A stretch of DNA of 64,000 bases from Marinobacterium iners DSM 11526 (GTDB taxonomy: Bacteria; Pseudomonadota; Gammaproteobacteria; Pseudomonadales; Balneatricaceae), in NCBI RefSeq assembly GCF_900107855.1, contig NZ_FNRJ01000001.1, forward strand, positions 124,001-188,000, in the 5' to 3' direction. Both the position numbers and the translations under genes were made by a program. The notes beneath the pieces are model-generated. The model was not told the origin of the DNA. It ran no database searches and was given only the letters and a program-made list of their open reading frames with translations. This document shows, piece after piece, positions 1 through 64,000 of this stretch; position 1 is the first letter of the stretch, and the number at the start of each line of letters is the position of its first letter.

Positions 1-814
1 CACGCCCCAGATCAGGACCAACCGAGCGCTCTTCGACAACCTCAAGGGGCACCGGCAACGCCCCGGCTCTGAGCAGCAGCGCCAGTTTTCCGGCCTCCTG
101 CGGGGTAAAGTCGCCGCTGATCTCGCCACTGCCACCAGCGATCACGCTGCGGATCACCGGTGCCGTCAGCACCCGACCATCCAGCACGATTGCCAGCGGG
201 CGGCCGATGTTATCGGCGGTCATGCGGGCAAACTCACGCCCCCCATCGGTGTCGAGCGTAAAGTTGACCACGGCAGCACCGGTTTGCGGATTGAAGGCCA
301 ACTGAGCATCACGGATATGCTTGCCCTCCAACGCCACCGCCTTATCCAGTCGATAGTACTGATCACCCTCGACAGTCGGCAGTGTCATCTCCGCCACCGC
401 TTCTCCACCCATCAGCACCCAGTGAAAGGTCATTTTGGCGGTCGTGCCCAGCAGTTCGCGCACCTCGCGCGGATCAGCTACTCCGGGCATCTGCACCAGA
501 ATGGCATCATCCCCCTGGCGCGCCACCAAGGGCTCCACCAGTCCGGTTTCGTTCAAGCGCCGACGCACCACCTCCAAACTCGCAGCCATCACATCCTGAC
601 GCAACTGCGCCTGATCGGGTACTTCGCTCAGATCGGCCTGTAACAGCAGATGTGAGCCGCCCTGCAGGTCAAGCCCCAATGACAGGGTGTTATCGGTGTA
701 CCACTGCGGCAGTGATTGGCTGGCACTGGGCGGCAGAATATTGGGTGCGGCGCTGAGCAGGCCACACAGAATCAGCAGACCACAGGCAAGGGTCCGCCAG
801 GAGAATACTTTCAT
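1..814 (-). CDS. secD: Protein translocase subunit SecD (or SecDF), N-terminal part, cut by window edge
   Basis: SecD works with SecF at the inner membrane and uses the proton-motive force to help SecYEG release exported proteins. About 271 residues are visible. They begin at an ATG (814-812), followed by one N-terminal membrane helix (about residues 8-24), then the family signature LGLDLQGGSHLLL (about residues 48-60) that opens the periplasmic P1 domain. Near the cut come LLRAGALPVPL and EERSVGPDLG, which in SecD precede the second membrane helix. The short N-terminus with PNILPPS resembles, from memory, alphaproteobacterial SecD and fused SecDF more than E. coli SecD. The upstream neighbour is not yajC or tgt, so this may be a second copy. 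Whether SecF is fused lies outside the window. Identity is certain; the copy status is inference. Confidence 0.93.
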   Translation of the reverse strand, partial: MKVFSWRTLACGLLILCGLLSAAPNILPPSASQSLPQWYTDNTLSLGLDLQGGSHLLLQADLSEVPDQAQLRQDVMAASLEVVRRRLNETGLVEPLVARQGDDAILVQMPGVADPREVRELLGTTAKMTFHWVLMGGEAVAEMTLPTVEGDQYYRLDKAVALEGKHIRDAQLAFNPQTGAAVVNFTLDTDGGREFARMTADNIGRPLAIVLDGRVLTAPVIRSVIAGGSGEISGDFTPQEAGKLALLLRAGALPVPLEVVEERSVGPDLGR

Positions 815-890
815 TATGATCCCCGGATCTCATCAACAACTGATCAAACAAACAGAACTGAACCGCCGTTAAGCGGCGAATACTGAGAGA

Positions 891-1271
891 TCAGCGGACG
901 GGTGGGGCACGCAGGGGAGGCAGACTGACCGCCGCCCAGGCTTTGGCGGCAGGCGATGATACTGGAGTCGGAATAATCTGACGGGCAACGAGCAGCAGTA
1001 CCAGACCAGACAACAGCGCCAGCAGCCATTGCGGCTCATCACCGCTGTCTAACGGCGTCAGTGACTGTTGTTCGTCCGTCGCCAACAGGCTGCTCGGCTG
1101 AACCAACGCCACTCTGGCATCGGAGGTGCCCACGTAACCACTCTGCTTCACCCCAGCGTTGAGCATGCCGAACCCCAGCAGCAGGGCGGCCAGCAGCATC
1201 AACATGACAGACAGGCTGTAACGCTGATTCAAGGTGGGAAGAGGTGCGACAGCACCGGAGACGTGGGACAA
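891..1271 (-). CDS. Hypothetical two-helix membrane protein upstream of secD
   Basis: I do not recognise this 126-residue product. It has a hydrophobic segment at about residues 20-40, a polar middle of about 40 residues, and a second hydrophobic segment at about 81-99 followed by a proline-rich tail. This suggests two membrane helices with a soluble loop. The start is a TTG at 1271-1269, preceded by a good AGGAG ribosome-binding site eight bases upstream; no ATG in frame fits the site as well. It lies 76 bases upstream of secD on the same strand, the position where yajC usually sits, but the sequence does not look like YajC. It may be co-transcribed with secD. Function is unknown; I am fairly sure it is a real gene and make no claim about its role. 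Confidence 0.6.
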   Translation of the reverse strand: MSHVSGAVAPLPTLNQRYSLSVMLMLLAALLLGFGMLNAGVKQSGYVGTSDARVALVQPSSLLATDEQQSLTPLDSGDEPQWLLALLSGLVLLLVARQIIPTPVSSPAAKAWAAVSLPPLRAPPVR

Positions 1272-1370
1272 CCGGAATACTCCTGATTAGAAGTTCGAGT
1301 ATGAACCTGACACTGTATCAACGTCAATCCACAGCGATCAGCTGCTCACAGCATTGCAGCAAATCGACCG

Positions 1371-2042
1371 TTACTTGACCAGGCTGACCGACAGAACCGA
1401 TACAATTCGTTGCGCAGCACCGCTCCACACGTATCGATAGTGGCCTCCCTGTATAGGGATCGAGGTCGCCCTCGGAGTGAATAGCGCAGCACACTCCCCA
1501 CCGGCACAGCGCACACTGGAATACAACAGTCCCTTGACTCCCGCCTTGCGCTGATCATGTGCAAACCGCTGAGCAGCCGAGTAATCCGTAGGATGGTGAA
1601 GTGCCACGTACTGATCACCGCGAATATCCAACAGCGGCAGCTGAATCATGCTGATGTATTCACGCATGGTGATTTCCGTATCGGGCTCTTGAGTCGCGGA
1701 CAAAAAACGCTCACGGTGATACCGCGTTTCGGCGATTGCCACATCCAAGGAATTTCCGGCGTAGTAAACACCATCGCGCCCGTCGGTAAACCGACTGGCA
1801 TATCCAACGTGAGTGAATGCCGCCATCACTGGGGTCGAACCGGAACCGGATATTCGTTCCGAAGCGGGCACTCGTCTCAGGTCCCCCACATCATCCATCA
1901 GGCGATCATTGGTGAGTCCCTCGATTTCGAAGATTATGTCCAAATCCTCGGGATCAGCAACGCTTTCGAACAGATTGATTGGCGGAAAGTGGCTGGGCAC
2001 CAGTCGATGCGCTCGCTCCCATTCAGGCATCAGCTGCTGCAT
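1371..2042 (-). CDS. RES-domain toxin of a type II toxin-antitoxin pair
   Basis: RES-family toxins (MbcT and ParT types) fold like ADP-ribosyltransferases and either degrade NAD+ or ADP-ribosylate a target, stopping growth. The 223-residue product shows the family pattern: Arg84 in the YASRF segment, Tyr93/Tyr94 in VYYAG, Glu105 in IAETRYH, and the YSSVR...GGECAALF block at 174-187 with Ser175/Ser176. These match the conserved R, Y, E and S positions in order. The ATG (2042-2040) lies two bases after the antitoxin stop, so the two genes are translated together and antitoxin is made first. The N-terminal 60 residues before the RES core are typical. No missing key residue is seen, so the toxin should be active. 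Which chemistry it uses cannot be told from sequence alone. Confidence 0.88.
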   Translation of the reverse strand: MQQLMPEWERAHRLVPSHFPPINLFESVADPEDLDIIFEIEGLTNDRLMDDVGDLRRVPASERISGSGSTPVMAAFTHVGYASRFTDGRDGVYYAGNSLDVAIAETRYHRERFLSATQEPDTEITMREYISMIQLPLLDIRGDQYVALHHPTDYSAAQRFAHDQRKAGVKGLLYSSVRCAGGECAALFTPRATSIPIQGGHYRYVWSGAAQRIVSVLSVSLVK

Positions 2043-2044
2043 GG

Positions 2045-2434
2045 TCAGCCTCGCACTGCATCAAGGTAACGCCTGACATCAGCCAGATTGATCACCCTGC
2101 CCTTGAGCATCACGGAGATGGCCGACTCGCCATCAAACTCCCGGTTTGCCTTGCGTGGCCAGGCGTTGGCCTGCTCTTCGGTGGGAAACAATATGCGCAA
2201 CGCCTTGTAGATGCCCAAAATATAGGAGATGCGCTCCAGTGTATCCCCGCTGATAGCTGGGCCTTCGCCTTTTTTCCACTTATAAAAAGTACTGCGTGGT
2301 GGACTTCCCAACAATACCTGCTGTTCCTGATTACCTAGCCCCCAACCTTCCGTAATACGAAAGAACGCCTTGAGTGCGACCTCGGATCTGCGTCGCTCAT
2401 CCGTTTTCGCGGCATGTTCTGATTTGGCCAACAC
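2045..2434 (-). CDS. Xre/MbcA/ParS-family antitoxin (DUF2384)
   Basis: This 129-residue protein is the cognate antitoxin of the RES toxin. It has a helix-turn-helix region at about residues 33-76 and a C-terminal DUF2384 toxin-binding domain at about 85-129, with the usual WPRK.N..F.G, MLKG, and VRRYLDAVRG blocks. In this family the C-terminal tail plugs the toxin active site and the HTH domain represses the operon. The start is GTG (2434-2432) with a GAGG ribosome-binding site eight bases upstream; no in-frame ATG precedes it. A near-consensus promoter and a perfect 14-base palindrome lie just upstream, consistent with autoregulation. The family assignment rests on domain pattern and gene order. 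Confidence 0.88.
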   Translation of the reverse strand: MLAKSEHAAKTDERRRSEVALKAFFRITEGWGLGNQEQQVLLGSPPRSTFYKWKKGEGPAISGDTLERISYILGIYKALRILFPTEEQANAWPRKANREFDGESAISVMLKGRVINLADVRRYLDAVRG

Positions 2435-2466
2435 AATGAATACCTCAAGCCATTTGCATTAAGCTC

Positions 2467-2495
2467 AATATAGTCTACAGATATACAAATATCAA
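2467..2495 (-). promoter_or_regulatory. Sigma-70 promoter of the toxin-antitoxin operon
   Basis: Read on the minus strand there is TTGATA (2495-2490), a spacer of exactly 17 bases, and TATATT (2472-2467). Both hexamers are close to consensus. The expected transcription start near 2460 leaves a leader of about 25 bases that carries the GAGG site of the antitoxin gene. Confidence 0.7.
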
Positions 2496-2500
2496 TTTTA

Positions 2501-2514
2501 GTCCCTATAGGGAC
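2501..2514. promoter_or_regulatory. Perfect 14-bp palindrome, likely antitoxin operator
   Basis: The sequence gtccctatagggac is its own reverse complement over all 14 bases. It lies five bases upstream of the -35 box of the toxin-antitoxin promoter. HTH antitoxins of this type usually bind palindromes at their own promoter, so it is probably the operator; the binding itself is inferred. Confidence 0.6.
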
Positions 2515-2647
2515 ACTCAGACCCACTCATGCCCTTCTGAACAACTGACCGAAACGGGTTGCCTGGCAAGCACTTGCCAAGATGCGCCGTGCCTGCATTG
2601 TGGTAAGATCGAAGTTCTTGTTTAATCGATTTTCAGTGAGAGAGTAA

Positions 2648-4000
2648 ATGGAACCCTGGACACCCGAAAGCTGGCGCAGCAAACCGATCAAGCAGCACCC
2701 GACCTACCCTGATCAAGCAGCCCTGTATCAGGTCGAGCGCACGCTGAGCGAATATCCGCCGCTGGTGTTTGCCGGGGAGATCCGCTCTCTGACTCAGGAC
2801 CTGGCTCAGGTGGCCGAAGGCAAGGCGTTCCTGCTGCAAGGCGGGGACTGTGCCGAAAGCTTTACCGAATTCAACGCCAACAAAATTCGCGATACCTTCA
2901 AGGTGCTGCTGCAGATGTCGGTCGTCATGACCTTTGCCGGCAGTTGCCCGGTGATCAAGATCGGTCGCATGGCCGGTCAGTTTGCCAAGCCTCGCTCGGC
3001 CGATACCGAAACCATCAACGGTATTGAACTGCCCAGCTATCGTGGCGATATCATCAACGGCATCGAATTCACCGCCGAAGCCCGTACTCCCGATCCGCAG
3101 CGCCTGCTGTCCGCCTACCACCAGTCGGCGGCCACACTGAACCTGCTGCGGGCATTCGCAACCGGTGGTTTTGCCGACCTGCACCGGGTGCATCAGTGGA
3201 CGCAGGGCTTCGTGCAGCAAAGCCCACAGAGTGAGAAATTTCAACATCTGGCCGACCAGATCGACCAGACCATGGCATTCATCGAAGCCTGCGGCATCAG
3301 CTCGGCCAATACCCCGCAGCTGAAGGAAACCAGCCTGTACACCTCGCATGAGGCGCTGCTGCTGGGCTACGAAGAAGCCCTGACACGTCAGGACAGCCTG
3401 ACCGGCGACTGGTATGACTGCTCTGCACATATGCTTTGGATCGGTGACCGTACCCGTCAGCCGGATCATGCTCATGTGGAGTTCCTGCGAGGCGTGCGCA
3501 ACCCGGTCGGCATCAAGGTCGGACCGAGCACGCAGCCGGACGACCTGCTGCATCTGCTTGATATTCTTAACCCAAGCCAGATTCCGGGCCGCATCACCCT
3601 GATTGCGCGCATGGGCGCCGACAAGATCACTGAGCTTTTGCCACCGCTTGTGCGCGCAGTAAAGGCCAGTGGTCACCACGTGGTGTGGAGCTCCGACCCA
3701 ATGCACGGCAATACCATCAAGGCCTCCAGTGGCTACAAGACCCGTAGCGTAAATTCGATTCTGACCGAGATGAAGGGCTTCTTCGAAGTGCACAATGCCG
3801 AAGGCACCCATGCCGGCGGCGTTCACTTCGAGATGACCGGCAACGATGTTACCGAATGCATCGGCGGCGCTTATCAGATCACCGAAGAGGGACTGGCCGA
3901 TCGCTATCATACCCAGTGTGATCCGCGCCTCAATGCCGATCAGTCACTGGAACTGGCATTCCTGATCGCCGATACACTCAAGGCCGCACGCAAGGAGTAA
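2648..4000 (+). CDS. Class II 3-deoxy-7-phosphoheptulonate (DAHP) synthase
   Basis: This enzyme condenses phosphoenolpyruvate with erythrose 4-phosphate to give DAHP, the first step of the shikimate pathway to aromatic amino acids. The 450-residue protein is of the plant/mycobacterial class II type, not the AroFGH class I type. Visible signatures are QGGDCAESF (64-72; Cys68 is the metal-ligand cysteine of the family), [12 protein letters not shown] (106-117), [14 protein letters not shown] (281-294), [10 protein letters not shown] (347-356) and the C-terminal GGVHFEMTG block, which supplies further metal and substrate contacts. Length matches the family. The ATG is preceded by a GAGAG site. 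The yqcC gene follows two bases after the stop, and the AAGGAG site of yqcC overlaps this gene's end, so they are co-transcribed. Confidence 0.95.
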
Positions 4001-4002
4001 AC

Positions 4003-4329
4003 ATGCAACGTACTGAACAGGTATCCGTCCTGTTGCTCAAGATCAGAACCGAGATGGAGGAACTGGAACTCTGGCAGTCCAGTCCTCCCAGTGCGCAGGC
4101 GCTGGCCAGTACCCAGCCTTTCTGTGTTGACACCCTGCACTTCACCGAGTGGCTGCAGTGGCTGCTGATACCCCGGCTGCAGGAGATGATCCGCCAGGAG
4201 GTTTCGCTGCCTCACAGCAGTCAAATCCATCCCATGGCGGAAGAGGTGTTCAAGCAGGTACAGGCAGACACAGACCAACTGCTCGAGCTGATCGAGCAGT
4301 TGGACAAGACCCTCTGCACGCTGCACTGA
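4003..4329 (+). CDS. yqcC: YqcC family protein (DUF446)
   Basis: A 108-residue all-helical cytosolic protein matching the YqcC family: an N-terminal helix followed by the PF..DTL.F.EWLQW..IPR...M block at about residues 43-66 and the LP.SS.I.PMAEE motif at about 70-82. In enterobacteria yqcC lies beside the tRNA pseudouridine synthase truC, but its own role is not established. Here it follows DAHP synthase by two bases and shares its transcript. Its ribosome-binding site AAGGAG overlaps the upstream stop codon, which suggests translational coupling. Confidence 0.85.
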   Translation: MQRTEQVSVLLLKIRTEMEELELWQSSPPSAQALASTQPFCVDTLHFTEWLQWLLIPRLQEMIRQEVSLPHSSQIHPMAEEVFKQVQADTDQLLELIEQLDKTLCTLH

Positions 4330-4357
4330 GCCGACACCCAAACATGGACCGCAATTC

Positions 4358-5221
4358 ATGGCTTACGAGAAACATGACAACTTTCTGTTCCGCATCGGCT
4401 TTGGTGGTGTAGACCCCTCCGAAAGCCCCAGGGCCAAACGCTGGGGCAAACGGCTTGAATGGCCCATGCTGTTTCTTGCTCTCTGGATCATGGTAGATTG
4501 GTACATGCGCTCCCAGAACCTGGGCAATGAGCGTTCAAACCTGTTTACAGACTGGCTGATTTGGCTCGGATTTGTGGCCGAGCTTACAATCATGTTACTG
4601 GTCGTACAGGACCGAGGACGATATCTGCGCCAGAACTGGATGACTGTGGTTATCATTGTCGGCGGCCTGCCTGCCATATGGGGCGCCCACTCTTTCTATG
4701 CCGGTGCCATCCGCATGCTGCGTCTGATGGTTGTAGTTGGCATTCTGTTCAAGGTGTCACGCGATCTGCGCTCCATTCTGGCACGTCACAATCTCGGCAC
4801 GACACTGCTGATCTGTTTCATATTTCTGATCATTTCAGGCCTGGTGATATCCACTCTTGATCCTGCATTCGATACCCCCTGGGATGGTATCTGGTGGGCC
4901 TGGGTCACAATCACCACCGTAGGCTATGGTGATATCGTACCCGCCACAAACGAGGGCAGACTGTTTGGCGCGATACTGATTCTGATCGGGATTTGCATGT
5001 TTTCACTGCTGACGGCCAGTTTTTCAGTATTTTTCATCGAAAAGGATGAGGGCGAGATCGCCATCAAGGAACAGCAGAATCTGGAACGCATCCACCACCT
5101 GGAAAACAGATTGGAACGCATTGAAGCAAAGCTTGAGCGCGCCCTGATTCTACTTGAGTCGGCACAAAACCGACCCGTTGATGTCACATCAGAACAAGGA
5201 AAAACAACTCGAGGAGACTAG
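4358..5221 (+). CDS. Voltage-gated-type potassium channel with C-terminal coiled coil
   Basis: The 287-residue protein has the layout of a six-helix K+ channel. A cytosolic N-terminus is followed by membrane helices at about 36-50, 66-84, 94-110 and an S4-like segment at 117-141 with regularly spaced arginines and lysines. Helix S5 is at about 148-167, then the pore helix, the selectivity filter TTVGYGD (186-192), and S6 at 203-227. The last 40 residues (about 236-268) have the heptad pattern of a coiled coil that would hold the tetramer together. It is the first gene of a tight operon: the stop is followed three bases later by the DUF1538 gene, then the PII-like and CBS genes. The context suggests its activity is coordinated with cation/proton exchange. 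No RCK domain is present. Confidence 0.87.
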   Translation: MAYEKHDNFLFRIGFGGVDPSESPRAKRWGKRLEWPMLFLALWIMVDWYMRSQNLGNERSNLFTDWLIWLGFVAELTIMLLVVQDRGRYLRQNWMTVVIIVGGLPAIWGAHSFYAGAIRMLRLMVVVGILFKVSRDLRSILARHNLGTTLLICFIFLIISGLVISTLDPAFDTPWDGIWWAWVTITTVGYGDIVPATNEGRLFGAILILIGICMFSLLTASFSVFFIEKDEGEIAIKEQQNLERIHHLENRLERIEAKLERALILLESAQNRPVDVTSEQGKTTRGD

Positions 5222-5224
5222 CCT

Positions 5225-6718
5225 GTGAATTACCTGAGTGAACTTGGTCACAGCTTTCTCCACGCGTTAAAGAACCTGCTGCCCATCGTTGCAGTTGTAC
5301 TGCTGTTTCAGCTGGTTATTCTACAGCAAGTCCCAGAAAACAGCCTCGCCATGGCTGGGGGCTTGCTGATTGTTGCCGTTGGGGTGGCGCTCTTTCTACA
5401 GGGACTGGAACTGGGTATTTTTCCGGTCGGCAAAAGCCTTTCCAACCAGTTTGCCCGTCAGGGGTCTTTACCGATACTGCTGGGATTCGGCTTCTGTCTG
5501 GGCTTTTCCGCTGTGGTCGCGGAACCTGCACTGATTGCAGTTGCCGATCAGGCACAGCAGATCAGCAATGGACGCATTGATGCTCTTACGTTGCGATTAC
5601 TGGTTGCCGCCTCAGTGGGCGCCGTTATCGCCTTAGGGGTGTTCCGAATCATTTTCGGCCACCCCATCCACCACTACATGATCGTTGGCTACATTGTAGT
5701 GGTCGTTGTCACCTTCTTCGCACCGGAAGAAATTGTTGGCCTTGCCTACGATTCCGGCGGTGTAACAACCAATGTAGTCACTGTCCCTCTGATTGCCGCT
5801 CTTGGCATTGGCCTCGCATCCTCGATTCGTGGTCGCAGCCCGCTCAAGGATGGCTTTGGGCTGGTAGCCATGGCTGTAATGGTTCCGATGATCAGCGTAC
5901 AGCTTTACGGGGCGTGGGTATACTCACAGCCTGCCCCCAATACCGAACTGCTAACGTCATCAAGCGAGGGGAACGGCAACAGCATACATCCAGTACTAAA
6001 AGGCCTGCTGGATCTCGCCACGATGGTGCGCGATGTGCTGCCAATCATTATCACCATCCTCTTTTTCCAGTACCTGATTCTCCGCCGTCCACTGGCAAAC
6101 CCTCGTCAGGTCATCTTCGGCTTTATACTGGTTATCGTCGGCCTGTACGCTTTTGTTATCGGCCTGAAACTGGGACTGTTCCCGATCGGCACCAGCATGG
6201 CAGAACAGCTGATAGCCCGTGAGGGTTATCTGTTGATCTACCTCTTTGCCTTCATGATCGGCTTTGCCACCACCATGGCGGAACCAGCACTGCTGGCTGT
6301 GGGCAAGCAGGCCGAAGAAGCGGCAGTTGGCCAAATCAACGCTGCCACCATTCGCCTGCTGGTGGCATTGGGTGTCGCTGTGGGCATCACGTTGGGTGTG
6401 TGGCGACTGGTCCATGGAGACCCTCTGCACTATTACATTATTGGCAGTTACATTCTGGTGATTGGCCTTACACTTATCGCTCCGCGCTACATCGTAGCAC
6501 TGGCCTACGACTTGGGTGGAGTTACAACGTCAGAAGTGACCGTCCCACTGGTAACCGCACTGGGAATCGGTCTTGCCAGTCAGATTGATGGTCGTAACGT
6601 ATTGATTGATGGTTTTGGCCTGATCGCCTTTGCCTCAATCTTTCCGATTGTAACCGTCATGCTTTATGCCATCTGGGCTGATTGGGCCAACCGTAGAGTC
6701 AAACAGGAGTCCGTATGA
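5225..6718 (+). CDS. DUF1538 integral membrane transporter, two fused DUF1538 repeats
   Basis: The 497-residue protein is an internal duplication of the DUF1538 membrane domain. The two halves (about residues 10-230 and 265-482) carry the same signature blocks: GLELGIFPVG / GLKLGLFPIG (60-69 and 313-322), AEPAL with A..QA (99-110 and 352-363), and AYD.GGVTT..VTVPL..ALGIGLAS (174-199 and 427-452). Each half has about six to seven hydrophobic segments; the linker at 233-262 is polar. From memory, a pair of single-DUF1538 proteins (UmpA and UmpB of Halomonas zhaodongensis) was reported as a two-component Na+(Li+,K+)/H+ antiporter, so this protein may be a fused equivalent. The GTG start (5225) follows the channel gene's stop by three bases and its own stop overlaps the PII gene as ATGA. 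The substrate is inference. Confidence 0.9.
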   Translation: MNYLSELGHSFLHALKNLLPIVAVVLLFQLVILQQVPENSLAMAGGLLIVAVGVALFLQGLELGIFPVGKSLSNQFARQGSLPILLGFGFCLGFSAVVAEPALIAVADQAQQISNGRIDALTLRLLVAASVGAVIALGVFRIIFGHPIHHYMIVGYIVVVVVTFFAPEEIVGLAYDSGGVTTNVVTVPLIAALGIGLASSIRGRSPLKDGFGLVAMAVMVPMISVQLYGAWVYSQPAPNTELLTSSSEGNGNSIHPVLKGLLDLATMVRDVLPIIITILFFQYLILRRPLANPRQVIFGFILVIVGLYAFVIGLKLGLFPIGTSMAEQLIAREGYLLIYLFAFMIGFATTMAEPALLAVGKQAEEAAVGQINAATIRLLVALGVAVGITLGVWRLVHGDPLHYYIIGSYILVIGLTLIAPRYIVALAYDLGGVTTSEVTVPLVTALGIGLASQIDGRNVLIDGFGLIAFASIFPIVTVMLYAIWADWANRRVKQESV

Positions 6719-7068
6719 AATTCACAGCCGTAGTCGGTATTGTGCCTGAAGATATGGAGCAACAGTGTGTCGACAGGGCCCGAGAGCTGGGCGCTGGAGG
6801 GATTACCATTATTCAGGGACGCGGTATAAGCAACGAAACTCGCAAGACCTTTTTCGGCTTTGCCTACGACGGCAATCAGTCCGTGTTGCTTATGGTGCTT
6901 GAACGTCAACTCTCCCTGGAAATACTGAAGGCGTTTGATGCCATCCTTCATGCCGATGACGCCTGTAACTCAAAGGGACTGGTATTCAGCCTCCCGCTTG
7001 AGCACTTGCGCGGAATGGATATGGCACAAATCCAGAAGTTTGAACAACATCTAAAAGATTCACTCTGA
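6715..7068 (+). CDS. PII-like signalling protein paired with DUF1538
   Basis: A 117-residue protein with the ferredoxin-like PII pattern: strand KFTAVVGIV at the N-terminus, helix 12-25, strand GAGGITIIQGRG (26-37), then LLMVLE, helix 66-80, and the C-terminal block CNSKGLVFSLPLE (84-96), which corresponds to the nucleotide-binding region and final strand of GlnB/GlnK. The T-loop zone between about 37 and 54 is short and lacks the modified tyrosine of GlnB. It is therefore not a classical nitrogen PII protein but one of the PII-like proteins that ride with a transporter. ATG overlaps the DUF1538 stop by four bases, so translation is coupled. It probably senses a nucleotide and gates the transporter; the ligand is unknown. 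Confidence 0.85.
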   Translation: MKFTAVVGIVPEDMEQQCVDRARELGAGGITIIQGRGISNETRKTFFGFAYDGNQSVLLMVLERQLSLEILKAFDAILHADDACNSKGLVFSLPLEHLRGMDMAQIQKFEQHLKDSL

Positions 7069-7080
7069 CAGGAGATTACC

Positions 7081-7467
7081 ATGCTGGTACAAGATGTAAT
7101 GGTCCGCGATGTCGTGATGATTTCGCCCTTCGCAACACTGCGCGAAGCCCTCAGCATGATGAAACGCCGGGATCTGAAGTCTCTGGTTGTGGACAAGAAC
7201 CATGACTACGACGCGTATGGTCTGATCACCTATACCAATATTGTGAAAACCGTGATCGCGGAAAGCGGCGATATTGATTTGCTCAACGTCTATGATGTGT
7301 GCGTGAAACCTGCCTTGAGCGTTGGCAAGAGTCTGGCTGTTCGACATGTGGCCGAGTTGATGTCGCAGCACAGAATCAAGCGTATTCTGGTCGTCGAAGA
7401 CAACGATCTTATCGGACTGGTGACCATGGATGACATGGTAGAAACCCTGTTGCAGGAAATTGATTGA
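7081..7467 (+). CDS. Two-CBS-domain regulatory protein
   Basis: The 128-residue protein consists of two CBS motifs (about residues 1-60 and 72-128) and nothing else. Each has the DVM...V..I.P..TLREAL..M and GLIT..N / GLVTMDDMVE patterns. Such Bateman modules bind adenine nucleotides and act on a partner protein. A good AGGAG site lies six bases upstream of the ATG and the gap to the PII-like gene is 12 bases, so this is the last gene of the channel/DUF1538/PII/CBS operon. A strong bidirectional terminator follows. Together with PII it would give the transporter two nucleotide sensors; the targets are inferred from gene order. Confidence 0.88.
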   Translation: MLVQDVMVRDVVMISPFATLREALSMMKRRDLKSLVVDKNHDYDAYGLITYTNIVKTVIAESGDIDLLNVYDVCVKPALSVGKSLAVRHVAELMSQHRIKRILVVEDNDLIGLVTMDDMVETLLQEID

Positions 7468-7495
7468 GCCCGGCTGAAAATACCCGGGCTCAATC
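7462..7495. terminator. Bidirectional terminator between convergent operons
   Basis: A 12-base perfect stem (7462-7473 with 7484-7495) encloses a 10-base loop and overlaps the stop codon of the CBS gene. It is followed by tttcgtt on the plus strand. It lies between the CBS gene and the convergent Kef-type antiporter gene and could serve both. Confidence 0.65.
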
Positions 7496-7500
7496 TTTCG

Positions 7501-9063
7501 TTATATCACTTCCTGCTGCTTGCGTTTACCCACACTGAAAATATGTTCGGCCAGACCTACACCGGTTTCAGCCATGGTCTGGTAGGTGTGGTCAGCGCCT
7601 GCGCGCGTGATTGCATCAGCGTGGTCAGCAAACATGCTGTGCGCCACAATCACGCCTTCGAAGCCGGACTGTCGCAACTGACGTGCCGCTATGACCTTGG
7701 CTTCCACATCATTGGCTGCCAATATCACATACTCCAGCTCAGGCGCTTCAAGGTTCTTCCAGAGTTGAATATCCTCGGCATCAGCGAACACCACATGACG
7801 GCCTCTATGCTGGTGCTCAGCCACTTTGGCCGGGTCTGAGTCCAGTCCTACCATGTCAATATTGCGTTTTTTAAGGTGATCATAGGCTGCCGTGCCTGTA
7901 CGTCCCATACCAATCACCAGTATGCGCGCATCACCCAGCGACAGCGGCTGCTCGTCTGGATGAAAGCCCTTGCGCTCGAAACGCGACAGCCAGTCACCGA
8001 AACGATCGTACAAGGGGTGCGCCATACGGTACAGCGGTGCGGATATCAGGAATGACACCGACACCGCAATTGCCAGCGGAATCAGCCACTGCGGCAGCAC
8101 AATACTGGCCACAATAAGGCCGAACTCACTGTAATTGGTCAGGCTCAGGCCCGACAGGAAGGCACTGCGTGCCCGCAGTTTGAACATCAGCAGCAGGAAG
8201 AAGAACAGAATCCCTTTCAGCGGCAGCAGCACACCCATTACCACCGCGAACACAATCGCATCCATATCCGGCAGACCACCCATACCGATTTGCAGGAAGA
8301 AGCCCACCAGAAATACTTCCTTGATGCTCCAAAGCGACTGAGACAGCTCTCCTGCTCGCTTGTGATTGGCCAGTAGAGCACCGAACGCCAGTGCACCCAG
8401 CTCAGAGCTGAGGCCAATACTTTCAAAGCCATGCCCACCTATCACCAGCGCCAGCAACAGCCCCAGCAACACAAGCAGTTCGTCATGCCCGCTGACATCA
8501 AGCACCTTGTACAGTATTGGTCGCAGAAGCGGTATGCCAAACACTACCAGTGCCCACATGGAAGGCGTTTTGCCGCTGGCCAGCGCCAGCACCAGCAGTG
8601 CCAGAAGGTCCTGCACAATCAGAATTCCGATCGCGACCCTGCCGTGAAAGGCACGCAGTTCCCGCTTGGACTCCAGCACCTTGGCGGCCAGTACCGTGCT
8701 GGAAAAGGAGAGAGCAATACCCAGCATCAGAGAGGTGTACCAGTCCAGCTCCATAAAGAAATGTATACCGGGCATGAAAAGCAAGATAGAGATGACAAAG
8801 TGGAGCACGCCTCCGCCAATCACCTCAGGGCGCACCAGATTGCGTACCTTGAGCTTCAACCCCACCGTGAACAGAAGCAGCAGAACACCCAGATGAGCCA
8901 GATGTGCGAGTACATCGGTGCCTTCAACAGGAATACCTGCAATATCACCTGCGGCCACGATGGCAAAGCCCGCCGCCAGATAACCGATCAGCGGCGGCAA
9001 CCCCACCAGCTTGACCGCCATTCCCAACGAAAAGGCAAAGATAATCCAGACAGCTTCGATCAC
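7501..9063 (-). CDS. Kef-type cation:proton antiporter (CPA2) with TrkA-N domain
   Basis: The 520-residue protein has an N-terminal CPA2 exchanger domain of about 12 helices (residues 1-345) and a C-terminal Rossmann TrkA-N (KTN) domain with the nucleotide-binding loop GMGRTG at 385-390. The exchanger core shows LSFSSTVLAAKVL (118-130) and IVQDLLALL (149-157), with the QD pair typical of the KefB/KefC/YbaL group. It should exchange K+ (or Na+) for H+ across the inner membrane under control of a nucleotide bound to the KTN domain. It faces the channel/DUF1538 operon across a shared terminator and precedes an NhaP2-type antiporter gene on the same strand. The closest relatives are probably YbaL-like; the exact ion is not decided by sequence. 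Confidence 0.9.
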   Translation of the reverse strand: MIEAVWIIFAFSLGMAVKLVGLPPLIGYLAAGFAIVAAGDIAGIPVEGTDVLAHLAHLGVLLLLFTVGLKLKVRNLVRPEVIGGGVLHFVISILLFMPGIHFFMELDWYTSLMLGIALSFSSTVLAAKVLESKRELRAFHGRVAIGILIVQDLLALLVLALASGKTPSMWALVVFGIPLLRPILYKVLDVSGHDELLVLLGLLLALVIGGHGFESIGLSSELGALAFGALLANHKRAGELSQSLWSIKEVFLVGFFLQIGMGGLPDMDAIVFAVVMGVLLPLKGILFFFLLLMFKLRARSAFLSGLSLTNYSEFGLIVASIVLPQWLIPLAIAVSVSFLISAPLYRMAHPLYDRFGDWLSRFERKGFHPDEQPLSLGDARILVIGMGRTGTAAYDHLKKRNIDMVGLDSDPAKVAEHQHRGRHVVFADAEDIQLWKNLEAPELEYVILAANDVEAKVIAARQLRQSGFEGVIVAHSMFADHADAITRAGADHTYQTMAETGVGLAEHIFSVGKRKQQEVI

Positions 9064-9139
9064 GCGGTACTCTCCTTATGTGACTCTGTGCGCGGGATGG
9101 CATTAAACCATGTCAGGTCAAAGGTGTCAGCGATCAGGA

Positions 9140-10843
9140 TCAGAACTTCAGGCCAACCCGCGTAACCTGACCCGCCTCAACCGCCTTGACCACCAGCTCA
9201 ATGGCCCCCAGGGGCACCCGGTCGCCCACTACCGGAGCCGTATGCAGGCGTTCACGAATATATTCAGACAGTTGTTGCTCCGCCTGATCCGGGGGCACAG
9301 CCACACCGAAGTTCTGTGCCAGTGCCGCCAGTTCGATGTTGGCGTTGAGCTCAAAGGCGCCGAAGAAAGTGCGCTCCTTCAACGCAGGGATTGATTCGAC
9401 AGAGCTGAACAAACGCGCCAGTGGTTTTTCCGCTTCATCATTACCAATCACCGCCAGCCGGTCCCCAGACTGCAGTTTGAGTTCAGACGTCCAGGGCAGA
9501 AGCTCCCTGCCGCGCAGCACTGCACTGATCACAATATTGCCCGGCAGCTTAACCCCTTGCAGGGTTCTGGCCGGAGTCCAGTGTTCACCATCAAGTTCAA
9601 ATACCCAAACTCGATGATTCTGTTCCATGGACCATTCAAGACTCAGGCGGCGCATCGCTTCAGGCTCGGCTGGCAGTTCAAGTTTCAACCAGCGTGCTAC
9701 CCGTGCCAGCGTTGTCCCCTGCAGCAGCAGCGACATGATCACCACAATAAAGGCGATGGTGGGGAACAACGCTGCATTATCCAGACCCGCCATTAACGGA
9801 AACAGCGCCAGTACAATTGGCACGGCCCCGCGCAGACCCACCCAGGCGATGAACAGCTGCTCACGCCAGCGAAAGCCGAACGGCCAGAGCGTCAGTGCGA
9901 TCGATAGAGGCCTGGCCAGCAGGATCAGCACGGCACCCAACGCAATGCCTTCCGGCACAAAGGCAAGCTTGTCATGAGGGGACAACAGCAGTCCCAGCAT
10001 CAAAAACAGGCTCAGCTGGGCCAGCCACGCCAGACCATCATGCACCTGCAGGATATCATCCAGTTTACGCAGCCCACGGTTGCCGATCAGAATCCCCATA
10101 AGGTAAATGGCAAGAAAACCACTGCCATCGAGCAGATAAACCACGGAGAAAACGGTCAGACCCGCAGCTGTTACCAGCAACGGATAAAAGGCCGGCTGCA
10201 GATCCAGCCGCGGCAGCAGCCGCGCCATGGCCCAACCGCCGGCCAGGCCACCCAGCGCCCCCAGCGCCAGCTGTTTGCCCAGTAATAGCGCCGCTTCAGC
10301 CACCCCGGGAGGTGTATCTCGCGTAATCAGTTCCAGCAGGATGATTGTCAGGAAGATCGCCATCGGATCGTTGCTGCCCGACTCAATCTCAAGGGTTGCA
10401 CTGACACGCTGGTTCAGACGCAGGCCGTGATTCTGCAGCAACGCAAATACAGCGGCAGCATCGGTTGAAGAGATGATGGTGCCGATCAGCAACGCATGCA
10501 GCAGTGGCAACTCGAGAATCCACCAGGCTGCCAGACCGGTCACGGCGGCCGTGATAACAACTCCGAAGGTCGCCAGCGCCAAAGCAGGCCGTAGCCCGAC
10601 CCGGAACGTCTCGATACGGGTACGCATGCCACCATCCAGCAAAATGATCGCCAGCGCCAGGTGGCCGACAAAAAACGTGCTTTCCACATCCGCCGACAGG
10701 TTTTGCCCCATCTGAGTCTGACCGGCCAGCAGCCCAACACCCAAAAACAGTAACAGCACCGGCATGCCGATACGGTTGGAAAGCGGACTCAGGAGGATGC
10801 TGATCAGCAGCATCGCGCTGGCAAACAGAAGCGTGAGGATCAT
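9140..10843 (-). CDS. nhaP2: NhaP2/CvrA-type K+/H+ antiporter with RCK_C and CorC-like domains
   Basis: The 567-residue protein has a CPA1 exchanger domain of about 12-13 helices (residues 1-385), then a TrkA-C domain (about 405-475, with LPGNIVISAVLRGRELLPW) and a C-terminal CorC/HlyC-like domain (about 490-567). This three-part layout is that of the cell-volume protein CvrA, also called NhaP2, which exports K+ (or Na+) for H+ at the inner membrane. Motifs such as SSTDAAAVFALL and ESGSNDPMAIFLT around the ion site are intact. It lies 76 bases upstream of the Kef-type gene on the same strand, so the two may share a transcript. Its start faces the divergent DUF3549 gene over a gap of about 180 bases. 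Confidence 0.92.
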   Translation of the reverse strand: MILTLLFASAMLLISILLSPLSNRIGMPVLLLFLGVGLLAGQTQMGQNLSADVESTFFVGHLALAIILLDGGMRTRIETFRVGLRPALALATFGVVITAAVTGLAAWWILELPLLHALLIGTIISSTDAAAVFALLQNHGLRLNQRVSATLEIESGSNDPMAIFLTIILLELITRDTPPGVAEAALLLGKQLALGALGGLAGGWAMARLLPRLDLQPAFYPLLVTAAGLTVFSVVYLLDGSGFLAIYLMGILIGNRGLRKLDDILQVHDGLAWLAQLSLFLMLGLLLSPHDKLAFVPEGIALGAVLILLARPLSIALTLWPFGFRWREQLFIAWVGLRGAVPIVLALFPLMAGLDNAALFPTIAFIVVIMSLLLQGTTLARVARWLKLELPAEPEAMRRLSLEWSMEQNHRVWVFELDGEHWTPARTLQGVKLPGNIVISAVLRGRELLPWTSELKLQSGDRLAVIGNDEAEKPLARLFSSVESIPALKERTFFGAFELNANIELAALAQNFGVAVPPDQAEQQLSEYIRERLHTAPVVGDRVPLGAIELVVKAVEAGQVTRVGLKF

Positions 10844-11022
10844 CGTACGGAATAGCCTTTATCCATATTAAGTCGGAATTTTATCACAAGCGTGACTTAA
10901 CAAACGCTGGCTGGTGCAACATGCTTTGTTTCCACATACAGGACAGGCCCTTGGCTGATCTGCATTTGTGCGCCTCAGCTGATAAAATGGCTGCCCGACC
11001 AACAGCAAGCCGTGTGAACACT

Positions 11023-12096
11023 ATGCCTGCCAATACTGAAACTGCTCTGCCCGACTCAATCACCGAACTACTGCGTACCAGCGGTGCTGCCCTTCGGGTA
11101 TTTGATATGGGGCGGCGAATCAGCAAATTAAGTCAGGACCAGTTTCGCCGTATTGAAGACTCTCAACTGGCCTACCCGACACCTTTCCAGCATCTTGCCT
11201 GGCTGGCGCTGCTGATCTGGAATCCGAAACGCAAACAGGAAAATGCGGTTTGGTTTTTGCGTTTGCCCCTGGACGAACAGGGGTTGATCGCGCCAGCAGC
11301 ACGGGATGACCTGCTCAACCGCCTGATCCAGAATGTGATCAATAGCAAAAACGGCCAGCTGGATGAGGACGCGCTGAAGGACAACCCCTACTCCTTTACT
11401 CCCGAGCAGAGCCGCATGGCTGCTTTCCACGCTCTGGCTGCCCGCGAAATGCAGTCACCGGCGTCACCCCATTACGAACGTACCCAAGCCTGGTTCAGCG
11501 CCCAGCTGCCGCTTGATGCGTGGCAGACACTTGCCTATCAGGGGCTGGCCGATTTCATCATGCGGCTGGATCAGGATGGCAACGCCCAGGCCCTCAGGCA
11601 TCGCCTGCCCGAAATGCCGGCGGCCGTTCTGGAAACGCTTTGTCCACTGCTGGAACATGTTAAACCCGGCCCGGCCCTTCAGGCTGAACTGGAACAGCAG
11701 CTGCAGCAATCCCTGACAGGCACTGACAGTAACCGCGTTGCCGCTCTGTGCCGGGCATTGTCCAACATTACGGACGAAGCGGCCAAGCAGCACCTGGTGC
11801 TGGATGTGCTGGCCACTCCACATGCTCTGGAGCCTGAGGTAGTGACCGTGATCGCGACCCGGTGTGACAGTGCACTGATGGCACCAAAAGTTCTGCAGGT
11901 ATTTCTGGAGCGGCTGGCAGAAGGCAAGGCAGGTCAAATCGGATTCAGCCGCATTCTGGCGGAACTGATGTTCATGCCGGTACACCGGGCCCTGATTTTA
12001 CAAGCGTTTCGTAACCCGGAACGCAGTGAGTGCTTGAGTCAGGCGATCGGGGAGATGTTCGGTCAGAGTTTTGCCACGCCCACCGATACACATTGA
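11023..12096 (+). CDS. DUF3549 family protein
   Basis: A soluble, mostly helical protein of about 357 residues that matches, from memory, the DUF3549 family of gammaproteobacteria. The conserved N-terminus is ITELLRTSGAALRVFDMGRRI. I chose the ATG at 11023 because this conserved block starts directly behind it; the frame is open back to 10921, but the extra 34 residues look random and overlap the divergent promoter region. There is no signal peptide or membrane segment. The C-terminal half (about 190-345) has repeated helix pairs resembling HEAT-type repeats. No function is established. It stands alone on the plus strand and converges on dopE with only 15 bases between them. Confidence 0.75.
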   Translation: MPANTETALPDSITELLRTSGAALRVFDMGRRISKLSQDQFRRIEDSQLAYPTPFQHLAWLALLIWNPKRKQENAVWFLRLPLDEQGLIAPAARDDLLNRLIQNVINSKNGQLDEDALKDNPYSFTPEQSRMAAFHALAAREMQSPASPHYERTQAWFSAQLPLDAWQTLAYQGLADFIMRLDQDGNAQALRHRLPEMPAAVLETLCPLLEHVKPGPALQAELEQQLQQSLTGTDSNRVAALCRALSNITDEAAKQHLVLDVLATPHALEPEVVTVIATRCDSALMAPKVLQVFLERLAEGKAGQIGFSRILAELMFMPVHRALILQAFRNPERSECLSQAIGEMFGQSFATPTDTH

Positions 12097-12111
12097 ACAG
12101 AGGCGATTGAG

Positions 12112-12915
12112 TCAGTGCGCCTCATCCGGCAAGGTGATCCCGGCCGAACGCTGGTCCAGTTTCTGTTGTGACTGTTGCTGCATCCGCTGACGAATTTTGC
12201 TGCCGCGAGGCAGGGTCAGGTAATACAGCAGTGTAGCGCCCTCTTCCGGCTCCAGATCATGCTGGGCCGTAAAACGCTGAATAAAGTCGGCAACGGTATT
12301 GGCCTGCTTGTTTTCAATCGCCTGGGGTACCGGTTGCTCCAGCGATTCGCCCTCGCGCACACGCCGGCACATGACCTCGTACTGGTAGCTGAAAGCCGGC
12401 AGCACCTGCCGCTCCTCTTCGCTGCGCAGCCTGAACCAGCCGGTCTCGCGGCCGGCATGATACACCGCCGGGTGGTTCCATTGATGTTCAAGTGGATGTT
12501 CGGCGTGCATGCAGGCTTCTATATAGGCATCGCGCATGCCCGGAAGGCCATGATCACCGCTGATCTCTCGCAACAGGGCAAGGAACTCCGAGATGGTCGG
12601 CATCCAGGCGAGGGTTTCCTTGCAGCGATTGACGGCAGCAACCAGCTCCGACTCGCCATAGCCGCGCAAACTGAGTGCCCACTCGCGCTTGGCGATACGC
12701 AGCTCATCTTCAGTTTCAAAACAGCTTTTGAATTTGTGCCCATAGATCGCCATGAAACGGGCGAAAATCATGTTCACCAGCGTTTTGGTCTCGGAACTGA
12801 TCGGCTGGACCTGAGCCTGCTCGCGTGCGTCGCTACCAGTCGGTGTCCTTGATGTCCATGATGGCTGCGGTAATCCGTTTGCGCTTTTCCCGAGAATCCC
12901 GGCGGGTGTTTTCAT
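12112..12915 (-). CDS. dopE: Lambda P-like helicase loader (DopE type)
   Basis: The roughly 267-residue protein resembles phage lambda replication protein P, which carries DnaB helicase to the origin. The core (about residues 40-130) has the conserved ETKTLVN.IFARFMAIYGHKF, AKREWALSLRGYGE and CKETLAWMPTISEFL blocks. The C-terminus is charged and helical. From memory, Brezellec and colleagues proposed that chromosomal genes derived from lambda O and P (dopC and dopE) load the helicase in bacteria that lack DnaC/DnaI and DciA; this pair fits that description. The ATG at 12915 has an AGGGGG site five bases upstream, inside the end of dopC, so the genes overlap by 83 bases. A GTG just before the ATG is an alternative start. 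The role is inferred from family. Confidence 0.75.
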   Translation of the reverse strand: MKTPAGILGKSANGLPQPSWTSRTPTGSDAREQAQVQPISSETKTLVNMIFARFMAIYGHKFKSCFETEDELRIAKREWALSLRGYGESELVAAVNRCKETLAWMPTISEFLALLREISGDHGLPGMRDAYIEACMHAEHPLEHQWNHPAVYHAGRETGWFRLRSEEERQVLPAFSYQYEVMCRRVREGESLEQPVPQAIENKQANTVADFIQRFTAQHDLEPEEGATLLYYLTLPRGSKIRQRMQQQSQQKLDQRSAGITLPDEAH

Positions 12916-13702
12916 CACTGCCCCCTGTTACGACTGACTGGCGTTCCTGTTCATAGCGCTGCTCCCGTGCATCCCGCGTCTGCTTCTTGACCCACTCGCG
13001 TTTCACCCAGGCCAGAAACTTCTGATCCCAGTTGCTTTCCTTGCGATCCTTGTCGAGCCAATACAAAACGAACTCGTCCAGGCAACCGCTTGCGAATTCC
13101 GCAGGAATCGAGTGACGCGGCAGCATGGCGTGAAACATGTCAGAAGGCTCCCAGCCCAGAAACATCGACTGCAGCTGCTGGTTGCGTTCTTCCGCCTGTT
13201 CAAAGATCGCCTGCAGCTCATCTTTGTGACGGCGCCAGCCTATGCTGCCACCAAAGGTGGGAGCAGGCCCCTTGCGCTGCATCATGGTCTCGCGCCGCGC
13301 AGGTCTTGGCGGCGGAGCGTCATATACCGGCAACTGCTGTACGGCGGGCTGAGAGGGCGGGCGACTGTCTGCATGAGCCTCGGGCGCAGGTTCACTTACC
13401 TGCTGCGGCAGTGGCAGCAACCGCAGCCGGACACTGCCTCCCTGACTAAGATTAGCCTGCAAACATCCTTGCCGCTCCAGGCTTTCAGTGGCTGTGCGCA
13501 GCCGCTCTTCGCTCCAGAAACCGGCGAGCTGCAGCCAGCGGCTGTGAGGCAGTATGCACTCCACACAGCCATCATCCGCTTTCATGCCCGCCAGGCGACT
13601 ATAGTCGGTATAAATATAAAGCAGCAATGCCTCATCACTGCCCAGGCGATGCGCCAAAGAGGGATAAAACAGCAGTGGCGCTTCCGGCAGCCAATCACTC
13701 AT
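12833..13702 (-). CDS. dopC: Lambda O-like / DnaT-domain replication protein (DopC type)
   Basis: The 289-residue protein has two parts. The N-terminal 90 residues (LFYPSLAHRLGSDEALLLYIY..., then HSRWLQLAGFWSEERLRTATESLERQG) read as a winged-helix DNA-binding domain. After a proline-rich linker (about 100-150) there is a C-terminal DnaT-like single-stranded-DNA-binding domain with FLGWEPSDMF (181-190) and the DEFVLYWLDKDRKESNWDQKF motif region (208-228). It is the probable partner of the lambda P-like protein downstream. In the dopCE model it helps place the helicase at the origin. The genes overlap out of frame by more than 80 bases, which ties their expression together. I cannot rule out a role in restart primosome assembly instead. 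Confidence 0.72.
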   Translation of the reverse strand: MSDWLPEAPLLFYPSLAHRLGSDEALLLYIYTDYSRLAGMKADDGCVECILPHSRWLQLAGFWSEERLRTATESLERQGCLQANLSQGGSVRLRLLPLPQQVSEPAPEAHADSRPPSQPAVQQLPVYDAPPPRPARRETMMQRKGPAPTFGGSIGWRRHKDELQAIFEQAEERNQQLQSMFLGWEPSDMFHAMLPRHSIPAEFASGCLDEFVLYWLDKDRKESNWDQKFLAWVKREWVKKQTRDAREQRYEQERQSVVTGGSDENTRRDSREKRKRITAAIMDIKDTDW

Positions 13703-13724
13703 GGTTGATGTCTCTTGATTTCAC

Positions 13725-14138
13725 TCAACCGTCCTTGGCAAATTCTTCCACGGCACGCAGTACATCACGACGGCTGATCTGGCCAACCAGCTTGCCGGCC
13801 TTAACCACCGGCAGACGCCGCCGCCCGTGCGTAATAAACTGATGCGCTACAGCGGTCAGGTCGGCATCATGGGAGACCGTATCAACGTTGCGGGTCATGT
13901 AGTCTGCCACATGGCCACCACTGCCCATCTCTTCCTCATGGTAGGTTTGGCTCAGAATTGCCTTGAGGCAATCCAGCTCTGACAGCATGCCGACCAGACA
14001 ACCATCCACATCCACTACGGGTGCACCAGAGATACCATATTCCTGCATCGCACGGATAGCATCGAACAGATGAGTCTCCGGCCCGAATGAGATCAGGCGA
14101 GTGGCCATGTAATCCTGTGCTTTAACTGATCTGAGCAT
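13725..14138 (-). CDS. CBS-domain protein
   Basis: A 137-residue protein made of two CBS motifs (about 7-62 and 75-133) with a short acidic linker (YHEEEMGSGG). It has DYMATRLISF, IRAMQEYGISGAPVVD, DYMTRNVDTV and HGRRRLPVVKAGKLVGQISRRDVL, the normal CBS pattern. A good AAGGAG site lies six bases before the ATG. It follows in the direction of transcription into dopC with a 22-base gap, so it may lie at the head of that operon. Stand-alone Bateman proteins bind adenine nucleotides; its partner is unknown. It is unrelated at close range to the CBS protein at 7.1 kb. Confidence 0.85.
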   Translation of the reverse strand: MLRSVKAQDYMATRLISFGPETHLFDAIRAMQEYGISGAPVVDVDGCLVGMLSELDCLKAILSQTYHEEEMGSGGHVADYMTRNVDTVSHDADLTAVAHQFITHGRRRLPVVKAGKLVGQISRRDVLRAVEEFAKDG

Positions 14139-14228
14139 GTGAAGCTCCTTTTGTAGACTTACCAGGTAGCGCGCGGCAGCCTGCCCTTGCGTTAATACTA
14201 GTTCAGACCCCGACCAGCCACCATGGGT

Positions 14229-15083
14229 TCAGGAAAACACAACCGTCTTGTTACCATGGACCAGCACCCGATCTTCCAGGTGCCATCGCAGCCCCCGTGC
14301 CAGTACCGTCTTTTCGACATCACGTCCCAGCCGAACCATATCTTCAGGCAGGTCTCGATGGCTGATTCGGGTCACGTCCTGATCAATGATCGGACCCGCA
14401 TCCAGATCCTCGGTCACATAATGACAGGTGGCACCTATCAGCTTCACCCCCCGGTCATGGGCCTGATGATAGGGCTTGGCACCGGCAAATGAAGGCAGGA
14501 AGCTGTGGTGGATATTGATAATACGGTGTGGGTAACGGTCGCACAGGTCCGGCGGCAGGATCTGCATGTAGCGCGCCAGCACCACGACATCGGCTTCGTA
14601 GTCATTGATCAAGCGGTTTACTTCGGCGAAGTGTGGAGACTTGTCAGCCGGGTCGACCGGTACATGGTGGTAAGGAATACCGTGCCACTCCACCATACTG
14701 CGCAGGTCGTCGTGGTTGGAGATCACGCAGGGAATATCGCAGAACAGCTCCTTGCTGTGAAAGCGATACAGCAGATCAGCCAGACAGTGAGACTCGCGGC
14801 TGGCCATCAGTACAACACGCTTGGGGCGAGAAGAGTCGTTGATCTCCCAGTCCATCTGAAAAGAAGCAGCAATCGGTGCGAATGCCTCCTGCAGCTGCGC
14901 AAGCGTGAACGGCAATGTGGCCGCACTGATCTCAACCCGCATGAAAAAGCGACCAGTCACCGGGTCGGAATGCTGGTTGGCGTCTGCAATGGAGCCACCA
15001 TGGCTGGAGATGAAGTTACTGACCATCGCAACAATACCCACCCGATCCGGGCAGGAAAGAACCAAACGGTAACGGCGTTCCAT
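14229..15083 (-). CDS. purU: Formyltetrahydrofolate deformylase PurU
   Basis: PurU hydrolyses 10-formyltetrahydrofolate to formate and tetrahydrofolate and so balances one-carbon pools and feeds formate to PurT. The 284-residue protein has an N-terminal ACT domain (about 5-80, starting YRLVLSCPDRVGIVAMVS) and a formyltransferase-fold domain (about 88-284). The catalytic blocks are visible: IINIHHSFLPSF (Asn/His) and ATCHYVTEDLDAGPII (catalytic Asp). Length is that of the family (about 280). The gene stands alone on the minus strand, divergent from the phosphorylase gene. Confidence 0.95.
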   Translation of the reverse strand: MERRYRLVLSCPDRVGIVAMVSNFISSHGGSIADANQHSDPVTGRFFMRVEISAATLPFTLAQLQEAFAPIAASFQMDWEINDSSRPKRVVLMASRESHCLADLLYRFHSKELFCDIPCVISNHDDLRSMVEWHGIPYHHVPVDPADKSPHFAEVNRLINDYEADVVVLARYMQILPPDLCDRYPHRIINIHHSFLPSFAGAKPYHQAHDRGVKLIGATCHYVTEDLDAGPIIDQDVTRISHRDLPEDMVRLGRDVEKTVLARGLRWHLEDRVLVHGNKTVVFS

Positions 15084-15252
15084 AGATGTGCTCTAATCCT
15101 GATAGATCCAAAGTCGAATCGAACATTCTAACAGCAGCGCCCTTCTCTCGACAGCACCTCGACCCGATGCGAGATGGAAAGCTGAATATCCGCAATTGCC
15201 GCTGTTGGGTTACACTGAGCCAAAGGCTGTAACCGATCGGAGATCCGCAATA

Positions 15253-16794
15253 ATGATGATGCTGACCCCTGAGCGCATGGCGCCTCTCAAGGCCCGCCGG
15301 CTCGGAATAGATACACACCACGAGCCCACCCTTTACCTGCCGGCCCAGAGTCATGTCTGCCGTTCTGAAGGGTTTGAAAGCCTGTCACGCGTGCTGGTAA
15401 CGACCCATCAGAACCAGCACCTGATTGCCTCACTCAATATCATCACCAGCGATCTGCTCAGTGAAGAGGAGGTCGGCTTCTCAGAGTCAGCCTGGCTGCG
15501 TCTGAGACTGGAGCATAACGATCCCATCTGGCTGTCACACCCCAAGCCGGTGCAGTCGCTATCCTATGTCCGTGCCAAAGTATATGGTCATGAGCTGACC
15601 GATCTGCAGTTCCAGAGCATTATCAATGATATTGTGGATGGCCGTTATGCCGATGTGCACCTGGCGGCCTTTATTACCGCCTGTGGTGATGACAGCCTTA
15701 ATGACAATGAGATCACTTCCCTGACTCAGGCAATGGTCAAGTCAGGCAGCACTGTAGACTGGAAGCTCCCCATGGTGGTCGACAAGCATTGTGTGGGCGG
15801 TCTGCCCGGCAATCGTACCACCCCGATCGTGGTATCCATTTTGACCGCTTGCGGCCTGACAGTACCCAAAACCTCATCCCGTGCCATCACCTCTCCGGCC
15901 GGTACTGCCGACACCATGGAAACACTGACCGAAGTGAGCCTGACACTGGAGCAGATGCGTCAGGTAGTCGGGGCTGAAGGTGGCTGTCTGGCATGGGGCG
16001 GCTCCATGCGACTGAGCCCGGCCGATGATATGCTGATTCAGGTCGAGCGAGCACTGGATATCGATAGCGAGGGGCAGCTGATTGCGTCTGTACTGTCGAA
16101 AAAGATTGCAGCTGGTGCTACTCATGTACTGATCGACATTCCGGTTGGCCCTACCGCCAAGGTGCGCAGCCAGGAAGCCGGCGAACGGCTGGCAGAAAGC
16201 TTTCAGGCCGTTGCCGAGAATCTGGGCCTGACACTCAAAATCCTCTTTACCGATGGCTCCCAACCGGTGGGCAGAGGCATTGGCCCGGCCCTTGAAGCAC
16301 ATGACCTGCTGGCAGTGATGCAAAATCATGCCGACGCCCCGCTGGATTTACGTGAACGAGCCATCAGCGTCGCCGGTGCCATGCTGGCAATGGTCAAGGG
16401 CATCAGCGTTGAAGAGGGCGTTGTCCTGGCCGAAGAAACCCTCGATAACGGCAGCGCATGGGACAAGTTTCGCGCCATCTGTCTCGCCCAGGGTGGACTC
16501 AAGGTACCACCTGTGGCGCCCTACCGCTATGCAATGGTGGCTGACCGTGACGGCATCGTGGACCGGATCGACAACCGGATTCTAGCCAAGATTGCCAAGC
16601 TCGCGGGGGCTCCGGCTGATCCGGCGGCGGGGGTTGAGATCTGTGCCAAACTCGGCGACCGGGTTGCCTGTCAGGATGTATTGATGATGATTCACGCCGA
16701 GAATGCCGGCGAACTCAACTATGCGGTAGAGTATCTGAATGATCATCTGGAGGTGATCGAACTGACCGATTCAAGCGAGGAAGCCTGCGCATGA
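15253..16794 (+). CDS. Thymidine/AMP phosphorylase-family protein (type 2)
   Basis: The protein of about 513 residues belongs to the thymidine phosphorylase family, in the long type that includes archaeal AMP phosphorylase. It has an extra N-terminal domain of about 90 residues, then the phosphorylase core with DKHCVGGLPGNRTT, SSRAITSPAGTADTMETL (the nucleoside-phosphorylase signature) and the glycine-rich C-terminal domain. AMP phosphorylase converts AMP and phosphate to adenine and ribose 1,5-bisphosphate; the true substrate here is undecided. The start is the first of three ATGs at 15253, with GGAG ten bases upstream. Its stop overlaps the start of a PRPP synthetase-like gene as ATGA, so the two proteins are made together and probably share a pathway. 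Confidence 0.85.
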   Translation: MMMLTPERMAPLKARRLGIDTHHEPTLYLPAQSHVCRSEGFESLSRVLVTTHQNQHLIASLNIITSDLLSEEEVGFSESAWLRLRLEHNDPIWLSHPKPVQSLSYVRAKVYGHELTDLQFQSIINDIVDGRYADVHLAAFITACGDDSLNDNEITSLTQAMVKSGSTVDWKLPMVVDKHCVGGLPGNRTTPIVVSILTACGLTVPKTSSRAITSPAGTADTMETLTEVSLTLEQMRQVVGAEGGCLAWGGSMRLSPADDMLIQVERALDIDSEGQLIASVLSKKIAAGATHVLIDIPVGPTAKVRSQEAGERLAESFQAVAENLGLTLKILFTDGSQPVGRGIGPALEAHDLLAVMQNHADAPLDLRERAISVAGAMLAMVKGISVEEGVVLAEETLDNGSAWDKFRAICLAQGGLKVPPVAPYRYAMVADRDGIVDRIDNRILAKIAKLAGAPADPAAGVEICAKLGDRVACQDVLMMIHAENAGELNYAVEYLNDHLEVIELTDSSEEACA

Positions 16795-17687
16795 GTATTC
16801 TGCTGTTCAATCCTGATTCCGACCCGGCACTGGCATCACAACTGGCTCGACTGCTGGATGCGCAGGCGGGGGTACTGGAACAACGCCGCTTCCCCGACGG
16901 CGAAAGCTATCTGCGGGTACACACCGAATGCAAGGGACGCCGATGTGTCATCCTCTGCAACCTGTTTCACCCTGACGAGCGGCTGCTGCGACTGCTGTTC
17001 CTGGCGGACACTCTGCGCGAGATGGGGGCGTCCGAGGTAGGTCTGGTCACCCCCTATCTGGCCTATATGCGACAGGACAAGCGCTTCAAACCGGGCGAGT
17101 GTGTCAGCTCCCGCCCCTTTGCCCGATTGTTGTCAGAGGCCTTCGATTATCTGGTGACCGTGGATCCGCACCTGCACCGCTATCACTCATTGGACGAGAT
17201 CTATACCATCCCGTCCCGCGTGGTTCAGGCCGCCCCATTGATTGCACACTGGATCGGTCAGCATATCCGCGACCCTTTGCTTATCGGTCCCGACAGTGAA
17301 AGCGAACAATGGGTATCCCATGTAGCCGGTCTTGCCGGAGTACCGTTCCAGATTCTGCAGAAGGAACGCCGTGGTGACTATGATGTCAGCATCTCGCTGC
17401 CGGATCTTGAACAGGGGCAGCAATGCACTCCGGTACTGGTGGATGACATCATATCCAGCGGTCGTACCATGCTGGAAACCCTGAGCCACCTGCAGTCTGC
17501 CGGCCTGCCCAGAGCGACCATCATCGGCGTACACGGCATCTTTGCCGGCGACGCCTATACACGCCTGACTCAGATTGCCGATGTGGTCACGACCGCCTGC
17601 ATCCCGCACCTGAGCAACCAGATCGATATCGCCCCCCCCATCGCCGAGGCGGTGCGCGAGCTGATGCAACAACGTGACACTGACTGA
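16791..17687 (+). CDS. Divergent ribose-phosphate pyrophosphokinase-like protein
   Basis: A 298-residue member of the PRPP synthetase family. It keeps FPDGESYLR (35-43), YMRQDKRFKPGE (the YxRQDR ATP-binding loop), and the PRPP-binding loop VLVDDIISSGRTM. It differs from housekeeping Prs in that loop (SSGRT where TGGT is usual) and in the IGPDSESEQWV segment, where Prs has a glycine-rich PD.GG pattern. It is therefore probably not the essential Prs. Overlap with the phosphorylase gene suggests it acts on a phosphorylase product such as ribose 1-phosphate or ribose 1,5-bisphosphate. A GAGGAAG site lies inside the upstream gene. The downstream alkB-like gene overlaps its end by 14 bases. Confidence 0.8.
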   Translation: MSILLFNPDSDPALASQLARLLDAQAGVLEQRRFPDGESYLRVHTECKGRRCVILCNLFHPDERLLRLLFLADTLREMGASEVGLVTPYLAYMRQDKRFKPGECVSSRPFARLLSEAFDYLVTVDPHLHRYHSLDEIYTIPSRVVQAAPLIAHWIGQHIRDPLLIGPDSESEQWVSHVAGLAGVPFQILQKERRGDYDVSISLPDLEQGQQCTPVLVDDIISSGRTMLETLSHLQSAGLPRATIIGVHGIFAGDAYTRLTQIADVVTTACIPHLSNQIDIAPPIAEAVRELMQQRDTD

Positions 17688-18258
17688 ACTGTCACTGCCG
17701 GACGCCGAGTTGCACTACCTCCCGAGCTTCCTTGAGCGCAAGGAAGCTGATTGTCTGCTGCAACTGCTGCAGCAGCGGGTGAACTGGCGCCAGGATAGGA
17801 TCCGGCTGTTTGGCCGCGAACATCTGATTCCGCGCCTGCAGGCATTTCAGTCCGACCCCGGGATTCATTACACCTATTCGGGGCTGCGTCTGGCCGGCAG
17901 CGATTGGTTACCCACTCTGCGGCCACTGAAGCAGCGGCTGGAATCACTGTGCAGCCAGCCGTTCAACGCCCTGCTGCTGAACCTCTACCGCGATGGTCAG
18001 GATGCCATGGGCTGGCATGCAGACAACGAGCCCGAACTGGGCCCCAACCCGCTGATCGCATCCATCAGCCTGGGTGCCGAACGCCGCTTCAGACTGCGCC
18101 ACAATACCCATCGCGAGACTCACACTCTAATACTGGAACACGGTTCGCTGCTGCTGATGGCCGGCCCTACCCAGCACCACTGGCAGCATTGCCTGCCACG
18201 CAGCCGGCGTTGCCGCGAACCGCGCATCAACCTGACCTTTCGCCTGATCCATGTATAA
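17674..18258 (+). CDS. AlkB-like Fe(II)/2-oxoglutarate dioxygenase (ALKBH2/3 type)
   Basis: The 194-residue protein is a DNA-repair-type AlkB oxygenase that should remove N1-methyladenine and N3-methylcytosine by oxidative demethylation. Iron ligands are visible: His115 and Asp117 in GWHADNE and His172 in HWQHCLP. The 2-oxoglutarate-binding pair is Arg184 and Arg190 in EPRINLTFR. NLYRDGQDAMGWH and SLGAERRFRLRH are typical of the short ALKBH2/3-like branch and not of E. coli AlkB. Translation starts at a GTG (17674) inside the previous gene. It is co-transcribed with the phosphorylase pair, a link that may be only organisational. Confidence 0.9.
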   Translation: MTLTELSLPDAELHYLPSFLERKEADCLLQLLQQRVNWRQDRIRLFGREHLIPRLQAFQSDPGIHYTYSGLRLAGSDWLPTLRPLKQRLESLCSQPFNALLLNLYRDGQDAMGWHADNEPELGPNPLIASISLGAERRFRLRHNTHRETHTLILEHGSLLLMAGPTQHHWQHCLPRSRRCREPRINLTFRLIHV

Positions 18259-18288
18259 TCCTGCCACGCATCTTTTGGGAGAAACGCC

Positions 18289-19026
18289 ATGAACCCGACG
18301 ATTGAACTACTCAATGCTCACCGCTCCATCCGCAAATTCACTTCGGAGCCTGTCGATCAGGCCACGGTGGAAACATTGATCAAGGCCGGACAGGCGGCTG
18401 CCACGTCCAGCTTCATTCAGGCCTGCACCGTTATTCAAGTTTCTCAGGGGGAGAAGCGCAACGCACTGGCCGAGATGGCCGGGAATCAGGCCTATGTAGC
18501 CGAAGCGCCTCTGTTTCTGGTGTTCTGTGCTGACATGAAGCGGCACCAATTGGCCTGCTCAATGCACGAAGCCGAGATGCAGTCCGGTTATACCGAGCAA
18601 TTCCTGACCGCTTCACTGGACTGTGCCCTGTTTGCACAAAATATCACCGTTGCAGCCGAGTCACTTGGGCTTGGCAGTGTTTATATTGGCGGCCTGCGCA
18701 ACAGGATTGCAGATGTGGCCGAATTGCTGGAGTTGCCTGAACTGGTCTATCCGGTATTTGGTCTGTGCCTGGGCAAACCCGATCAGAACCCGGAAGTCAA
18801 ACCACGCCTTCCCCTGTCAGTGGTGCTTAAACAGGACCGCTACGATGACAGTCAGGACGAGGCTGTCATCCGTGACTATGACGAGACGGTACGCGAGTAC
18901 TATCGCACCCGTACCGGCGGCAACAAGGAGATGAGTTGGAGTGAGCAGATTTCCGGCATGCTGGTAAAGGAAGCACGACCACACATGTTGCCCTTCCTGC
19001 AATCCCGGGGGTTTATCAAGCGCTGA
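18289..19026 (+). CDS. nfsA: Oxygen-insensitive NADPH nitroreductase NfsA
   Basis: A 245-residue flavoprotein of the NfsA/FRP family that reduces nitroaromatics and quinones by two electrons using NADPH and FMN. The N-terminal HRSIRKFTSEPVD (FMN-binding arginine and serine), the SSSFIQA-like segment TSSFIQAC, the central LGLGSVYIGGLRN and the C-terminal DYDETVREYYRTRT are all typical. Length matches the family (about 240). A GGGAG site precedes the ATG by about eight bases. It follows the alkB-like gene by 30 bases on the same strand and could be read from the same transcript. Confidence 0.92.
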   Translation: MNPTIELLNAHRSIRKFTSEPVDQATVETLIKAGQAAATSSFIQACTVIQVSQGEKRNALAEMAGNQAYVAEAPLFLVFCADMKRHQLACSMHEAEMQSGYTEQFLTASLDCALFAQNITVAAESLGLGSVYIGGLRNRIADVAELLELPELVYPVFGLCLGKPDQNPEVKPRLPLSVVLKQDRYDDSQDEAVIRDYDETVREYYRTRTGGNKEMSWSEQISGMLVKEARPHMLPFLQSRGFIKR

Positions 19027-19082
19027 TTTTTTGCCTGCTGCCCGTGCAGGCTGATTCTGGCTCGTCTATGCTGAACGCAGGT

Positions 19083-19107
19083 GCCCGCCGCAACCGAAAC
19101 GGCGGGC
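19083..19107 (+). terminator. Stem-loop downstream of nfsA
   Basis: An eight-base GC-rich stem (GCCCGCCG at 19083-19090 with CGGCGGGC at 19100-19107) lies 57 bases after the nfsA stop. The tail is only weakly T-rich, so it may be a terminator or an mRNA-stabilising hairpin before the next gene. Confidence 0.35.
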
Positions 19108-19138
19108 TCTGTCGAGTTTCAGCCTGAGGAGCGTCACC

Positions 19139-19462
19139 ATGCCCGGCAACCATATCGACACACTGCTGCAGCAGCTTGAACATGAATCCCATCGCCGTTC
19201 CCGTTTGCAGACCATCACCTTGCCGATCGAACAGGAAGATCTGGTTCGTCTGCAGGCACTGGCGGAAGTGTACGGCATGGATATTACTGAGCTGACACCT
19301 GTCCTTCTGCACACGATTCTGACCGACATCGAAGCCCATATGCCGTACAAACCCGGCAAAAAGGTGATTCGGGTGGAGGATGACGAGCCCATTTATGAAG
19401 ATGTGGGCCCAACCCCCCGTTACCTTGCCGCCAAACGCAAACACGAGAAAGTGTGCGCCTGA
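19139..19462 (+). CDS. Small conserved protein (often labelled type 1 pili tip component)
   Basis: The 107-residue protein resembles a small family found in Pseudomonas and relatives, which databases often name type 1 pili tip component without evidence that I know of. The pattern is an N-terminal helix, RLQALAEVYGMDITELTPVLLHTILTDIEAHMPY (residues 37-70, ribbon-helix-helix-like) and a conserved tail VIRVEDDEPIYEDVGPTPRYLA. It has no signal peptide and no membrane segment, so a pilus role is unlikely. A CTGAGGAG site precedes the ATG. I would call it a conserved hypothetical cytosolic protein, possibly a DNA-binding regulator. Confidence 0.65.
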   Translation: MPGNHIDTLLQQLEHESHRRSRLQTITLPIEQEDLVRLQALAEVYGMDITELTPVLLHTILTDIEAHMPYKPGKKVIRVEDDEPIYEDVGPTPRYLAAKRKHEKVCA

Positions 19463-19524
19463 GCTTGTCAGGACCGAGTGGCTGGCAGACAATTGTTATC
19501 CTGTAACACTGACAGGACTCTCTT

Positions 19525-20547
19525 GTGCCCGCACAGCCACTTCGCTCCGTTCCAACCAACATCATCACCGGGTTTCTCGGCAGCGGCAAAACCACTGCCA
19601 TCAACCACCTGCTGAGCCTCAAGCCCCCCTCCGAACGCTGGGCCGTTTTGATCAACGAATTTGGCCAGATCGGTGTCGACGCCAGTTTGGTGACCCACTC
19701 CGATGGCGTTGAGCTGCGTGAACTGGCGGGCGGTTGCCTCTGCTGCGCACTGGGTCCAAGCCTGCCGATCACCCTGGCAACACTTCTGCGCAAGGCAAGG
19801 CCGGACCGGCTACTGATCGAGCCCACGGGACTTGGTCACCCTGCCCGTATCGTCGATACTTTGCAGAGCGCACAGTTTGCAGACGTACTCGATCTGCGCA
19901 GCATCATTTGCATGCTTGACCCAGCTGTTCTGACACAGCCCGAGGTAATGCAGCAGCCGGGGTTTCTGGATCAACTCAACCTGTCCGATGTCATTGTCCT
20001 GAACCGCATCGATCTGGCGGAATCCAACCTGACGCGGGAAGCACTGGAACTGTCTCAACACATGTTCCCACCCAAGCAGGGAGTCTTCAGGGTTGATAGA
20101 GGACAGCTGGACCTCGCCTGGCTCGATCTGGTTCACGATGGTCAGCTCAGCGCACAGTTTCCCGAGGCGCATGCCGAGTCCGCGAAAGCCAGTCCACTAA
20201 TGGCACCGGTAATATCACGGCCGGAACAGTCACCACAGCCACGGCAGCCATTATTCAAGCAAGGACAGGCCGAGGGCTATTTCAGTTATGGCTGGGTTTT
20301 TACGGCAGCTGACCGCTTCGATTACAGAGCCATCCAAACGTTTCTCGATAGTGTGAGCGAGGCCATCCGAATCAAGGCTGCACTGGGGATCGGTCATACA
20401 TGGGTGGGGTACAACCGCAATCGCGGGGATAAAGCAGCAGAAGTCAGTGAGCTGGCCTGGCGCCGAGACTCACGTATCGAAATACTCGCCGACCGTCAGA
20501 TCGACAGTGCCGAGCTGGAAAAACACCTGTTGGCTTGTCTGCAATAG
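19525..20547 (+). CDS. COG0523 (CobW/ZnuG-type) metal-chaperone GTPase
   Basis: A 340-residue G3E-family GTPase. It has Walker A GFLGSGKT (16-23), the metal-binding CLCC motif (71-74) inside GGCLCCALG, and the guanine-specificity loop NRID where NKxD is usual. The C-terminal CobW_C domain spans about 255-335. Such proteins deliver Zn2+, Co2+ or other metals to client enzymes in a GTP-dependent way. Translation starts at a GTG (19525) with a short upstream purine-rich site. The C-terminal half has an odd proline- and glutamine-rich linker (about 220-245). No Zur site was seen upstream, so the metal is undecided. Confidence 0.85.
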   Translation: MPAQPLRSVPTNIITGFLGSGKTTAINHLLSLKPPSERWAVLINEFGQIGVDASLVTHSDGVELRELAGGCLCCALGPSLPITLATLLRKARPDRLLIEPTGLGHPARIVDTLQSAQFADVLDLRSIICMLDPAVLTQPEVMQQPGFLDQLNLSDVIVLNRIDLAESNLTREALELSQHMFPPKQGVFRVDRGQLDLAWLDLVHDGQLSAQFPEAHAESAKASPLMAPVISRPEQSPQPRQPLFKQGQAEGYFSYGWVFTAADRFDYRAIQTFLDSVSEAIRIKAALGIGHTWVGYNRNRGDKAAEVSELAWRRDSRIEILADRQIDSAELEKHLLACLQ

Positions 20548-20551
20548 ACAG

Positions 20552-20574
20552 CAGGGCGGGACCAGCCCGCCCTG
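20552..20574. terminator. Terminator between convergent COG0523 and dctM genes
   Basis: A nine-base GC-rich stem (CAGGGCGGG at 20552-20560 with CCCGCCCTG at 20566-20574) with a five-base loop lies five bases after the GTPase stop and just before the end of the convergent TRAP permease gene. The following plus-strand sequence is moderately T-rich. Confidence 0.6.
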
Positions 20575-20580
20575 TCAGTT

Positions 20581-21933
20581 TCAACTCAGTCCCGGTAACC
20601 AGAGCACGATCGACGGGAACATAATGCACAGTGCCAGACCGGCCAGCTGCAGCAGTACAAACGGGATGATTGAACGGTAGATGGTACCGATACTCACATC
20701 CCCCCGCGTGATGCCCTTGAGATAGAACAGCGCGTAGCCAAAGGGCGGCGTCAAAAAGCTGGTCTGCAAATTAATCGCCACCAGGATCGCAAACCATACC
20801 ATCAGCGCACTACCGTTAAGCCCCTCAAATTCGAGCCCGGCGACCACCGGCAGCAGCAACGGCAGAATCACGAAACTGATCTCGATCCATTCCAGGAAAA
20901 AACCCAGCAGGAAGATCAGTCCCATCAACAGTAACAGCAAACCGTACGGCCCAAGCCCTGTCCCGGTGATCAGCTCCTCAATCATGTCTGCACCGCCGAG
21001 GCGCTTGAACACCACACTAAAACAGGTGGCACCAATCACCACGAACAGGATCATAGCCGAGGTTTTTGAGGTAGAACGACATACGTGGCGCAGCGTATTC
21101 ATGTTCAGCTGTCGCAGAAAGAGAGCGAGCAGCATGGAGCCGGCCGCCCCAATGGCAGCGGCTTCCGTCGGTGTCGCAATGCCCGCCATAATCGAACCCA
21201 GTACCGCCACGATCAGCACAACGGGACCCAACAAGTCACGCAAAAGTGCCAACCCAAGCGGGGACTGATCTTCTGACAAGTGCGCTTCGCCTCCCTCACG
21301 GGCCAACGGAGCCCAATCCGGGCGAAAGTACGCAGCCGACAGCAGGTAAAGCGTATAGAGTCCGCCCAGCATCAGCCCGGGAACCAGAGCGGCCTTGAAC
21401 AGGTCGCCAACTGAAATGTTCATGATGGAACCCATCAGCACCAGCATGATCGATGGCGGGATCAGAATACCCAGGGTACCGGACGCCGCCACCACACCGT
21501 ATGCCATTTCAGGTTTGTAGCCCTGCTTCAGCATCACCGGTAGCGCCAGCAGCCCCAGCATCACAACCGAGGCTCCGATAATGCCGGTGCTCGCGGCCAT
21601 CACAACCCCGAGCAGTGCCACCGATACAGCGAGACCGCCACGCACGTTACCGAACAGCCGCTGCAGCGTCAGCAGGAGGTTTTTGGCCACCCCGGAACGC
21701 TCCAGCATCAGTCCCATAAAGACGAACAGCGGAATGGCAATCAATAGCCAGTTCTCAATCACGCCACCAAAAATGCGGGAAGCAACCGTTCCCAGAAACG
21801 GCAACGGAATATCGCCAATGAAGGCGAACAGAATACCCAGCCCCCCCAGCAGAAACGCAACAGGGTAGCCACTGAAAATCCCCACCAGCAGCGCCACAAT
21901 CATGGCGATGGCCAGGCCATATTCATCCAGCAT
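20581..21933 (-). CDS. dctM: TRAP transporter large permease subunit (DctM)
   Basis: A 450-residue membrane protein of the DctM family with about 12 hydrophobic segments. The typical core motifs are LLIAIPLFVFMGLMLERSG (about 64-82), GLLALPVMLKQGY, AASGTLGILIPPSIMLVLMG and LEFEGLNGSALMVWF. TRAP transporters use a sodium gradient and a periplasmic binding protein to import organic acids. The gene overlaps the small permease gene by 11 bases and ends the cluster at a terminator. With the small permease and the two binding-protein genes upstream it forms a complete transporter. The substrate is not decided by this subunit. Confidence 0.93.
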   Translation of the reverse strand: MLDEYGLAIAMIVALLVGIFSGYPVAFLLGGLGILFAFIGDIPLPFLGTVASRIFGGVIENWLLIAIPLFVFMGLMLERSGVAKNLLLTLQRLFGNVRGGLAVSVALLGVVMAASTGIIGASVVMLGLLALPVMLKQGYKPEMAYGVVAASGTLGILIPPSIMLVLMGSIMNISVGDLFKAALVPGLMLGGLYTLYLLSAAYFRPDWAPLAREGGEAHLSEDQSPLGLALLRDLLGPVVLIVAVLGSIMAGIATPTEAAAIGAAGSMLLALFLRQLNMNTLRHVCRSTSKTSAMILFVVIGATCFSVVFKRLGGADMIEELITGTGLGPYGLLLLLMGLIFLLGFFLEWIEISFVILPLLLPVVAGLEFEGLNGSALMVWFAILVAINLQTSFLTPPFGYALFYLKGITRGDVSIGTIYRSIIPFVLLQLAGLALCIMFPSIVLWLPGLS

Positions 21934-22573
21934 CAGAGCTCTCCTCTACATCACGTGCCGGGTCCATGATCCGTGCCAAACGGTCAAATATCTGCCCCAG
22001 CGCACCCAGCGCGAGCAACATGAGACCGGCCGGCAAGGCACCTTTGATCAGGTAACGATCCGTAAGCCCCCCATAGTTGGATTGCTCACCGGAGATAAAC
22101 GACATCTGCACCATGTGCCGTGACAGCCAAGCGACCAGAATGCAGAACGGCAACAGCATCAGGGTATGCCCCGCAATTTCCACCCAGTGTTGCGTGGTAC
22201 GGGACATGGAATGGTGCAGCATATCCACACGAACGTGCGTATCCGCATGCATGGCATAGCTGGCCCCGATCAGCGTTAACAAGCCGAACAGGTGCCACTG
22301 CATCTCGGTGACCGTGTTGATTGTCACGGCTTCCCCCAGCAGAAACACCTTACCATCCCAACGCATCAATTCATTGATGCCCATGGCGTTCATCACCACG
22401 GTAGTAAGCACAGCCACCATTACAGCCAGCACCAGCCAACTGCTGATCCGGCCGAGCCACCGCCCCACCCCGATCAGGGGGCAGGCGACGATTGAACACC
22501 AGCGGGCGCCCTGCAGGCGCCAGCCGGGTATAGGAGTATCAGTTTGATATCTGCTGGAGTTCATACCATTCAT
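21923..22573 (-). CDS. dctQ: TRAP transporter small permease subunit (DctQ)
   Basis: A 216-residue DctQ-type subunit with four predicted membrane helices (about 45-66, 85-108, 130-155 and 178-198) and the family blocks RWDGKVFLLGEA, HADTHVRVDMLHHSMS and W..IAGHTLMLLPF. It pairs with DctM in the inner membrane and helps receive the binding protein. The N-terminus overlaps the end of the binding-protein gene by 35 bases; a second in-frame ATG three codons later (22564) is an alternative start. The overlap on both sides indicates tight co-expression with the neighbouring transporter genes. Confidence 0.9.
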   Translation of the reverse strand: MNGMNSSRYQTDTPIPGWRLQGARWCSIVACPLIGVGRWLGRISSWLVLAVMVAVLTTVVMNAMGINELMRWDGKVFLLGEAVTINTVTEMQWHLFGLLTLIGASYAMHADTHVRVDMLHHSMSRTTQHWVEIAGHTLMLLPFCILVAWLSRHMVQMSFISGEQSNYGGLTDRYLIKGALPAGLMLLALGALGQIFDRLARIMDPARDVEESSDAG

Positions 22574-23579
22574 CTACCAGAGCAGAGTGCTGCATGAGCG
22601 ACTCGTAGGCTTGTTTGAATTCCGGGTTGCTGCGCATCTCTTCTTCCCGCACCTCATCCCAGCCTCTGCGAAGTTCCGTCAGGACAGGCTCGGGGAAGCG
22701 TTTTACGTTGACCCCTTTATCTCTAAGTTCCTGAAGTGCCTTGATCTGTGCCGGCAATACCTCATCAAATTCCTTCTGGATATTAGCCTTACACGCTGTT
22801 TCTATTCTTGCCTGTTGTGTCTCGGAGTAGCTGTCCCATACCCCCTGATTGATCAAGAGGGCGAGCCAGCCAGCCCCCTGCTGCCAACCCGGGAAGTAGT
22901 AGTTGCTGGCGATCTCATGCAGCCCCATTGACTGGTCAACGGCCGGGATTGAAAACTCCGCTGCGTCCACACGACCACGCTCAAGCGCCAGATAGACTTC
23001 CCCGCCCGGGATCAGCTGGGTTGTGGCGCCATACTTGTTAAGCACCTTGGCTCCCAAACCTGAAATCCGCATTGAGAGCCCCTTGAAGTCCTCGATACTA
23101 TTGATTTCCTTATTGAACCAGCCGCCAGGCTCCTGAGGCAAAAAGGAACAGGGCACAACCTTGACACCATATTTGTCCATTGAGTTCTGCAGCAGCTCAC
23201 GTCCTTCACCTGCTGCAGTCCATGAGAACACGGCTTCCGCAGATGGACTGAAAGGCAATGCGCCATACAGATTGGCTATCGGCAAGGTGCCGGCAAAATA
23301 GGCAATGCTGCTCCAGCCTGCCGGAATAGCTCCGGAGGAGACTGAGTTCAGAATTTCGAAGGGCGGCACCAGCTCACCCGGCTCATGGACTTTCAGCTTC
23401 AGCTCACCGCCACTGAGCAACTCAATCTGCTCGGCAACATTTTGTGCACTGGCACCAAACATGTTCCGAATTGAATAACCGCTGGCCACATCAAGCCTGG
23501 ACGGGCCTTCCGCCACCACCGACATGCTGACAGCCAAAACAGAAACGCCTAACGCAAAGGATTTAGTTTTATTATTCAT
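22539..23579 (-). CDS. dctP: TRAP transporter substrate-binding protein, second copy (DctP family)
   Basis: A roughly 346-residue periplasmic solute receptor. The ATG at 23579 is preferred over one 18 bases further up because an AGGA site lies ten bases before it and a normal signal peptide follows (cleaved near SVVAEG). The mature part has the DctP fold, with the LPFSPSAEA segment, LSMRISGLGAKVLNKYGA including the carboxylate-binding arginine, and YYFPGW. This GLG/FPGW pattern recalls, from memory, the 2-oxoacid-binding TakP group. It is closely similar to the protein encoded next door at 23760-24809. It lies directly before the small permease gene and overlaps it. Confidence 0.9.
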   Translation of the reverse strand: MNNKTKSFALGVSVLAVSMSVVAEGPSRLDVASGYSIRNMFGASAQNVAEQIELLSGGELKLKVHEPGELVPPFEILNSVSSGAIPAGWSSIAYFAGTLPIANLYGALPFSPSAEAVFSWTAAGEGRELLQNSMDKYGVKVVPCSFLPQEPGGWFNKEINSIEDFKGLSMRISGLGAKVLNKYGATTQLIPGGEVYLALERGRVDAAEFSIPAVDQSMGLHEIASNYYFPGWQQGAGWLALLINQGVWDSYSETQQARIETACKANIQKEFDEVLPAQIKALQELRDKGVNVKRFPEPVLTELRRGWDEVREEEMRSNPEFKQAYESLMQHSALVDEWYELQQISN

Positions 23580-23717
23580 GGTGTTAAGTCCTATCATTGG
23601 GTGTCAGACCAAACTATGACACTCATCAATAAGACGATATCCCTTATCTGCAACAACTGTCCCTCTACTGCACGCCGGCAGAGGCTGACGTGCAGAGTTC
23701 GAAGGCTGTGAGTTACT

Positions 23718-23750
23718 GACACGGGGCCGCCACCAAGGCGAACCCGTGTC
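23718..23750 (-). promoter_or_regulatory. Stable intercistronic hairpin between the two TRAP receptor genes
   Basis: GACACGGG (23718-23725) pairs with CCCGTGTC (23743-23750), and inner CGCC/GGCG bases extend the fold. It begins ten bases after the stop of the first receptor gene. No T tract follows in the direction of transcription, so it looks more like an mRNA-stabilising or attenuating hairpin than a strict terminator, of the sort that lets a binding protein be made in excess of its permease. Confidence 0.55.
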
Positions 23751-23759
23751 GATAGACGA

Positions 23760-24809
23760 TCAGCGAGGTATGGCCTGCAGCTCGTACCACTCATCAACCA
23801 GCTTGGTATGCTCCATCAACGATTCATAGGCTTTCTTGAACAACGGATTGTTTTTCATCTCTTCTTCGCGGACTTCATCCCATCCCTTGCGCAGTTCGGC
23901 CAGCACGGGTTCCGGGAAACGTTTTACTTCTATTCCCTTCTCTTCAAGCTTGCGAATGGTACGAATCTGCTCAGCCGGAGCTTCAGCCATGGCCCACTGC
24001 AGTGTTGCACGGCAGGCGGTTTCAAACTGGGCCTTGGTGTTTTCGTCGTACTGGTTCCAGACATCCTTGTTGATAATGAAAGAGAACCAGCTGGCTGACT
24101 GGTGCCAGCCCGGGAAGTAGTAGTATTTGGTAATCTCTTCAAAACCCATCAACTGATCAACCTGGGGTACCGAGAACTCGGAGGCATCGATACGGCCACG
24201 CTCAAGGGCGAGGTAGATTTCACCGCCCGGAATCAGCTGCGTGGATGCACCGTATTTGTTCAACACCTTGGCACCCAGCCCGGAAATACGGATACGCAGA
24301 CCATCGAAATCCTTGATATCGTTGATTTCCTTGTTGTACCAACCACCGGTTTCCTGCGGTGAAATAAAGCAGGGCAACACTTTCACGTTGTACTGGTCAT
24401 AGGCACTTTGCAGAATTTCGGTGCCCTCGCCGGCCCACATCCATGACATAAAGGCTTCAGGGCTTGGGCCAAATGGCAACGCGCCGTAGAGGTTGGTTAC
24501 CGGTACCGTACCGGCCCAATAGCCTATCCAATCCCAGCCGGCCGGTATGGCGCCTGAAGATACGGAATTGAAAACTTCAAAGGCCGGCACCAGATCACCG
24601 GGGTTGTGCACCTTCAGCTTAACCTTGCCTTCAGTCACCGTTTCCAGCTCCTTGGCAAAACGAACGGCACCCTCCCCAATGAAAATATTGGTGTTGAAGG
24701 TGTTCGCCACGTCCAGTTTGGCAGGGCCTGCCGCCTGCAGAGTGGTGGAAAGCGCAAGTGCTGCCACACCTGCGCCGATGGCGGTTGTCATGCGAGAGTA
24801 CTGACTCAT
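23760..24809 (-). CDS. dctP: TRAP transporter substrate-binding protein, first copy (DctP family)
   Basis: A 349-residue periplasmic receptor with a clear signal peptide (about 1-26, ending TTLQAAG). Mature features are the LPFGPSPEAFMSW segment, FDGLRIRISGLGAKVLNKYGAS with the arginine expected to grip a carboxylate, GGEIYLALERGRIDASEFS, and YYFPGWHQSASW. It is the paralogue of the receptor encoded at 22539-23579; long stretches are nearly identical. As the promoter-proximal transporter gene, it is probably the more highly expressed receptor. The neighbouring methylmalonate-semialdehyde dehydrogenase gene suggests a substrate that feeds valine, beta-alanine or branched-acid breakdown. The substrate is inference. 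Confidence 0.92.
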   Translation of the reverse strand: MSQYSRMTTAIGAGVAALALSTTLQAAGPAKLDVANTFNTNIFIGEGAVRFAKELETVTEGKVKLKVHNPGDLVPAFEVFNSVSSGAIPAGWDWIGYWAGTVPVTNLYGALPFGPSPEAFMSWMWAGEGTEILQSAYDQYNVKVLPCFISPQETGGWYNKEINDIKDFDGLRIRISGLGAKVLNKYGASTQLIPGGEIYLALERGRIDASEFSVPQVDQLMGFEEITKYYYFPGWHQSASWFSFIINKDVWNQYDENTKAQFETACRATLQWAMAEAPAEQIRTIRKLEEKGIEVKRFPEPVLAELRKGWDEVREEEMKNNPLFKKAYESLMEHTKLVDEWYELQAIPR

Positions 24810-24857
24810 GATTTCACTTCCTGTTGTTGTTATTACGTGGGTTGAAACCTGAATGTA

Positions 24858-24882
24858 TCGCTCCGGTGAAAAATCGGAGCGA
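24858..24882. promoter_or_regulatory. Inverted repeat between mmsA and the TRAP genes
   Basis: TCGCTCCG (24858-24865) and CGGAGCGA (24875-24882) form an eight-base perfect inverted repeat with a nine-base A-rich loop, seven bases after the mmsA stop. No T tract follows on the minus strand. It may be a weak terminator, an RNA-processing hairpin, or an operator for the transporter genes. Confidence 0.4.
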
Positions 24883-24888
24883 CTACAG

Positions 24889-26388
24889 TTACTTCATGGA
24901 AATTGTTGTATTGACCCCAAGCGATTCGCTGTCAGGTTCAAACCAGCGAGAGGTTACTGTTTTGGTTTGGGTCCAGAATTGAATCGCTTGCTTGCCGTTG
25001 GGGCCAAGATCCCCCAGCTTGGATGCTCTTGAGCCGGTAAAACTGAAGAAGGCCACTGGAACCGGAATCGGCACATTGATGCCCACCTGGCCGACGTCGA
25101 TATCGTTCTCGTAGCGACGCGCCGCCCAGCCGGAACTGGTGAAGATGGAGGTGCCGTTGCCGTTGGGGTTGGCATTGATGAACTCAATGGCATCATCCAG
25201 AGTGTCAACGCATACAACACACATCACCGGCCCGAAGATCTCTTCGCTGTAGATGCGCATTTCGGGCTTCACATCGGTGAAAATGGTCGGCCCAACAAAG
25301 TTGCCTTCAGGATAACCGTCCACACTGATGTTACGACCATCCAGTGCCAGAGTTGCACCTTCAGCCACTCCCGCGTCGATGAGGCTAACCACGCGATCCC
25401 GTGCCTGTGGCGATACCAATGGCCCCAGGTCAGCATCACGCTGGGTGCCCGGCCCCACTTTCATCTCTTTGGAGCGCTCGATCATCTCGGGCAGCCACTC
25501 CTTCGCTTCCCCGACCAGCACTACAACCGAGTTGGCCATGCAGCGTTGCCCTGCTGCACCGAAACAGGAACCGATCACGTTGTTGATCGCCTGGCTGCGG
25601 TTGGCATCCGGCATGATCACACAATGGTTCTTGGCCCCCATCATGGACTGCACACGCTTACCGGCCGCACCGGCGCGGTTGTAGATATGAGTACCCACAT
25701 GAGTGGAGCCGATAAACGACAGCGCCTTGATATCAGGATGGTCACAGATCTGGTTGGCAACATCGGCACCACCGTGCACCACATTCAATACGCCAGCCGG
25801 TATGCCAGCCTCATGCGCCAGCTCAACCAGGCGCATGGTCGAGGTCGGGTCCTGTTCGGACGGTTTGAGAATGAAGGTATTGCCGGTGGCGATGGCCAGC
25901 GGGAACATGAAGCAAGGCAACATCACAGGGAAGTTAAACGCCGTAATGCCAGCTCCCACACCGATCGGTTGCTGCAGCGAATAGACATTCACGCCTCCGG
26001 CGGCATTCTCGGCGATCTCCCCCAACTGCAGTGAGGTGATGGAACAGGCATGCTCTATAACTTCAAGACCACGCCCCACTTCACCTTCGGCGTCAGGCAA
26101 CGTCTTGCCATGCTCTTCGGTAATCAAGGCAGCCAGCTCTGAAGTATGTTCACGCACCAGTGCCTGAAATTTCAGCATGATGCGCATGCGCTGAGCCAGC
26201 GACACCTTGCGCCAGCTTTTGAACGCCTCCTTGGCTGAAGCTACCGCACGATTAACTTCATCCACCGTGGCAAAAGGAACTCGGGCGACCACCTCCTGCG
26301 TGGCCGGGTTGATGACATCGCGCCACTCTGGGCTCTGTGAACGGACCGGTTGACCATCAATGAAAAGCGGAATTTCTCGAACCGACAT
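24889..26388 (-). CDS. mmsA: CoA-acylating methylmalonate-semialdehyde dehydrogenase
   Basis: MmsA oxidises methylmalonate semialdehyde or malonate semialdehyde with NAD+ and CoA to propionyl-CoA or acetyl-CoA. It serves valine, pyrimidine, beta-alanine and inositol breakdown. The 499-residue protein has the ALDH fold with the MmsA-type segments GITAFNFPVMLPCFMFPLAIATGN (148-170 region) and catalytic Cys283 in GAAGQRCMANS. The usual general-base glutamate of ALDHs is not obvious after SMMGAKNH, which is the MmsA pattern for CoA-acylating enzymes. It heads the minus-strand cluster with the TRAP transporter and is divergent from a LysR regulator gene that probably controls it. Confidence 0.93.
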   Translation of the reverse strand: MSVREIPLFIDGQPVRSQSPEWRDVINPATQEVVARVPFATVDEVNRAVASAKEAFKSWRKVSLAQRMRIMLKFQALVREHTSELAALITEEHGKTLPDAEGEVGRGLEVIEHACSITSLQLGEIAENAAGGVNVYSLQQPIGVGAGITAFNFPVMLPCFMFPLAIATGNTFILKPSEQDPTSTMRLVELAHEAGIPAGVLNVVHGGADVANQICDHPDIKALSFIGSTHVGTHIYNRAGAAGKRVQSMMGAKNHCVIMPDANRSQAINNVIGSCFGAAGQRCMANSVVVLVGEAKEWLPEMIERSKEMKVGPGTQRDADLGPLVSPQARDRVVSLIDAGVAEGATLALDGRNISVDGYPEGNFVGPTIFTDVKPEMRIYSEEIFGPVMCVVCVDTLDDAIEFINANPNGNGTSIFTSSGWAARRYENDIDVGQVGINVPIPVPVAFFSFTGSRASKLGDLGPNGKQAIQFWTQTKTVTSRWFEPDSESLGVNTTISMK

Positions 26389-26534
26389 CTACCTGATCTC
26401 CTTATATTTTTTGTGTACTCAGGCAAAACAGAACAGTGTCTGCAGCTGCTTTCGAGTCTAGCGGCGCATCCAGTTGACAGACAACGGCCATCCAAGCACA
26501 TTGGTTGTGCAAAAATGCACAAGGAAGATTCCAT

Positions 26535-27491
26535 ATGCTCAATTGGCAGGACATCCAGATCTTTCTAGAAGTGGCCCGTGCCGATCGGCTGACCGATGCA
26601 GCCCGCCGATTAACCATAGACCATTCCACGGTATCACGTCGTATCCGTCGCTTTGAAACCGAGCTCAATACGCAGCTTTTTGAGCGCAGCACCCACGGCT
26701 ACAGGTTAACCGCTGCCGGTGAGCAACTGCTGCTGTTTGCAGAAGAGATGGCTCGCCAGGTCACAGGGGCAAGCGAGAGTATCAGTGACCAGAACCTTCA
26801 GGTCAGCGGCCAGATCCGCCTCGGTGTGACCGAAGGCTTTGGCACCTACGTTATCACGCCGCTTTTGAGTGCATTCCAGCGCCGCTATCCGGAGTTGACG
26901 GTTGAGCTGCTTGCCCTTCCCCGTGCGGTCAACCTGGGGCGGCATGAAGCGGATCTGGCCATTACAATCGACCGTCCACGAAATGCCGAAATGGTGGTTT
27001 CGCGGCTGTGTCACTACAGGCTGCAGCTTTATGGTGAGCAGGGGTATCTGGATCGAAGGGGGCGCCCGGCCGGAGTTGATGCGCTGTCAGACTTTGATCT
27101 GATCGGCTATGTGGACGATCTGATCTTCAGTGATCAACTGTGCTATCTCGATCCTCTGCTGCAGGGATTACCGACATTGCCCCGCTTTGCACAACGCAGC
27201 ACCAGCATTGTCACCCAGCTGCATGCCGTGTTGGCCGGCAGTGGACTGGCTGTGCTGCCTTGCTTCATGGCGGAGCAGGACCCTCGACTGGAGCCCTTAC
27301 TGAGGTCTGAGATCGACATTTGCCGTGAGTTCTGGATAGCCGCCCGTGCGGAACAGCGCCAGCTGTTGCGGGTACGCTTGTTGTGGCAATTTTTAAAGGA
27401 TGCGATTGAGCTCAATCAGCCTTGGCTGATGGGAGAAAGCGACACAGGTCTGCAGCTGCCGCTTTCAGTACCTTTGGTGCAGCAAACGTAA
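26535..27491 (+). CDS. LysR-family transcriptional regulator
   Basis: A protein of about 318 residues with an N-terminal winged helix (about 3-62: QDIQIFLEVARADRLTDAARRLTIDHSTVSRRIRRFE) and a periplasmic-binding-protein-like effector domain (about 90-295). I chose the ATG at 26535: an AAGGAAG site lies seven bases upstream and the HTH begins at once. The gene is divergent from mmsA with about 145 bases between the starts, the classical arrangement for a LysR protein that activates its neighbour when the pathway metabolite is present. The effector is unknown; a semialdehyde or branched-chain acid would fit. No second regulator is near the TRAP genes. Confidence 0.9.
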   Translation: MLNWQDIQIFLEVARADRLTDAARRLTIDHSTVSRRIRRFETELNTQLFERSTHGYRLTAAGEQLLLFAEEMARQVTGASESISDQNLQVSGQIRLGVTEGFGTYVITPLLSAFQRRYPELTVELLALPRAVNLGRHEADLAITIDRPRNAEMVVSRLCHYRLQLYGEQGYLDRRGRPAGVDALSDFDLIGYVDDLIFSDQLCYLDPLLQGLPTLPRFAQRSTSIVTQLHAVLAGSGLAVLPCFMAEQDPRLEPLLRSEIDICREFWIAARAEQRQLLRVRLLWQFLKDAIELNQPWLMGESDTGLQLPLSVPLVQQT

Positions 27492-27509
27492 ATCGCGGGG
27501 TATAAACAG

Positions 27510-27534
27510 AACAGCGGGCATGACGCCCGCTGTT
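27510..27534. terminator. Stem-loop between convergent LysR and cold-shock genes
   Basis: A ten-base perfect stem (AACAGCGGGC at 27510-27519 with GCCCGCTGTT at 27525-27534) with a five-base loop. It lies 21 bases past the end of the cold-shock gene on the minus strand and 18 past the LysR stop on the plus strand. The flanks are only mildly T-rich, but its position and strength support a shared terminator. Confidence 0.6.
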
Positions 27535-27554
27535 GGAATCCGGACTGTCGATGC

Positions 27555-27767
27555 TCAGGCAACAACAGTGACGTTTTCAGCCTGCGGGCCTTTCTGGCCC
27601 TGAGTAACTTCGAAAGTTACAGTCTGGTTTTCCTGCAGAGAACGACGACCAGTACCGTTGATGGCACGGAAGTGAACGAATACGTCCGGGCCGTTTTCCT
27701 GCTGGATAAAGCCGAAGCCTTTTTCATCGTTGAACCACTTGACGGTACCAGTTACGAGCTGTGACAT
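27555..27767 (-). CDS. Cold-shock domain protein (CspA family)
   Basis: A 70-residue single cold-shock domain that binds single-stranded nucleic acid and melts RNA structure. RNP1 KGFGFI (16-21) and RNP2 VFVHF (29-33) are intact, as is TGTVKWFND at the N-terminus. An AAGAGG site lies upstream of the ATG. The leader contains a six-base-pair hairpin (27795-27809) close to the ribosome-binding site and an inverted repeat GGTTCGA/TCGAACC (27856-27877), which could be cis elements for cold induction as in cspA. The paralogue type (cold-induced or constitutive) cannot be told from the protein. Confidence 0.95.
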
Positions 27768-28530
27768 TTTTTGCCTCTTTCTTTTACATGTACACCAGCC
27801 ATTGGCCGGCTTTTCTTATGGTTGGATGCACTAAAGGTGCGATCCAGTCGCTAAAGGTTCGACACACCGTTCGAACCCCTTGATACCGGAACCTGCTGGT
27901 ATCCGGCCTCTTTCAGCCTTCGGGTATCATGCCCGAATGCAGAAATCTTCCCTGGTATTGGCACACTCAGGTAACACTGAGACAGCCTCGCTGTCCGTCA
28001 TCAACCAGTCTGATGTGCAGTCTTTGCAATTCCATGACGCACTTATCCTCGCTACAGTCTGTAGCAAGGTGAGTACAACACAACATGAAAAAACAGAGGC
28101 AAAAGGACTGACAACAGAAGGTACGTTCTTCACACTGGCCGAGAAGCGGCTGAAGAGAGGACGGTAGACACCAAAACCGGGAAAGAGGGTTATGGCGTCT
28201 GTTTTGCGGGCGGCAATCATGCCGCTGTGTGGCTGTCGTATCAAGTAACTCAAACTCCGGGCCGATGTCATATCGGCTGTCCGGCTGCCCGCAGGCGGCT
28301 ATTTCACTAGCACCGGATTTAAACGCTTTCCAGCATAATACCCAAGTTCAGAGCAAATACAATGCCGCTTCTGCGAATTTTTTCAGCCTGTCAATCACCC
28401 TATTCAAGTCACTGCTGACAGGGCATTCTGCACCAATTTGGCGCTGGCAAATCCACCCACAACGCTCTAACCTTCAACAAACAGCTATTTGTCGTCGCGC
28501 CGTCTCGACAGTCGCAAGGGATCTCAACCC
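27768..28530. other. Gene-free region between cold-shock and chemotaxis genes
   Basis: About 760 bases without a convincing gene. Open frames of 95 and 114 codons exist here on opposite strands, but they overlap each other, have no good ribosome-binding site and show no recognisable domain. Visible elements are the csp leader with its hairpin (27795-27809), GGTTCGA/TCGAACC (27856-27877), GATACC/GGTATC (27882-27903), TTCGGG/CCCGAA and the 15-base palindrome-like GCTACAGTCTGTAGC near 28055. It may hold long leaders, promoters or a small RNA; I cannot name one. Confidence 0.5.
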
Positions 28531-30507
28531 ATGAAAATTCGCTTTATCCACAAAATACTGCTGCTGTTACTGCTTCCCGTACTTGGCATCACCCTGCTGC
28601 TGGGCGATACACTGATTGATCGTTATCACGACGCCGCTGCGCTGAACAAGCTGGAGCTCGAGGTTGAACTCACTACCTATAACAGCGCACTTGTGCATGA
28701 ATTGCAGAAAGAACGAGGCGCCACCAGCGGTTGGCTCGGGGCAGGTACCGAGGCGTTCGCCAATACTCTGCGCCAGCAGAGGCAACAAACCGATCAGGTA
28801 ATGTCCCGCTGGCAAAACTACCTTGAAGGGCAGACATTTTCCGATGCCGATATCACCTCAACCCTGGTCCAAATCCAGCGAGAGCTGGGGCAATTACGCA
28901 CTATTCGCCAAAGTGCAGACAACCGTGATATTGAACTCTCCCGCGCCCTGGGCTATTTCACGGATCTGATAGCCGAGCTGCTGAGCGTATCCGCCACAGC
29001 CTCACGTATCAGCGATGATGCAGCCATTTCACGTGCGTCCGCAGCCTTCTATGCGTACCTGCAGGCCAAGGAGCGCGCCGGAATCGAACGTGCAGTCCTC
29101 AGTAACGTTTTCGGCCGCGACAGCTTCGCCCCCGGTCTTTATGAACGCTTTCTGAACCTTGTGTCACAGCAGGAAACCTACTTGGCCCAATTCAAGGTAC
29201 TGGCCACTGAAGAACAGGTAACCCGTTTTTCTCAGCTGGACAGCTCTGCGGAATTTTCTGCCGTAGAGCGTTTGCGCAAGGTGGCAATGGACAAGGCAAC
29301 GAGCGGCAATTTCGGTGTGCCCGGCACGGAGTGGTTTGATCGCGCGACCGATCGCATCAATGTTATGAAGAGCTTCGAAGACCAGATTGCCGGCGAGCTG
29401 CTCAATACGGCTGCCAACCAGCACCAGCAGGCCCAGTTCCAGACCTGGCTCGCGGGTTCCGCCCTGGCCGGAATTCTGGCTTTGGTTGCGCTGATCTCAT
29501 CCTGGATCATCCGGGGCCTGCACCGTCAGGTCGATGCCCTCGCCAATACCATGGACCGGGTGCGCAACGAGCATGATCTCACCGCTCGCGCCGATGTCCT
29601 GTCCGGTGACGAGCTGGGTACGGTGGCACAGTACCTCAACCACACCCTGGACAACTTCTCCAGCGCGATCAGAGAGGTCGCCACCGCCAGTAACCAATTG
29701 AATCAGGAAGCGCTCAGCACCAGCAGTATTGTGCAGCAGGCAGAACAGAGCCTACAGTCACAGAGCAATGAAACCATGCAGGTGGCGGCAGCGGTTGAAG
29801 AAGTTTCGACGGCAGTACAGGATGTAGCCAACAGTACGGTCAGTGCATCTGATGCCGCACATCAGGCCAATCAGCTGGCAATGGACGGTCATGCCAAGGT
29901 ACAGGCGGCGGTCGAGGCTGTTGCCAGTCTTGCCTCCGACAGCCAGCGGTTGGCTGAAATGACAGCACGCCTCAATGAAAGCAGCCAACGCATCTCCGAT
30001 GTCACCAATGTGATCAACAACGTTTCCGAACAGACCAACCTGTTGGCACTCAATGCCGCCATCGAAGCCGCCAGGGCCGGCGAGCATGGGCGAGGTTTTG
30101 CAGTTGTCGCTGATGAGGTACGTACACTCGCACAACGTACGCAACAGTCCACCTCGGAAATTGACGAGATAATCCATCGTTTGCAGCACGAAACACAACA
30201 GGCCAATACGCTGGTTGAAAGCAATCAGAAGGATATGGAGGTTGCAACCAGCCGCGCCAGAGAGGTCGAGCAGGCGCTGGATCAGATTGTCATGGCCATT
30301 GGCGATATTACCAACATGTCGACCCAGATCGCAGCGGCGGCCGAGGAGGAGTCCACCGCCATCAGCGATATCGGCCGCAACATTACCGGCATCGACAATA
30401 GCGCCGAAACCATCAGTGAAAGCGCCCGCGTCCTGTCCGAACATGCCGAACAGCAGCTGCAGCTGGCACAGAATCTCAGCCAGCTGATCAAGCGCTTCAA
30501 AACCTGA
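28531..30507 (+). CDS. Methyl-accepting chemotaxis protein with NIT sensor domain
   Basis: The roughly 658-residue transducer has a first membrane helix (about 6-24), a periplasmic sensor domain of about 270 residues that opens with the nitrate/nitrite-sensing (NIT) signature [16 protein letters not shown], and a second membrane helix (about 310-330). A HAMP domain (about 332-385) and the cytosolic signalling domain (about 400-650) follow. The hairpin tip [37 protein letters not shown] is the universal MCP signature. I start at ATG 28531, right before the hydrophobic helix and after AAGGGA. NIT domains are named for nitrate and nitrite sensing, so nitrate taxis is a reasonable guess, but other ligands are possible. 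No other chemotaxis gene lies nearby. Confidence 0.93.
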
Positions 30508-30513
30508 CGGCGC

Positions 30514-32742
30514 CTACCCCTGCCGCCTGCGCCCCGCGGGAGGTTTCTTGCGACCGCTCCTGTTGGGGGTATTGCCTGCACGCGGCGGCAAACCGGCATG
30601 CTGAGTCAGCAGCTTGCCCTTGCCGGCACGGTTTGATGCAGGCGAGTTCTTGCGCCTTGGGCTGACATGGCGGGCATCTTCGGGCTGCTCGGCCGGGATC
30701 AGTTGCTTCTCGCCATCACCAATCAGGTCGGCACGACCCATCGCCGTCAGCGCCTCACGCAGCAGCGGCCAGTTGTCCGGGTCGTGCCAGCGCAGAAACG
30801 CCTTGTGCAGGCGGCGCTGGCGCTCCCCTTTCACCGTTTCGACCTTTTCGCCGCTCTTCTTGTAGGTCAGTTTGCGTAGCGGGTTACGACCGGTGTGATA
30901 CATCGCCGTGGCGGTGGCCATCGGTGAAGGATAGAACGCCTGTACCTGATCCGCCTTGAAGCCACTGCGCTTGAGCCAAAGCGCCAGATTCATCATGTCC
31001 TCATCAGTGGTGCCCGGATGCGCCGCGATGAAGTACGGAATCAGATATTGATCCTTTCCTGCCTCTTTCGAGAATTTCTCGAACATTCGTTTGAACGCAT
31101 CATAGGTGCCAATGCCCGGCTTCATCATTTTATCGAGCACGCCGCGCTCGGTGTGTTCTGGCGCGATTTTCAGGTAGCCCCCCACATGATGGGTGACCAG
31201 TTCTCGCACGTACTCGGGATCTTCTACCGCCAGATCGTAGCGCAGGCCGGAGGCGATCAGGATCTTGTTTACCCCCTTGACGTCACGCGCCTTGCGGTAC
31301 AGCTGCGTCAGTGAGCTGTGGTCGGTATTCAGGTTCTGGCAGATACCGGGGAACACGCAGGAAGGCTTGCGGCAGGCGGCCTCGATCTCGGGGCTTTTGC
31401 AGGCCAGTCGATACATGTTGGCCGTGGGGCCGCCCAGGTCGGAGATCACACCGGTAAAACCCGGCACCTTGTCACGAATCTCTTCGATCTCCTGCAAGAT
31501 CGACTCATGGGAGCGGTTCTGAATGATGCGTCCCTCATGCTCGGTGATCGAGCAGAAGGTGCAGCCACCAAAGCAGCCGCGCATGATGTTGACCGAAAAG
31601 CGGATCATCTTGTAGGCCGGGATCTCCGCCTTGCCATAGACCGGGTGCGGCACGCGCTGATACGGCAGGCCGAATACATGATCCATCTCCGCAGTGGTCA
31701 GCGGGATCGGCGGTGGGTTGAGCCACACCTCTTGATCACCATGCAGCTGCACCAACGCACGGGCGTTACCGGGGTTGGTTTCCAGGTGCAGTACCCGGTT
31801 GGCGTGTGCGTAGAGTACCGGGTCGTTGCGCACCTTTTCAAACGACGGAATTCGGATTACGGTCTGACTGCGGTCCAACTTCACCCGCGGCTCGATATGC
31901 AGGATCTGTACTTCGTCCTCGCCGTCCATCTCGGCAGTCTCGCCCCCCTCTCGGCCATTCTCCAGCTGGCAGGCCTCAAGGTCCCGGGTATTCACATAGG
32001 GATTGATGATTTTGTCGATCTTGCCGGGGCGGTCGATGCGGGTGGAGTCGATCTCCATCCAGCCCTCGGGCGTATCCTTGCGCACAAAGGCGGTGCCGCG
32101 CACATCGGTGATCTCGCTCACCGGCTCACCCCGGGCGATGCGGTGGGCAACCTCCACCACAGCGCGTTCGGCATTGCCGTACAGCAGCAGATCGGCACGG
32201 GCATCAAGCAGGATGGAGCGTCGTACCTTGTCCTGCCAGTAGTCGTAATGAGCGATACGGCGCAGCGAACCTTCAATGCCACCAAGAATGATCGGCACCT
32301 CCTTGTACGCCTCGCGGCAGCGCTGACTGTAAACAAGACTGGCGCGATCCGGCCGCTTGCCCGCCTTGCCGCCCGGCGTATAGGCGTCATCGGAGCGAAT
32401 CTTGCGATCAGCAGTATAGCGGTTGATCATCGAGTCCATGTTGCCGGCGGCGACACCGAAGAACAGGTTAGGCTTGCCCAGTGCCTTGAATGCATCGGCA
32501 GAGTGCCAGTCGGGCTGGGCAATGATCCCCACCCGAAATCCCTGAGCCTCCAGCAGACGACCGATGATCGCCATGCCAAACGACGGGTGATCCACATAGG
32601 CATCACCGGTGACGATGATGATGTCGCAGCTGTCCCAGCCAAGCTGATCCATCTCTTCACGGGACATGGGCAGAAACGGCGCCGGACCAAAGCACTCGGC
32701 CCAGTATTTGGAATATTCGTAGATCGGGGTGACAGCGGACAT
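30514..32742 (-). CDS. ygiQ: YgiQ family radical SAM protein
   Basis: A 742-residue YgiQ/UPF0313-type protein. It has a cobalamin-binding-like N-terminal domain (about 1-180), a central domain, and the radical SAM core with the cluster motif CFGGCTFC (CxxxCxxC, about residue 390) followed by [14 protein letters not shown]. The C-terminal DUF3362 region (about 590-700) has [20 protein letters not shown]. The last 50 residues are basic and proline-rich. Members occur across bacteria; the reaction is not known. The reading frame is convergent with the MCP gene, with six bases between the stops. Length (about 700-750) matches the family. Confidence 0.92.
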
Positions 32743-32834
32743 GGACGACTCTGCGCTAAGGATGAATCAGGGGGCGCGAGTATAGCGCACTTTTTGATCA
32801 GTGCCGATCTCCGCCCCCCGTCAAATCGACAGAT

Positions 32835-33929
32835 TCACACCTGTGTCAGATGATTGTCCCAACGGATGCTGTCAGCGCTGACCTGCTTCAACTGCAGGCT
32901 GCCGGGTGCCAACCGATAGACCCCTCCCATTCCCGACGTACAGATGAAACCGCCTTCGGGAAGGGGTAACACGCCCGATACATCCTGCAGCTTAATACTG
33001 TGCAGATAACGGCGCTGGCGATAGTCCAACAGCACCATACGGTTTCCGCGCGGGGCCGTGACCGCTGCCACCCCGGTCACCGTATCCATCACCACACTGG
33101 CGATGTAATTGCGCAGCACCTGTTGATCGGTATCCGGCAAACGGATCTCTTCAAATCGCTGCTTCTCGACATCGAGCCAGGCAATCAGGTTAGGCCGCTC
33201 CCACTCGGGGCCCTCAAACTGGTAGCCTGCCACCACAATCCCCTCGGGGCTGATATCCAGATGATGCATGCTGAGCTGGTGGTGAGACGGTTGATGCCGT
33301 TGAGTCACCTTGCCCGTGAGACGATCCACGACCAGCAAGGCCGGCTGCATCCGATCAAGATTGAGCTTAATCCGGCCGTAGTCGGGATGGGTCTGAATAC
33401 CACCCGCGGCAACCACCAGATCACGCCCATTGGGATGCAACCGCACCTCGTGCGGGTCCATTACGCCAAGCTGGATCTGACCTATCAGGCGGTAAGACTG
33501 GTCAGCCGCGTATACGTTGAGTACCCCTTCGCTTTCCTCATAGCGGTGCGCCGTTGCATAGAGCAGGTCACCTTCGGGCGAAAATGCCCCGTGACCATAG
33601 AAGTGCTCACCTGGTTCAGAGGTTACTACCTGAACCAGCCGGCCCTGCTTCGCATCGATAATATTGAGCTGCCGGCCAGGTCTGCGCGAGAAAAAGGCCA
33701 CCTCATCAGACGCCGGTCGCAGACAGCCCGCATGGCAACGCTCGGCCACCTCGAGGCTGTGCACCACCTTCCCCTGTTCATCTGCAATCAGCACACGATG
33801 ATCACCCGTCGCCGTATTGGCTGCACTGATGAAGCACCCCTCGCGGGTTTGCGCCAGCAACCCGGGGGACAGGGATGCCAAGGCAGCTGCTGAAGCCATA
33901 CCCAGCATAAAGTCACGACGCTTGAGCAT
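32835..33929 (-). CDS. DUF1513 periplasmic protein, Tat-exported
   Basis: The 364-residue protein belongs to DUF1513, a beta-propeller-like family. The N-terminus has a twin-arginine motif RRDFML (residues 4-9) followed by a hydrophobic helix and a cleavage site near LLAQT, so it is exported folded. The body has repeated blade-like segments such as GEHFYGHGAFSPEGDLLYATAH and DPHEVRLHPNGRDLVVAAGG. It ends an operon with two imelysin-type proteins and a di-heme protein, the order also seen at the Pseudomonas aeruginosa PA4370-PA4373 locus. The role in iron uptake is inferred from this context. The imelysin-like gene stops two bases before its start. Confidence 0.88.
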   Translation of the reverse strand: MLKRRDFMLGMASAAALASLSPGLLAQTREGCFISAANTATGDHRVLIADEQGKVVHSLEVAERCHAGCLRPASDEVAFFSRRPGRQLNIIDAKQGRLVQVVTSEPGEHFYGHGAFSPEGDLLYATAHRYEESEGVLNVYAADQSYRLIGQIQLGVMDPHEVRLHPNGRDLVVAAGGIQTHPDYGRIKLNLDRMQPALLVVDRLTGKVTQRHQPSHHQLSMHHLDISPEGIVVAGYQFEGPEWERPNLIAWLDVEKQRFEEIRLPDTDQQVLRNYIASVVMDTVTGVAAVTAPRGNRMVLLDYRQRRYLHSIKLQDVSGVLPLPEGGFICTSGMGGVYRLAPGSLQLKQVSADSIRWDNHLTQV

Positions 33930-33931
33930 GA

Positions 33932-34927
33932 TCAGTCACCGTCACTGGAGTTAAAACCCTTCACAATGCCCAGCTCTACCGCAACGCGATCATTGAGATG
34001 GATCACCAATGCATCGATGCTGATGAACAGCGACTGCAACTGTGCATAGCTCTCATCATTATTCAGCAGCGCTTTCATGCCAGGTGGCAACGCACGGGCT
34101 TTTTCCAGTGCCGTGGTCAACCGTTCACGGGTTTCCTGCAGCAATTCTGGTGCCGAGCCTTTCAAGACCTGTTCAAGCCCGGGCATGAAGTAGTCGTCCA
34201 GCCCTTCCAGTGAGGCCTGAACAGTCGCCAGTGACTGCTCACTGCGCCAGGCATCGGCCAAAAAGTGCAACCGCCGATTGCTGCCATGAAGTCCCATGGG
34301 CTCTCCAAGGCGCTTGTCACGAATAATTTCGGTGGCGTGGATCGCCGATTTCACCATATCAGCGGTGTACGTGTCACGGGACTCAAAGTGAGGCTGAAAC
34401 TGCTGCCAGTTTTGCGCCAGTGTTTCAGCATTGGCTTCAAGCTGATTACCAATAACAGACGATAAAGGACAGGCACTGCCCGGGCCGCTTTTGGCTTCAT
34501 GCTCAAACAACAGATATTCCAGCGCCGGGAATCCTTTTACGGCCACCCCTTCGTTCGCCAGCATCTCGGCCGTGACCGGTGTTTCGCTGCGCAGCAGCAT
34601 CTGACTCTTACGGGCAATCAGATTTTTCTTGTCCGGCCAGAACTGCATCTGCCAGCCCATACTGTCCTGCTCGATCGGTCCAAACTCGACAAAACGAACG
34701 GCCTGCCAGGCCATGAATGCCTTTATCCACTGCTCTCGAACAGCCGACTGTCCCGCTGCATCAGGCATCGCACAATACTGATTCAGTGCTTCGGAGAGCT
34801 GACCTGATGTAGCGGCCAACCGGGCATATCCCTGTGACAGGTCTGCGTGCCAGCTCTGCAGAGGCGTTTGCGCATGCGCGGCAAGCGGTAATACTGCGGC
34901 AACAACCATACATGCCAGTTTTTTCAT
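33932..34927 (-). CDS. Imelysin-like periplasmic protein with degenerate metal motif
   Basis: A 331-residue imelysin-fold protein with a signal peptide (about 1-19, ending AAHAQ). The imelysin family has a GxHxxE motif thought to bind a metal; here the matching position reads GFPALE (132-137), so the histidine is replaced by Pro134. The surrounding EYLLF and the upstream FGPI, FWPDKKN segments are typical of the second imelysin of such operons. It starts on an ATG that overlaps the DUF1111 stop by one base (TAATG). It may be a structural partner of the intact imelysin lipoprotein encoded upstream. I infer loss of metal binding, not of function. Confidence 0.87.
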   Translation of the reverse strand: MKKLACMVVAAVLPLAAHAQTPLQSWHADLSQGYARLAATSGQLSEALNQYCAMPDAAGQSAVREQWIKAFMAWQAVRFVEFGPIEQDSMGWQMQFWPDKKNLIARKSQMLLRSETPVTAEMLANEGVAVKGFPALEYLLFEHEAKSGPGSACPLSSVIGNQLEANAETLAQNWQQFQPHFESRDTYTADMVKSAIHATEIIRDKRLGEPMGLHGSNRRLHFLADAWRSEQSLATVQASLEGLDDYFMPGLEQVLKGSAPELLQETRERLTTALEKARALPPGMKALLNNDESYAQLQSLFISIDALVIHLNDRVAVELGIVKGFNSSDGD

Positions 34928-36333
34928 TACAGAGACTCCAGAAACCTGATCAGTGTCGCGCGCTGTTGCGCGTCCAGTGCCCGATATACCTCTTTTGCCG
35001 CTTGCGCCTCACCTCCGTGCCACAAGATGGCTTCCTCCAGAGTCCGAGCACGACTGTCGTGCAGGAAACCGGCTCGCGGGTTGATCAACTGTGCAAGCCC
35101 TACACCCCAAAGCGGTGCAGTGCGCCACTCCTGACCATTGGCTATAAACTCGGGACGATTGTCAGCCAGCCCCGGTCCCATATCGTGCAGCAGAAGGTCG
35201 GTGTAGGGCCATATTTCCTGCCCACTCAGATCCGGTCGACCATTGACCTGACCCGTTACATACCGCGGTGTATGACAGGCTGCACAGCCCGCTTCATTAA
35301 ACAACTTTGCTCCCTTCTGCACATCCATGTCATCCATGTCACGACGCTCCGGTACTGCCAGACTGGAGGCGTAGAAACCGACAAAGTTGGCGATCTTGTC
35401 GCTGACTTCGATATCGCCACCATTCGGAAAACGCTCACAGCCCTGCTCAGGCGTACAATCAGTATGAGGTGCCAGTGTCGATGTCAGCCCCATATCGCCG
35501 GCAAACGCACCCATGCTTTGCTGCATCACATTGGGCTCGGCCGCCTTCAGACCAAAACGCCCCAAGACGCCGCTGGTCTTGGTCGCCTTGTCCCAGACAC
35601 GGTTGGCACGACCGGAAATACCGTTTCCATCCCGATCATCCGGATCCTCTGCCGCCAGGATATCTTCTTCAGGAATAGCCTCAAGCAACCCCAGACCAAT
35701 CATGGGAGGAGCAACACGGGGTGAAGTCAACAAGCCTTCCGGCAGTGGGCCGTAGCGGGGGTTCTCAATGGTAAAAACGGGCTCACGCAGTTTCACAACC
35801 GTACCGTCAGCCAGTTTTTCTTCTCGCTCTTTCCATTCCAGCAACAGATCGGCTTCGGGCTCCATACCCGGAATGGCGGCAGTTTGCAGCTGAGTACCGT
35901 ATACCGGCGCGGGAATGAAGCCGTGTTGGCGGATGGCTTCGGCATTCTCATCCGGGTCGCCCAGAACCGCCAGGCGCAGGAATATGGAAACGGGCGGCTC
36001 ACCAGGCTCATGCGGGTGGCCACGGCCATCCTTGATATGACAGCCCTGGCAGGAGTTGGTGTTGAACAGAGGACCAAGGCCATCACGGGCATCCGTGCTG
36101 GCCGGCGCGATCACCCAGGGGTTGCGAAAAAAACTGTTACCAACGCTGAAATTCAGCCTTTCGCTCATGGCCAGGTTGGCCTGTGGCAATGAATAGGCAT
36201 TGTGGTCAGATTGGGCCACACTGCCCTCGCCACCACTTTTCGGATTGGTTTGAATCGGATAGTCCGTCTGAGCCAGGCTGGACGAGGCCAGCGGCAGCAT
36301 CAGGGCCAACAGTCCGCTGCGTAACATGTTCAT
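34927..36333 (-). CDS. Di-heme DUF1111 (c-type cytochrome, thiol oxidoreductase-like) protein
   Basis: A periplasmic protein of about 468 residues with a signal peptide (cleavage near SSSLAQT). It has two heme-binding CXXCH motifs, CQGCH in the N-terminal part (about residue 93-97) and CAACH in the C-terminal part (about 355-359). The family DUF1111 (COG3488) is related to bacterial di-heme peroxidases. I chose the ATG at 36333; the frame is open to 36417 but the extra 28 residues lie before the signal peptide. In Fur-regulated imelysin operons this protein probably moves electrons during ferric/ferrous conversion in the periplasm. This is inference from context. Confidence 0.88.
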   Translation of the reverse strand: MNMLRSGLLALMLPLASSSLAQTDYPIQTNPKSGGEGSVAQSDHNAYSLPQANLAMSERLNFSVGNSFFRNPWVIAPASTDARDGLGPLFNTNSCQGCHIKDGRGHPHEPGEPPVSIFLRLAVLGDPDENAEAIRQHGFIPAPVYGTQLQTAAIPGMEPEADLLLEWKEREEKLADGTVVKLREPVFTIENPRYGPLPEGLLTSPRVAPPMIGLGLLEAIPEEDILAAEDPDDRDGNGISGRANRVWDKATKTSGVLGRFGLKAAEPNVMQQSMGAFAGDMGLTSTLAPHTDCTPEQGCERFPNGGDIEVSDKIANFVGFYASSLAVPERRDMDDMDVQKGAKLFNEAGCAACHTPRYVTGQVNGRPDLSGQEIWPYTDLLLHDMGPGLADNRPEFIANGQEWRTAPLWGVGLAQLINPRAGFLHDSRARTLEEAILWHGGEAQAAKEVYRALDAQQRATLIRFLESL

Positions 36334-36428
36334 TGTTGTCTTCTCACGGTGGTCAGCCGAGCATCCTTGCCCGGTCAAACGAAGGTTATTGCATTTGAAA
36401 GCCATGGCAGATGCCATGGCCTGAGTCC

Positions 36429-37772
36429 TCAGAAGTTGTGACCGGCGGTATCAGGCTCCAGCGAGGTGATCCCCAGTTTTCCAGCTACCTGCTCAATGCT
36501 ACCGGTCTGTTTAACCAGCGCCATGATCGCCGCATTGATAATCTCAGCACCCTTTTCATTGCCAGGGGCAATCATCATGTCAAACGGCATCGGCGCTTCA
36601 CTGCTCTCGGCCGCGGCGACCATGACTTCAAGCGCCTGCATACTGGAAGCCAGGTCAGACTTCACACGCACATCCAGCTCAGTGTCCTGGATCGCAACCA
36701 GATCAGACAGGGACGGGCCTTTCAGCTCTTCACCACTGGTACTGACATAGCGCCCCAGGTAGACGTTCTGGATACCTTTGGCGTTGTAGTAATGAGAGTT
36801 ATGCGTGTTGTCACTGAAGCAATCGTGCTCATCTTCATAGGAATTGGCTTCCAGAGCCACTTTCATGCGCTCACCAGCCAGCTCACCCAGCGACAGAGAT
36901 CCCATGCCGAACAGCATGCGCCGTACAACTTCTGATGTATCAGCGGCCAGCAATTCGGCACGATAGTTATCCTGCGCACCCGGTGCCCACTGTGCAACCA
37001 TCCACTCCAAGTCCTGAACCAACAGCTCGGATGCAGCCGTCAAGTACTGGCCGCGGCGGTCACAATTGCCATTGGTGCAATTTTCGCCCTGCGCGAAGTC
37101 ACTGACGGAACGCTCACCGGCACCTACGGCAAAGCCGTTCAGGTCCTGCCCCCAGAGCAGAAACTCGATGGCGTGATAGCCACTGGCCACATTCGCTTCG
37201 GAGCCGCCGATTTCGTTCAGATCTGCCAGCAGCTGCGGGGTGATTTCACTGACATCGATGGTTTCACCGCCGACCTGAAGGCTTTCACTGGCAATGATGT
37301 TGGCCAGAGCGCCTTCATTGCCCAGTTCATACTGGTAGTCAGCCTCTTTGACGTAATCGATCATGCCCTCATCCAGCGGCCAGGCGTTGAGCTGGCCTTC
37401 CCAGTCATCGACAACGGCATTGCCGAAGCGAAATACCTCAGACTGCTGATAGGCCACTCGTGCTTTCAACCATGCTTCACGAGCTGACTGCAGATTGGCT
37501 TCGGTCGGTGATGCCAACAGTTCTGCAATTGCCTGTTTCAGCGCCTGTGCCGTGACCAATGAATCTTTATAAGTGGCATGAGCCAGATCCGCATAATGCA
37601 CTGCCACCTGTCGTGGCGTGACTGCTTGTTGGCTCGCAACAGACTGCTCAACCGTCTGTGCGGGTTGGGTATTCACTGATACCTGCTCAGCTTCCGATTG
37701 GTTACAGGCCGTCAACACAACAGATGCGGATATGACCAGCGCAAGGGGTTTCCAGGTAAAGCGCGATGACAT
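36429..37772 (-). CDS. Imelysin-family lipoprotein (iron-regulated, IrpA/ICMP type)
   Basis: The 447-residue protein is an imelysin-family member with an intact GxHxxE motif GYHAIE (198-203), followed by FLLWGQDLNG. The N-terminus is a lipoprotein signal with lipobox LTAC and the lipid-bearing Cys23. Other family blocks are FRFGNAVVDDWEGQLNAWPLDEG (116-136) and DNYRAELLAADTSEVV. Relatives are the insulin-cleaving ICMP of Pseudomonas and cyanobacterial IrpA, both linked to iron. It is the first gene of the four-gene operon and lies 26 bases downstream of a degenerate Fur-like site, so iron limitation should induce the set. Confidence 0.9.
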   Translation of the reverse strand: MSSRFTWKPLALVISASVVLTACNQSEAEQVSVNTQPAQTVEQSVASQQAVTPRQVAVHYADLAHATYKDSLVTAQALKQAIAELLASPTEANLQSAREAWLKARVAYQQSEVFRFGNAVVDDWEGQLNAWPLDEGMIDYVKEADYQYELGNEGALANIIASESLQVGGETIDVSEITPQLLADLNEIGGSEANVASGYHAIEFLLWGQDLNGFAVGAGERSVSDFAQGENCTNGNCDRRGQYLTAASELLVQDLEWMVAQWAPGAQDNYRAELLAADTSEVVRRMLFGMGSLSLGELAGERMKVALEANSYEDEHDCFSDNTHNSHYYNAKGIQNVYLGRYVSTSGEELKGPSLSDLVAIQDTELDVRVKSDLASSMQALEVMVAAAESSEAPMPFDMMIAPGNEKGAEIINAAIMALVKQTGSIEQVAGKLGITSLEPDTAGHNF

Positions 37773-37797
37773 AAGACAAGCTCCCTCTGATCAATAT

Positions 37798-37820
37798 TGA
37801 TAATGAGATAGATTACTATT
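37798..37820. promoter_or_regulatory. Degenerate Fur-like site upstream of the imelysin operon
   Basis: The stretch starts with a perfect TGATAAT half-site and continues with AT-rich GATA-type repeats (GATAGATTACTATTA). It lies 26 bases before the imelysin lipoprotein ATG on the minus strand. The second 7-base arm is not matched exactly, so binding is likely but not certain. Confidence 0.55.
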
Positions 37821-37964
37821 AACCATTGTCTGATTTATTGATCCTGAGCACAAGAGGTTGCAGTAAGACCACAAAGCGCTTCATGAAAATTTCATAGAGA
37901 ATAGAGCCAGCGCCTTCTCATCAGGAGCGAAAGCGCCGCGCTTCAGCTGCGAGAGCGAATCCAC

Positions 37965-39287
37965 TCAGTGCCGAGAGGCAGGGACACCTGGCTTGCCAAG
38001 CATAATCGATACCAGTCCAGCGCCTGCCAACACCCAACAGTAATGAATGTTGCCCGCAAGCAAGAGCGGCGACAGTCCAGCTATCGATCCAGCCAGCAGC
38101 ACCTGAGCACCATATGGCAGCATGCCCTGAACGACACAGGAGAAAATATCCATCAAACTGGCACTGCGACGCGGGTCAACACCGTAGCGCTCGGCAATGT
38201 CCCTGGCCAGGCCACCAGAGATGATAATCGAGACCGTATTATTGGCAGTACAGATGTTAGTCAGCGCCACGGCGGCACTGATGCTGACCTCACCTGAGCG
38301 GCGATGTTTTTTGGGATCGCTGCTCTGACGCGACAGCCTGTCAATCATGCTGGAGAGCCAGATCAGTCCTCCCTGAGACTTCATCAGAGCCCCCAAACCA
38401 CCAATCAAGAGCGACAGGATCAGAATTTCCTGCATGCCGGTATAGCCCGCATAGATATCCTTGGACCACTGTGCGATTGAGTAGCCATCCGTCGCAAACA
38501 GCCCTACACCTCCCGCCAGCAGAATGCCCACAAAGAGTACAACCATGACATTCAACCCTGACAGCGCCAGCACCAGTACGGCCAGATAGGGCAACACGCG
38601 CAGCAGCTCATACTCACCCGGGGCCTCCACCCGGGCACTGCTGCCCTGAATATAGAGCCAGACCAGTGTCAGCAATGCTGCCGGCAAGGCAATCTTGAAG
38701 TTGAGTCGAAACTTGTCCTTCATTTCACAGCCCTGGGTACGGGTCGCAGCAATGGTGGTATCGGAGATGATCGACAGGTTATCACCGAACATGGCGCCAC
38801 CCACCACTGTACCGATTGCCAGCAACAGGGACAGGTCGGTCGCTTCCGCAACGCCGACTGCAATGGGAGCGACTGCGGCAATCGTGCCCATGGACGTTCC
38901 CATGGACGTGGCGATAAAGGCCGTAATCACGAACAGGCCCGGCAACACGAACTGGGGCGGGATGATACTCAGGCCAAAATTAACGGTGGCATCCACACCC
39001 CCCACGGCCTTGGCCACACTGGCAAAGGCACCCGCGAGCAGAAAGATCAGTGCCATCGTAATGATCGTATGCTCGCCCACACCGCTGATAAACGTCTCGA
39101 TACGCTCATTCAGCCTTCCCTTTTGCAGGATCAGCGCCAGGACAATGGCAGGCAGAATCGCTACGGGAGCCGAGATCTGGTAGAAGGCGAAATCAACACC
39201 GGCAGACTGGTAGTAGAGACCACTGCCAATAAACAGCGCAAGGAAAAGGCCCAGCGGCAACAGAGCCAAAGGCGATTGTCGAATCAT
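37965..39287 (-). CDS. NhaC-family Na+/H+ antiporter
   Basis: A 440-residue membrane protein with about 11 hydrophobic segments. NhaC-family signatures are GVGEHTIITMALIFLLAGAFASVAKAVGGVDATV, ATSMGTSMGTIAAVAPIAV and VVGGAMFGDNLSIISDTTIAATRTQGCEMKDKF; these span roughly residues 68-195. It should exchange Na+ for H+, or malate/lactate in some relatives. It stands alone on the minus strand behind the imelysin operon promoter region, with no clear operon partner. Together with the antiporters at 7-11 kb it shows a cell adapted to salt. Length is slightly short of the usual 460 but complete. Confidence 0.9.
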   Translation of the reverse strand: MIRQSPLALLPLGLFLALFIGSGLYYQSAGVDFAFYQISAPVAILPAIVLALILQKGRLNERIETFISGVGEHTIITMALIFLLAGAFASVAKAVGGVDATVNFGLSIIPPQFVLPGLFVITAFIATSMGTSMGTIAAVAPIAVGVAEATDLSLLLAIGTVVGGAMFGDNLSIISDTTIAATRTQGCEMKDKFRLNFKIALPAALLTLVWLYIQGSSARVEAPGEYELLRVLPYLAVLVLALSGLNVMVVLFVGILLAGGVGLFATDGYSIAQWSKDIYAGYTGMQEILILSLLIGGLGALMKSQGGLIWLSSMIDRLSRQSSDPKKHRRSGEVSISAAVALTNICTANNTVSIIISGGLARDIAERYGVDPRRSASLMDIFSCVVQGMLPYGAQVLLAGSIAGLSPLLLAGNIHYCWVLAGAGLVSIMLGKPGVPASRH

Positions 39288-39476
39288 CGGTCATCATCCG
39301 TTTTGGGTTACGGCGATCAGCCGCAACGTTCTTCCGTTCAGTCTGGTACACCGACACGAAAGCGGAAAGAGGAAGTACACGGGATCACTGCCGACGGTTC
39401 ATGGAGCCTGCAGTTGCGTGCGTGGAAACGCGCAATTTTGTCACAATAAGCATAAAAACTGAACAGCTTATAACCA

Positions 39477-40202
39477 TCACTCGATATTGGCGATCCAGTC
39501 TGGCCCCAGTTGCTGCATCTGACGCAATACCCAGTCAGTACGCTGGCGCACATGACGCGAAGGCGGCTGAGCCGAATAGACCCAGGGGTTGGGCAGTATC
39601 GCCGCCAGCCGTGCAGCCTCATTCCGGCTCAGCCGCTGTACCGGCTTGTCAAACCAGTACTCGCTTGCCGCACCAACACCATACACACCGGGGCCGAACT
39701 CGACGATATTAAGATAAACCTCCAGCGTTCGCTGCTTGCCCCAAACCTGTTCCAGCAACAGCGCCAACGGCAATTCAAGTCCCTTGCGGGTCCAGTCACG
39801 TCCTGGCCAGAGGAACAGGTTTTTGGCAGTCTGTTGGGTCAGGGTGCTGGCTCCGCGCAGAGACTTCCCGGCTATCGCATCGCGTATTGCCTGCTCCAGC
39901 TCCTTGAAATCCACCCCCCCATGCAGGGGAAAACGCTGATCCTCGGCCGCAACCACCGCCAGCTGCATGTAAAGAGGAATGGCATCCAAATCCACCCATT
40001 GGTGGCGATAGCGCTCGGGATAGCCTTCGGGCGTTGTAATGCCGCGCCAGATCATCCAGGACCAGAACGGCGGGTCCACATAACGCAGCGCCACTGTCAC
40101 AACCGCGGTTACAATCAACCATACCAGCAGGGCACGCCAAAGCACTCGCCACAGGGGACGAAGCAGATAACGGGATAAAAATGAAGGGTTGGAAGCGGCC
40201 AC
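39477..40202 (-). CDS. mtgA: Monofunctional biosynthetic peptidoglycan transglycosylase
   Basis: The 241-residue protein polymerises lipid II glycan strands (family GT51) and has no transpeptidase domain. It has an N-terminal membrane anchor (about 18-38) and the GT51 motifs AAEDQRFPLHGGVDFKEL (catalytic glutamate in AAEDQ, about residue 86), RGASTLTQQTAKNLFLW and RKGLELPLALLLEQVWGKQRTLEVYLN. Length matches MtgA (about 240). A single open frame with no missing motif. It lies between the NhaC gene and the flavodoxin-like gene, which starts 39 bases before it on the same strand. Confidence 0.95.
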   Translation of the reverse strand: MAASNPSFLSRYLLRPLWRVLWRALLVWLIVTAVVTVALRYVDPPFWSWMIWRGITTPEGYPERYRHQWVDLDAIPLYMQLAVVAAEDQRFPLHGGVDFKELEQAIRDAIAGKSLRGASTLTQQTAKNLFLWPGRDWTRKGLELPLALLLEQVWGKQRTLEVYLNIVEFGPGVYGVGAASEYWFDKPVQRLSRNEAARLAAILPNPWVYSAQPPSRHVRQRTDWVLRQMQQLGPDWIANIE

Positions 40203-40240
40203 ATGAAGTCCTGTCTGATAATGCGTCTATTGCAGCAAAA

Positions 40241-40858
40241 TCAGACCGGAATGTCAGCCGCCTTCTGCAAACACTGATACCAGTAGTTGACCATGGCCGG
40301 GTCAGCCTGACTGACCTGCACCGGCGCGAATAGCGGTTTGGCACCCGCCTGCTGCAGTTGACCGGCAACCGACAGACCGAAGGCACAGAACTGTGGATAA
40401 CTGCGATCCCCCAGCGCCAGCACGGCAAAGGGCAGGTCCACATAGCGCTTGAGGTCATCGTTGGTTGGCCAGCGATCCCCTGTGCGCGGGGCATCACCCT
40501 GGCCAGTGGTACTGGCGACCAGCAGCAGCGCCTTGGCGGGCAGCGACTGATCCGCCAACCGGTTCAGCTCGGTCAGGGCTGCAGTGCAGCCCTGTTTGCC
40601 CAGTCGCTTGCGCATCTGCTGTGCCAGCTGGCGGGCGGTGCCGGTTTCAGTGGCATAGGCGATCAGGTAGTCCGCTTCACCACTGACAGCCGGTTGCTGC
40701 CGCTGCCTGCGCACCTTTGCCCGCCACAACAGCAGGGCGTAGGCCAACAGCACCAGCGTTGCCAGCCACTGCCGGCCCGAGCCAAGGTCCTCCATCTGCC
40801 AGACCAGCGCCGTGGTCAGCGCCAGCAGTGCAAGAATCAGTTTGCCTGCATGCCTCAA
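40241..40858 (-). CDS. Membrane-anchored flavodoxin-domain protein
   Basis: A 205-residue protein with two N-terminal membrane helices (about 6-22 and 31-48) and a cytosolic flavodoxin-like domain (about 62-205). The FMN-binding loops are visible: ATETGTA (69-75), STTGQGDAP (116-124) and LGDRSYPQFCAFG (149-161), the pattern of the FMN domain of sulfite reductase and P450 reductases. There is no FAD/NADPH domain, so it must receive electrons from another protein. In relatives a similar domain is often found with PepSY-type membrane proteins in iron-uptake loci. It starts on an ATGA overlap with the DUF4198 gene and is the last gene of the operon. Confidence 0.85.
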   Translation of the reverse strand: MRHAGKLILALLALTTALVWQMEDLGSGRQWLATLVLLAYALLLWRAKVRRQRQQPAVSGEADYLIAYATETGTARQLAQQMRKRLGKQGCTAALTELNRLADQSLPAKALLLVASTTGQGDAPRTGDRWPTNDDLKRYVDLPFAVLALGDRSYPQFCAFGLSVAGQLQQAGAKPLFAPVQVSQADPAMVNYWYQCLQKAADIPV

Positions 40859-41664
40859 AGCGGCAGCACCTCCAGAGTAGCGCTGTAGCTCAGACGACGC
40901 TTGGCGCCTTCAAGCAGCTTGCTGTCCCGCTCTGCCTCAACTTCCAGCCAGTACATGCCCGGCTCGCTGAATTCCAGATTGACCTGACCCTTGGCATCGG
41001 ATTTCACGATGATCTCTTCAACCTGATCACGATAACGGATGCCGTGACGGATCAGGGTGACTTCGAGATCAGCCGCCGGCTCACCATCGAGCAAAAAGCG
41101 AAACTCCACTGGTTCGCCAGTAAACAGATCATTCGGATGGGTTACCGGCACCAACTCGATGCCCTGACCGCTGGTTTTGAAGTTGGCATCGGTCGGGGCG
41201 CCCTTGGTGACAAACACCTGCATGCGACTATCGATTTCACTCAGGCGCAGATCTTCCGCTTCAGCCGGAATCTGGCTGATTTCGTCTACACTGCCACGCC
41301 AGCGTTTCATCTCACCTTCCAGTTTGTAACGACCAAACACTCCCTGGTTGCGGTTTTGCAGAGTGTAAGTACCCTCTTCTGCCAACTCCACATCAAATAC
41401 CGAACGGTATTTCCCAGTAGCCTGATTCTGCGCTTCAACCAATTTACCACTCGGCGACAGAATCTCCAGATTGTTCAGCTGCAGTGGGTGGTGTTCAAAA
41501 TAGAACAGATTGTTGGAGATGGCGCCGTCTACGGTGACCCAGGCGTTTTCGCCAGACAGGACGGTCGCGGAGGGCAGCATCCAGGCACGATGCGCCTGAG
41601 CTTCGATGGAAGCACCCATGCCCAGGGCCAGCAGTGAACAGGCAGCCAGTTGTTTCAGATTCAT
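40855..41664 (-). CDS. DUF4198 periplasmic protein
   Basis: A protein of about 269 residues of the DUF4198 family, many members of which sit in metal (iron, nickel, cobalt) uptake operons. It has a signal peptide ending SIEAQAH and begins the mature part with HRAWMLPSATVLSG, where the leading histidine is conserved in the family and may bind metal. Later blocks FRFLLDGEPAADLEVTLIRHGIRYRDQVEE and GMYWLEVEAERDSK describe an immunoglobulin-like beta fold. I chose ATG 41664 because an AGGAG site lies six bases upstream. It lies in the PepSY/DUF2271/DUF4198/flavodoxin operon divergent from the TonB receptor. Confidence 0.85.
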   Translation of the reverse strand: MNLKQLAACSLLALGMGASIEAQAHRAWMLPSATVLSGENAWVTVDGAISNNLFYFEHHPLQLNNLEILSPSGKLVEAQNQATGKYRSVFDVELAEEGTYTLQNRNQGVFGRYKLEGEMKRWRGSVDEISQIPAEAEDLRLSEIDSRMQVFVTKGAPTDANFKTSGQGIELVPVTHPNDLFTGEPVEFRFLLDGEPAADLEVTLIRHGIRYRDQVEEIIVKSDAKGQVNLEFSEPGMYWLEVEAERDSKLLEGAKRRLSYSATLEVLPL

Positions 41665-41725
41665 TGTATTCTCCTTGTTTGAATGGGGACGGTTACACGA
41701 GCGCAATCACTCAAAACCGCTGCTA

Positions 41726-42244
41726 TCAGGGCTTGAGTGAGAGGGTTACACGACCCAACTCATGTTCGCCGTTCTGAGTCTGCTCGCTGGCGGCCGCAAC
41801 CGGCCAGGTGAACGGGAGCTTGAGCAGCTCACGGCCACCCACTTCACGGGCCGCTTCCACCACCAGCTGATAGTCACCAGGCTTCATGGCCACCAGCCCT
41901 GCATGCTCATCACCAAAGGTCAGCGAGTGGGTGCCCACCGGGCGGGTTGCGCCCGAAAGGCCATCCACCGGAAACTCCAGCTGACGTCCGCTGCGACGCC
42001 ACCACTGGCGCAAGTCCTTGAGCCATTTGGTGCCTTCGTTGTCTTTCAGCTCCAGGTCGTACCAGACCGCCAAATCGGTCTGATGCCGCCCCTTGTCGGT
42101 TTCGATCCAGATCGCTACATAGGGCCGGTGGTATTCCGCCACCTGCAGCGCCGGTATCTCCACATCCAGTTTCAATTCAGCGGCCATGGCGGTTGAACTG
42201 CCCACAGCCAGCAGCGCAGCCGCTGCCGTTGTTTTCCATTGCAT
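41726..42244 (-). CDS. DUF2271 periplasmic protein
   Basis: A protein of about 172 residues of the DUF2271 family with a signal peptide ending STAMAAE. Its mature part contains RPYVAIWIETDKGRHQTDLAVWYDLELKDN...WLKDLRQWWRRSGRQLEFPVDGLSGATRPVG (about 42-105), a family-typical beta-sandwich. I chose ATG 42244, which has GAGGAG five bases upstream; the frame is open to 42400 but the extra part overlaps the PepSY gene. The family is always found near PepSY and flavin-related genes; its function is unknown. It is the second gene of the operon. Confidence 0.86.
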   Translation of the reverse strand: MQWKTTAAAALLAVGSSTAMAAELKLDVEIPALQVAEYHRPYVAIWIETDKGRHQTDLAVWYDLELKDNEGTKWLKDLRQWWRRSGRQLEFPVDGLSGATRPVGTHSLTFGDEHAGLVAMKPGDYQLVVEAAREVGGRELLKLPFTWPVAAASEQTQNGEHELGRVTLSLKP

Positions 42245-42270
42245 AAACGCTCCTCGATCAAGATGCACAG

Positions 42271-42954
42271 TCAATGCACCAGCAATATGGCAAGCAGCAG
42301 CGGCACCATGACACCCAGCCCCGTAATCGGCCAGACACTGATCCGCTCCCGCGCATGTAAATAGAGAACCCCAAGCCCCGTCAGGCAGAACACGATGCAC
42401 AGTACGGCGAAGAGATCGATGAACCAGCTCCAGGCGGTGCCGGTATTACGCCCCTTGTGCAGGTCATTCAGATAGGAGATCCAGCCACGATCGGTGGATT
42501 CATACAGCAGCTCGCCGGATTCGAAATCCACACTAAGCCATGCATCACCGCCGGGACGCGGCAGCGATACGTAAAGTTCATAGTCGGACCATTCAGGCTG
42601 GGCGTTACCCAAACCTATGCCCTCCTTCCCCAGCCAGCGACGCAGGTCACCGGGCAGATCTGCCGGAGAAGCGTCAGTCCGCGATGACAGCGACTCAATC
42701 AGTTCGGGCGGGAGCCGGGCCTCAACGGTCTCAACCACCGGCGTCGCCGGAATCTGCCCGGCATGATTGAGGGTGATACCAGTGAACGCAAACAGCAGCA
42801 TGCCAAAAAGCGCCAGCGCCGAGCTGATCCAGTGCCAAGTCATCAAACGGCGCAGCCAGCGGCTGCGAGCTTGAGCATTCCCTTGCGTACCTTCAGAGAC
42901 ACGCTCCATTTCAGTTTGATCAACACTCATCACGCTTTGTGTTGCCCCATTCAT
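42271..42954 (-). CDS. PepSY-associated transmembrane protein
   Basis: A protein of about 227 residues with a membrane helix after MTWHWISSALALFG (histidine in the helix start), a periplasmic part with ISYLNDLHKGRNTG, and two further membrane helices (about residues 165-185 and 200-220). This is the PepSY_TM layout with conserved histidines that may hold heme; relatives such as PiuB and FoxB reduce or process ferric siderophores in the inner membrane. The start is uncertain: 42954 is preceded by GGGG eight bases upstream, while 42930 and 43014 are alternatives. It is the first gene after the Fur box at 43017-43035. Confidence 0.84.
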   Translation of the reverse strand: MNGATQSVMSVDQTEMERVSEGTQGNAQARSRWLRRLMTWHWISSALALFGMLLFAFTGITLNHAGQIPATPVVETVEARLPPELIESLSSRTDASPADLPGDLRRWLGKEGIGLGNAQPEWSDYELYVSLPRPGGDAWLSVDFESGELLYESTDRGWISYLNDLHKGRNTGTAWSWFIDLFAVLCIVFCLTGLGVLYLHARERISVWPITGLGVMVPLLLAILLVH

Positions 42955-43016
42955 TACCACGACCCCATCACCGGCAGAGCGCAAAAGACTATAACAATTC
43001 TCAATCACCATCAACG

Positions 43017-43035
43017 AATGATAATGATTATCAGT
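43017..43035. promoter_or_regulatory. Perfect 7-1-7 Fur box
   Basis: The core at 43019-43033 is TGATAATGATTATCA, the exact 7-1-7 inverted-repeat consensus for Fur. It lies between the PepSY operon (minus strand) and the TonB receptor gene (plus strand) and is closer to the PepSY start. Confidence 0.88.
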
Positions 43036-43100
43036 GTAAAGTTTTGTATCCTGCCACTGCGTTATTGGGGAAACCGCGGGAACAAAACAAATTTAATCTA

Positions 43101-43119
43101 AATGATAATGATTCTTTTT
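43101..43119. promoter_or_regulatory. Second Fur site at the TonB receptor promoter
   Basis: AATGATAATGATTCTTTTT contains a perfect TGATAATGATT half and a weaker second arm. It lies directly upstream of the -35 box of the receptor promoter, so Fur bound here would block polymerase. Confidence 0.7.
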
Positions 43120-43120
43120 A

Positions 43121-43149
43121 TTGACGTTTTTATTTTTGGTTGCTAGATT
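43121..43149 (+). promoter_or_regulatory. Sigma-70 promoter of the TonB receptor gene
   Basis: TTGACG (43121-43126), a 17-base spacer and TAGATT (43144-43149). The gene starts at 43222, giving a leader of about 65 bases. Confidence 0.65.
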
Positions 43150-43221
43150 CCCTCCCACTTGAACACCCGTATCAGGTTCGCTGTACATAAAACCAATTAG
43201 AAATGAGAAAAGGATAGAGAC

Positions 43222-45501
43222 GTGAGGAAGTCACATTACCGCACTGCTGCAATCGCCTTGAGTGCCGCCATCTCTGCATCCATCCATGCGGAAGAAGCCG
43301 TCAAGCTGGATACCATGGTGATCAGTGCCGCTGGTATCGAGCAGAAACTCACAGATGCGCCTGCATCCATCACCGTAATCACCCGTGAAGAGCTGGACAA
43401 AAAACCCTATATCACTCTGCTGGATGCAGTGCGTGAAGTAGAGGGTATCGATGTGGGTGAAACTACTGACAAAACCGGCCAGGGTGGCATCAGTATCCGT
43501 GGCATGGGGGCTGATTACACTCTGATCCTGATCGACGGCAAGCGTCAGAACAACGTGGGTGACATCTATCCGAACAACTTTGGCGGCAACCAGTTCAACC
43601 ACATCCCGCCCAAGGAGATGATCGAGCGCATCGAAATCATCCGTGGCCCGGCCTCAACTTTGTATGGAGCCGACGCACTGGGTGGCGTCATCAACATCAT
43701 CACCAAACGCAACAGTACCGAGTGGCACGGTTCGATTTCACACAGCCGTACCCATCAGACCAACGACGACTTCGGCAATGACACCACAACCGATTTCGCC
43801 GTCAGTGGCCCATTGATTCAGGACACTCTCAATATCGGCATTCGCGGTAGCCTGTATGAGCGTGATGCTTCAGAACCCGAGTTTGTCGAGATTGTTGACC
43901 CGAACGGCAACCCGGTACCGCGTGAGCTGGGCTATGGCGCTGGCGGCAAGACCACCGAGAATGAAAATCATAACCTTGGTATCCGGTTGGATTTCAGGCC
44001 GGCGGATAATCAGAATCTGAGCTTTGATTACGAGACATCCGAGCAAACCTACGACAACAAACCATCCGATGGTGCAAACCCTCTTGGCACCACTGACAGC
44101 GTTAACCGTTTGCCGCGTGCAGGTTACGCCCTGGAGCAGCAGTTCAGCCGTGATCAGTTTTCCGTACGCCATGAGGGTGACTGGGCCTTTGGCCACTCAG
44201 ATATCACCTTGCACCATGTTGCCACCAGCAATGATGGTCGCACTCTGCCACTGACAGCAACAGAAAGACTGCAATATGACCAGATGGTGGCTGACGGTGC
44301 GACGGATGCCGAGATAGAAGCGGCATTGCTGCCTCGCCCCAAACGAGCACTGGAAACCCGCCAGACCACTCTGGATGTCAAACTGGACTCACAAATCGGT
44401 GATCACTGGCTGGTATATGGCGGTCAGTACATTGATGCCGAAATGGAAGATGGCACGTTTGGCATGAATGGCAGCGGTTTTGCCGATGGCAGCGTACAGG
44501 AACACAAGCAGTGGTCGCTTTTTGCCGAAGACAACTGGGGGATGACTGATGCCTTCACTCTGACCGGCGGTGTCCGTTATGACCACCACAATATTTTTGG
44601 TGGTCATATCAGCCCTCGCGTCTATGCCAACTGGAATCTGACACCCGAGTGGACTCTGAAAGGCGGCGTCAGCACAGGCTATAAAGCCCCCAAGGCAAGC
44701 GATCTGTATAACGGCATCACCGGTTTTGGTGGTCAGGGTACACGCCCCTTCCATGGTACGCCGGACCTGCAGCCTGAAACGAGCGTCAACAGCGAGTTGG
44801 CGATCTACTACTCACATCCGGAAGGCCACAACTTTAACGCCACCATATTCTCGAACAAGTTCAAGGACAAGATCGAGAGTGGTGATGGTATCTACCACTG
44901 CGATGACCCAGCCGCAGACGGTGGCAACTGCGCCAACCTGGCACCGGAATGGAATCAGGTTCTGGGCGATGGTTACACCTTCAGTCAGCTGATCAACATC
45001 GACAGTGCCAAAATTGACGGCATTGAGTTGGCGGGTAAATATCAGCTGACACCCACACTATACCTGCGCGCCAACTATACCTACACCGATGCGCGCATCA
45101 CCAGCGGTGCCAACGAAGGTCAGCCTCTGAGTGGCACAGCCAAACACATGGCCAACGCAACACTGAACTGGCAGGCAACACCGCAATTCAGCACCTACCT
45201 CACCGCTGAAATGCGCTCAGAGCGCTTCACCAGTACGCCACGCGGCTGGTCATCTGACGTGGATTACCCGGAATTCTATAAGGACTACACCATCTTCCAC
45301 TTGGGTGCGAGCTACAACGTGACGAAAAACTTCACGGTCAACGCACGCATCAATAACCTGCTGGATGAAGATTTCACCAGCTACCAGACCATTTTCACAA
45401 CAGAAGATGGCGGTGCAACCTGGGATCCCAACTACATCGACGACTACAACGTGAAAGCGAAATCACGTAACTTTTGGCTCTCCGCCAACTACCGCTTCTG
45501 A
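43222..45501 (+). CDS. TonB-dependent outer-membrane receptor (siderophore type)
   Basis: The 759-residue protein is a TonB-dependent transporter of the CirA/FepA group. It has a signal peptide (about 1-23), a TonB-box-like LDTMVISA directly behind it, a plug domain (about 45-155, with DAPASITVITREELD and GADYTLILIDGKRQNNVGDIYPNN) and a beta-barrel that ends with NFWLSANYRF, the terminal aromatic needed for barrel insertion. It starts at a GTG with AAAGGA seven bases upstream. The double Fur site and adjacent PepSY operon show iron control. The ligand, probably a ferric siderophore (catecholate-like by relatives), is not determined. A terminator follows the stop. Confidence 0.94.
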   Translation: MRKSHYRTAAIALSAAISASIHAEEAVKLDTMVISAAGIEQKLTDAPASITVITREELDKKPYITLLDAVREVEGIDVGETTDKTGQGGISIRGMGADYTLILIDGKRQNNVGDIYPNNFGGNQFNHIPPKEMIERIEIIRGPASTLYGADALGGVINIITKRNSTEWHGSISHSRTHQTNDDFGNDTTTDFAVSGPLIQDTLNIGIRGSLYERDASEPEFVEIVDPNGNPVPRELGYGAGGKTTENENHNLGIRLDFRPADNQNLSFDYETSEQTYDNKPSDGANPLGTTDSVNRLPRAGYALEQQFSRDQFSVRHEGDWAFGHSDITLHHVATSNDGRTLPLTATERLQYDQMVADGATDAEIEAALLPRPKRALETRQTTLDVKLDSQIGDHWLVYGGQYIDAEMEDGTFGMNGSGFADGSVQEHKQWSLFAEDNWGMTDAFTLTGGVRYDHHNIFGGHISPRVYANWNLTPEWTLKGGVSTGYKAPKASDLYNGITGFGGQGTRPFHGTPDLQPETSVNSELAIYYSHPEGHNFNATIFSNKFKDKIESGDGIYHCDDPAADGGNCANLAPEWNQVLGDGYTFSQLINIDSAKIDGIELAGKYQLTPTLYLRANYTYTDARITSGANEGQPLSGTAKHMANATLNWQATPQFSTYLTAEMRSERFTSTPRGWSSDVDYPEFYKDYTIFHLGASYNVTKNFTVNARINNLLDEDFTSYQTIFTTEDGGATWDPNYIDDYNVKAKSRNFWLSANYRF

Positions 45502-45524
45502 CCAGAAGCAACCCTCATTCATTT

Positions 45525-45549
45525 GGCGCTCCTTGTGGGCGCCTTTTTT
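45525..45549 (+). terminator. Rho-independent terminator of the TonB receptor gene
   Basis: GGCGC (45525-45529) pairs with GCGCC (45539-45543) around a nine-base loop, followed by a run of six T (45544-45549). It lies 24 bases after the receptor stop. Confidence 0.75.
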
Positions 45550-45559
45550 ATGCACCGAA

Positions 45560-46939
45560 CTACAATGCAATGACGCCCACTGCCTGCAGAAAGATCACCA
45601 GGATAATCACCGGTACCAGATAGCGCATGAGCCGCAACCAGATACGCAACACCCCTTTGCGTGCACCCAACTCTTCAGCCGTATGTTCCGGCTTCATAAC
45701 CCAGGCTGTGAACAACGCCATGCACAAAGCTCCCAGTGGCAGCATCCAGCCAGAGGTAAGATAATCCAGCGCCTCAAAAAATGTCTTTCCGGCCAGGGTC
45801 CAGTCGGCACCGATATTGAAGGAAAATACTGTACCCAGGCTCAACAACCAGATGCCCCCGCCACCGAGCAGGCAGGCTTTAAGCCGCGACATGCCACGCT
45901 TTTCTGTCAGCCAGGCAATGGCCGGCTCAATCAAGGAGAATGCTGAGGTAAGTGCCGCTACCGACAGCATGACGAAGAACAAGGTACCAAACAGCGTGCC
46001 AAACGGCATCTGACCAAAAGCGATTGGCAGGGTTACGAAAATCAGCCCAGGACCACCTGCCGGTTCGAGACCATGCGCGAATACAATCGGAAAAATCGCC
46101 ATGCCCGCCAGCAGCGCAGCCGCTGTATCCAGTATGGCAATCAGGATGGAGGTGCGCACAATCGACACCGACTTGGGCAGGTAGGAGCCGTACACCATCA
46201 TCGCACCACCACCGATGCTCAGGGTAAAAAAGGCATGCCCCAGCGCCAGTAAAATGCCGGAAGCGCTGAGCTTGCTGAAATCGGGGCTGAACATGAAGGC
46301 GGCCGCTTGTGCAAAGTGACCACTGCTGGCGGCAAAGCCCACCAGGATAACCAGAAACAGGAACAGCAGCGGCATCAACAGATTAGCAGCCTTTTCCAGA
46401 CCACTGCGCACACCCCGTCCGACAATTCCCAGCGTCAACACCAATACCAGCGTACCCCAGCCAATCAATACCCACGGGTTGTGCAGATGCGCATCAAATT
46501 GCTGCCCGATTTCAGCTGGCTGCAGCTGGGCAAATACACCACTGGCGGTCAAAGGGATATAGGCCAGGGCCCAGCCAGCTACCACCACATAGAAGCTGAG
46601 CAACAGAAAACCGGTCAACACGCCCAACCGGCCGACGTTTTTCCACAGTGGGCTGGCACCCGCCTCCTGTGCCAGAGCCGCCATGGAGTTGACCGGATTC
46701 TGCTGACCGCGCCGACCGATCAGTACTTCGGCCATCAGCAGTGGCAGCCCCAGTACAGCGATACATGCCAGATAAACCAGCACAAAGGCACCGCCGCCAT
46801 TTTCACCAGCGATATAGGGGAATTTCCAGATATTTCCCAGCCCGACCGCTGCACCGGCAGCGACCAGCACGAAGGCAAGACGGGTGGACCATTGCTGTGC
46901 GGGCATTCGCCCGGCAGAGGGGTTCGATATGTTGTTCAT
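45560..46939 (-). CDS. Sodium-dependent transporter of the NSS family
   Basis: The 459-residue membrane protein belongs to the neurotransmitter:sodium symporter family (SNF/LeuT fold). Signatures are LGNIWKFPYIAGENGGGAFVLVYLACI (about 36-62, the TM1 sodium and substrate site) and SIGGGAMMVYGSYL. There are about 11-12 helices. Prokaryotic members import amino acids with Na+. The substrate is not determined. The gene converges with the TonB receptor gene over a terminator and shows no Fur site. Length (about 450) is normal. Confidence 0.92.
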   Translation of the reverse strand: MNNISNPSAGRMPAQQWSTRLAFVLVAAGAAVGLGNIWKFPYIAGENGGGAFVLVYLACIAVLGLPLLMAEVLIGRRGQQNPVNSMAALAQEAGASPLWKNVGRLGVLTGFLLLSFYVVVAGWALAYIPLTASGVFAQLQPAEIGQQFDAHLHNPWVLIGWGTLVLVLTLGIVGRGVRSGLEKAANLLMPLLFLFLVILVGFAASSGHFAQAAAFMFSPDFSKLSASGILLALGHAFFTLSIGGGAMMVYGSYLPKSVSIVRTSILIAILDTAAALLAGMAIFPIVFAHGLEPAGGPGLIFVTLPIAFGQMPFGTLFGTLFFVMLSVAALTSAFSLIEPAIAWLTEKRGMSRLKACLLGGGGIWLLSLGTVFSFNIGADWTLAGKTFFEALDYLTSGWMLPLGALCMALFTAWVMKPEHTAEELGARKGVLRIWLRLMRYLVPVIILVIFLQAVGVIAL

Positions 46940-47000
46940 GACAGGATTCCGCTTGGATCAGCGGGATATCCTGCCATAAAAGCAATGCGTTTTCTGCCGC

Positions 47001-48218
47001 TTAACTACGGCTCTGTACCTGCTCCAGATAATTCAGCCAGCTCTTCGCCTGATCACGGGTACCATTGTACGCACTGGCACGTTCAAAGCTGGAACGCGCC
47101 TGTTCATATTCGGCGCGGTTGATATCGGCAATGCCGCGCAGCAAAAGCAGCTCAGCCGCATCCGGCTTAAGCGCAACGGCCTTATCAATGCTGCGCTTCA
47201 TGTCACTCCAGCGCTTGAGCTGCAGCTCCAGGTAGGCCAGCTGACGCCAGGTGTCATAATCCGGCTTGCGCTCGGCGATGCGCTGCAGGGTCTTGCGCCC
47301 CTGCTCATAGAGCTTAGCATCCAGCTGTGCCTGAGCCAGCAGGCGCTGGTGCTTGAGGGTATCACGCACAGTGCCCGCCCGCAGGGACTGCTGCAACACT
47401 TCGGCGGCGCGTTGAGGGACACCCTGCTGCATCATCAACTGCACCAGCCAGATATACTGTCGTTCTTTCTGCAGATGGCCACCAATCCAGGCGGCACGCA
47501 GCGTTGCCAGCGCATCAGCGTGACGCTCACGAATCTGATATACACTGGCCAGCTGCTCCCAGTACTGAGACTTCTGTGGATAACGTTCAGTCAGCAGTTC
47601 CAATACAGCTGTCGCGCCTTGCCACTGCTTAAGCTGGAAGTGTGCCGCCAGCTGCAGACGATACCAGTCTTCGGGGGCACGGCCTTTAATTCTGATTGCA
47701 GTCTTGATGGGATCAACGACTTTTTGCCATTGCTCCTGTTGCGAATAGCCCTGTGCAAGCAATAGATAGTCATCGGCACGAATTTCACTGTCTGCCATCC
47801 CGGCCGCACGCACCAGTTGCATCCAGTGCTCCAGAGACGCGGTACCCTTCTTCCATTGATCCAGTGTTAACTGCAATTGAGCCACCGTGTGCAGCAACCG
47901 GCGCTGATCCTGTTCGGTCAGTGCCTTCAGCGCCCAGGCGGCCTTAAACTGCTTCAGCGCTTCGGCCTCACGTTTCTGCTGAAGTGCCAGGTTACCGCGA
48001 AACTGGTGCATATAGGCTTTGCCTGGTGGGCTTAGATCCTGCTGCGCAAGCTTGTCCAGCACCTCGGTCGCCTTGGCGAACTGCTCTTGTGCCATCGCCT
48101 GTTGCGCTGCATTCAGCTGCTGCAGCACAAAAGGAGATATATTCACCGTTTCGGCCCGGACAGCACCGGTCAAACTCAGCAATAACAGTAACGGCAACAG
48201 AATGATCGTGCGCTTCAT
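47001..48218 (-). CDS. TPR protein of the TonB2-type system
   Basis: A 405-residue periplasmic protein with a signal peptide (about 1-22, ending AVRAE) and at least seven tetratricopeptide-like helix pairs along the rest (for example KATEVLDKLAQQDLS, WRQLAYLELQLKRWSDM, LLLRGIADINRAEYEQARSSFERASAY). It sits at the end of the DUF3450-ExbB-ExbB-ExbD-TonB operon, four bases after the TonB stop. In Vibrio and related bacteria a TPR or TtpC-like component accompanies the TonB2 system and helps transport with particular receptors. The role is inferred from this context. Confidence 0.86.
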   Translation of the reverse strand: MKRTIILLPLLLLLSLTGAVRAETVNISPFVLQQLNAAQQAMAQEQFAKATEVLDKLAQQDLSPPGKAYMHQFRGNLALQQKREAEALKQFKAAWALKALTEQDQRRLLHTVAQLQLTLDQWKKGTASLEHWMQLVRAAGMADSEIRADDYLLLAQGYSQQEQWQKVVDPIKTAIRIKGRAPEDWYRLQLAAHFQLKQWQGATAVLELLTERYPQKSQYWEQLASVYQIRERHADALATLRAAWIGGHLQKERQYIWLVQLMMQQGVPQRAAEVLQQSLRAGTVRDTLKHQRLLAQAQLDAKLYEQGRKTLQRIAERKPDYDTWRQLAYLELQLKRWSDMKRSIDKAVALKPDAAELLLLRGIADINRAEYEQARSSFERASAYNGTRDQAKSWLNYLEQVQSRS

Positions 48219-48222
48219 GCGA

Positions 48223-48879
48223 TTACTCCAACTTGAATTCCAGACGCTGACGGGTTCGGAACGGCACGGCCTGCCCCCCTTCAGTCAGCGGATTGAAGCG
48301 CCAACGCAATAGCGCGCGCTCAACGGCACTGTCAAACATGCCCGGCGGTGAAGACTCGACTATTTCAAACGAGTCAGCGACGACATGCCCGGAGCGGTCC
48401 ACCGTAAATTCGGCGACAACGAACCCTTCTATGCGACGCGTCAAGGCACGCCGAGGGTATTGCGGATTCATTCGTGATACCGGCGTAGCATTGAGGTTCA
48501 TGCTGATACTCGGCGAAGGCGCCGGTGCCGCAACAGCCTGGGCAGCCGACAGATTCGCTGCAGCATTGATGCGAATGTTCATATCAAGGTTGGGCGCTGG
48601 CATATCCAGCGCAACCGTTGGCATATTGATCGCCGCCGTCTGCTGTATGGCGGGCGGTTGTGGTGTGTCCGGCTGCTGTATCACGGGCTCAGGTGGCGGC
48701 AGCGATTCCCGCTGGCGCAGTTGTACCTCGGAATCCAGCTTTAGCCGGTGAAGGTTGATGTTTGTATGATCCGTCATTACCGGTGGTTCACTGCGACCGA
48801 TACCGGCAAGATGCGCCATCAACATAAACAGCAGCAGGCTGACCAGCACAGCCCCTGGCAGGAACAACAGCGCTCGCAT
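48223..48879 (-). CDS. tonB: TonB energy transducer
   Basis: A protein of about 218 residues that links the ExbB-ExbD proton channel to outer-membrane receptors. It has an N-terminal membrane helix (about 3-24), a central proline-rich spacer (about 60-110) and the C-terminal TonB domain with PQYPRRALTRRIEGFVVAEFTVDRSGHVVADS and RALLRWRFNPL. I use the ATG at 48879, which overlaps the ExbD stop as TGATG, rather than the TTG before it. It is short for TonB, as is usual for the TonB2 type that works with large ExbB proteins. Confidence 0.92.
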   Translation of the reverse strand: MRALLFLPGAVLVSLLLFMLMAHLAGIGRSEPPVMTDHTNINLHRLKLDSEVQLRQRESLPPPEPVIQQPDTPQPPAIQQTAAINMPTVALDMPAPNLDMNIRINAAANLSAAQAVAAPAPSPSISMNLNATPVSRMNPQYPRRALTRRIEGFVVAEFTVDRSGHVVADSFEIVESSPPGMFDSAVERALLRWRFNPLTEGGQAVPFRTRQRLEFKLE

Positions 48880-49292
48880 CAACCCTTACCCTCGCGGGTG
48901 GCGACTGCAACCTGCTCAATACCCGACAGTTTCACCTGATCCATGACCTGTACCAGCAAACCGGTTTTAGCGTCCTTGTCCGCCTGAATCATCACACCCA
49001 GATCGGGCTGCTCCACCTTGAGCCGCTCCAGTGTGGGTCGAATCATACGGATATCCACCGGCTGACGATCCAGCCAGACTTCATCCTGCGCCGTAATTGC
49101 CAGCATCACGCCCTGGCTTTCCTGCACTTCAGACGTATCCGACACCGGACGTTCAATCTCGACTCCGGCCTCTCGTACAAAACTGGTCGAAACAATAAAG
49201 AAAATCAGCATGATGAACACGATATCCAGCATCGGCGTCATGTCGATTTCGGCATCATTTTCCAGCATTTCCAGATTGAGTCGTTGCCTCAT
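48879..49292 (-). CDS. exbD: ExbD/TolR family biopolymer transport protein
   Basis: A 137-residue ExbD with a short cytosolic N-terminus, a membrane helix (about 19-39) that contains the proton-relay aspartate in IDMTPMLDIVFIMLIFFIV, and a periplasmic domain with IQADKDAKTGLLVQVMDQVK. It joins ExbB to TonB. The ATG overlaps the ExbB stop by four bases, and its own stop overlaps the TonB ATG. All three are therefore translated as a coupled unit. Confidence 0.93.
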   Translation of the reverse strand: MRQRLNLEMLENDAEIDMTPMLDIVFIMLIFFIVSTSFVREAGVEIERPVSDTSEVQESQGVMLAITAQDEVWLDRQPVDIRMIRPTLERLKVEQPDLGVMIQADKDAKTGLLVQVMDQVKLSGIEQVAVATREGKG

Positions 49293-49786
49293 CCTCTGGC
49301 TCCTGTGATATCAAGACGGGTACGTTGCAGCTGGCTCCAGCGGGCAAGACGGTTCCACAGCAGCAGTCCACTGACGGCCATTACCATGCCTGCCAGCGTT
49401 GGCAGGGTCGCACGGGCCACACCAGCGGCCATAAGACGCGGATTACCGGTACCGTTCAAGGCCAGGGTGTCAAACAGGTGGATCATGCCGGTCACGGTAC
49501 CGAGGAGCCCGATCAGCGGACACAGCGCTATCAAGGTTCGTATCAACGGCAATGCCCCCTGAAGATCCAGCAGCAGATCCGCTCGTTCAAGGCCTCGCAG
49601 TGCGCCGGGCTGTTGCTTACGGTAGGCACGGATGCGACGCGGAAAATCGATCCAGCGAAACCAGAGCCGCTCCAGTAAAAGCGTCCACAGCAGCAGGCTG
49701 ACCAGCAGCAGCGCCCAAAGCACAGGACCACCCGCCTTGAAAAAGCCCTCCAGTGCCGCCTGATACTGGGACAGATCAGGCAGCAT
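49289..49786 (-). CDS. exbB: ExbB/MotA/TolQ family proton channel, small form
   Basis: A protein of about 165 residues with three membrane helices (about 20-40, 95-115, 128-150) and the typical ALCPLIGLLGTVTGMIHLFDTLALNGTGNPRLMAAGVARA segment. I start at ATG 49786 because the 46 codons upstream in this frame overlap the end of the larger ExbB and look random. It is the second of two ExbB-like genes in the operon, as in the TonB2-type systems of Vibrio and Shewanella. Confidence 0.91.
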   Translation of the reverse strand: MLPDLSQYQAALEGFFKAGGPVLWALLLVSLLLWTLLLERLWFRWIDFPRRIRAYRKQQPGALRGLERADLLLDLQGALPLIRTLIALCPLIGLLGTVTGMIHLFDTLALNGTGNPRLMAAGVARATLPTLAGMVMAVSGLLLWNRLARWSQLQRTRLDITGARG

Positions 49787-51125
49787 GGCGCGCCTCGTCC
49801 GCATCACTGAGATTTGCACGCTGCGTGGCCAGCAAGGCCAGCCCCTTCTGCTGCAGCAGCTGCAGCAGGCGACGGCTGCGTGAAGCCAGCAGGCTGTGGC
49901 AGAACAGCAGCGGTATCGCCACACACAGCCCCAGCACTGTGGTCATCAGCGCCTGGGAAATGCCGCCAGCCATCAGTTTGGGGTCACCGGTTCCGAACAA
50001 AGTGATGCTCTGGAAGGTGCCGATCATACCGGTTACGGTGCCCAGCAGGCCCAGCAGTGGTGCAACGGCCGCGACCAGTTTCAGCAGTGTCAGGCCACGC
50101 TCAAGAATGGGGGCTTCCTTGAGAAGCGCCTCATCAACTCTCAATTCGGTTTCATCAGTCGTACGGCCCGCTTCTCCCGCCTGCATCACTCGGCCCAATG
50201 GATTATTGCTATGCGCCTGCTGCGGCTGGCGCAGCTGCTTGCGTACACTCAACTCGACTGTGATCGTGGTCATCAGTTTCCAAAGCGCAACCAGCAGACC
50301 AATGCCACCCAGCGACAGAATGATGTAACCCACCAGCCCACCCTGTGCGATGCGCGCCTTCAGATCGGGGGTTTGTGCCAGCAACGCCAACAGATTGCCT
50401 CGACTGGGGTCGACTACCACCACATTGCCCTGCCCGGCCATAAAATCACGGGCCTGCGTGATCACGCCACTGTCTGGCTGCACCGGCAACTGCTGCAACA
50501 CACCGTTTTCATAGTTCAGATAGCGGCCTTCAGATGTCAGGGCCGTGAACGGACCAATCCTCAACACATTTGTTTCGGAGCGACTGCCATCAGGCTGCAC
50601 CACCGAAGCGGTAAAGGGGGCAACCTCTCCCGTAGCAGTCATTTCCTGCTGCAGCAGGAACCAGAGTCCCTCCAGCTCGGCCAGTGAAGGAATACGCTTG
50701 AGCTCGGCGAAGGCCAATAGCTCATCACGCTGGGGATATTCTGCCGTGATCAAGGAGTCAGACAGCTGTCCCTGAAGTTCCTGTGCCTGCTGCTTGACCA
50801 CACCAAACACCTCACCCAGCTGTCCGCTGCGCATGCGCAGGGCTTCGCCCTGCTCAGTTAACGCATCCTCATTGGCCTGAAATTCGGCCTTCAATCTTTC
50901 CTGCTCGGCTTCGGCCGCCGCCAGTCGCTTCCTTGCATCATTCAGCAGGGCCAACTGGCGATTATGATCACCCTGAAATGCCTGCAAGCGCTCGGCATCC
51001 TGACTGCGATCCCGAGATACATCTGAACGAATCTGCTGCAGCAATTTCTGCAATTCATCGGCCTGAGCCGGCACACTTAATATGATGGCACATGCCACGA
51101 GCGCGATCTTCATGACCTGTTTCAC
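49776..51125 (-). CDS. Large ExbB-like proton channel protein with N-terminal coiled coil
   Basis: The 449-residue protein has a signal peptide (about 1-22), a long helical coiled-coil region (about 24-125), a mixed domain, then membrane helices at about 270-290, 335-355 and 375-395 carrying the ExbB signature PLLGLLGTVTGMIGTFQSITLFGTGDPKLMAGGISQAL. Such large ExbB-like proteins (TtpC-type in Vibrio) are extra components of TonB2 systems and may contact the receptor from the periplasm. Its start overlaps the DUF3450 stop by four bases. It is not a fusion error: the domain order fits the family. Confidence 0.9.
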   Translation of the reverse strand: MKQVMKIALVACAIILSVPAQADELQKLLQQIRSDVSRDRSQDAERLQAFQGDHNRQLALLNDARKRLAAAEAEQERLKAEFQANEDALTEQGEALRMRSGQLGEVFGVVKQQAQELQGQLSDSLITAEYPQRDELLAFAELKRIPSLAELEGLWFLLQQEMTATGEVAPFTASVVQPDGSRSETNVLRIGPFTALTSEGRYLNYENGVLQQLPVQPDSGVITQARDFMAGQGNVVVVDPSRGNLLALLAQTPDLKARIAQGGLVGYIILSLGGIGLLVALWKLMTTITVELSVRKQLRQPQQAHSNNPLGRVMQAGEAGRTTDETELRVDEALLKEAPILERGLTLLKLVAAVAPLLGLLGTVTGMIGTFQSITLFGTGDPKLMAGGISQALMTTVLGLCVAIPLLFCHSLLASRSRRLLQLLQQKGLALLATQRANLSDADEARHAA

Positions 51126-51889
51126 AGTGAACCTCCTGTCAGCTCAAGCGGCAGTTCCAACAACTCAGGTACAGACTGCTGACGCGCAACGCTGATCGCC
51201 TTGCGAATCGACCAGTTGTGCGATGCATCCATGACTTCCCAGCCATCTTCGGCTTTGCTCCAGCGACCACTCTCTTCACCATTCAACGTCTGGTAGTACA
51301 GCCCCACACGCCCCAGTCGAAGGAAGGTTACCTCTCGCTCCGACCCATTCTGGCTCAGCGACCCGGTCCAGGCTTCCAGCGTACGGCCATACTCGGCTTC
51401 GATTTGATAGGCTTCAAGAATCTGGCGATATTTCTCCGCCAAACTGACATCGGCCCGATCCATCAAACGTGCCAGCCTCTCCGTCCGTTGCTGGCGCTCT
51501 TCAAGCAGGAACGGCAGGTCAGCCGCGACGAACTGTTCCAGCATGGCCTGCATGCGAACCAGAAGAGGCAGCGTAGCCTGCTCGGTTTCAGCCAGTGACA
51601 CCAGCTGCTCTTCAATATCGACAAGTTCACGGGACTGATCGTCAATCATGCGTGACAACTGCCGGTTGTAGGCTTCCACCAGATCGGCCTGACGCAGGAT
51701 CGCACTGTACTCTTCGTAGTTTTCCCGAGTCTGGCGATCCAGCTGATCGATGTTACGCTGTACCTGTGCGCCTTCACGATGACTCTGTTGCAGTGTCTGC
51801 TGCGCCTGATCGAGTGGTCCTGCCTGGACCAGCAGCGACACTGAGCAGCCTAGTGCAAGCAAAGCGGCCTTACTGTGTATGGACTGCAT
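51122..51889 (-). CDS. DUF3450 periplasmic protein, first gene of TonB operon
   Basis: The 255-residue protein has a signal peptide (about 1-23, ending LVQAG) and a long alpha-helical coiled-coil part (about 28-155) followed by a C-terminal domain with VTFLRLGRVGLYYQTLNGEESGRW. DUF3450 proteins are nearly always encoded beside large ExbB proteins. It is the first gene of the six-gene TonB operon. A Fur-like site lies 22 bases upstream of its start, so the whole operon should be derepressed when iron is scarce. Confidence 0.88.
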   Translation of the reverse strand: MQSIHSKAALLALGCSVSLLVQAGPLDQAQQTLQQSHREGAQVQRNIDQLDRQTRENYEEYSAILRQADLVEAYNRQLSRMIDDQSRELVDIEEQLVSLAETEQATLPLLVRMQAMLEQFVAADLPFLLEERQQRTERLARLMDRADVSLAEKYRQILEAYQIEAEYGRTLEAWTGSLSQNGSEREVTFLRLGRVGLYYQTLNGEESGRWSKAEDGWEVMDASHNWSIRKAISVARQQSVPELLELPLELTGGSL

Positions 51890-51911
51890 GATTAACCCAA
51901 TATGTAATTTT

Positions 51912-51932
51912 AATGAAAACGATTCGCATTAT
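51912..51932. promoter_or_regulatory. Fur-like site upstream of the TonB operon
   Basis: The 19 bases from 51912 match AATGATAATGATTATCATT at 15 positions, with both outer arms (AATGA and CATT) intact. It lies just upstream of the DUF3450 start on the minus strand. Confidence 0.72.
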
Positions 51933-52010
51933 TTAATCTATTGTTTTGAAATGCAACCCTGAATTGGTATTGAAGCTCAGATACCTTGGTGTCGAATCGT
52001 CAGACCCAAC

Positions 52011-52042
52011 AACAAAAAACCCGCCGAAGCGGGTTTTTTGTT
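52011..52042. terminator. Perfect bidirectional terminator
   Basis: A 14-base perfect stem with a CGAA loop (AACAAAAAACCCGC, CGAA, then its reverse complement) with T6 runs on both strands. It lies 28 bases past the end of the fumarase gene on the minus strand and separates it from the TonB operon promoter. Confidence 0.85.
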
Positions 52043-52069
52043 ACAGCGTATTCTTGCTATACCACAGCA

Positions 52070-53578
52070 TCACACCGCCTTGTGGGCGATGATGTCCTTC
52101 CACTTGGCCGGACCGGTGGTGTGTACGGATTCGCCTGAAGTATCCACGGCCACAGTGACCGGCATATCCTTCACTTCAAACTCGTAGATCGCTTCCATAC
52201 CCAGTTCCGGGAAGGCAATCACATCGGCATGGGTAATCGCCTTGGATACCAGGTAAGCTGCACCACCAACTGCCATAAGGTAGACGGCCTGGTTGTCCTT
52301 GATCGCGTCGATGGCGATCGGGCCGCGCTCGGACTTGCCGATCATGCCCAACAGGCCTGTGCTTTCCAGGATCTGACGGGTGAACTTGTCCATACGGGTA
52401 GAGGTAGTCGGGCCAGCCGGGCCGACCACTTCATCACGCACCGGATCAACCGGGCCCACGTAGTAGATGAAGCGACCTTTCAGATCCACCGGCAGCTCTT
52501 CGCCGTTGTTCAACATTTCAACCATGCGTTTGTGCGCGGCGTCACGACCGGTCAGCATCTTGCCGTTCAGCAGGATGGTCTCACCGACTTTCCACTCTTT
52601 CACCGCTTCCGGGGTGATCTCGTCCAGATTGACACGACGGGTATTGGCGCCGACTTCGAAGGTCACTTCCGGCCAGTCATCCAGGCTAGGCGGCGTCAGT
52701 ACGGCCGGGCCGTTGCCGTTCAGGGTGAAGTGGGTGTGGCGGGTAGCGGCACAGTTCGGGATCATGCACACTGGCAAAGACGCCGCGTGAGTCGGGTAAT
52801 CCATGATCTTGACGTCGAGAATGGTGGTCAGACCGCCCAATCCCTGAGCGCCAATGCCCAGGGCGTTGACCGCGTCCATGATTTCCAGGCGCAGCTCTTC
52901 GATACGGTTCTGCGGGCCACGCTCGCGCAGTTCGTGAATATCGATCGGGTCCATCAGCGACTCTTTCGCCATCACAGCCGCCTTCTCGGCGGTACCGCCA
53001 ATACCGATGCCCAGCATACCCGGCGGACACCAGCCGGCACCCATGGTCGGTACGGTCTTGACGATCCAGTCCACGATGCTGTCGGATGGGTTGAGCATCG
53101 CCATCTTGGACTTGTTCTCGGAACCACCGCCCTTGGCCGCCACGTGTACTTCCACTTCGTCGCCTTCAACGATTTCGTAGTGGATTACCGCCGGGGTGTT
53201 GTCCTTGGTGTTCTGACGCTTGCCAGCCGGATCAGCCAGGATAGAGGCGCGCAGCACGTTATCCGGGTGCATGTAGGCGCGACGTACGCCTTCGTTGACC
53301 ATGTCGGTCACGGACATTTTGGCGTCCCACTGAACGTTCATGCCCACTTTCAGGAATACGGTAACGATACCTGTGTCCTGACACAGCGGACGGTGGCCCT
53401 CGGCACACATGCGTGAGTTGATCAGGATCTGCGCCATGGCGTCTTTTGCCGCCGGGTTTTCCTCTTTCAGATAGGCTTCGTGCACACCCTGCACAAAATC
53501 GATCGGGTGGTAGTAGGAAATGAACTGCAGCGCATCGGCGATGCTGCTGATGAAATCATCCTGGCGAATAACGCTCAT
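52070..53578 (-). CDS. fumA: Class I fumarate hydratase (iron-sulfur type)
   Basis: The 502-residue enzyme interconverts fumarate and malate in the TCA cycle using an oxygen-sensitive [4Fe-4S] cluster. It has both class I domains: the N-terminal alpha part with PLCQDTGIVTVFLKVG (about 63-78, cluster cysteine in PLCQDTG), KGGGSENKSKMAMLNPSD, MLGIGIGGTAEKAA and IPNCAATRHTHF; and the C-terminal beta part (about 300-500) with NGKMLTGRDAAHKRM and GPTTSTRMDKF. Length fits FumA/FumB. Its end is followed by a strong terminator. Confidence 0.95.
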   Translation of the reverse strand: MSVIRQDDFISSIADALQFISYYHPIDFVQGVHEAYLKEENPAAKDAMAQILINSRMCAEGHRPLCQDTGIVTVFLKVGMNVQWDAKMSVTDMVNEGVRRAYMHPDNVLRASILADPAGKRQNTKDNTPAVIHYEIVEGDEVEVHVAAKGGGSENKSKMAMLNPSDSIVDWIVKTVPTMGAGWCPPGMLGIGIGGTAEKAAVMAKESLMDPIDIHELRERGPQNRIEELRLEIMDAVNALGIGAQGLGGLTTILDVKIMDYPTHAASLPVCMIPNCAATRHTHFTLNGNGPAVLTPPSLDDWPEVTFEVGANTRRVNLDEITPEAVKEWKVGETILLNGKMLTGRDAAHKRMVEMLNNGEELPVDLKGRFIYYVGPVDPVRDEVVGPAGPTTSTRMDKFTRQILESTGLLGMIGKSERGPIAIDAIKDNQAVYLMAVGGAAYLVSKAITHADVIAFPELGMEAIYEFEVKDMPVTVAVDTSGESVHTTGPAKWKDIIAHKAV

Positions 53579-53696
53579 TGACGACTCTCCAATCTGGCTG
53601 GTTTGGGTTCACTGAGGTCGGGCCAGTCCAAAGACCGGCAGAATCTGGGGCCGCATTATACACCAAATTGGCCCCTTAACTTCTCGGGTATTGGTA

Positions 53697-54569
53697 TTAG
53701 AACAGGGGCGGCAGCGGGTTGATCAGCGCTACACAAAACAACAGACCAAAGCCCAACAACAGTCGTGCCGTGGCAGGCGTCAGCGGAGCCCGCCGTTCAG
53801 CGGGTGCATTGAGCAGGCAAACCGGCTTAAGTGTCAGAAGCAGACTCGGCAGCAGCCAGAAGGCACCGGGCAGCAGCCCCAGTGCCAACAGCAATGCCAG
53901 CAGCAGGTAGGCCAGCGCCAGCAGTACGCAGTAAAGCCGCACCGAGAAATGATAGCCGACTCTGACTGTCAACGTATTGTGACCATCGCGCTGATCGGTT
54001 TCGTAATCTCTCAGCTCATTACTCAACAACAGCAGAGAGACCAGCAAACTCACCGGCAGCGATTGCAACACCAGCCCAGCCGTCACTGATGCACCCAACG
54101 CAACGGCACTGCCGCTGATCATCAGCACACCCATCAACCAGAACACCAGCACCACACCAAGCCCTCGACTCTTGTAGTTGACCGGTTTCAGGGTATAGCC
54201 CAAAGCACCTGCCAGCCCCAGCACACAGAGCAACAGGAAGCTTAGACCTCTGAGACTGACAAAATAGAGCGCGATGACACTGGCCAGCAGGAAGCAGACC
54301 ATGCCCAATCGAAAATGCCGCTGTACTGCCTGTTCCTGCCACTCACTGCCCGGCTTTCGTCGTAACAGCGGCAAATCACTGTAGTCATTGATCAGGTTTA
54401 CGCCAGCCTGCAGCAGCACGCCACCGATCAGTACCAGCACTGCCTGCAGCGAGTTGAATTGCCCCTGCTGCCAGGCCAGCAGCAGGCCGATCGAACAGGT
54501 GACAAGCGCGACCGGGAAGCTGAACGGGCGCACCGCACCGATGAAGGTATATTTGTCAGGAGTTTTCAT
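53697..54569 (-). CDS. UbiA/MenA-family prenyltransferase
   Basis: A 290-residue membrane protein with nine or so helices and both aspartate-rich prenyl diphosphate/Mg2+ motifs of the UbiA superfamily: NLINDYSD (about 59-66, first) and NELRDYETD (about 188-196, second). The second motif and overall layout are closest to MenA, which attaches a polyprenyl chain to 1,4-dihydroxy-2-naphthoate in menaquinone synthesis. No other men gene is visible, so the acceptor is uncertain; ubiquinone, heme O or other lipids are alternatives. Alone on the minus strand between fumarase and yegQ. Confidence 0.83.
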   Translation of the reverse strand: MKTPDKYTFIGAVRPFSFPVALVTCSIGLLLAWQQGQFNSLQAVLVLIGGVLLQAGVNLINDYSDLPLLRRKPGSEWQEQAVQRHFRLGMVCFLLASVIALYFVSLRGLSFLLLCVLGLAGALGYTLKPVNYKSRGLGVVLVFWLMGVLMISGSAVALGASVTAGLVLQSLPVSLLVSLLLLSNELRDYETDQRDGHNTLTVRVGYHFSVRLYCVLLALAYLLLALLLALGLLPGAFWLLPSLLLTLKPVCLLNAPAERRAPLTPATARLLLGFGLLFCVALINPLPPLF

Positions 54570-54598
54570 TCAGGCCAGCTGCCCAACAAGGGTTATTC

Positions 54599-54625
54599 AA
54601 AAAAATGGGGAGCAAGGGCTCCCCA
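54599..54625 (-). terminator. Terminator of yegQ
   Basis: TGGGGAGC (54606-54613) pairs with GCTCCCCA (54618-54625) around a four-base loop; on the minus strand seven T follow. It lies 27 bases past the yegQ stop. Confidence 0.8.
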
Positions 54626-54651
54626 CTGGATTGCGTGCGAGTCAGTGTGTA

Positions 54652-56013
54652 TCAGCCACGCGCTGGCGCGTTGGGCAGGTCACGCATTAGCAGCGCATAG
54701 GTCATATCGGTATCGAAATCAACCGGAATACGCATGCGATGGCCGGAACCCGGTGCCACCTCTGCCGCCTGACCTTTCTTGTCCAGCATCTCCTGCAACA
54801 CAAAGCGCTTGTTGCCGGCCGGGGTCATCAGCTCCAGAGTGTCGCCCTTCTTGAAGTGGTTTTTTACATCCACTTCAATGAAGCCGGTTTGGGCATCATG
54901 GCCGATGATCTCGCCCACAAACTGCTGATGTACGCCAACGGAGTTGCCGGTTTCATAGTTCTGGTACTCGTCATGCACATGACGACGATAGAAGCCTTCG
55001 GTATAGCCACGGTTAGCCAGGTTTTCCAGCGTATCCATCAGGCTCATGTCGAACGGCTTGCCTGCTACAGCATCATCGATCGCCTTGCGGTAGGCTTGGG
55101 CCGTACGCGCCACATAGTAATGCGACTTGGTCCGACCTTCGATCTTGAGCGAGTCCACGCCCATCTCGGCCAGCTTGTGTACATGCTGGATGGCACGCAG
55201 ATCCTTGGAGTTCATGATGTAGGTACCGTGCTCATCCTCGAACGCCGGCATGTATTCGCCGGGTCGGGTCTCTTCCTGCAGCAGGAAGATGCGATCGGTC
55301 GGTTTACCCTCACCCAGTGCTGGTTGTGTTTCGTCAGCCCGTGCGTTGGGATCAAAGGACTGTACCGGCACCACATCACCGGATTCGTCTTCCTTCGCTT
55401 CGTGCGCGTCGTACTTCCAACGACAGGTGTTGGTACAGGTACCCTGGTTGGGGTCACGGTGATTGATGTAGCCGGACAGCAGACAGCGACCGGAGTAGGC
55501 GATGCAGAGCGAGCCGTGCACGAACACTTCCAGCTCCATCTCGGGACACTGCTGACGGATCTCGGCAACCTCGTCCAGTGACAGCTCACGCGACAGAATG
55601 ATGCGCTCGATGCCGGCCCGATGCCAGAACTTCACCGAAGCCCAGTTCATTGTATTGGACTGAACTGACAGATGGATCGGCAGATCCGGGTACTTGTCCT
55701 TCACCATCATGATCAGACCGGGGTCGGACATGATCAGGGCATCCGGCCCCATCGCAATGACCGGGTCCAGGTCCTTCATGTAGGTCTTGAGCTTGGAGTT
55801 GTGCGGCATGATGTTGCTGGCAACAAAGAATTTCTTGCCCATTTCATGCGCAATACGAATCCCTTCGGCCAGATTGTCGTGCGTAAAATCGTTGTTACGC
55901 ACCCGCAGGCTGTAGCGGGGCTGGCCCGCATAAACCGCATCGGCCCCGTAGGCAAATGCATACTTCATGTTTTTCAGTGTCCCGGCTGGGGACAGCAGTT
56001 CAGGTGTTCGCAT
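54652..56013 (-). CDS. yegQ: tRNA 5-hydroxyuridine-modification U32 peptidase-like protein YegQ/TrhP
   Basis: TrhP/YegQ takes part, with prephenate, in hydroxylating U34 of certain tRNAs. The protein (about 453 residues) starts at ATG 56013 (MRTPELLSPAGTLKNMKYAFAYGADAVYAG), which matches the family start; the frame is open 30 codons further up but that part overlaps the ThpR gene. Signatures are the U32 pattern EVFVHGSLCIAYSGRCLLS...GTCTNTCRW (cysteine cluster for an iron-sulfur centre) and LKIEGRTKSHYYVA. The C-terminal domain spans about 370-450. A strong terminator follows. Confidence 0.9.
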   Translation of the reverse strand: MRTPELLSPAGTLKNMKYAFAYGADAVYAGQPRYSLRVRNNDFTHDNLAEGIRIAHEMGKKFFVASNIMPHNSKLKTYMKDLDPVIAMGPDALIMSDPGLIMMVKDKYPDLPIHLSVQSNTMNWASVKFWHRAGIERIILSRELSLDEVAEIRQQCPEMELEVFVHGSLCIAYSGRCLLSGYINHRDPNQGTCTNTCRWKYDAHEAKEDESGDVVPVQSFDPNARADETQPALGEGKPTDRIFLLQEETRPGEYMPAFEDEHGTYIMNSKDLRAIQHVHKLAEMGVDSLKIEGRTKSHYYVARTAQAYRKAIDDAVAGKPFDMSLMDTLENLANRGYTEGFYRRHVHDEYQNYETGNSVGVHQQFVGEIIGHDAQTGFIEVDVKNHFKKGDTLELMTPAGNKRFVLQEMLDKKGQAAEVAPGSGHRMRIPVDFDTDMTYALLMRDLPNAPARG

Positions 56014-56035
56014 AGAGTCTGTGTAATCTGAGTAG

Positions 56036-56605
56036 TTATAGGGCCTGGTTGCAGGCAGACAGGTGAACCTCAAACAAGGGTGTGTAAATGGAGCCACGCT
56101 CACCCGGGCGGCTCTGAAACAGCACCACTGAATCCGCCGGCGTGGTCAGTCCCGGTTGTGGCCAGCAGTCGGGCACTTCGAACCGGTTACTGGCCGGCAA
56201 ACGAGCCAGCGTAATATGAGGTTTGAAATCGCGTTCATCATACCGAATTCCAGCTTCCTTGGCGATCTCGACCATCTGCCGGTGCAGCGCCATCAATGGC
56301 TCGCTTTCGCTCGTCAACGCTGCCAGCACGGCCAGACGCGGATTGGCCTTGTAATAAGCCAGCCGATCCAATTGCACCATAAAGCTGCCCTGCTGCTTAA
56401 GCCGCTCACGGCACAGCTGCTCCAACTCGGTAACCTGATCCAGTGTCACTTCACCTGTGAAACAGAGTGTCAGATGATAGTTGGCCGAGTCGACCCAGTG
56501 GGCATCCAGGCCCCGATCATAGGCACAGAGCGTATCAGCACAGTCGGACAACGGCCGTGCAATTCGCTCGGGTACCGGCAACGCAAAAAATGTTCTCAGA
56601 TTCAT
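56036..56605 (-). CDS. thpR: RNA 2',3'-cyclic phosphodiesterase ThpR
   Basis: A protein of about 189 residues of the 2H phosphoesterase superfamily. The two HxT motifs are intact: HLTLCFTG (about 42-49) and HITLARL (about 127-133). The N-terminal LRTFFALPVPERIARPL block is typical of ThpR/LigT. It hydrolyses RNA 2',3'-cyclic phosphates and may also ligate RNA 2'-5'. I start at ATG 56605 because the family begins with the M.LR.FFALP pattern; an ATG five codons up is possible. The gene is 22 bases upstream of yegQ on the same strand and may be co-transcribed. Confidence 0.9.
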   Translation of the reverse strand: MNLRTFFALPVPERIARPLSDCADTLCAYDRGLDAHWVDSANYHLTLCFTGEVTLDQVTELEQLCRERLKQQGSFMVQLDRLAYYKANPRLAVLAALTSESEPLMALHRQMVEIAKEAGIRYDERDFKPHITLARLPASNRFEVPDCWPQPGLTTPADSVVLFQSRPGERGSIYTPLFEVHLSACNQAL

Positions 56606-56659
56606 GTCGTATGGCTGCACACGCTGCCAACAACAGCGCGAGCAGCCCTCACCTTCCTG

Positions 56660-57274
56660 TTATTTGGCAGCTTTTGCCATCAGTGTCTTTTGCGCCGGAT
56701 GCGACAGTATCGACTTGATCCAGCGATGCACCTCGGGATAGGCACTGTAGTCAAATCCGCCCAGTTTGGGCCAGCTCAGCACCGTCGCACCGTGAATATC
56801 CGCAATGGTAAGATGATCACCACTAATCCATTCACGTCCCTGTAACTGCTGCTCCAGCGTCGGCAAAAACCGATTCAGCTCTTCACTAGCGCGCTCAATC
56901 ACAGCCTGATCGGGATTATCCTTGTTGAACTTGAACTGGATCAATATATCCAGTGCCGGCACTTCCATCTGGTTACTGACAAAAAGTGACCAACGCAGGA
57001 TATCAGCTTCCTCTTCCGGAGTAGTACCCCAAAGACGACCGTTGCCGTACTTGCGCGCCAGATAGAACAGAATCGCCTGCGTTTCGAACAGCACCAGATC
57101 ACCATCGACCAGCGTGGGAATTTTTCCGGTGGGGTTAAGCGCCCGATACTCGCTGGATTGAGTCTGCTCACTGCGCGGCAGCATATCCACCGCTTCGTAC
57201 TCCAGCCCCAGCTCTTCAAGTGCCAGCATCACCATGCCGGCACGGGAAAACACACTGCCATATACTTTGATCAT
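56660..57274 (-). CDS. Glutathione S-transferase family protein
   Basis: A 204-residue GST. The N-terminal thioredoxin domain (1-78) has VYGSVFSRAGMVMLALEELGLEYE with Ser in place of the usual catalytic residue region, NPTGKIPTLVDGD (cis-proline) and ETQAILFYLARKYG. The C-terminal helical domain (about 88-200) has GREWISGDHLTIADIHGATVLSW, the GST C-terminal signature. It conjugates glutathione or acts as a glutathione peroxidase-like enzyme; substrate unknown. It starts one base before the coiled-coil protein gene ends, so the two are in one transcript. Confidence 0.9.
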   Translation of the reverse strand: MIKVYGSVFSRAGMVMLALEELGLEYEAVDMLPRSEQTQSSEYRALNPTGKIPTLVDGDLVLFETQAILFYLARKYGNGRLWGTTPEEEADILRWSLFVSNQMEVPALDILIQFKFNKDNPDQAVIERASEELNRFLPTLEQQLQGREWISGDHLTIADIHGATVLSWPKLGGFDYSAYPEVHRWIKSILSHPAQKTLMAKAAK

Positions 57275-57275
57275 G

Positions 57276-58151
57276 CTACTGCTGCTCCACTTTGAGTTGC
57301 AGATTGTTCAACTGCTGCCGAATACGCAACAGGTCCTGATTGATTTGACGTCGGGTTCCATCAATGGCGCTGATCGCCTGCTCATTCTGGCGGATCCGCT
57401 GCGCCAGCTCGGCACTGCCACCCTGCCCGTCTTGCAGGCCGGTCAATTGCTGAGTCAGCTGCTGTTGTACCTTGAGCCGACCTTCACTTTCCACTTTCAG
57501 GCCCTGCTCCAGAGTGGCCAGCTGCTGTGCCAGCCCCTTAAGCCGAGCATCCAGCCGTTGCTGCGAGCTGCTGACAGCAGATTTGGCAGCACTGGCCTCT
57601 TCAAGCGCCTTGCCTGCCTGAGCTGCCTGCTGGCGAACCGATTTCAGACTGCTGCCCAAGTCAGCCAGAGAACCTTCAAGTGTTTTCAACTGTTCGGCAT
57701 GCGCATCCAGCTGAGGCTTGTTACGCTGATAGGCAATGGTCCACAGCTTGGCAATTTCAGAATCAACATGGGTCACTCGCTCGTTCACACGCCCACTCAG
57801 GTCTTCCAGCCGCTGCTGCAGCGTCTGACCGGATTGAGCTGCGCTGTCAGACGTAACCTCCAGCATCTCCTCCAGCACCTCTACCCGCTGCTGTGCCTGA
57901 GTCAAATCCTGTTCCAGCTGCTGCAAACGCCCCTGCTGTTCCGTAAGTGTGAAACCCAGGTAACCAACCCCGGCCACCAACAGCAGCAGGATCAACGTTA
58001 TCAGAAGGCTGCCGCCCCGCCCCGCTCCCGCAGGAGCTGGTGTAACCGCCGCTCGTTCAGTGGGGGCGCTGGAAGAAGTGCGGGACACCGGCTCGACGAC
58101 GATTGATTCCAGCCCGGCCGTGTCCAGACCTGGCTCCTTGCGTTCACTCAT
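57276..58151 (-). CDS. Membrane-anchored coiled-coil protein of unknown function
   Basis: A 291-residue protein with a proline- and alanine-rich cytosolic N-terminus of about 45 residues, one membrane helix (about 49-68), and a long helical heptad-repeat region (about 70-290) that is rich in Q, L and E and reads as an extended coiled coil. The topology would put the coiled coil in the periplasm. I do not recognise the family; proteins of this layout occur near heme- and membrane-related genes (HemX-like), but there is no hemD here. It ends one base before the GST gene starts. Function unknown. Confidence 0.7.
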   Translation of the reverse strand: MSERKEPGLDTAGLESIVVEPVSRTSSSAPTERAAVTPAPAGAGRGGSLLITLILLLLVAGVGYLGFTLTEQQGRLQQLEQDLTQAQQRVEVLEEMLEVTSDSAAQSGQTLQQRLEDLSGRVNERVTHVDSEIAKLWTIAYQRNKPQLDAHAEQLKTLEGSLADLGSSLKSVRQQAAQAGKALEEASAAKSAVSSSQQRLDARLKGLAQQLATLEQGLKVESEGRLKVQQQLTQQLTGLQDGQGGSAELAQRIRQNEQAISAIDGTRRQINQDLLRIRQQLNNLQLKVEQQ

Positions 58152-58212
58152 GATGTTTCAATTTCTCTGTCGGCGTTAAGCGCTCAACCCTAGCAGGTTT
58201 GCCGGGAACGAA

Positions 58213-58236
58213 AAAGCCCCGCGTATGCGGGGCTTT
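58213..58236 (-). terminator. Terminator of the groES-groEL operon
   Basis: AAAGCCCCGC (58213-58222) pairs with GCGGGGCTTT (58227-58236) around a four-base loop. On the minus strand a run of five T ends the structure. It lies 32 bases past the groEL stop. Confidence 0.82.
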
Positions 58237-58267
58237 CAGGGCCATTAAAGGCGAGAGGGAGGCTGAA

Positions 58268-59917
<1,650 letters not shown>

Positions 59918-59982
59918 TCACTAGTCCTGTATTCAGTATCGAGTTAATAAGTTGACGATTTGAGCGACGCGAAGCTGAGCTT

Positions 59983-60276
59983 TCAGTCTTCCAGGACGCC
60001 GTAGATCTCACCTTCCTGCATGATCAGCAGTTCATCACCATCGACTTTGACGGTGTTGGAGCCGGCATACTGACCGAAGAGGATCTTGTCACCCACTTTT
60101 ACGGAAGGCGCCTGAATCTCACCGTTATTGAGAGTCCGGCCCGGACCTACTGCCACGACTTCGCCACGGTTGGGCTTCTCGGCTGCAGAGCCCGGCAGCA
60201 CAATACCGCCAGCCGTAGTGGTCTCTTCTTCGCTGCGGCGAACTACAACACGGTCGTGAAGTGGACGAATTTTCAT
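59983..60276 (-). CDS. groS: Co-chaperonin GroES
   Basis: The 97-residue GroES caps the GroEL ring. [13 protein letters not shown] at the N-terminus, the mobile loop [19 protein letters not shown] (17-35) and the [13 protein letters not shown] and [16 protein letters not shown] blocks are all intact. I start at ATG 60276, ten residues inside the open frame, because family members begin MKIRPL and an AGGAG site lies upstream. It is the first gene of the heat-shock operon. Confidence 0.97.
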
Positions 60277-60362
60277 CTGGTTGTTCTCCTGGTATCTAGG
60301 ATCCAATGCGATGTTGTTGTTAATGCGGACGCGATGCGCGATCCGAATTCAGGTTGCAACGT

Positions 60363-60390
60363 TAATGGGGGGAGCCTTCCGGCTTTTCAA
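60363..60390 (-). promoter_or_regulatory. Sigma-32 heat-shock promoter of groES-groEL
   Basis: On the minus strand TTGAAA (60390-60385), a 14-base spacer and CCCCATTA (60370-60363) match the sigma-32 consensus CTTGAAA-N13-15-CCCCATNT. It lies 87 bases before the groES start. No CIRCE inverted repeat was seen, so control is by sigma-32 and not HrcA. Confidence 0.82.
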
Positions 60391-60490
60391 TGCCTGAACT
60401 GCAACTTTTTTTTGCAGCTGCAGAGCTCTCCATCCTGCAGCAGGAAATGGGGGGGACAGGGGGTGTTTTCAAGGGGCCGAACAGGATTTT

Positions 60491-60964
60491 TTATCGATCT
60501 CGATGGGTGATTTCACCTTCAATCGGGTCACGCTCTTCTACCGTTCTGTAGTCATCCGGATCTGCCGTGTACACGTGCATTTCTTCGGTCTGATTCCGGT
60601 GAGTGGCTGCCACTACGGTAAAGCGCCCGATCAGGGGTTTGATCAAGGCACGTCGTGCCGCCGGGATCAGGCAGCTGAAACCGATCACATCCGTCACAAA
60701 GCCCGGAGTGACCAGCAACGCACCACCCACCGCAAGCAGGATCCCCTCGGCCATCTCCTGCCCCGGCACCTCACCCTGATCCATGCGCTGCTGAGCGCGC
60801 GCCAGCGTCGACAGGCCCTGATGGCGCAGCATGTTGACACCGATAAAGGCGGACAACAGTACCAGTCCAACGGTGTACCAAGCGCCTATTGCCTGTCCCA
60901 CCTGAATCAGGACGGTGATTTCAATGATTGGAATGATGATGAACAACAGAAAGAGAACGCGCAT
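60491..60964 (-). CDS. fxsA: FxsA family membrane protein
   Basis: A protein of about 157 residues with three or four membrane helices (about 3-23, 27-46 and 70-95) and the family motifs IPIIEITVLIQVG, GVNMLRHQGLSTL and GALLVTPGFVTDVIGFSCLIPAAR. FxsA modulates F exclusion of phage T7 in E. coli and lies upstream of groESL there too; the arrangement is conserved here. I start at ATG 60964 because the family begins MR.LFLLF. The physiological role is unknown. Confidence 0.92.
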   Translation of the reverse strand: MRVLFLLFIIIPIIEITVLIQVGQAIGAWYTVGLVLLSAFIGVNMLRHQGLSTLARAQQRMDQGEVPGQEMAEGILLAVGGALLVTPGFVTDVIGFSCLIPAARRALIKPLIGRFTVVAATHRNQTEEMHVYTADPDDYRTVEERDPIEGEITHRDR

Positions 60965-61197
60965 GTGACTCCTGCAAGGCAAGCTGGATATAACAATCGG
61001 ACAGTCACATGATCGCTCAGTTCCGACCCAAAGTCATGCTGCCGTAACCAATCCAAGCATATAAGAGAAAACCCTTATTTTACAAAAAGTTAAGCTTTCA
61101 CCCCTCTTATCTCTTAGACACCAAAACCCTCCATTATTAGTACATTTCATGACTTTTTTGCGACAGATATAGACTTTTTGGACGATGCAAATTAAAT

Positions 61198-61212
61198 TGT
61201 TGCACTGCAACA
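61198..61212. promoter_or_regulatory. TGTTGCA-C-TGCAACA palindrome upstream of the SDR gene
   Basis: A perfect inverted repeat with seven-base arms and a one-base centre, about 50 bases before the SDR start. It is probably an operator. TGC/GCA-rich sites of this kind are known for PHA-type regulators such as PhaR, but the regulator here is a guess. Confidence 0.45.
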
Positions 61213-61261
61213 TGTTGCGGCGCACAATAAGAAACTACCATTTGATTAGAGGGGATTCCCG

Positions 61262-62023
61262 ATGGAACTCAAAGATAAAGTGATCGTTGTAACCGGTGGA
61301 GGCCGCGGTCTGGGCCGCGCCATGGCGCTTGAATTGGCTGGCAAGGGTGCCAAGCTGGCACTGGTAGACCTGAATCAGGATGACCTGGACCAGACCGCTG
61401 GCCTGTGCATGGAAATGGGCGTCGAAGCACGCACCTACACTGCCAACGTGGCCGAAGAAGCCGATGTTGAAAAACTGTTTACCGATATCGTGCGTGATTT
61501 CAGCAGCATCAACGGCCTGGTCAACAATGCCGGCATCACCCGTGATGGCCTGTTCATCAAAGCCAAGGATGGTCAGGTGGTCGGCAAAATGTCGATGGAG
61601 CAGTGGAATCAGGTTATCGCCGTCAATCTGACCGGTACTTTCCTCTGCGCGCGTGAAGCCGCCGCCAAGATGATTGAGCTGGGCTGTGAAGGCTGCATTA
61701 TCAACATCTCTTCCGTTTCACGCTCCGGCAACATGGGCCAGACCAACTACACCGCCACCAAGGCTGGCGTCGAGGCCATGGCTGTCACTTGGGCCAAGGA
61801 ACTGGCACGCTACGGCATCCGTGCAGCCTCCATTGCACCGGGCTATATCGGTACCGAAATGGTAATGAGCATGAAGCCGGAAGCACTGGAAAAGATCGCA
61901 TCCGGCATCCCGGCCAAGCGCTTGGGCAAACCGGAAGAGATCGCCAAAACCGTCACTTTCATTCTTGAGAACGACTATGTGAATGGTCGCTGTCTGGAAA
62001 TTGACGGTGCACTGCGCATCTAG
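61262..62023 (+). CDS. FabG-like short-chain dehydrogenase/reductase
   Basis: The 253-residue SDR has the NAD(P)-binding motif TGGGRGLG (11-18), NNAG (88-91) and the catalytic Ser150/151, Tyr163 and Lys167 (YTATK). It is similar to 3-oxoacyl-ACP reductase FabG and acetoacetyl-CoA reductase PhaB and probably reduces a 3-oxoacyl thioester. It stands alone and is not in a fab operon, so it is likely a second FabG or a PHA-type reductase. An AGAGGGGA site lies just upstream of the ATG. A seven-base-arm palindrome lies in its promoter region. Confidence 0.9.
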   Translation: MELKDKVIVVTGGGRGLGRAMALELAGKGAKLALVDLNQDDLDQTAGLCMEMGVEARTYTANVAEEADVEKLFTDIVRDFSSINGLVNNAGITRDGLFIKAKDGQVVGKMSMEQWNQVIAVNLTGTFLCAREAAAKMIELGCEGCIINISSVSRSGNMGQTNYTATKAGVEAMAVTWAKELARYGIRAASIAPGYIGTEMVMSMKPEALEKIASGIPAKRLGKPEEIAKTVTFILENDYVNGRCLEIDGALRI

Positions 62024-62138
62024 TTCCCCTGATGCAGCGCCGGCGTTCGCGCCGGCCTGCAGCACCCGCCTTTCGCTGTTGCACCAACCACTTTCCGCTA
62101 TACTCGGGCCTTTCTGAATTAGCCGGACCCGCATCTAT

Positions 62139-63476
62139 ATGCCGCACTCATGGAAAGAAACCTTCTCCCGATACCGTGATATCCGCCTGCTGTGGATCTT
62201 TCTGATGGGATGCTCCAGCGGTTTTCCCTTTGTGCTGATTGGCAGCAGCCTCAGTGGCTGGCTTGCCGATGCTGGCACCAGCCGTGCTGACATTGGCCTG
62301 CTGGGAACCGTAGCCACCGTGTATGCGATCAATTTTCTCTGGGCACCACTCGTAGACCGAGTAAAGCTGCCACTGGTCGGCCGCCTGGGACAAAGGCGCA
62401 GCTGGATTTTCACTACCCAGATACTGATGTTGCTGTTCGTTTTGCTGATTTCCACCGTGGACCCAGCCTCCAATCTGGTTCTGGCAGGGGCTTTGGCATT
62501 GGGTATTGCCGCCAGCTCCGCCACACAGGATGTAGCCATCGATGCCTTTCGAATAGACCAATTTGCTCGTCATGAGAAAGAAAAGCTGCCCCCAGCCGCC
62601 GCAATGGCCATTATTGGCTGGTGGACCGGTTACTCATGGCCGGGCTACCTGGCCTTTGTTCAGGCTGATCGCATCGGATGGAACGGGGTCTACTTGCTGA
62701 TGGCCGGCATCATTCTTCTATTAATGCTGTTTACCCTGATCGTACGGGAGCCGGTCACCTCACGAGACCTGTTGCAGGAGCAGGCTGATCGACGCTACCA
62801 GCAAGAGCTGCACAGCTCGAAAATCGTTGCCTGGCTGATGGTCACCGTGGTGGAACCGTTCGCCGAGTTCTTCCGCAAGAATGGTATCAAGGTCGCACTC
62901 ATGCTGATGCTGTTCATATTCCTGTTCAAGGTGGGTGAGGCTTTTCTTGGTCGGATGTCGATTGTGTTCTACAAGGAAGTGGGGTTCAGTAATGAGCAGA
63001 TCGGCGAATATACCAAGATGTTCGGCTGGTTTGTAACCGTGAGCTTTACCCTGCTCGGCAGTGCCTTTAACACCCGTTTTGGTGTTGTGCGTGGCTTGTT
63101 GCTGGGCGGTGTTGCGATGGCGTCCAGCAATCTGATGTTTGCGGTGATCGCTGCCGTCGGCCCGGTCGAGTGGCTGCTGGTCCTGACCCTGATTGTGGAT
63201 AACTTCACCACAGCATTTTCGACCGTGGCGTTTGTCTCATTTCTTACGCTGCTGACCGGTCGCGCCTTCAGTGCAACCCAGTATGCACTGCTGGCCTCGT
63301 TGGGCAACCTCAGCCGGACCACGCTGGCCGGCCTCAGTGGCTACAGCGTTGACTGGCTGGGGAGCTGGGAGCGGTTCTTTATCGTCACGGCACTGATGGT
63401 GCTGCCATCACTGCTGATGCTCTGGACCCTGCGACATCGGTTTGATGCAATAGCCGTTGATGCCGATAACAAATGA
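62139..63476 (+). CDS. ampG: AmpG-family muropeptide permease
   Basis: A 445-residue MFS transporter of the AmpG group, with 12-14 helices. Family signatures are LWIFLMGCSSGFPFVLIGSSLSGWL (about 17-41), DRVKLPLVGRLGQRRSWI, SATQDVAIDAFRIDQF and TLLTGRAFSATQYALLASLGNLSRTTLAG. AmpG imports N-acetylglucosaminyl-1,6-anhydromuramyl peptides for cell-wall recycling. The stop codon overlaps a Fur box that belongs to the next gene. Length is slightly shorter than E. coli AmpG (491). Confidence 0.93.
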   Translation: MPHSWKETFSRYRDIRLLWIFLMGCSSGFPFVLIGSSLSGWLADAGTSRADIGLLGTVATVYAINFLWAPLVDRVKLPLVGRLGQRRSWIFTTQILMLLFVLLISTVDPASNLVLAGALALGIAASSATQDVAIDAFRIDQFARHEKEKLPPAAAMAIIGWWTGYSWPGYLAFVQADRIGWNGVYLLMAGIILLLMLFTLIVREPVTSRDLLQEQADRRYQQELHSSKIVAWLMVTVVEPFAEFFRKNGIKVALMLMLFIFLFKVGEAFLGRMSIVFYKEVGFSNEQIGEYTKMFGWFVTVSFTLLGSAFNTRFGVVRGLLLGGVAMASSNLMFAVIAAVGPVEWLLVLTLIVDNFTTAFSTVAFVSFLTLLTGRAFSATQYALLASLGNLSRTTLAGLSGYSVDWLGSWERFFIVTALMVLPSLLMLWTLRHRFDAIAVDADNK

Positions 63477-63491
63477 TATCAATTATCATTT
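63471..63491. promoter_or_regulatory. Strong Fur box upstream of the 71-residue gene
   Basis: AAATGATA (63471-63478) and TATCATTT (63484-63491) are perfect inverted arms with five bases (TCAAT) between. The arms match the 21-base Fur consensus exactly. The box overlaps the ampG stop codon and lies 60 bases before the next gene's start. Confidence 0.83.
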
Positions 63492-63550
63492 ACAATAAAT
63501 TCTACGACAGATAGAGTAACTGCTGAACCGAATGACAGCAGGAGTCTGAC

Positions 63551-63766
63551 ATGACATTTCAAATTAACGCTTGGCTGGAGCATCCCCAACCCAGCCTCAG
63601 TATCAGCGATAAACTCAGCGGCGCAACTTTGATGGAGTGGAAAGGCCCACAGCTGCACCGGCTGTTCACTAAAGGAGGGCTGGTAGCAGAGGACTTCAGC
63701 CACTGTGGAGAGCAGGAACAGCAGGCGCTGGCACGCGAACTGTTTCTGCTCTGTTGCCAAGACTAG
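63551..63766 (+). CDS. Small Fur-controlled protein of unknown function
   Basis: A 71-residue protein that I do not recognise. It has no signal peptide or membrane helix. The N-terminal half is beta-like (FQINAWLEHPQPSLSISD), the C-terminal half helical, ending with HCGEQEQQALARELFLLCCQD; three cysteines (one in HCGE, two in LLCCQD) could bind metal. An AGGAG site lies six bases upstream of the ATG. A near-consensus Fur box lies 60 bases upstream and a terminator follows within ten bases, so it is a single-gene iron-responsive unit. The strong signals make it a real gene; the function is open. Confidence 0.8.
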   Translation: MTFQINAWLEHPQPSLSISDKLSGATLMEWKGPQLHRLFTKGGLVAEDFSHCGEQEQQALARELFLLCCQD

Positions 63767-63773
63767 ACTCAGT

Positions 63774-63795
63774 AAGCCGAGTACACACTCGGCTT
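63774..63795. terminator. Terminator between the small gene and yajQ
   Basis: AAGCCGAGT (63774-63782) pairs with ACTCGGCTT (63787-63795) around a four-base loop. It lies between convergent genes and may serve both; the T tracts are short. Confidence 0.65.
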
Positions 63796-63802
63796 TGCCC
63801 AA

Positions 63803-64000
63803 TCAGTCACGGAAGTTGTTGAACTGCAGCGGCAATTCGACATCAGACTCACGCAGCAGCGCGATCGCCTCCTGCAGGTCATCGCGCTTTTTGCCGGTCA
63901 CGCGCACCTTGTCACCCTGAATCTGGGTCTGCACTTTCAGTTTGGCATCCTTGATCACCTTGCTGATCTTCTTGCACAGCGGCTGGTCGAGTCCCTGACG
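63803..64000 (-). CDS. yajQ: YajQ family nucleotide-binding protein, C-terminal part
   Basis: The last 65 residues of a YajQ/UPF0234 protein, cut by the window edge. The family C-terminus is unmistakable: [35 protein letters not shown] followed by [10 protein letters not shown]. YajQ proteins bind nucleotides, and cyclic di-GMP in some Xanthomonas and Pseudomonas members, through two RNA-recognition-like folds. The start lies outside. Confidence 0.95.

Follow-up and report, generated by a model that had tools for sequence, protein, structure and literature searches.

A widespread DUF1538-PII-CBS gene cassette as a probable PII-gated cation/proton antiporter system

Judged by gene neighbourhoods, DUF1538-PII-CBS is a widespread three-gene cassette. 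It probably combines a one-chain UmpA-UmpB antiporter with a dedicated PII-like protein as its gating regulator and a CBS-pair protein as an energy sensor. The cassette was analyzed in a 64,000-nucleotide stretch of Marinobacterium iners DSM 11526 DNA (the window), in which it follows a K+ channel gene. The features of the locus are listed below.

2648..4000, + strand: class II DAHP synthase gene (context; Pfam 1.2e-220)
4003..4329, + strand: YqcC/DUF446-like gene (context; Pfam DUF446 7.9e-34)
4358..5221, + strand: K+ channel gene (287 aa; Pfam Ion_trans_2)
5225..6718, + strand: double DUF1538 gene (497 aa; GTG start; UmpA and UmpB halves in one chain)
6715..7068, + strand: PII-like gene (117 aa; ATGA overlap with the antiporter gene)
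7081..7467, + strand: stand-alone CBS-pair (Bateman) gene (128 aa; Pfam CBS)
7462..7495, + strand: hairpin with a 12-bp stem, likely terminator (z -5.7)
7501..9063, - strand: gene of a KefB-like CPA2 cation/H+ antiporter with a TrkA_N domain (context; convergent; Pfam)
9140..10843, - strand: gene of a CPA1-type Na+/H+ antiporter with TrkA_C and CorC_HlyC domains (context; Pfam)

The sequence-only reading had described four closely spaced genes (channel, DUF1538, PII-like and CBS) closed by a strong terminator. Their coordinates and intergenic distances (3, -4 and 12 bases, the second being the ATGA overlap of transporter and PII genes) were reproduced. The terminator was confirmed as a hairpin of -23.4 kcal/mol (z -5.7 against shuffles) with a short U-run; it extends over the CBS stop codon and is flanked by the CBS gene and the kefB-like gene, which converge on it. 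The co-directional run starts before the channel, with the DAHP synthase and YqcC-like genes, both omitted from that reading. The channel gene lies 28 bp behind yqcC, and since the run begins upstream, no obvious promoter gap precedes the channel. The number of sites in a promoter scan was not above that in shuffles, and Rfam gave no match within the 64-kb window.

The DUF1538 protein matches Pfam DUF1538 (PF07556) in two stretches at 7.7e-136 (450.6 bits; gathering cut-off 22.6). With NCBIfam models, residues 9-230 match UmpA best and residues 266-494 match UmpB best; the scores are lower than those required for the UmpA and UmpB equivalogs NF041627 and NF041628 (451.5 vs 490 and 410.9 vs 500). 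By these profiles the window protein is a member of the UmpA/UmpB family, not an equivalog under NCBI's rule, and it is predicted to be a Na+(Li+, K+)/H+ antiporter. In Halomonas zhaodongensis, UmpA and UmpB, reported to form a heterodimer, must be co-expressed and then perform Na+(Li+, K+)/H+ antiport, with a K0.5 of 0.26 to 0.46 mM in everted vesicles (PMC5484666). This reported function of the family was absent from the sequence-only reading, whose proposal of a cation transport system it supports as regards monovalent cations; the report comes from one laboratory and one species (the Halomonas pair, PMC5484666). The UmpAB clone was active in E. coli with neither PII nor CBS on it (PMC5484666), which makes a regulatory role more likely for the PII-like and CBS proteins than one in transport itself.

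The AF model of UmpAB (pLDDT 88, pTM 0.88) gave no match at E<=1e-3 in a Foldseek search of the PDB, and phmmer of the DUF1538 and PII-like proteins against PDB sequences returned nothing significant. In a VIA comparison of the UmpAB model, the first structure was the Na+/Ca2+ exchanger NCX_Mj (Z 7.7, rmsd 6.5, 190 residues). For helical proteins such a Z value is too low to be trusted, and the likeness, too weak a basis for claiming kinship with the CaCA superfamily, can be taken only as a lead.

The PII-like protein of the window scores below the Pfam gathering cut-off for PF00543 (E 0.0045, 17.7 bits; cut-off 25), and several relatives at the equivalent place exceed this cut-off, reaching 27 to 38 bits. 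Its AF model (pLDDT 79.6) has the ferredoxin-like PII fold. The model yielded 180 PDB matches at E<=1e-3; the 50 matches listed are all PII or PII-like proteins, with TTHA0516, GlnK, SbtB and CPII at the top. The T-loop is short and conserved (GRGISNETRKTFFG), with the consensus A-R-G-E-G-x4-K-T-F-F-G; in 63 sequences G37 and G48 are invariant, K/R44 is found in 53 and T45 in 54. The canonical PII residues contacting the ATP phosphates (R38, K90, R101 and R103) are absent from the alignment of 63 sequences, where the corresponding positions are mostly occupied by E/T/I or G, I/V/L, G and A/E/D. The earlier view of this protein as an adenine-nucleotide sensor is thus not supported as stated, and the absence of these residues makes the CBS protein the better candidate for adenylate sensing.

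The pairing of PII-like and DUF1538 genes is nearly strict. In whole Campylobacterota genomes, matches to the PII-like profile were present in all 51 genomes that have DUF1538 and in none of the 247 that lack it, a comparison that is independent of the profile and that counts one genome with a broken DUF1538 fragment as lacking the gene. Among 57 relatives, strong matches occurred in 25/25 genomes with DUF1538 and 0/32 without it, the positive half of this comparison being circular, as the profile was built partly from those loci. Weak matches (about E 1e-6) in two DUF1538-less relatives are probably ordinary GlnB/GlnK. Every strong match lies beside or inside a DUF1538 gene. In 30 loci, all from Campylobacterota (12 named, 18 sampled), the DUF1538 protein itself carries the PII-like domain as its C-terminal portion; the 12 named fusions are 638-679 aa long and have PII domain E-values of 1e-15 to 1e-23. 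Domain fusion is classic evidence of direct physical partnership. The sequence-only reading had proposed that both the PII-like and the CBS proteins control the DUF1538 protein; direct control appears likely from these natural fusions, which involve the PII domain only, and no fusion of CBS to PII or DUF1538 was seen in 197 loci. The PII tree follows antiporter architecture (8 label changes vs 87 in shuffles), and genomes with two cassettes (L064, L073) have a PII type of its own with each antiporter type. These comparisons support the gain and loss of PII and DUF1538 together; the PII-like gene hardly ever occurs without DUF1538, and vice versa.

The 197 DUF1538 loci come from Pseudomonadota, Campylobacterota, Actinomycetota and Bacillota (60 from the window's phylum including the window, 80 named GTDB records, 4 plasmid records and 53 from Campylobacterota) and are not all independent, some sharing a genome (e.g. 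L070 and L121). A PII-like partner is adjacent or fused to DUF1538 in 190 of the 193 resolvable loci. Recurrence of the triplet across genomes, which the sequence-only reading had left to be surveyed, thus proved to be very broad; named hosts include Marinobacter, Halomonas, Vibrio, Shewanella, Thioalkalivibrio, Arthrobacter and Sulfurovum. The gap between DUF1538 and PII has a median of -4 bp and is <=30 bp in 94% of cases. Twelve loci have no PII directly downstream or fused: five carry PII-CBS immediately upstream, four are at contig ends, and three (L109, L111 and L112) truly have no PII near DUF1538.

A CBS pair accompanies PII in 134 loci; Clostridia and Alphaproteobacteria plasmid records have DUF1538-PII without it. 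The CBS protein, being missing from many lineages, cannot be essential. In the window it consists of two CBS domains (Pfam, 2.5e-21) with nothing else in the chain. It carries the adenosine-type motifs GLITYTN and GLVTMDD, with the GhhTxxD signature present, which makes the binding of adenine nucleotides, assumed previously, plausible.

According to the proposed mechanism, a PII-like trimer would dock at the cytoplasmic face of the antiporter, and its conserved T-loop would gate or block it in the manner of GlnK and SbtB, whose T-loops block AmtB and SbtA, respectively (PMC10710835, PMC8352866). In lineages having CBS, a CBS dimer could bind an adenine nucleotide and provide an energy signal. 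Cation/H+ exchange would be switched by the internal state, and pH and K+/Na+ balance would be protected. Several points speak against this explanation. The known PII-gated transporters are trimers, and PII control so far appears restricted to such transporters (PMC10710835), whereas UmpAB is reported to be a heterodimer. Three DUF1538 loci have no PII nearby, the window protein is under the UmpA/UmpB cut-offs, and the PII-like protein lacks the canonical PII ligand residues.

The cassette can be compared with several known systems. UmpAB of Halomonas zhaodongensis (PMC5484666) belongs to the same family and has two homologous DUF1538 units, both of which are needed, corresponding to the UmpA-like half and the subsequent UmpB-like half of the window protein. 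It is encoded by two genes and was studied without PII or CBS, whereas in the window one chain is encoded in an operon with both regulators. In the cyanobacterial bicarbonate transporter SbtA-SbtB, a transporter gene is likewise followed by a small PII-like gene, and SbtB is a fold match of the present protein; the transporter and the substrate are different, and neither a fusion nor a CBS partner is mentioned in the literature examined. AmtB-GlnK is also an operon pair of a membrane transporter and PII, and its T-loop block is the model applied here. However, AmtB is an ammonium channel, and GlnK binds ATP and 2-oxoglutarate at canonical sites and carries a uridylylation site in its long T-loop. 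PII-gated transporters are already known, and the proximity of a PII gene to a proton/cation antiporter has a precedent in PII-NG with CzcABC (PMC7726332), where the partner is a heavy-metal pump instead of DUF1538. In Bacillus subtilis, PII-like DarA/PstA and the CBS-pair protein DarB are likewise tied to K+ physiology; both are c-di-AMP receptors there, whereas the lineage of the window has no cyclase gene.

This last system raises the alternative that the PII-like and CBS proteins form a c-di-AMP response pair of the DarA/PstA-DarB kind, and the same two domain types are indeed linked to K+ homeostasis in that bacterium (PMC7900238). The diadenylate cyclase family PF02457 was found in none of 53 genomes (the organism's own and 52 relatives), and the control genomes scored positive. 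Thus, c-di-AMP was rejected as a shared ligand and is unlikely to bind either protein on this gene content; the alternative as a whole is highly improbable. It is equally hard to believe that the PII-like protein regulates nitrogen in the ordinary way and stands next to the transporter by chance. RefSeq does label these proteins P-II family nitrogen regulator. However, chance neighbourhood is ruled out by the 51/51 vs 0/247 distribution, and this explanation also disagrees with the lack of strong matches apart from DUF1538, with the 30 fusion loci and with the loss of the canonical ATP residues. Moreover, glnA, amtB and ntr genes were not seen in the neighbourhoods examined, where the annotation of neighbours is not exhaustive.

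The role of the K+ channel and the nature of the transported substrate give rise to two other alternatives. The channel has a voltage-sensor-like part, a pore with a TVGYGD selectivity filter (PF07885, Ion_trans_2, 3.2e-17), and a coiled-coil-like C-terminal tail, and it has no RCK domain. All four genes could make up one K+ module, in which the channel imports K+ and the PII/CBS-controlled antiporter exports it in exchange for H+. The genes are co-directional, with a 3-bp gap in the window and in genome G002. In L102 and L110 Kch-RCK immediately precedes UmpA, and in L160, L260, L269, L273 and L278 the UmpAB-PII fusion is preceded by Kch-RCK together with an RCK protein. L160 is from Aliarcobacter, and the other four are sampled Campylobacterota loci. 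RCK (TrkA_N) is the commonest Pfam family upstream, yet it accounts for 5/56 neighbours. The gene order in the genus is DAHP synthase - yqcC - kch - [umpAB - PII - CBS] - kefB - nhaP; kch is kept at this site in 8/8 genomes and the triplet in 3/8, so the triplet is a block that comes and goes while the channel is a resident. At the five triplet-less sites kch is directly or almost directly followed by the convergent kefB, which contradicts a unit that includes the channel in this genus. In 8 further genomes no cassette lies within about 4 kb of the orthologous channel, and a neighbouring channel is lacking in most of the 197 loci. A four-gene K+ module is therefore unlikely, and the earlier placement of the channel in one functional unit with the triplet did not hold in the genus; in other lineages, RCK-type K+ channels are found immediately upstream of the cassette. 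Such neighbourhoods suggest a K+ theme around the cassette without making the channel part of the system. The channel, which may be co-transcribed with the cassette, could complete a K+ cycle; the cassette does not depend on it. Transport of some other substrate, such as bicarbonate or a divalent cation, sensed by the PII-like protein, is somewhat less likely again. The family has one functional paper (PMC5484666), the PII-like proteins SbtB and CPII are tied to bicarbonate, and the weak likeness to NCX_Mj (190 residues at Z 7.7) could be read in this sense. This alternative is opposed by the everted-vesicle measurements, in which Na+, Li+ and K+ were antiported at sub-millimolar K0.5 (PMC5484666), and by the K+ channel, RCK and CPA antiporter genes around some cassettes.

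The antiporter cassette with PII gating and CBS energy sensing remains the preferred explanation. It can be extended, tentatively and with more doubt than confidence, to an antiporter family with an obligate PII gating domain. The signal would be neither nitrogen nor the classical PII nucleotides but a different adenylate, a cation or pH; CBS would relay part of it, and in some lineages a K+ channel would complete a regulated K+ cycle.

Carbon/nitrogen regulation is what PII proteins are known for. The transporters under PII control in a 2023 review are those of ammonium, nitrate, urea and bicarbonate, with no Na+/K+ antiporter among them (PMC10710835). No report of the DUF1538-PII pairing was found in the open-access library searched, and PII is not mentioned in the UmpAB paper (PMC5484666). 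Other open-access papers naming DUF1538 do so once or twice only. The natural UmpAB-PII fusions are ready-made constructs for tests of PII gating. If the proposed role is true, many database entries naming these PII-like proteins nitrogen regulators need correction. With a dedicated and sometimes fused PII on a monovalent cation/H+ antiporter, the reach of PII control would then include pH and salt balance in no fewer than four phyla, whose hosts are in many cases marine, halophilic or sulfur-oxidising bacteria. The distribution and fusions of these genes suggest that PII proteins also control the salt and pH balance of the cell.

In the sample from the phylum of Marinobacterium iners, about 13 of the 60 loci collected around DUF1538 matches carry UmpAB cassettes (predicted DUF1538 antiporter, PII-like and CBS-pair genes) beside DAHP synthase-yqcC, as if this neighbourhood were a preferred site for them. 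Cassettes of both types, split (UmpA and UmpB as two genes) and one-chain, are found there, in differing orientations. Two further cation/H+ antiporter genes, adjacent to each other, are located on one side of the cassette in the window, and both are retained in every genus member.

Window 2648-7467; L062, L066-L071, L074-L077: DAHP synthase-yqcC neighbourhood with UmpAB cassette
Window 7501-10843: cation/H+ antiporter pair, KefB-like with TrkA_N and CPA1 type with TrkA_C and CorC_HlyC

The window DUF1538 protein (5225-6718) contains near-invariant motifs at broken helices, two per DUF1538 half (TTMAEP and DLGGVTTSEVTVP), which loosely resemble the alpha-repeats of Na+/Ca2+ exchangers.

Tandem pairs of one split and one fused cassette occur in L064 and L073, and also in L123, L124 and L087; each cassette possesses its own PII-like gene, and an additional one precedes the tandem in L064 and L073. 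In L079, the gene for a divergent 652-aa double DUF1538 protein is followed by one encoding 420 aa (3899-5161, minus strand), whose product contains two PII-like segments; one of these also matches HisG_C (Pfam).

In some Campylobacterota (L177, L244, L248, L258, L279) the order is reversed to PII-CBS-UmpAB; thus, the gene order of the cassette is variable, while its gene set is constant.
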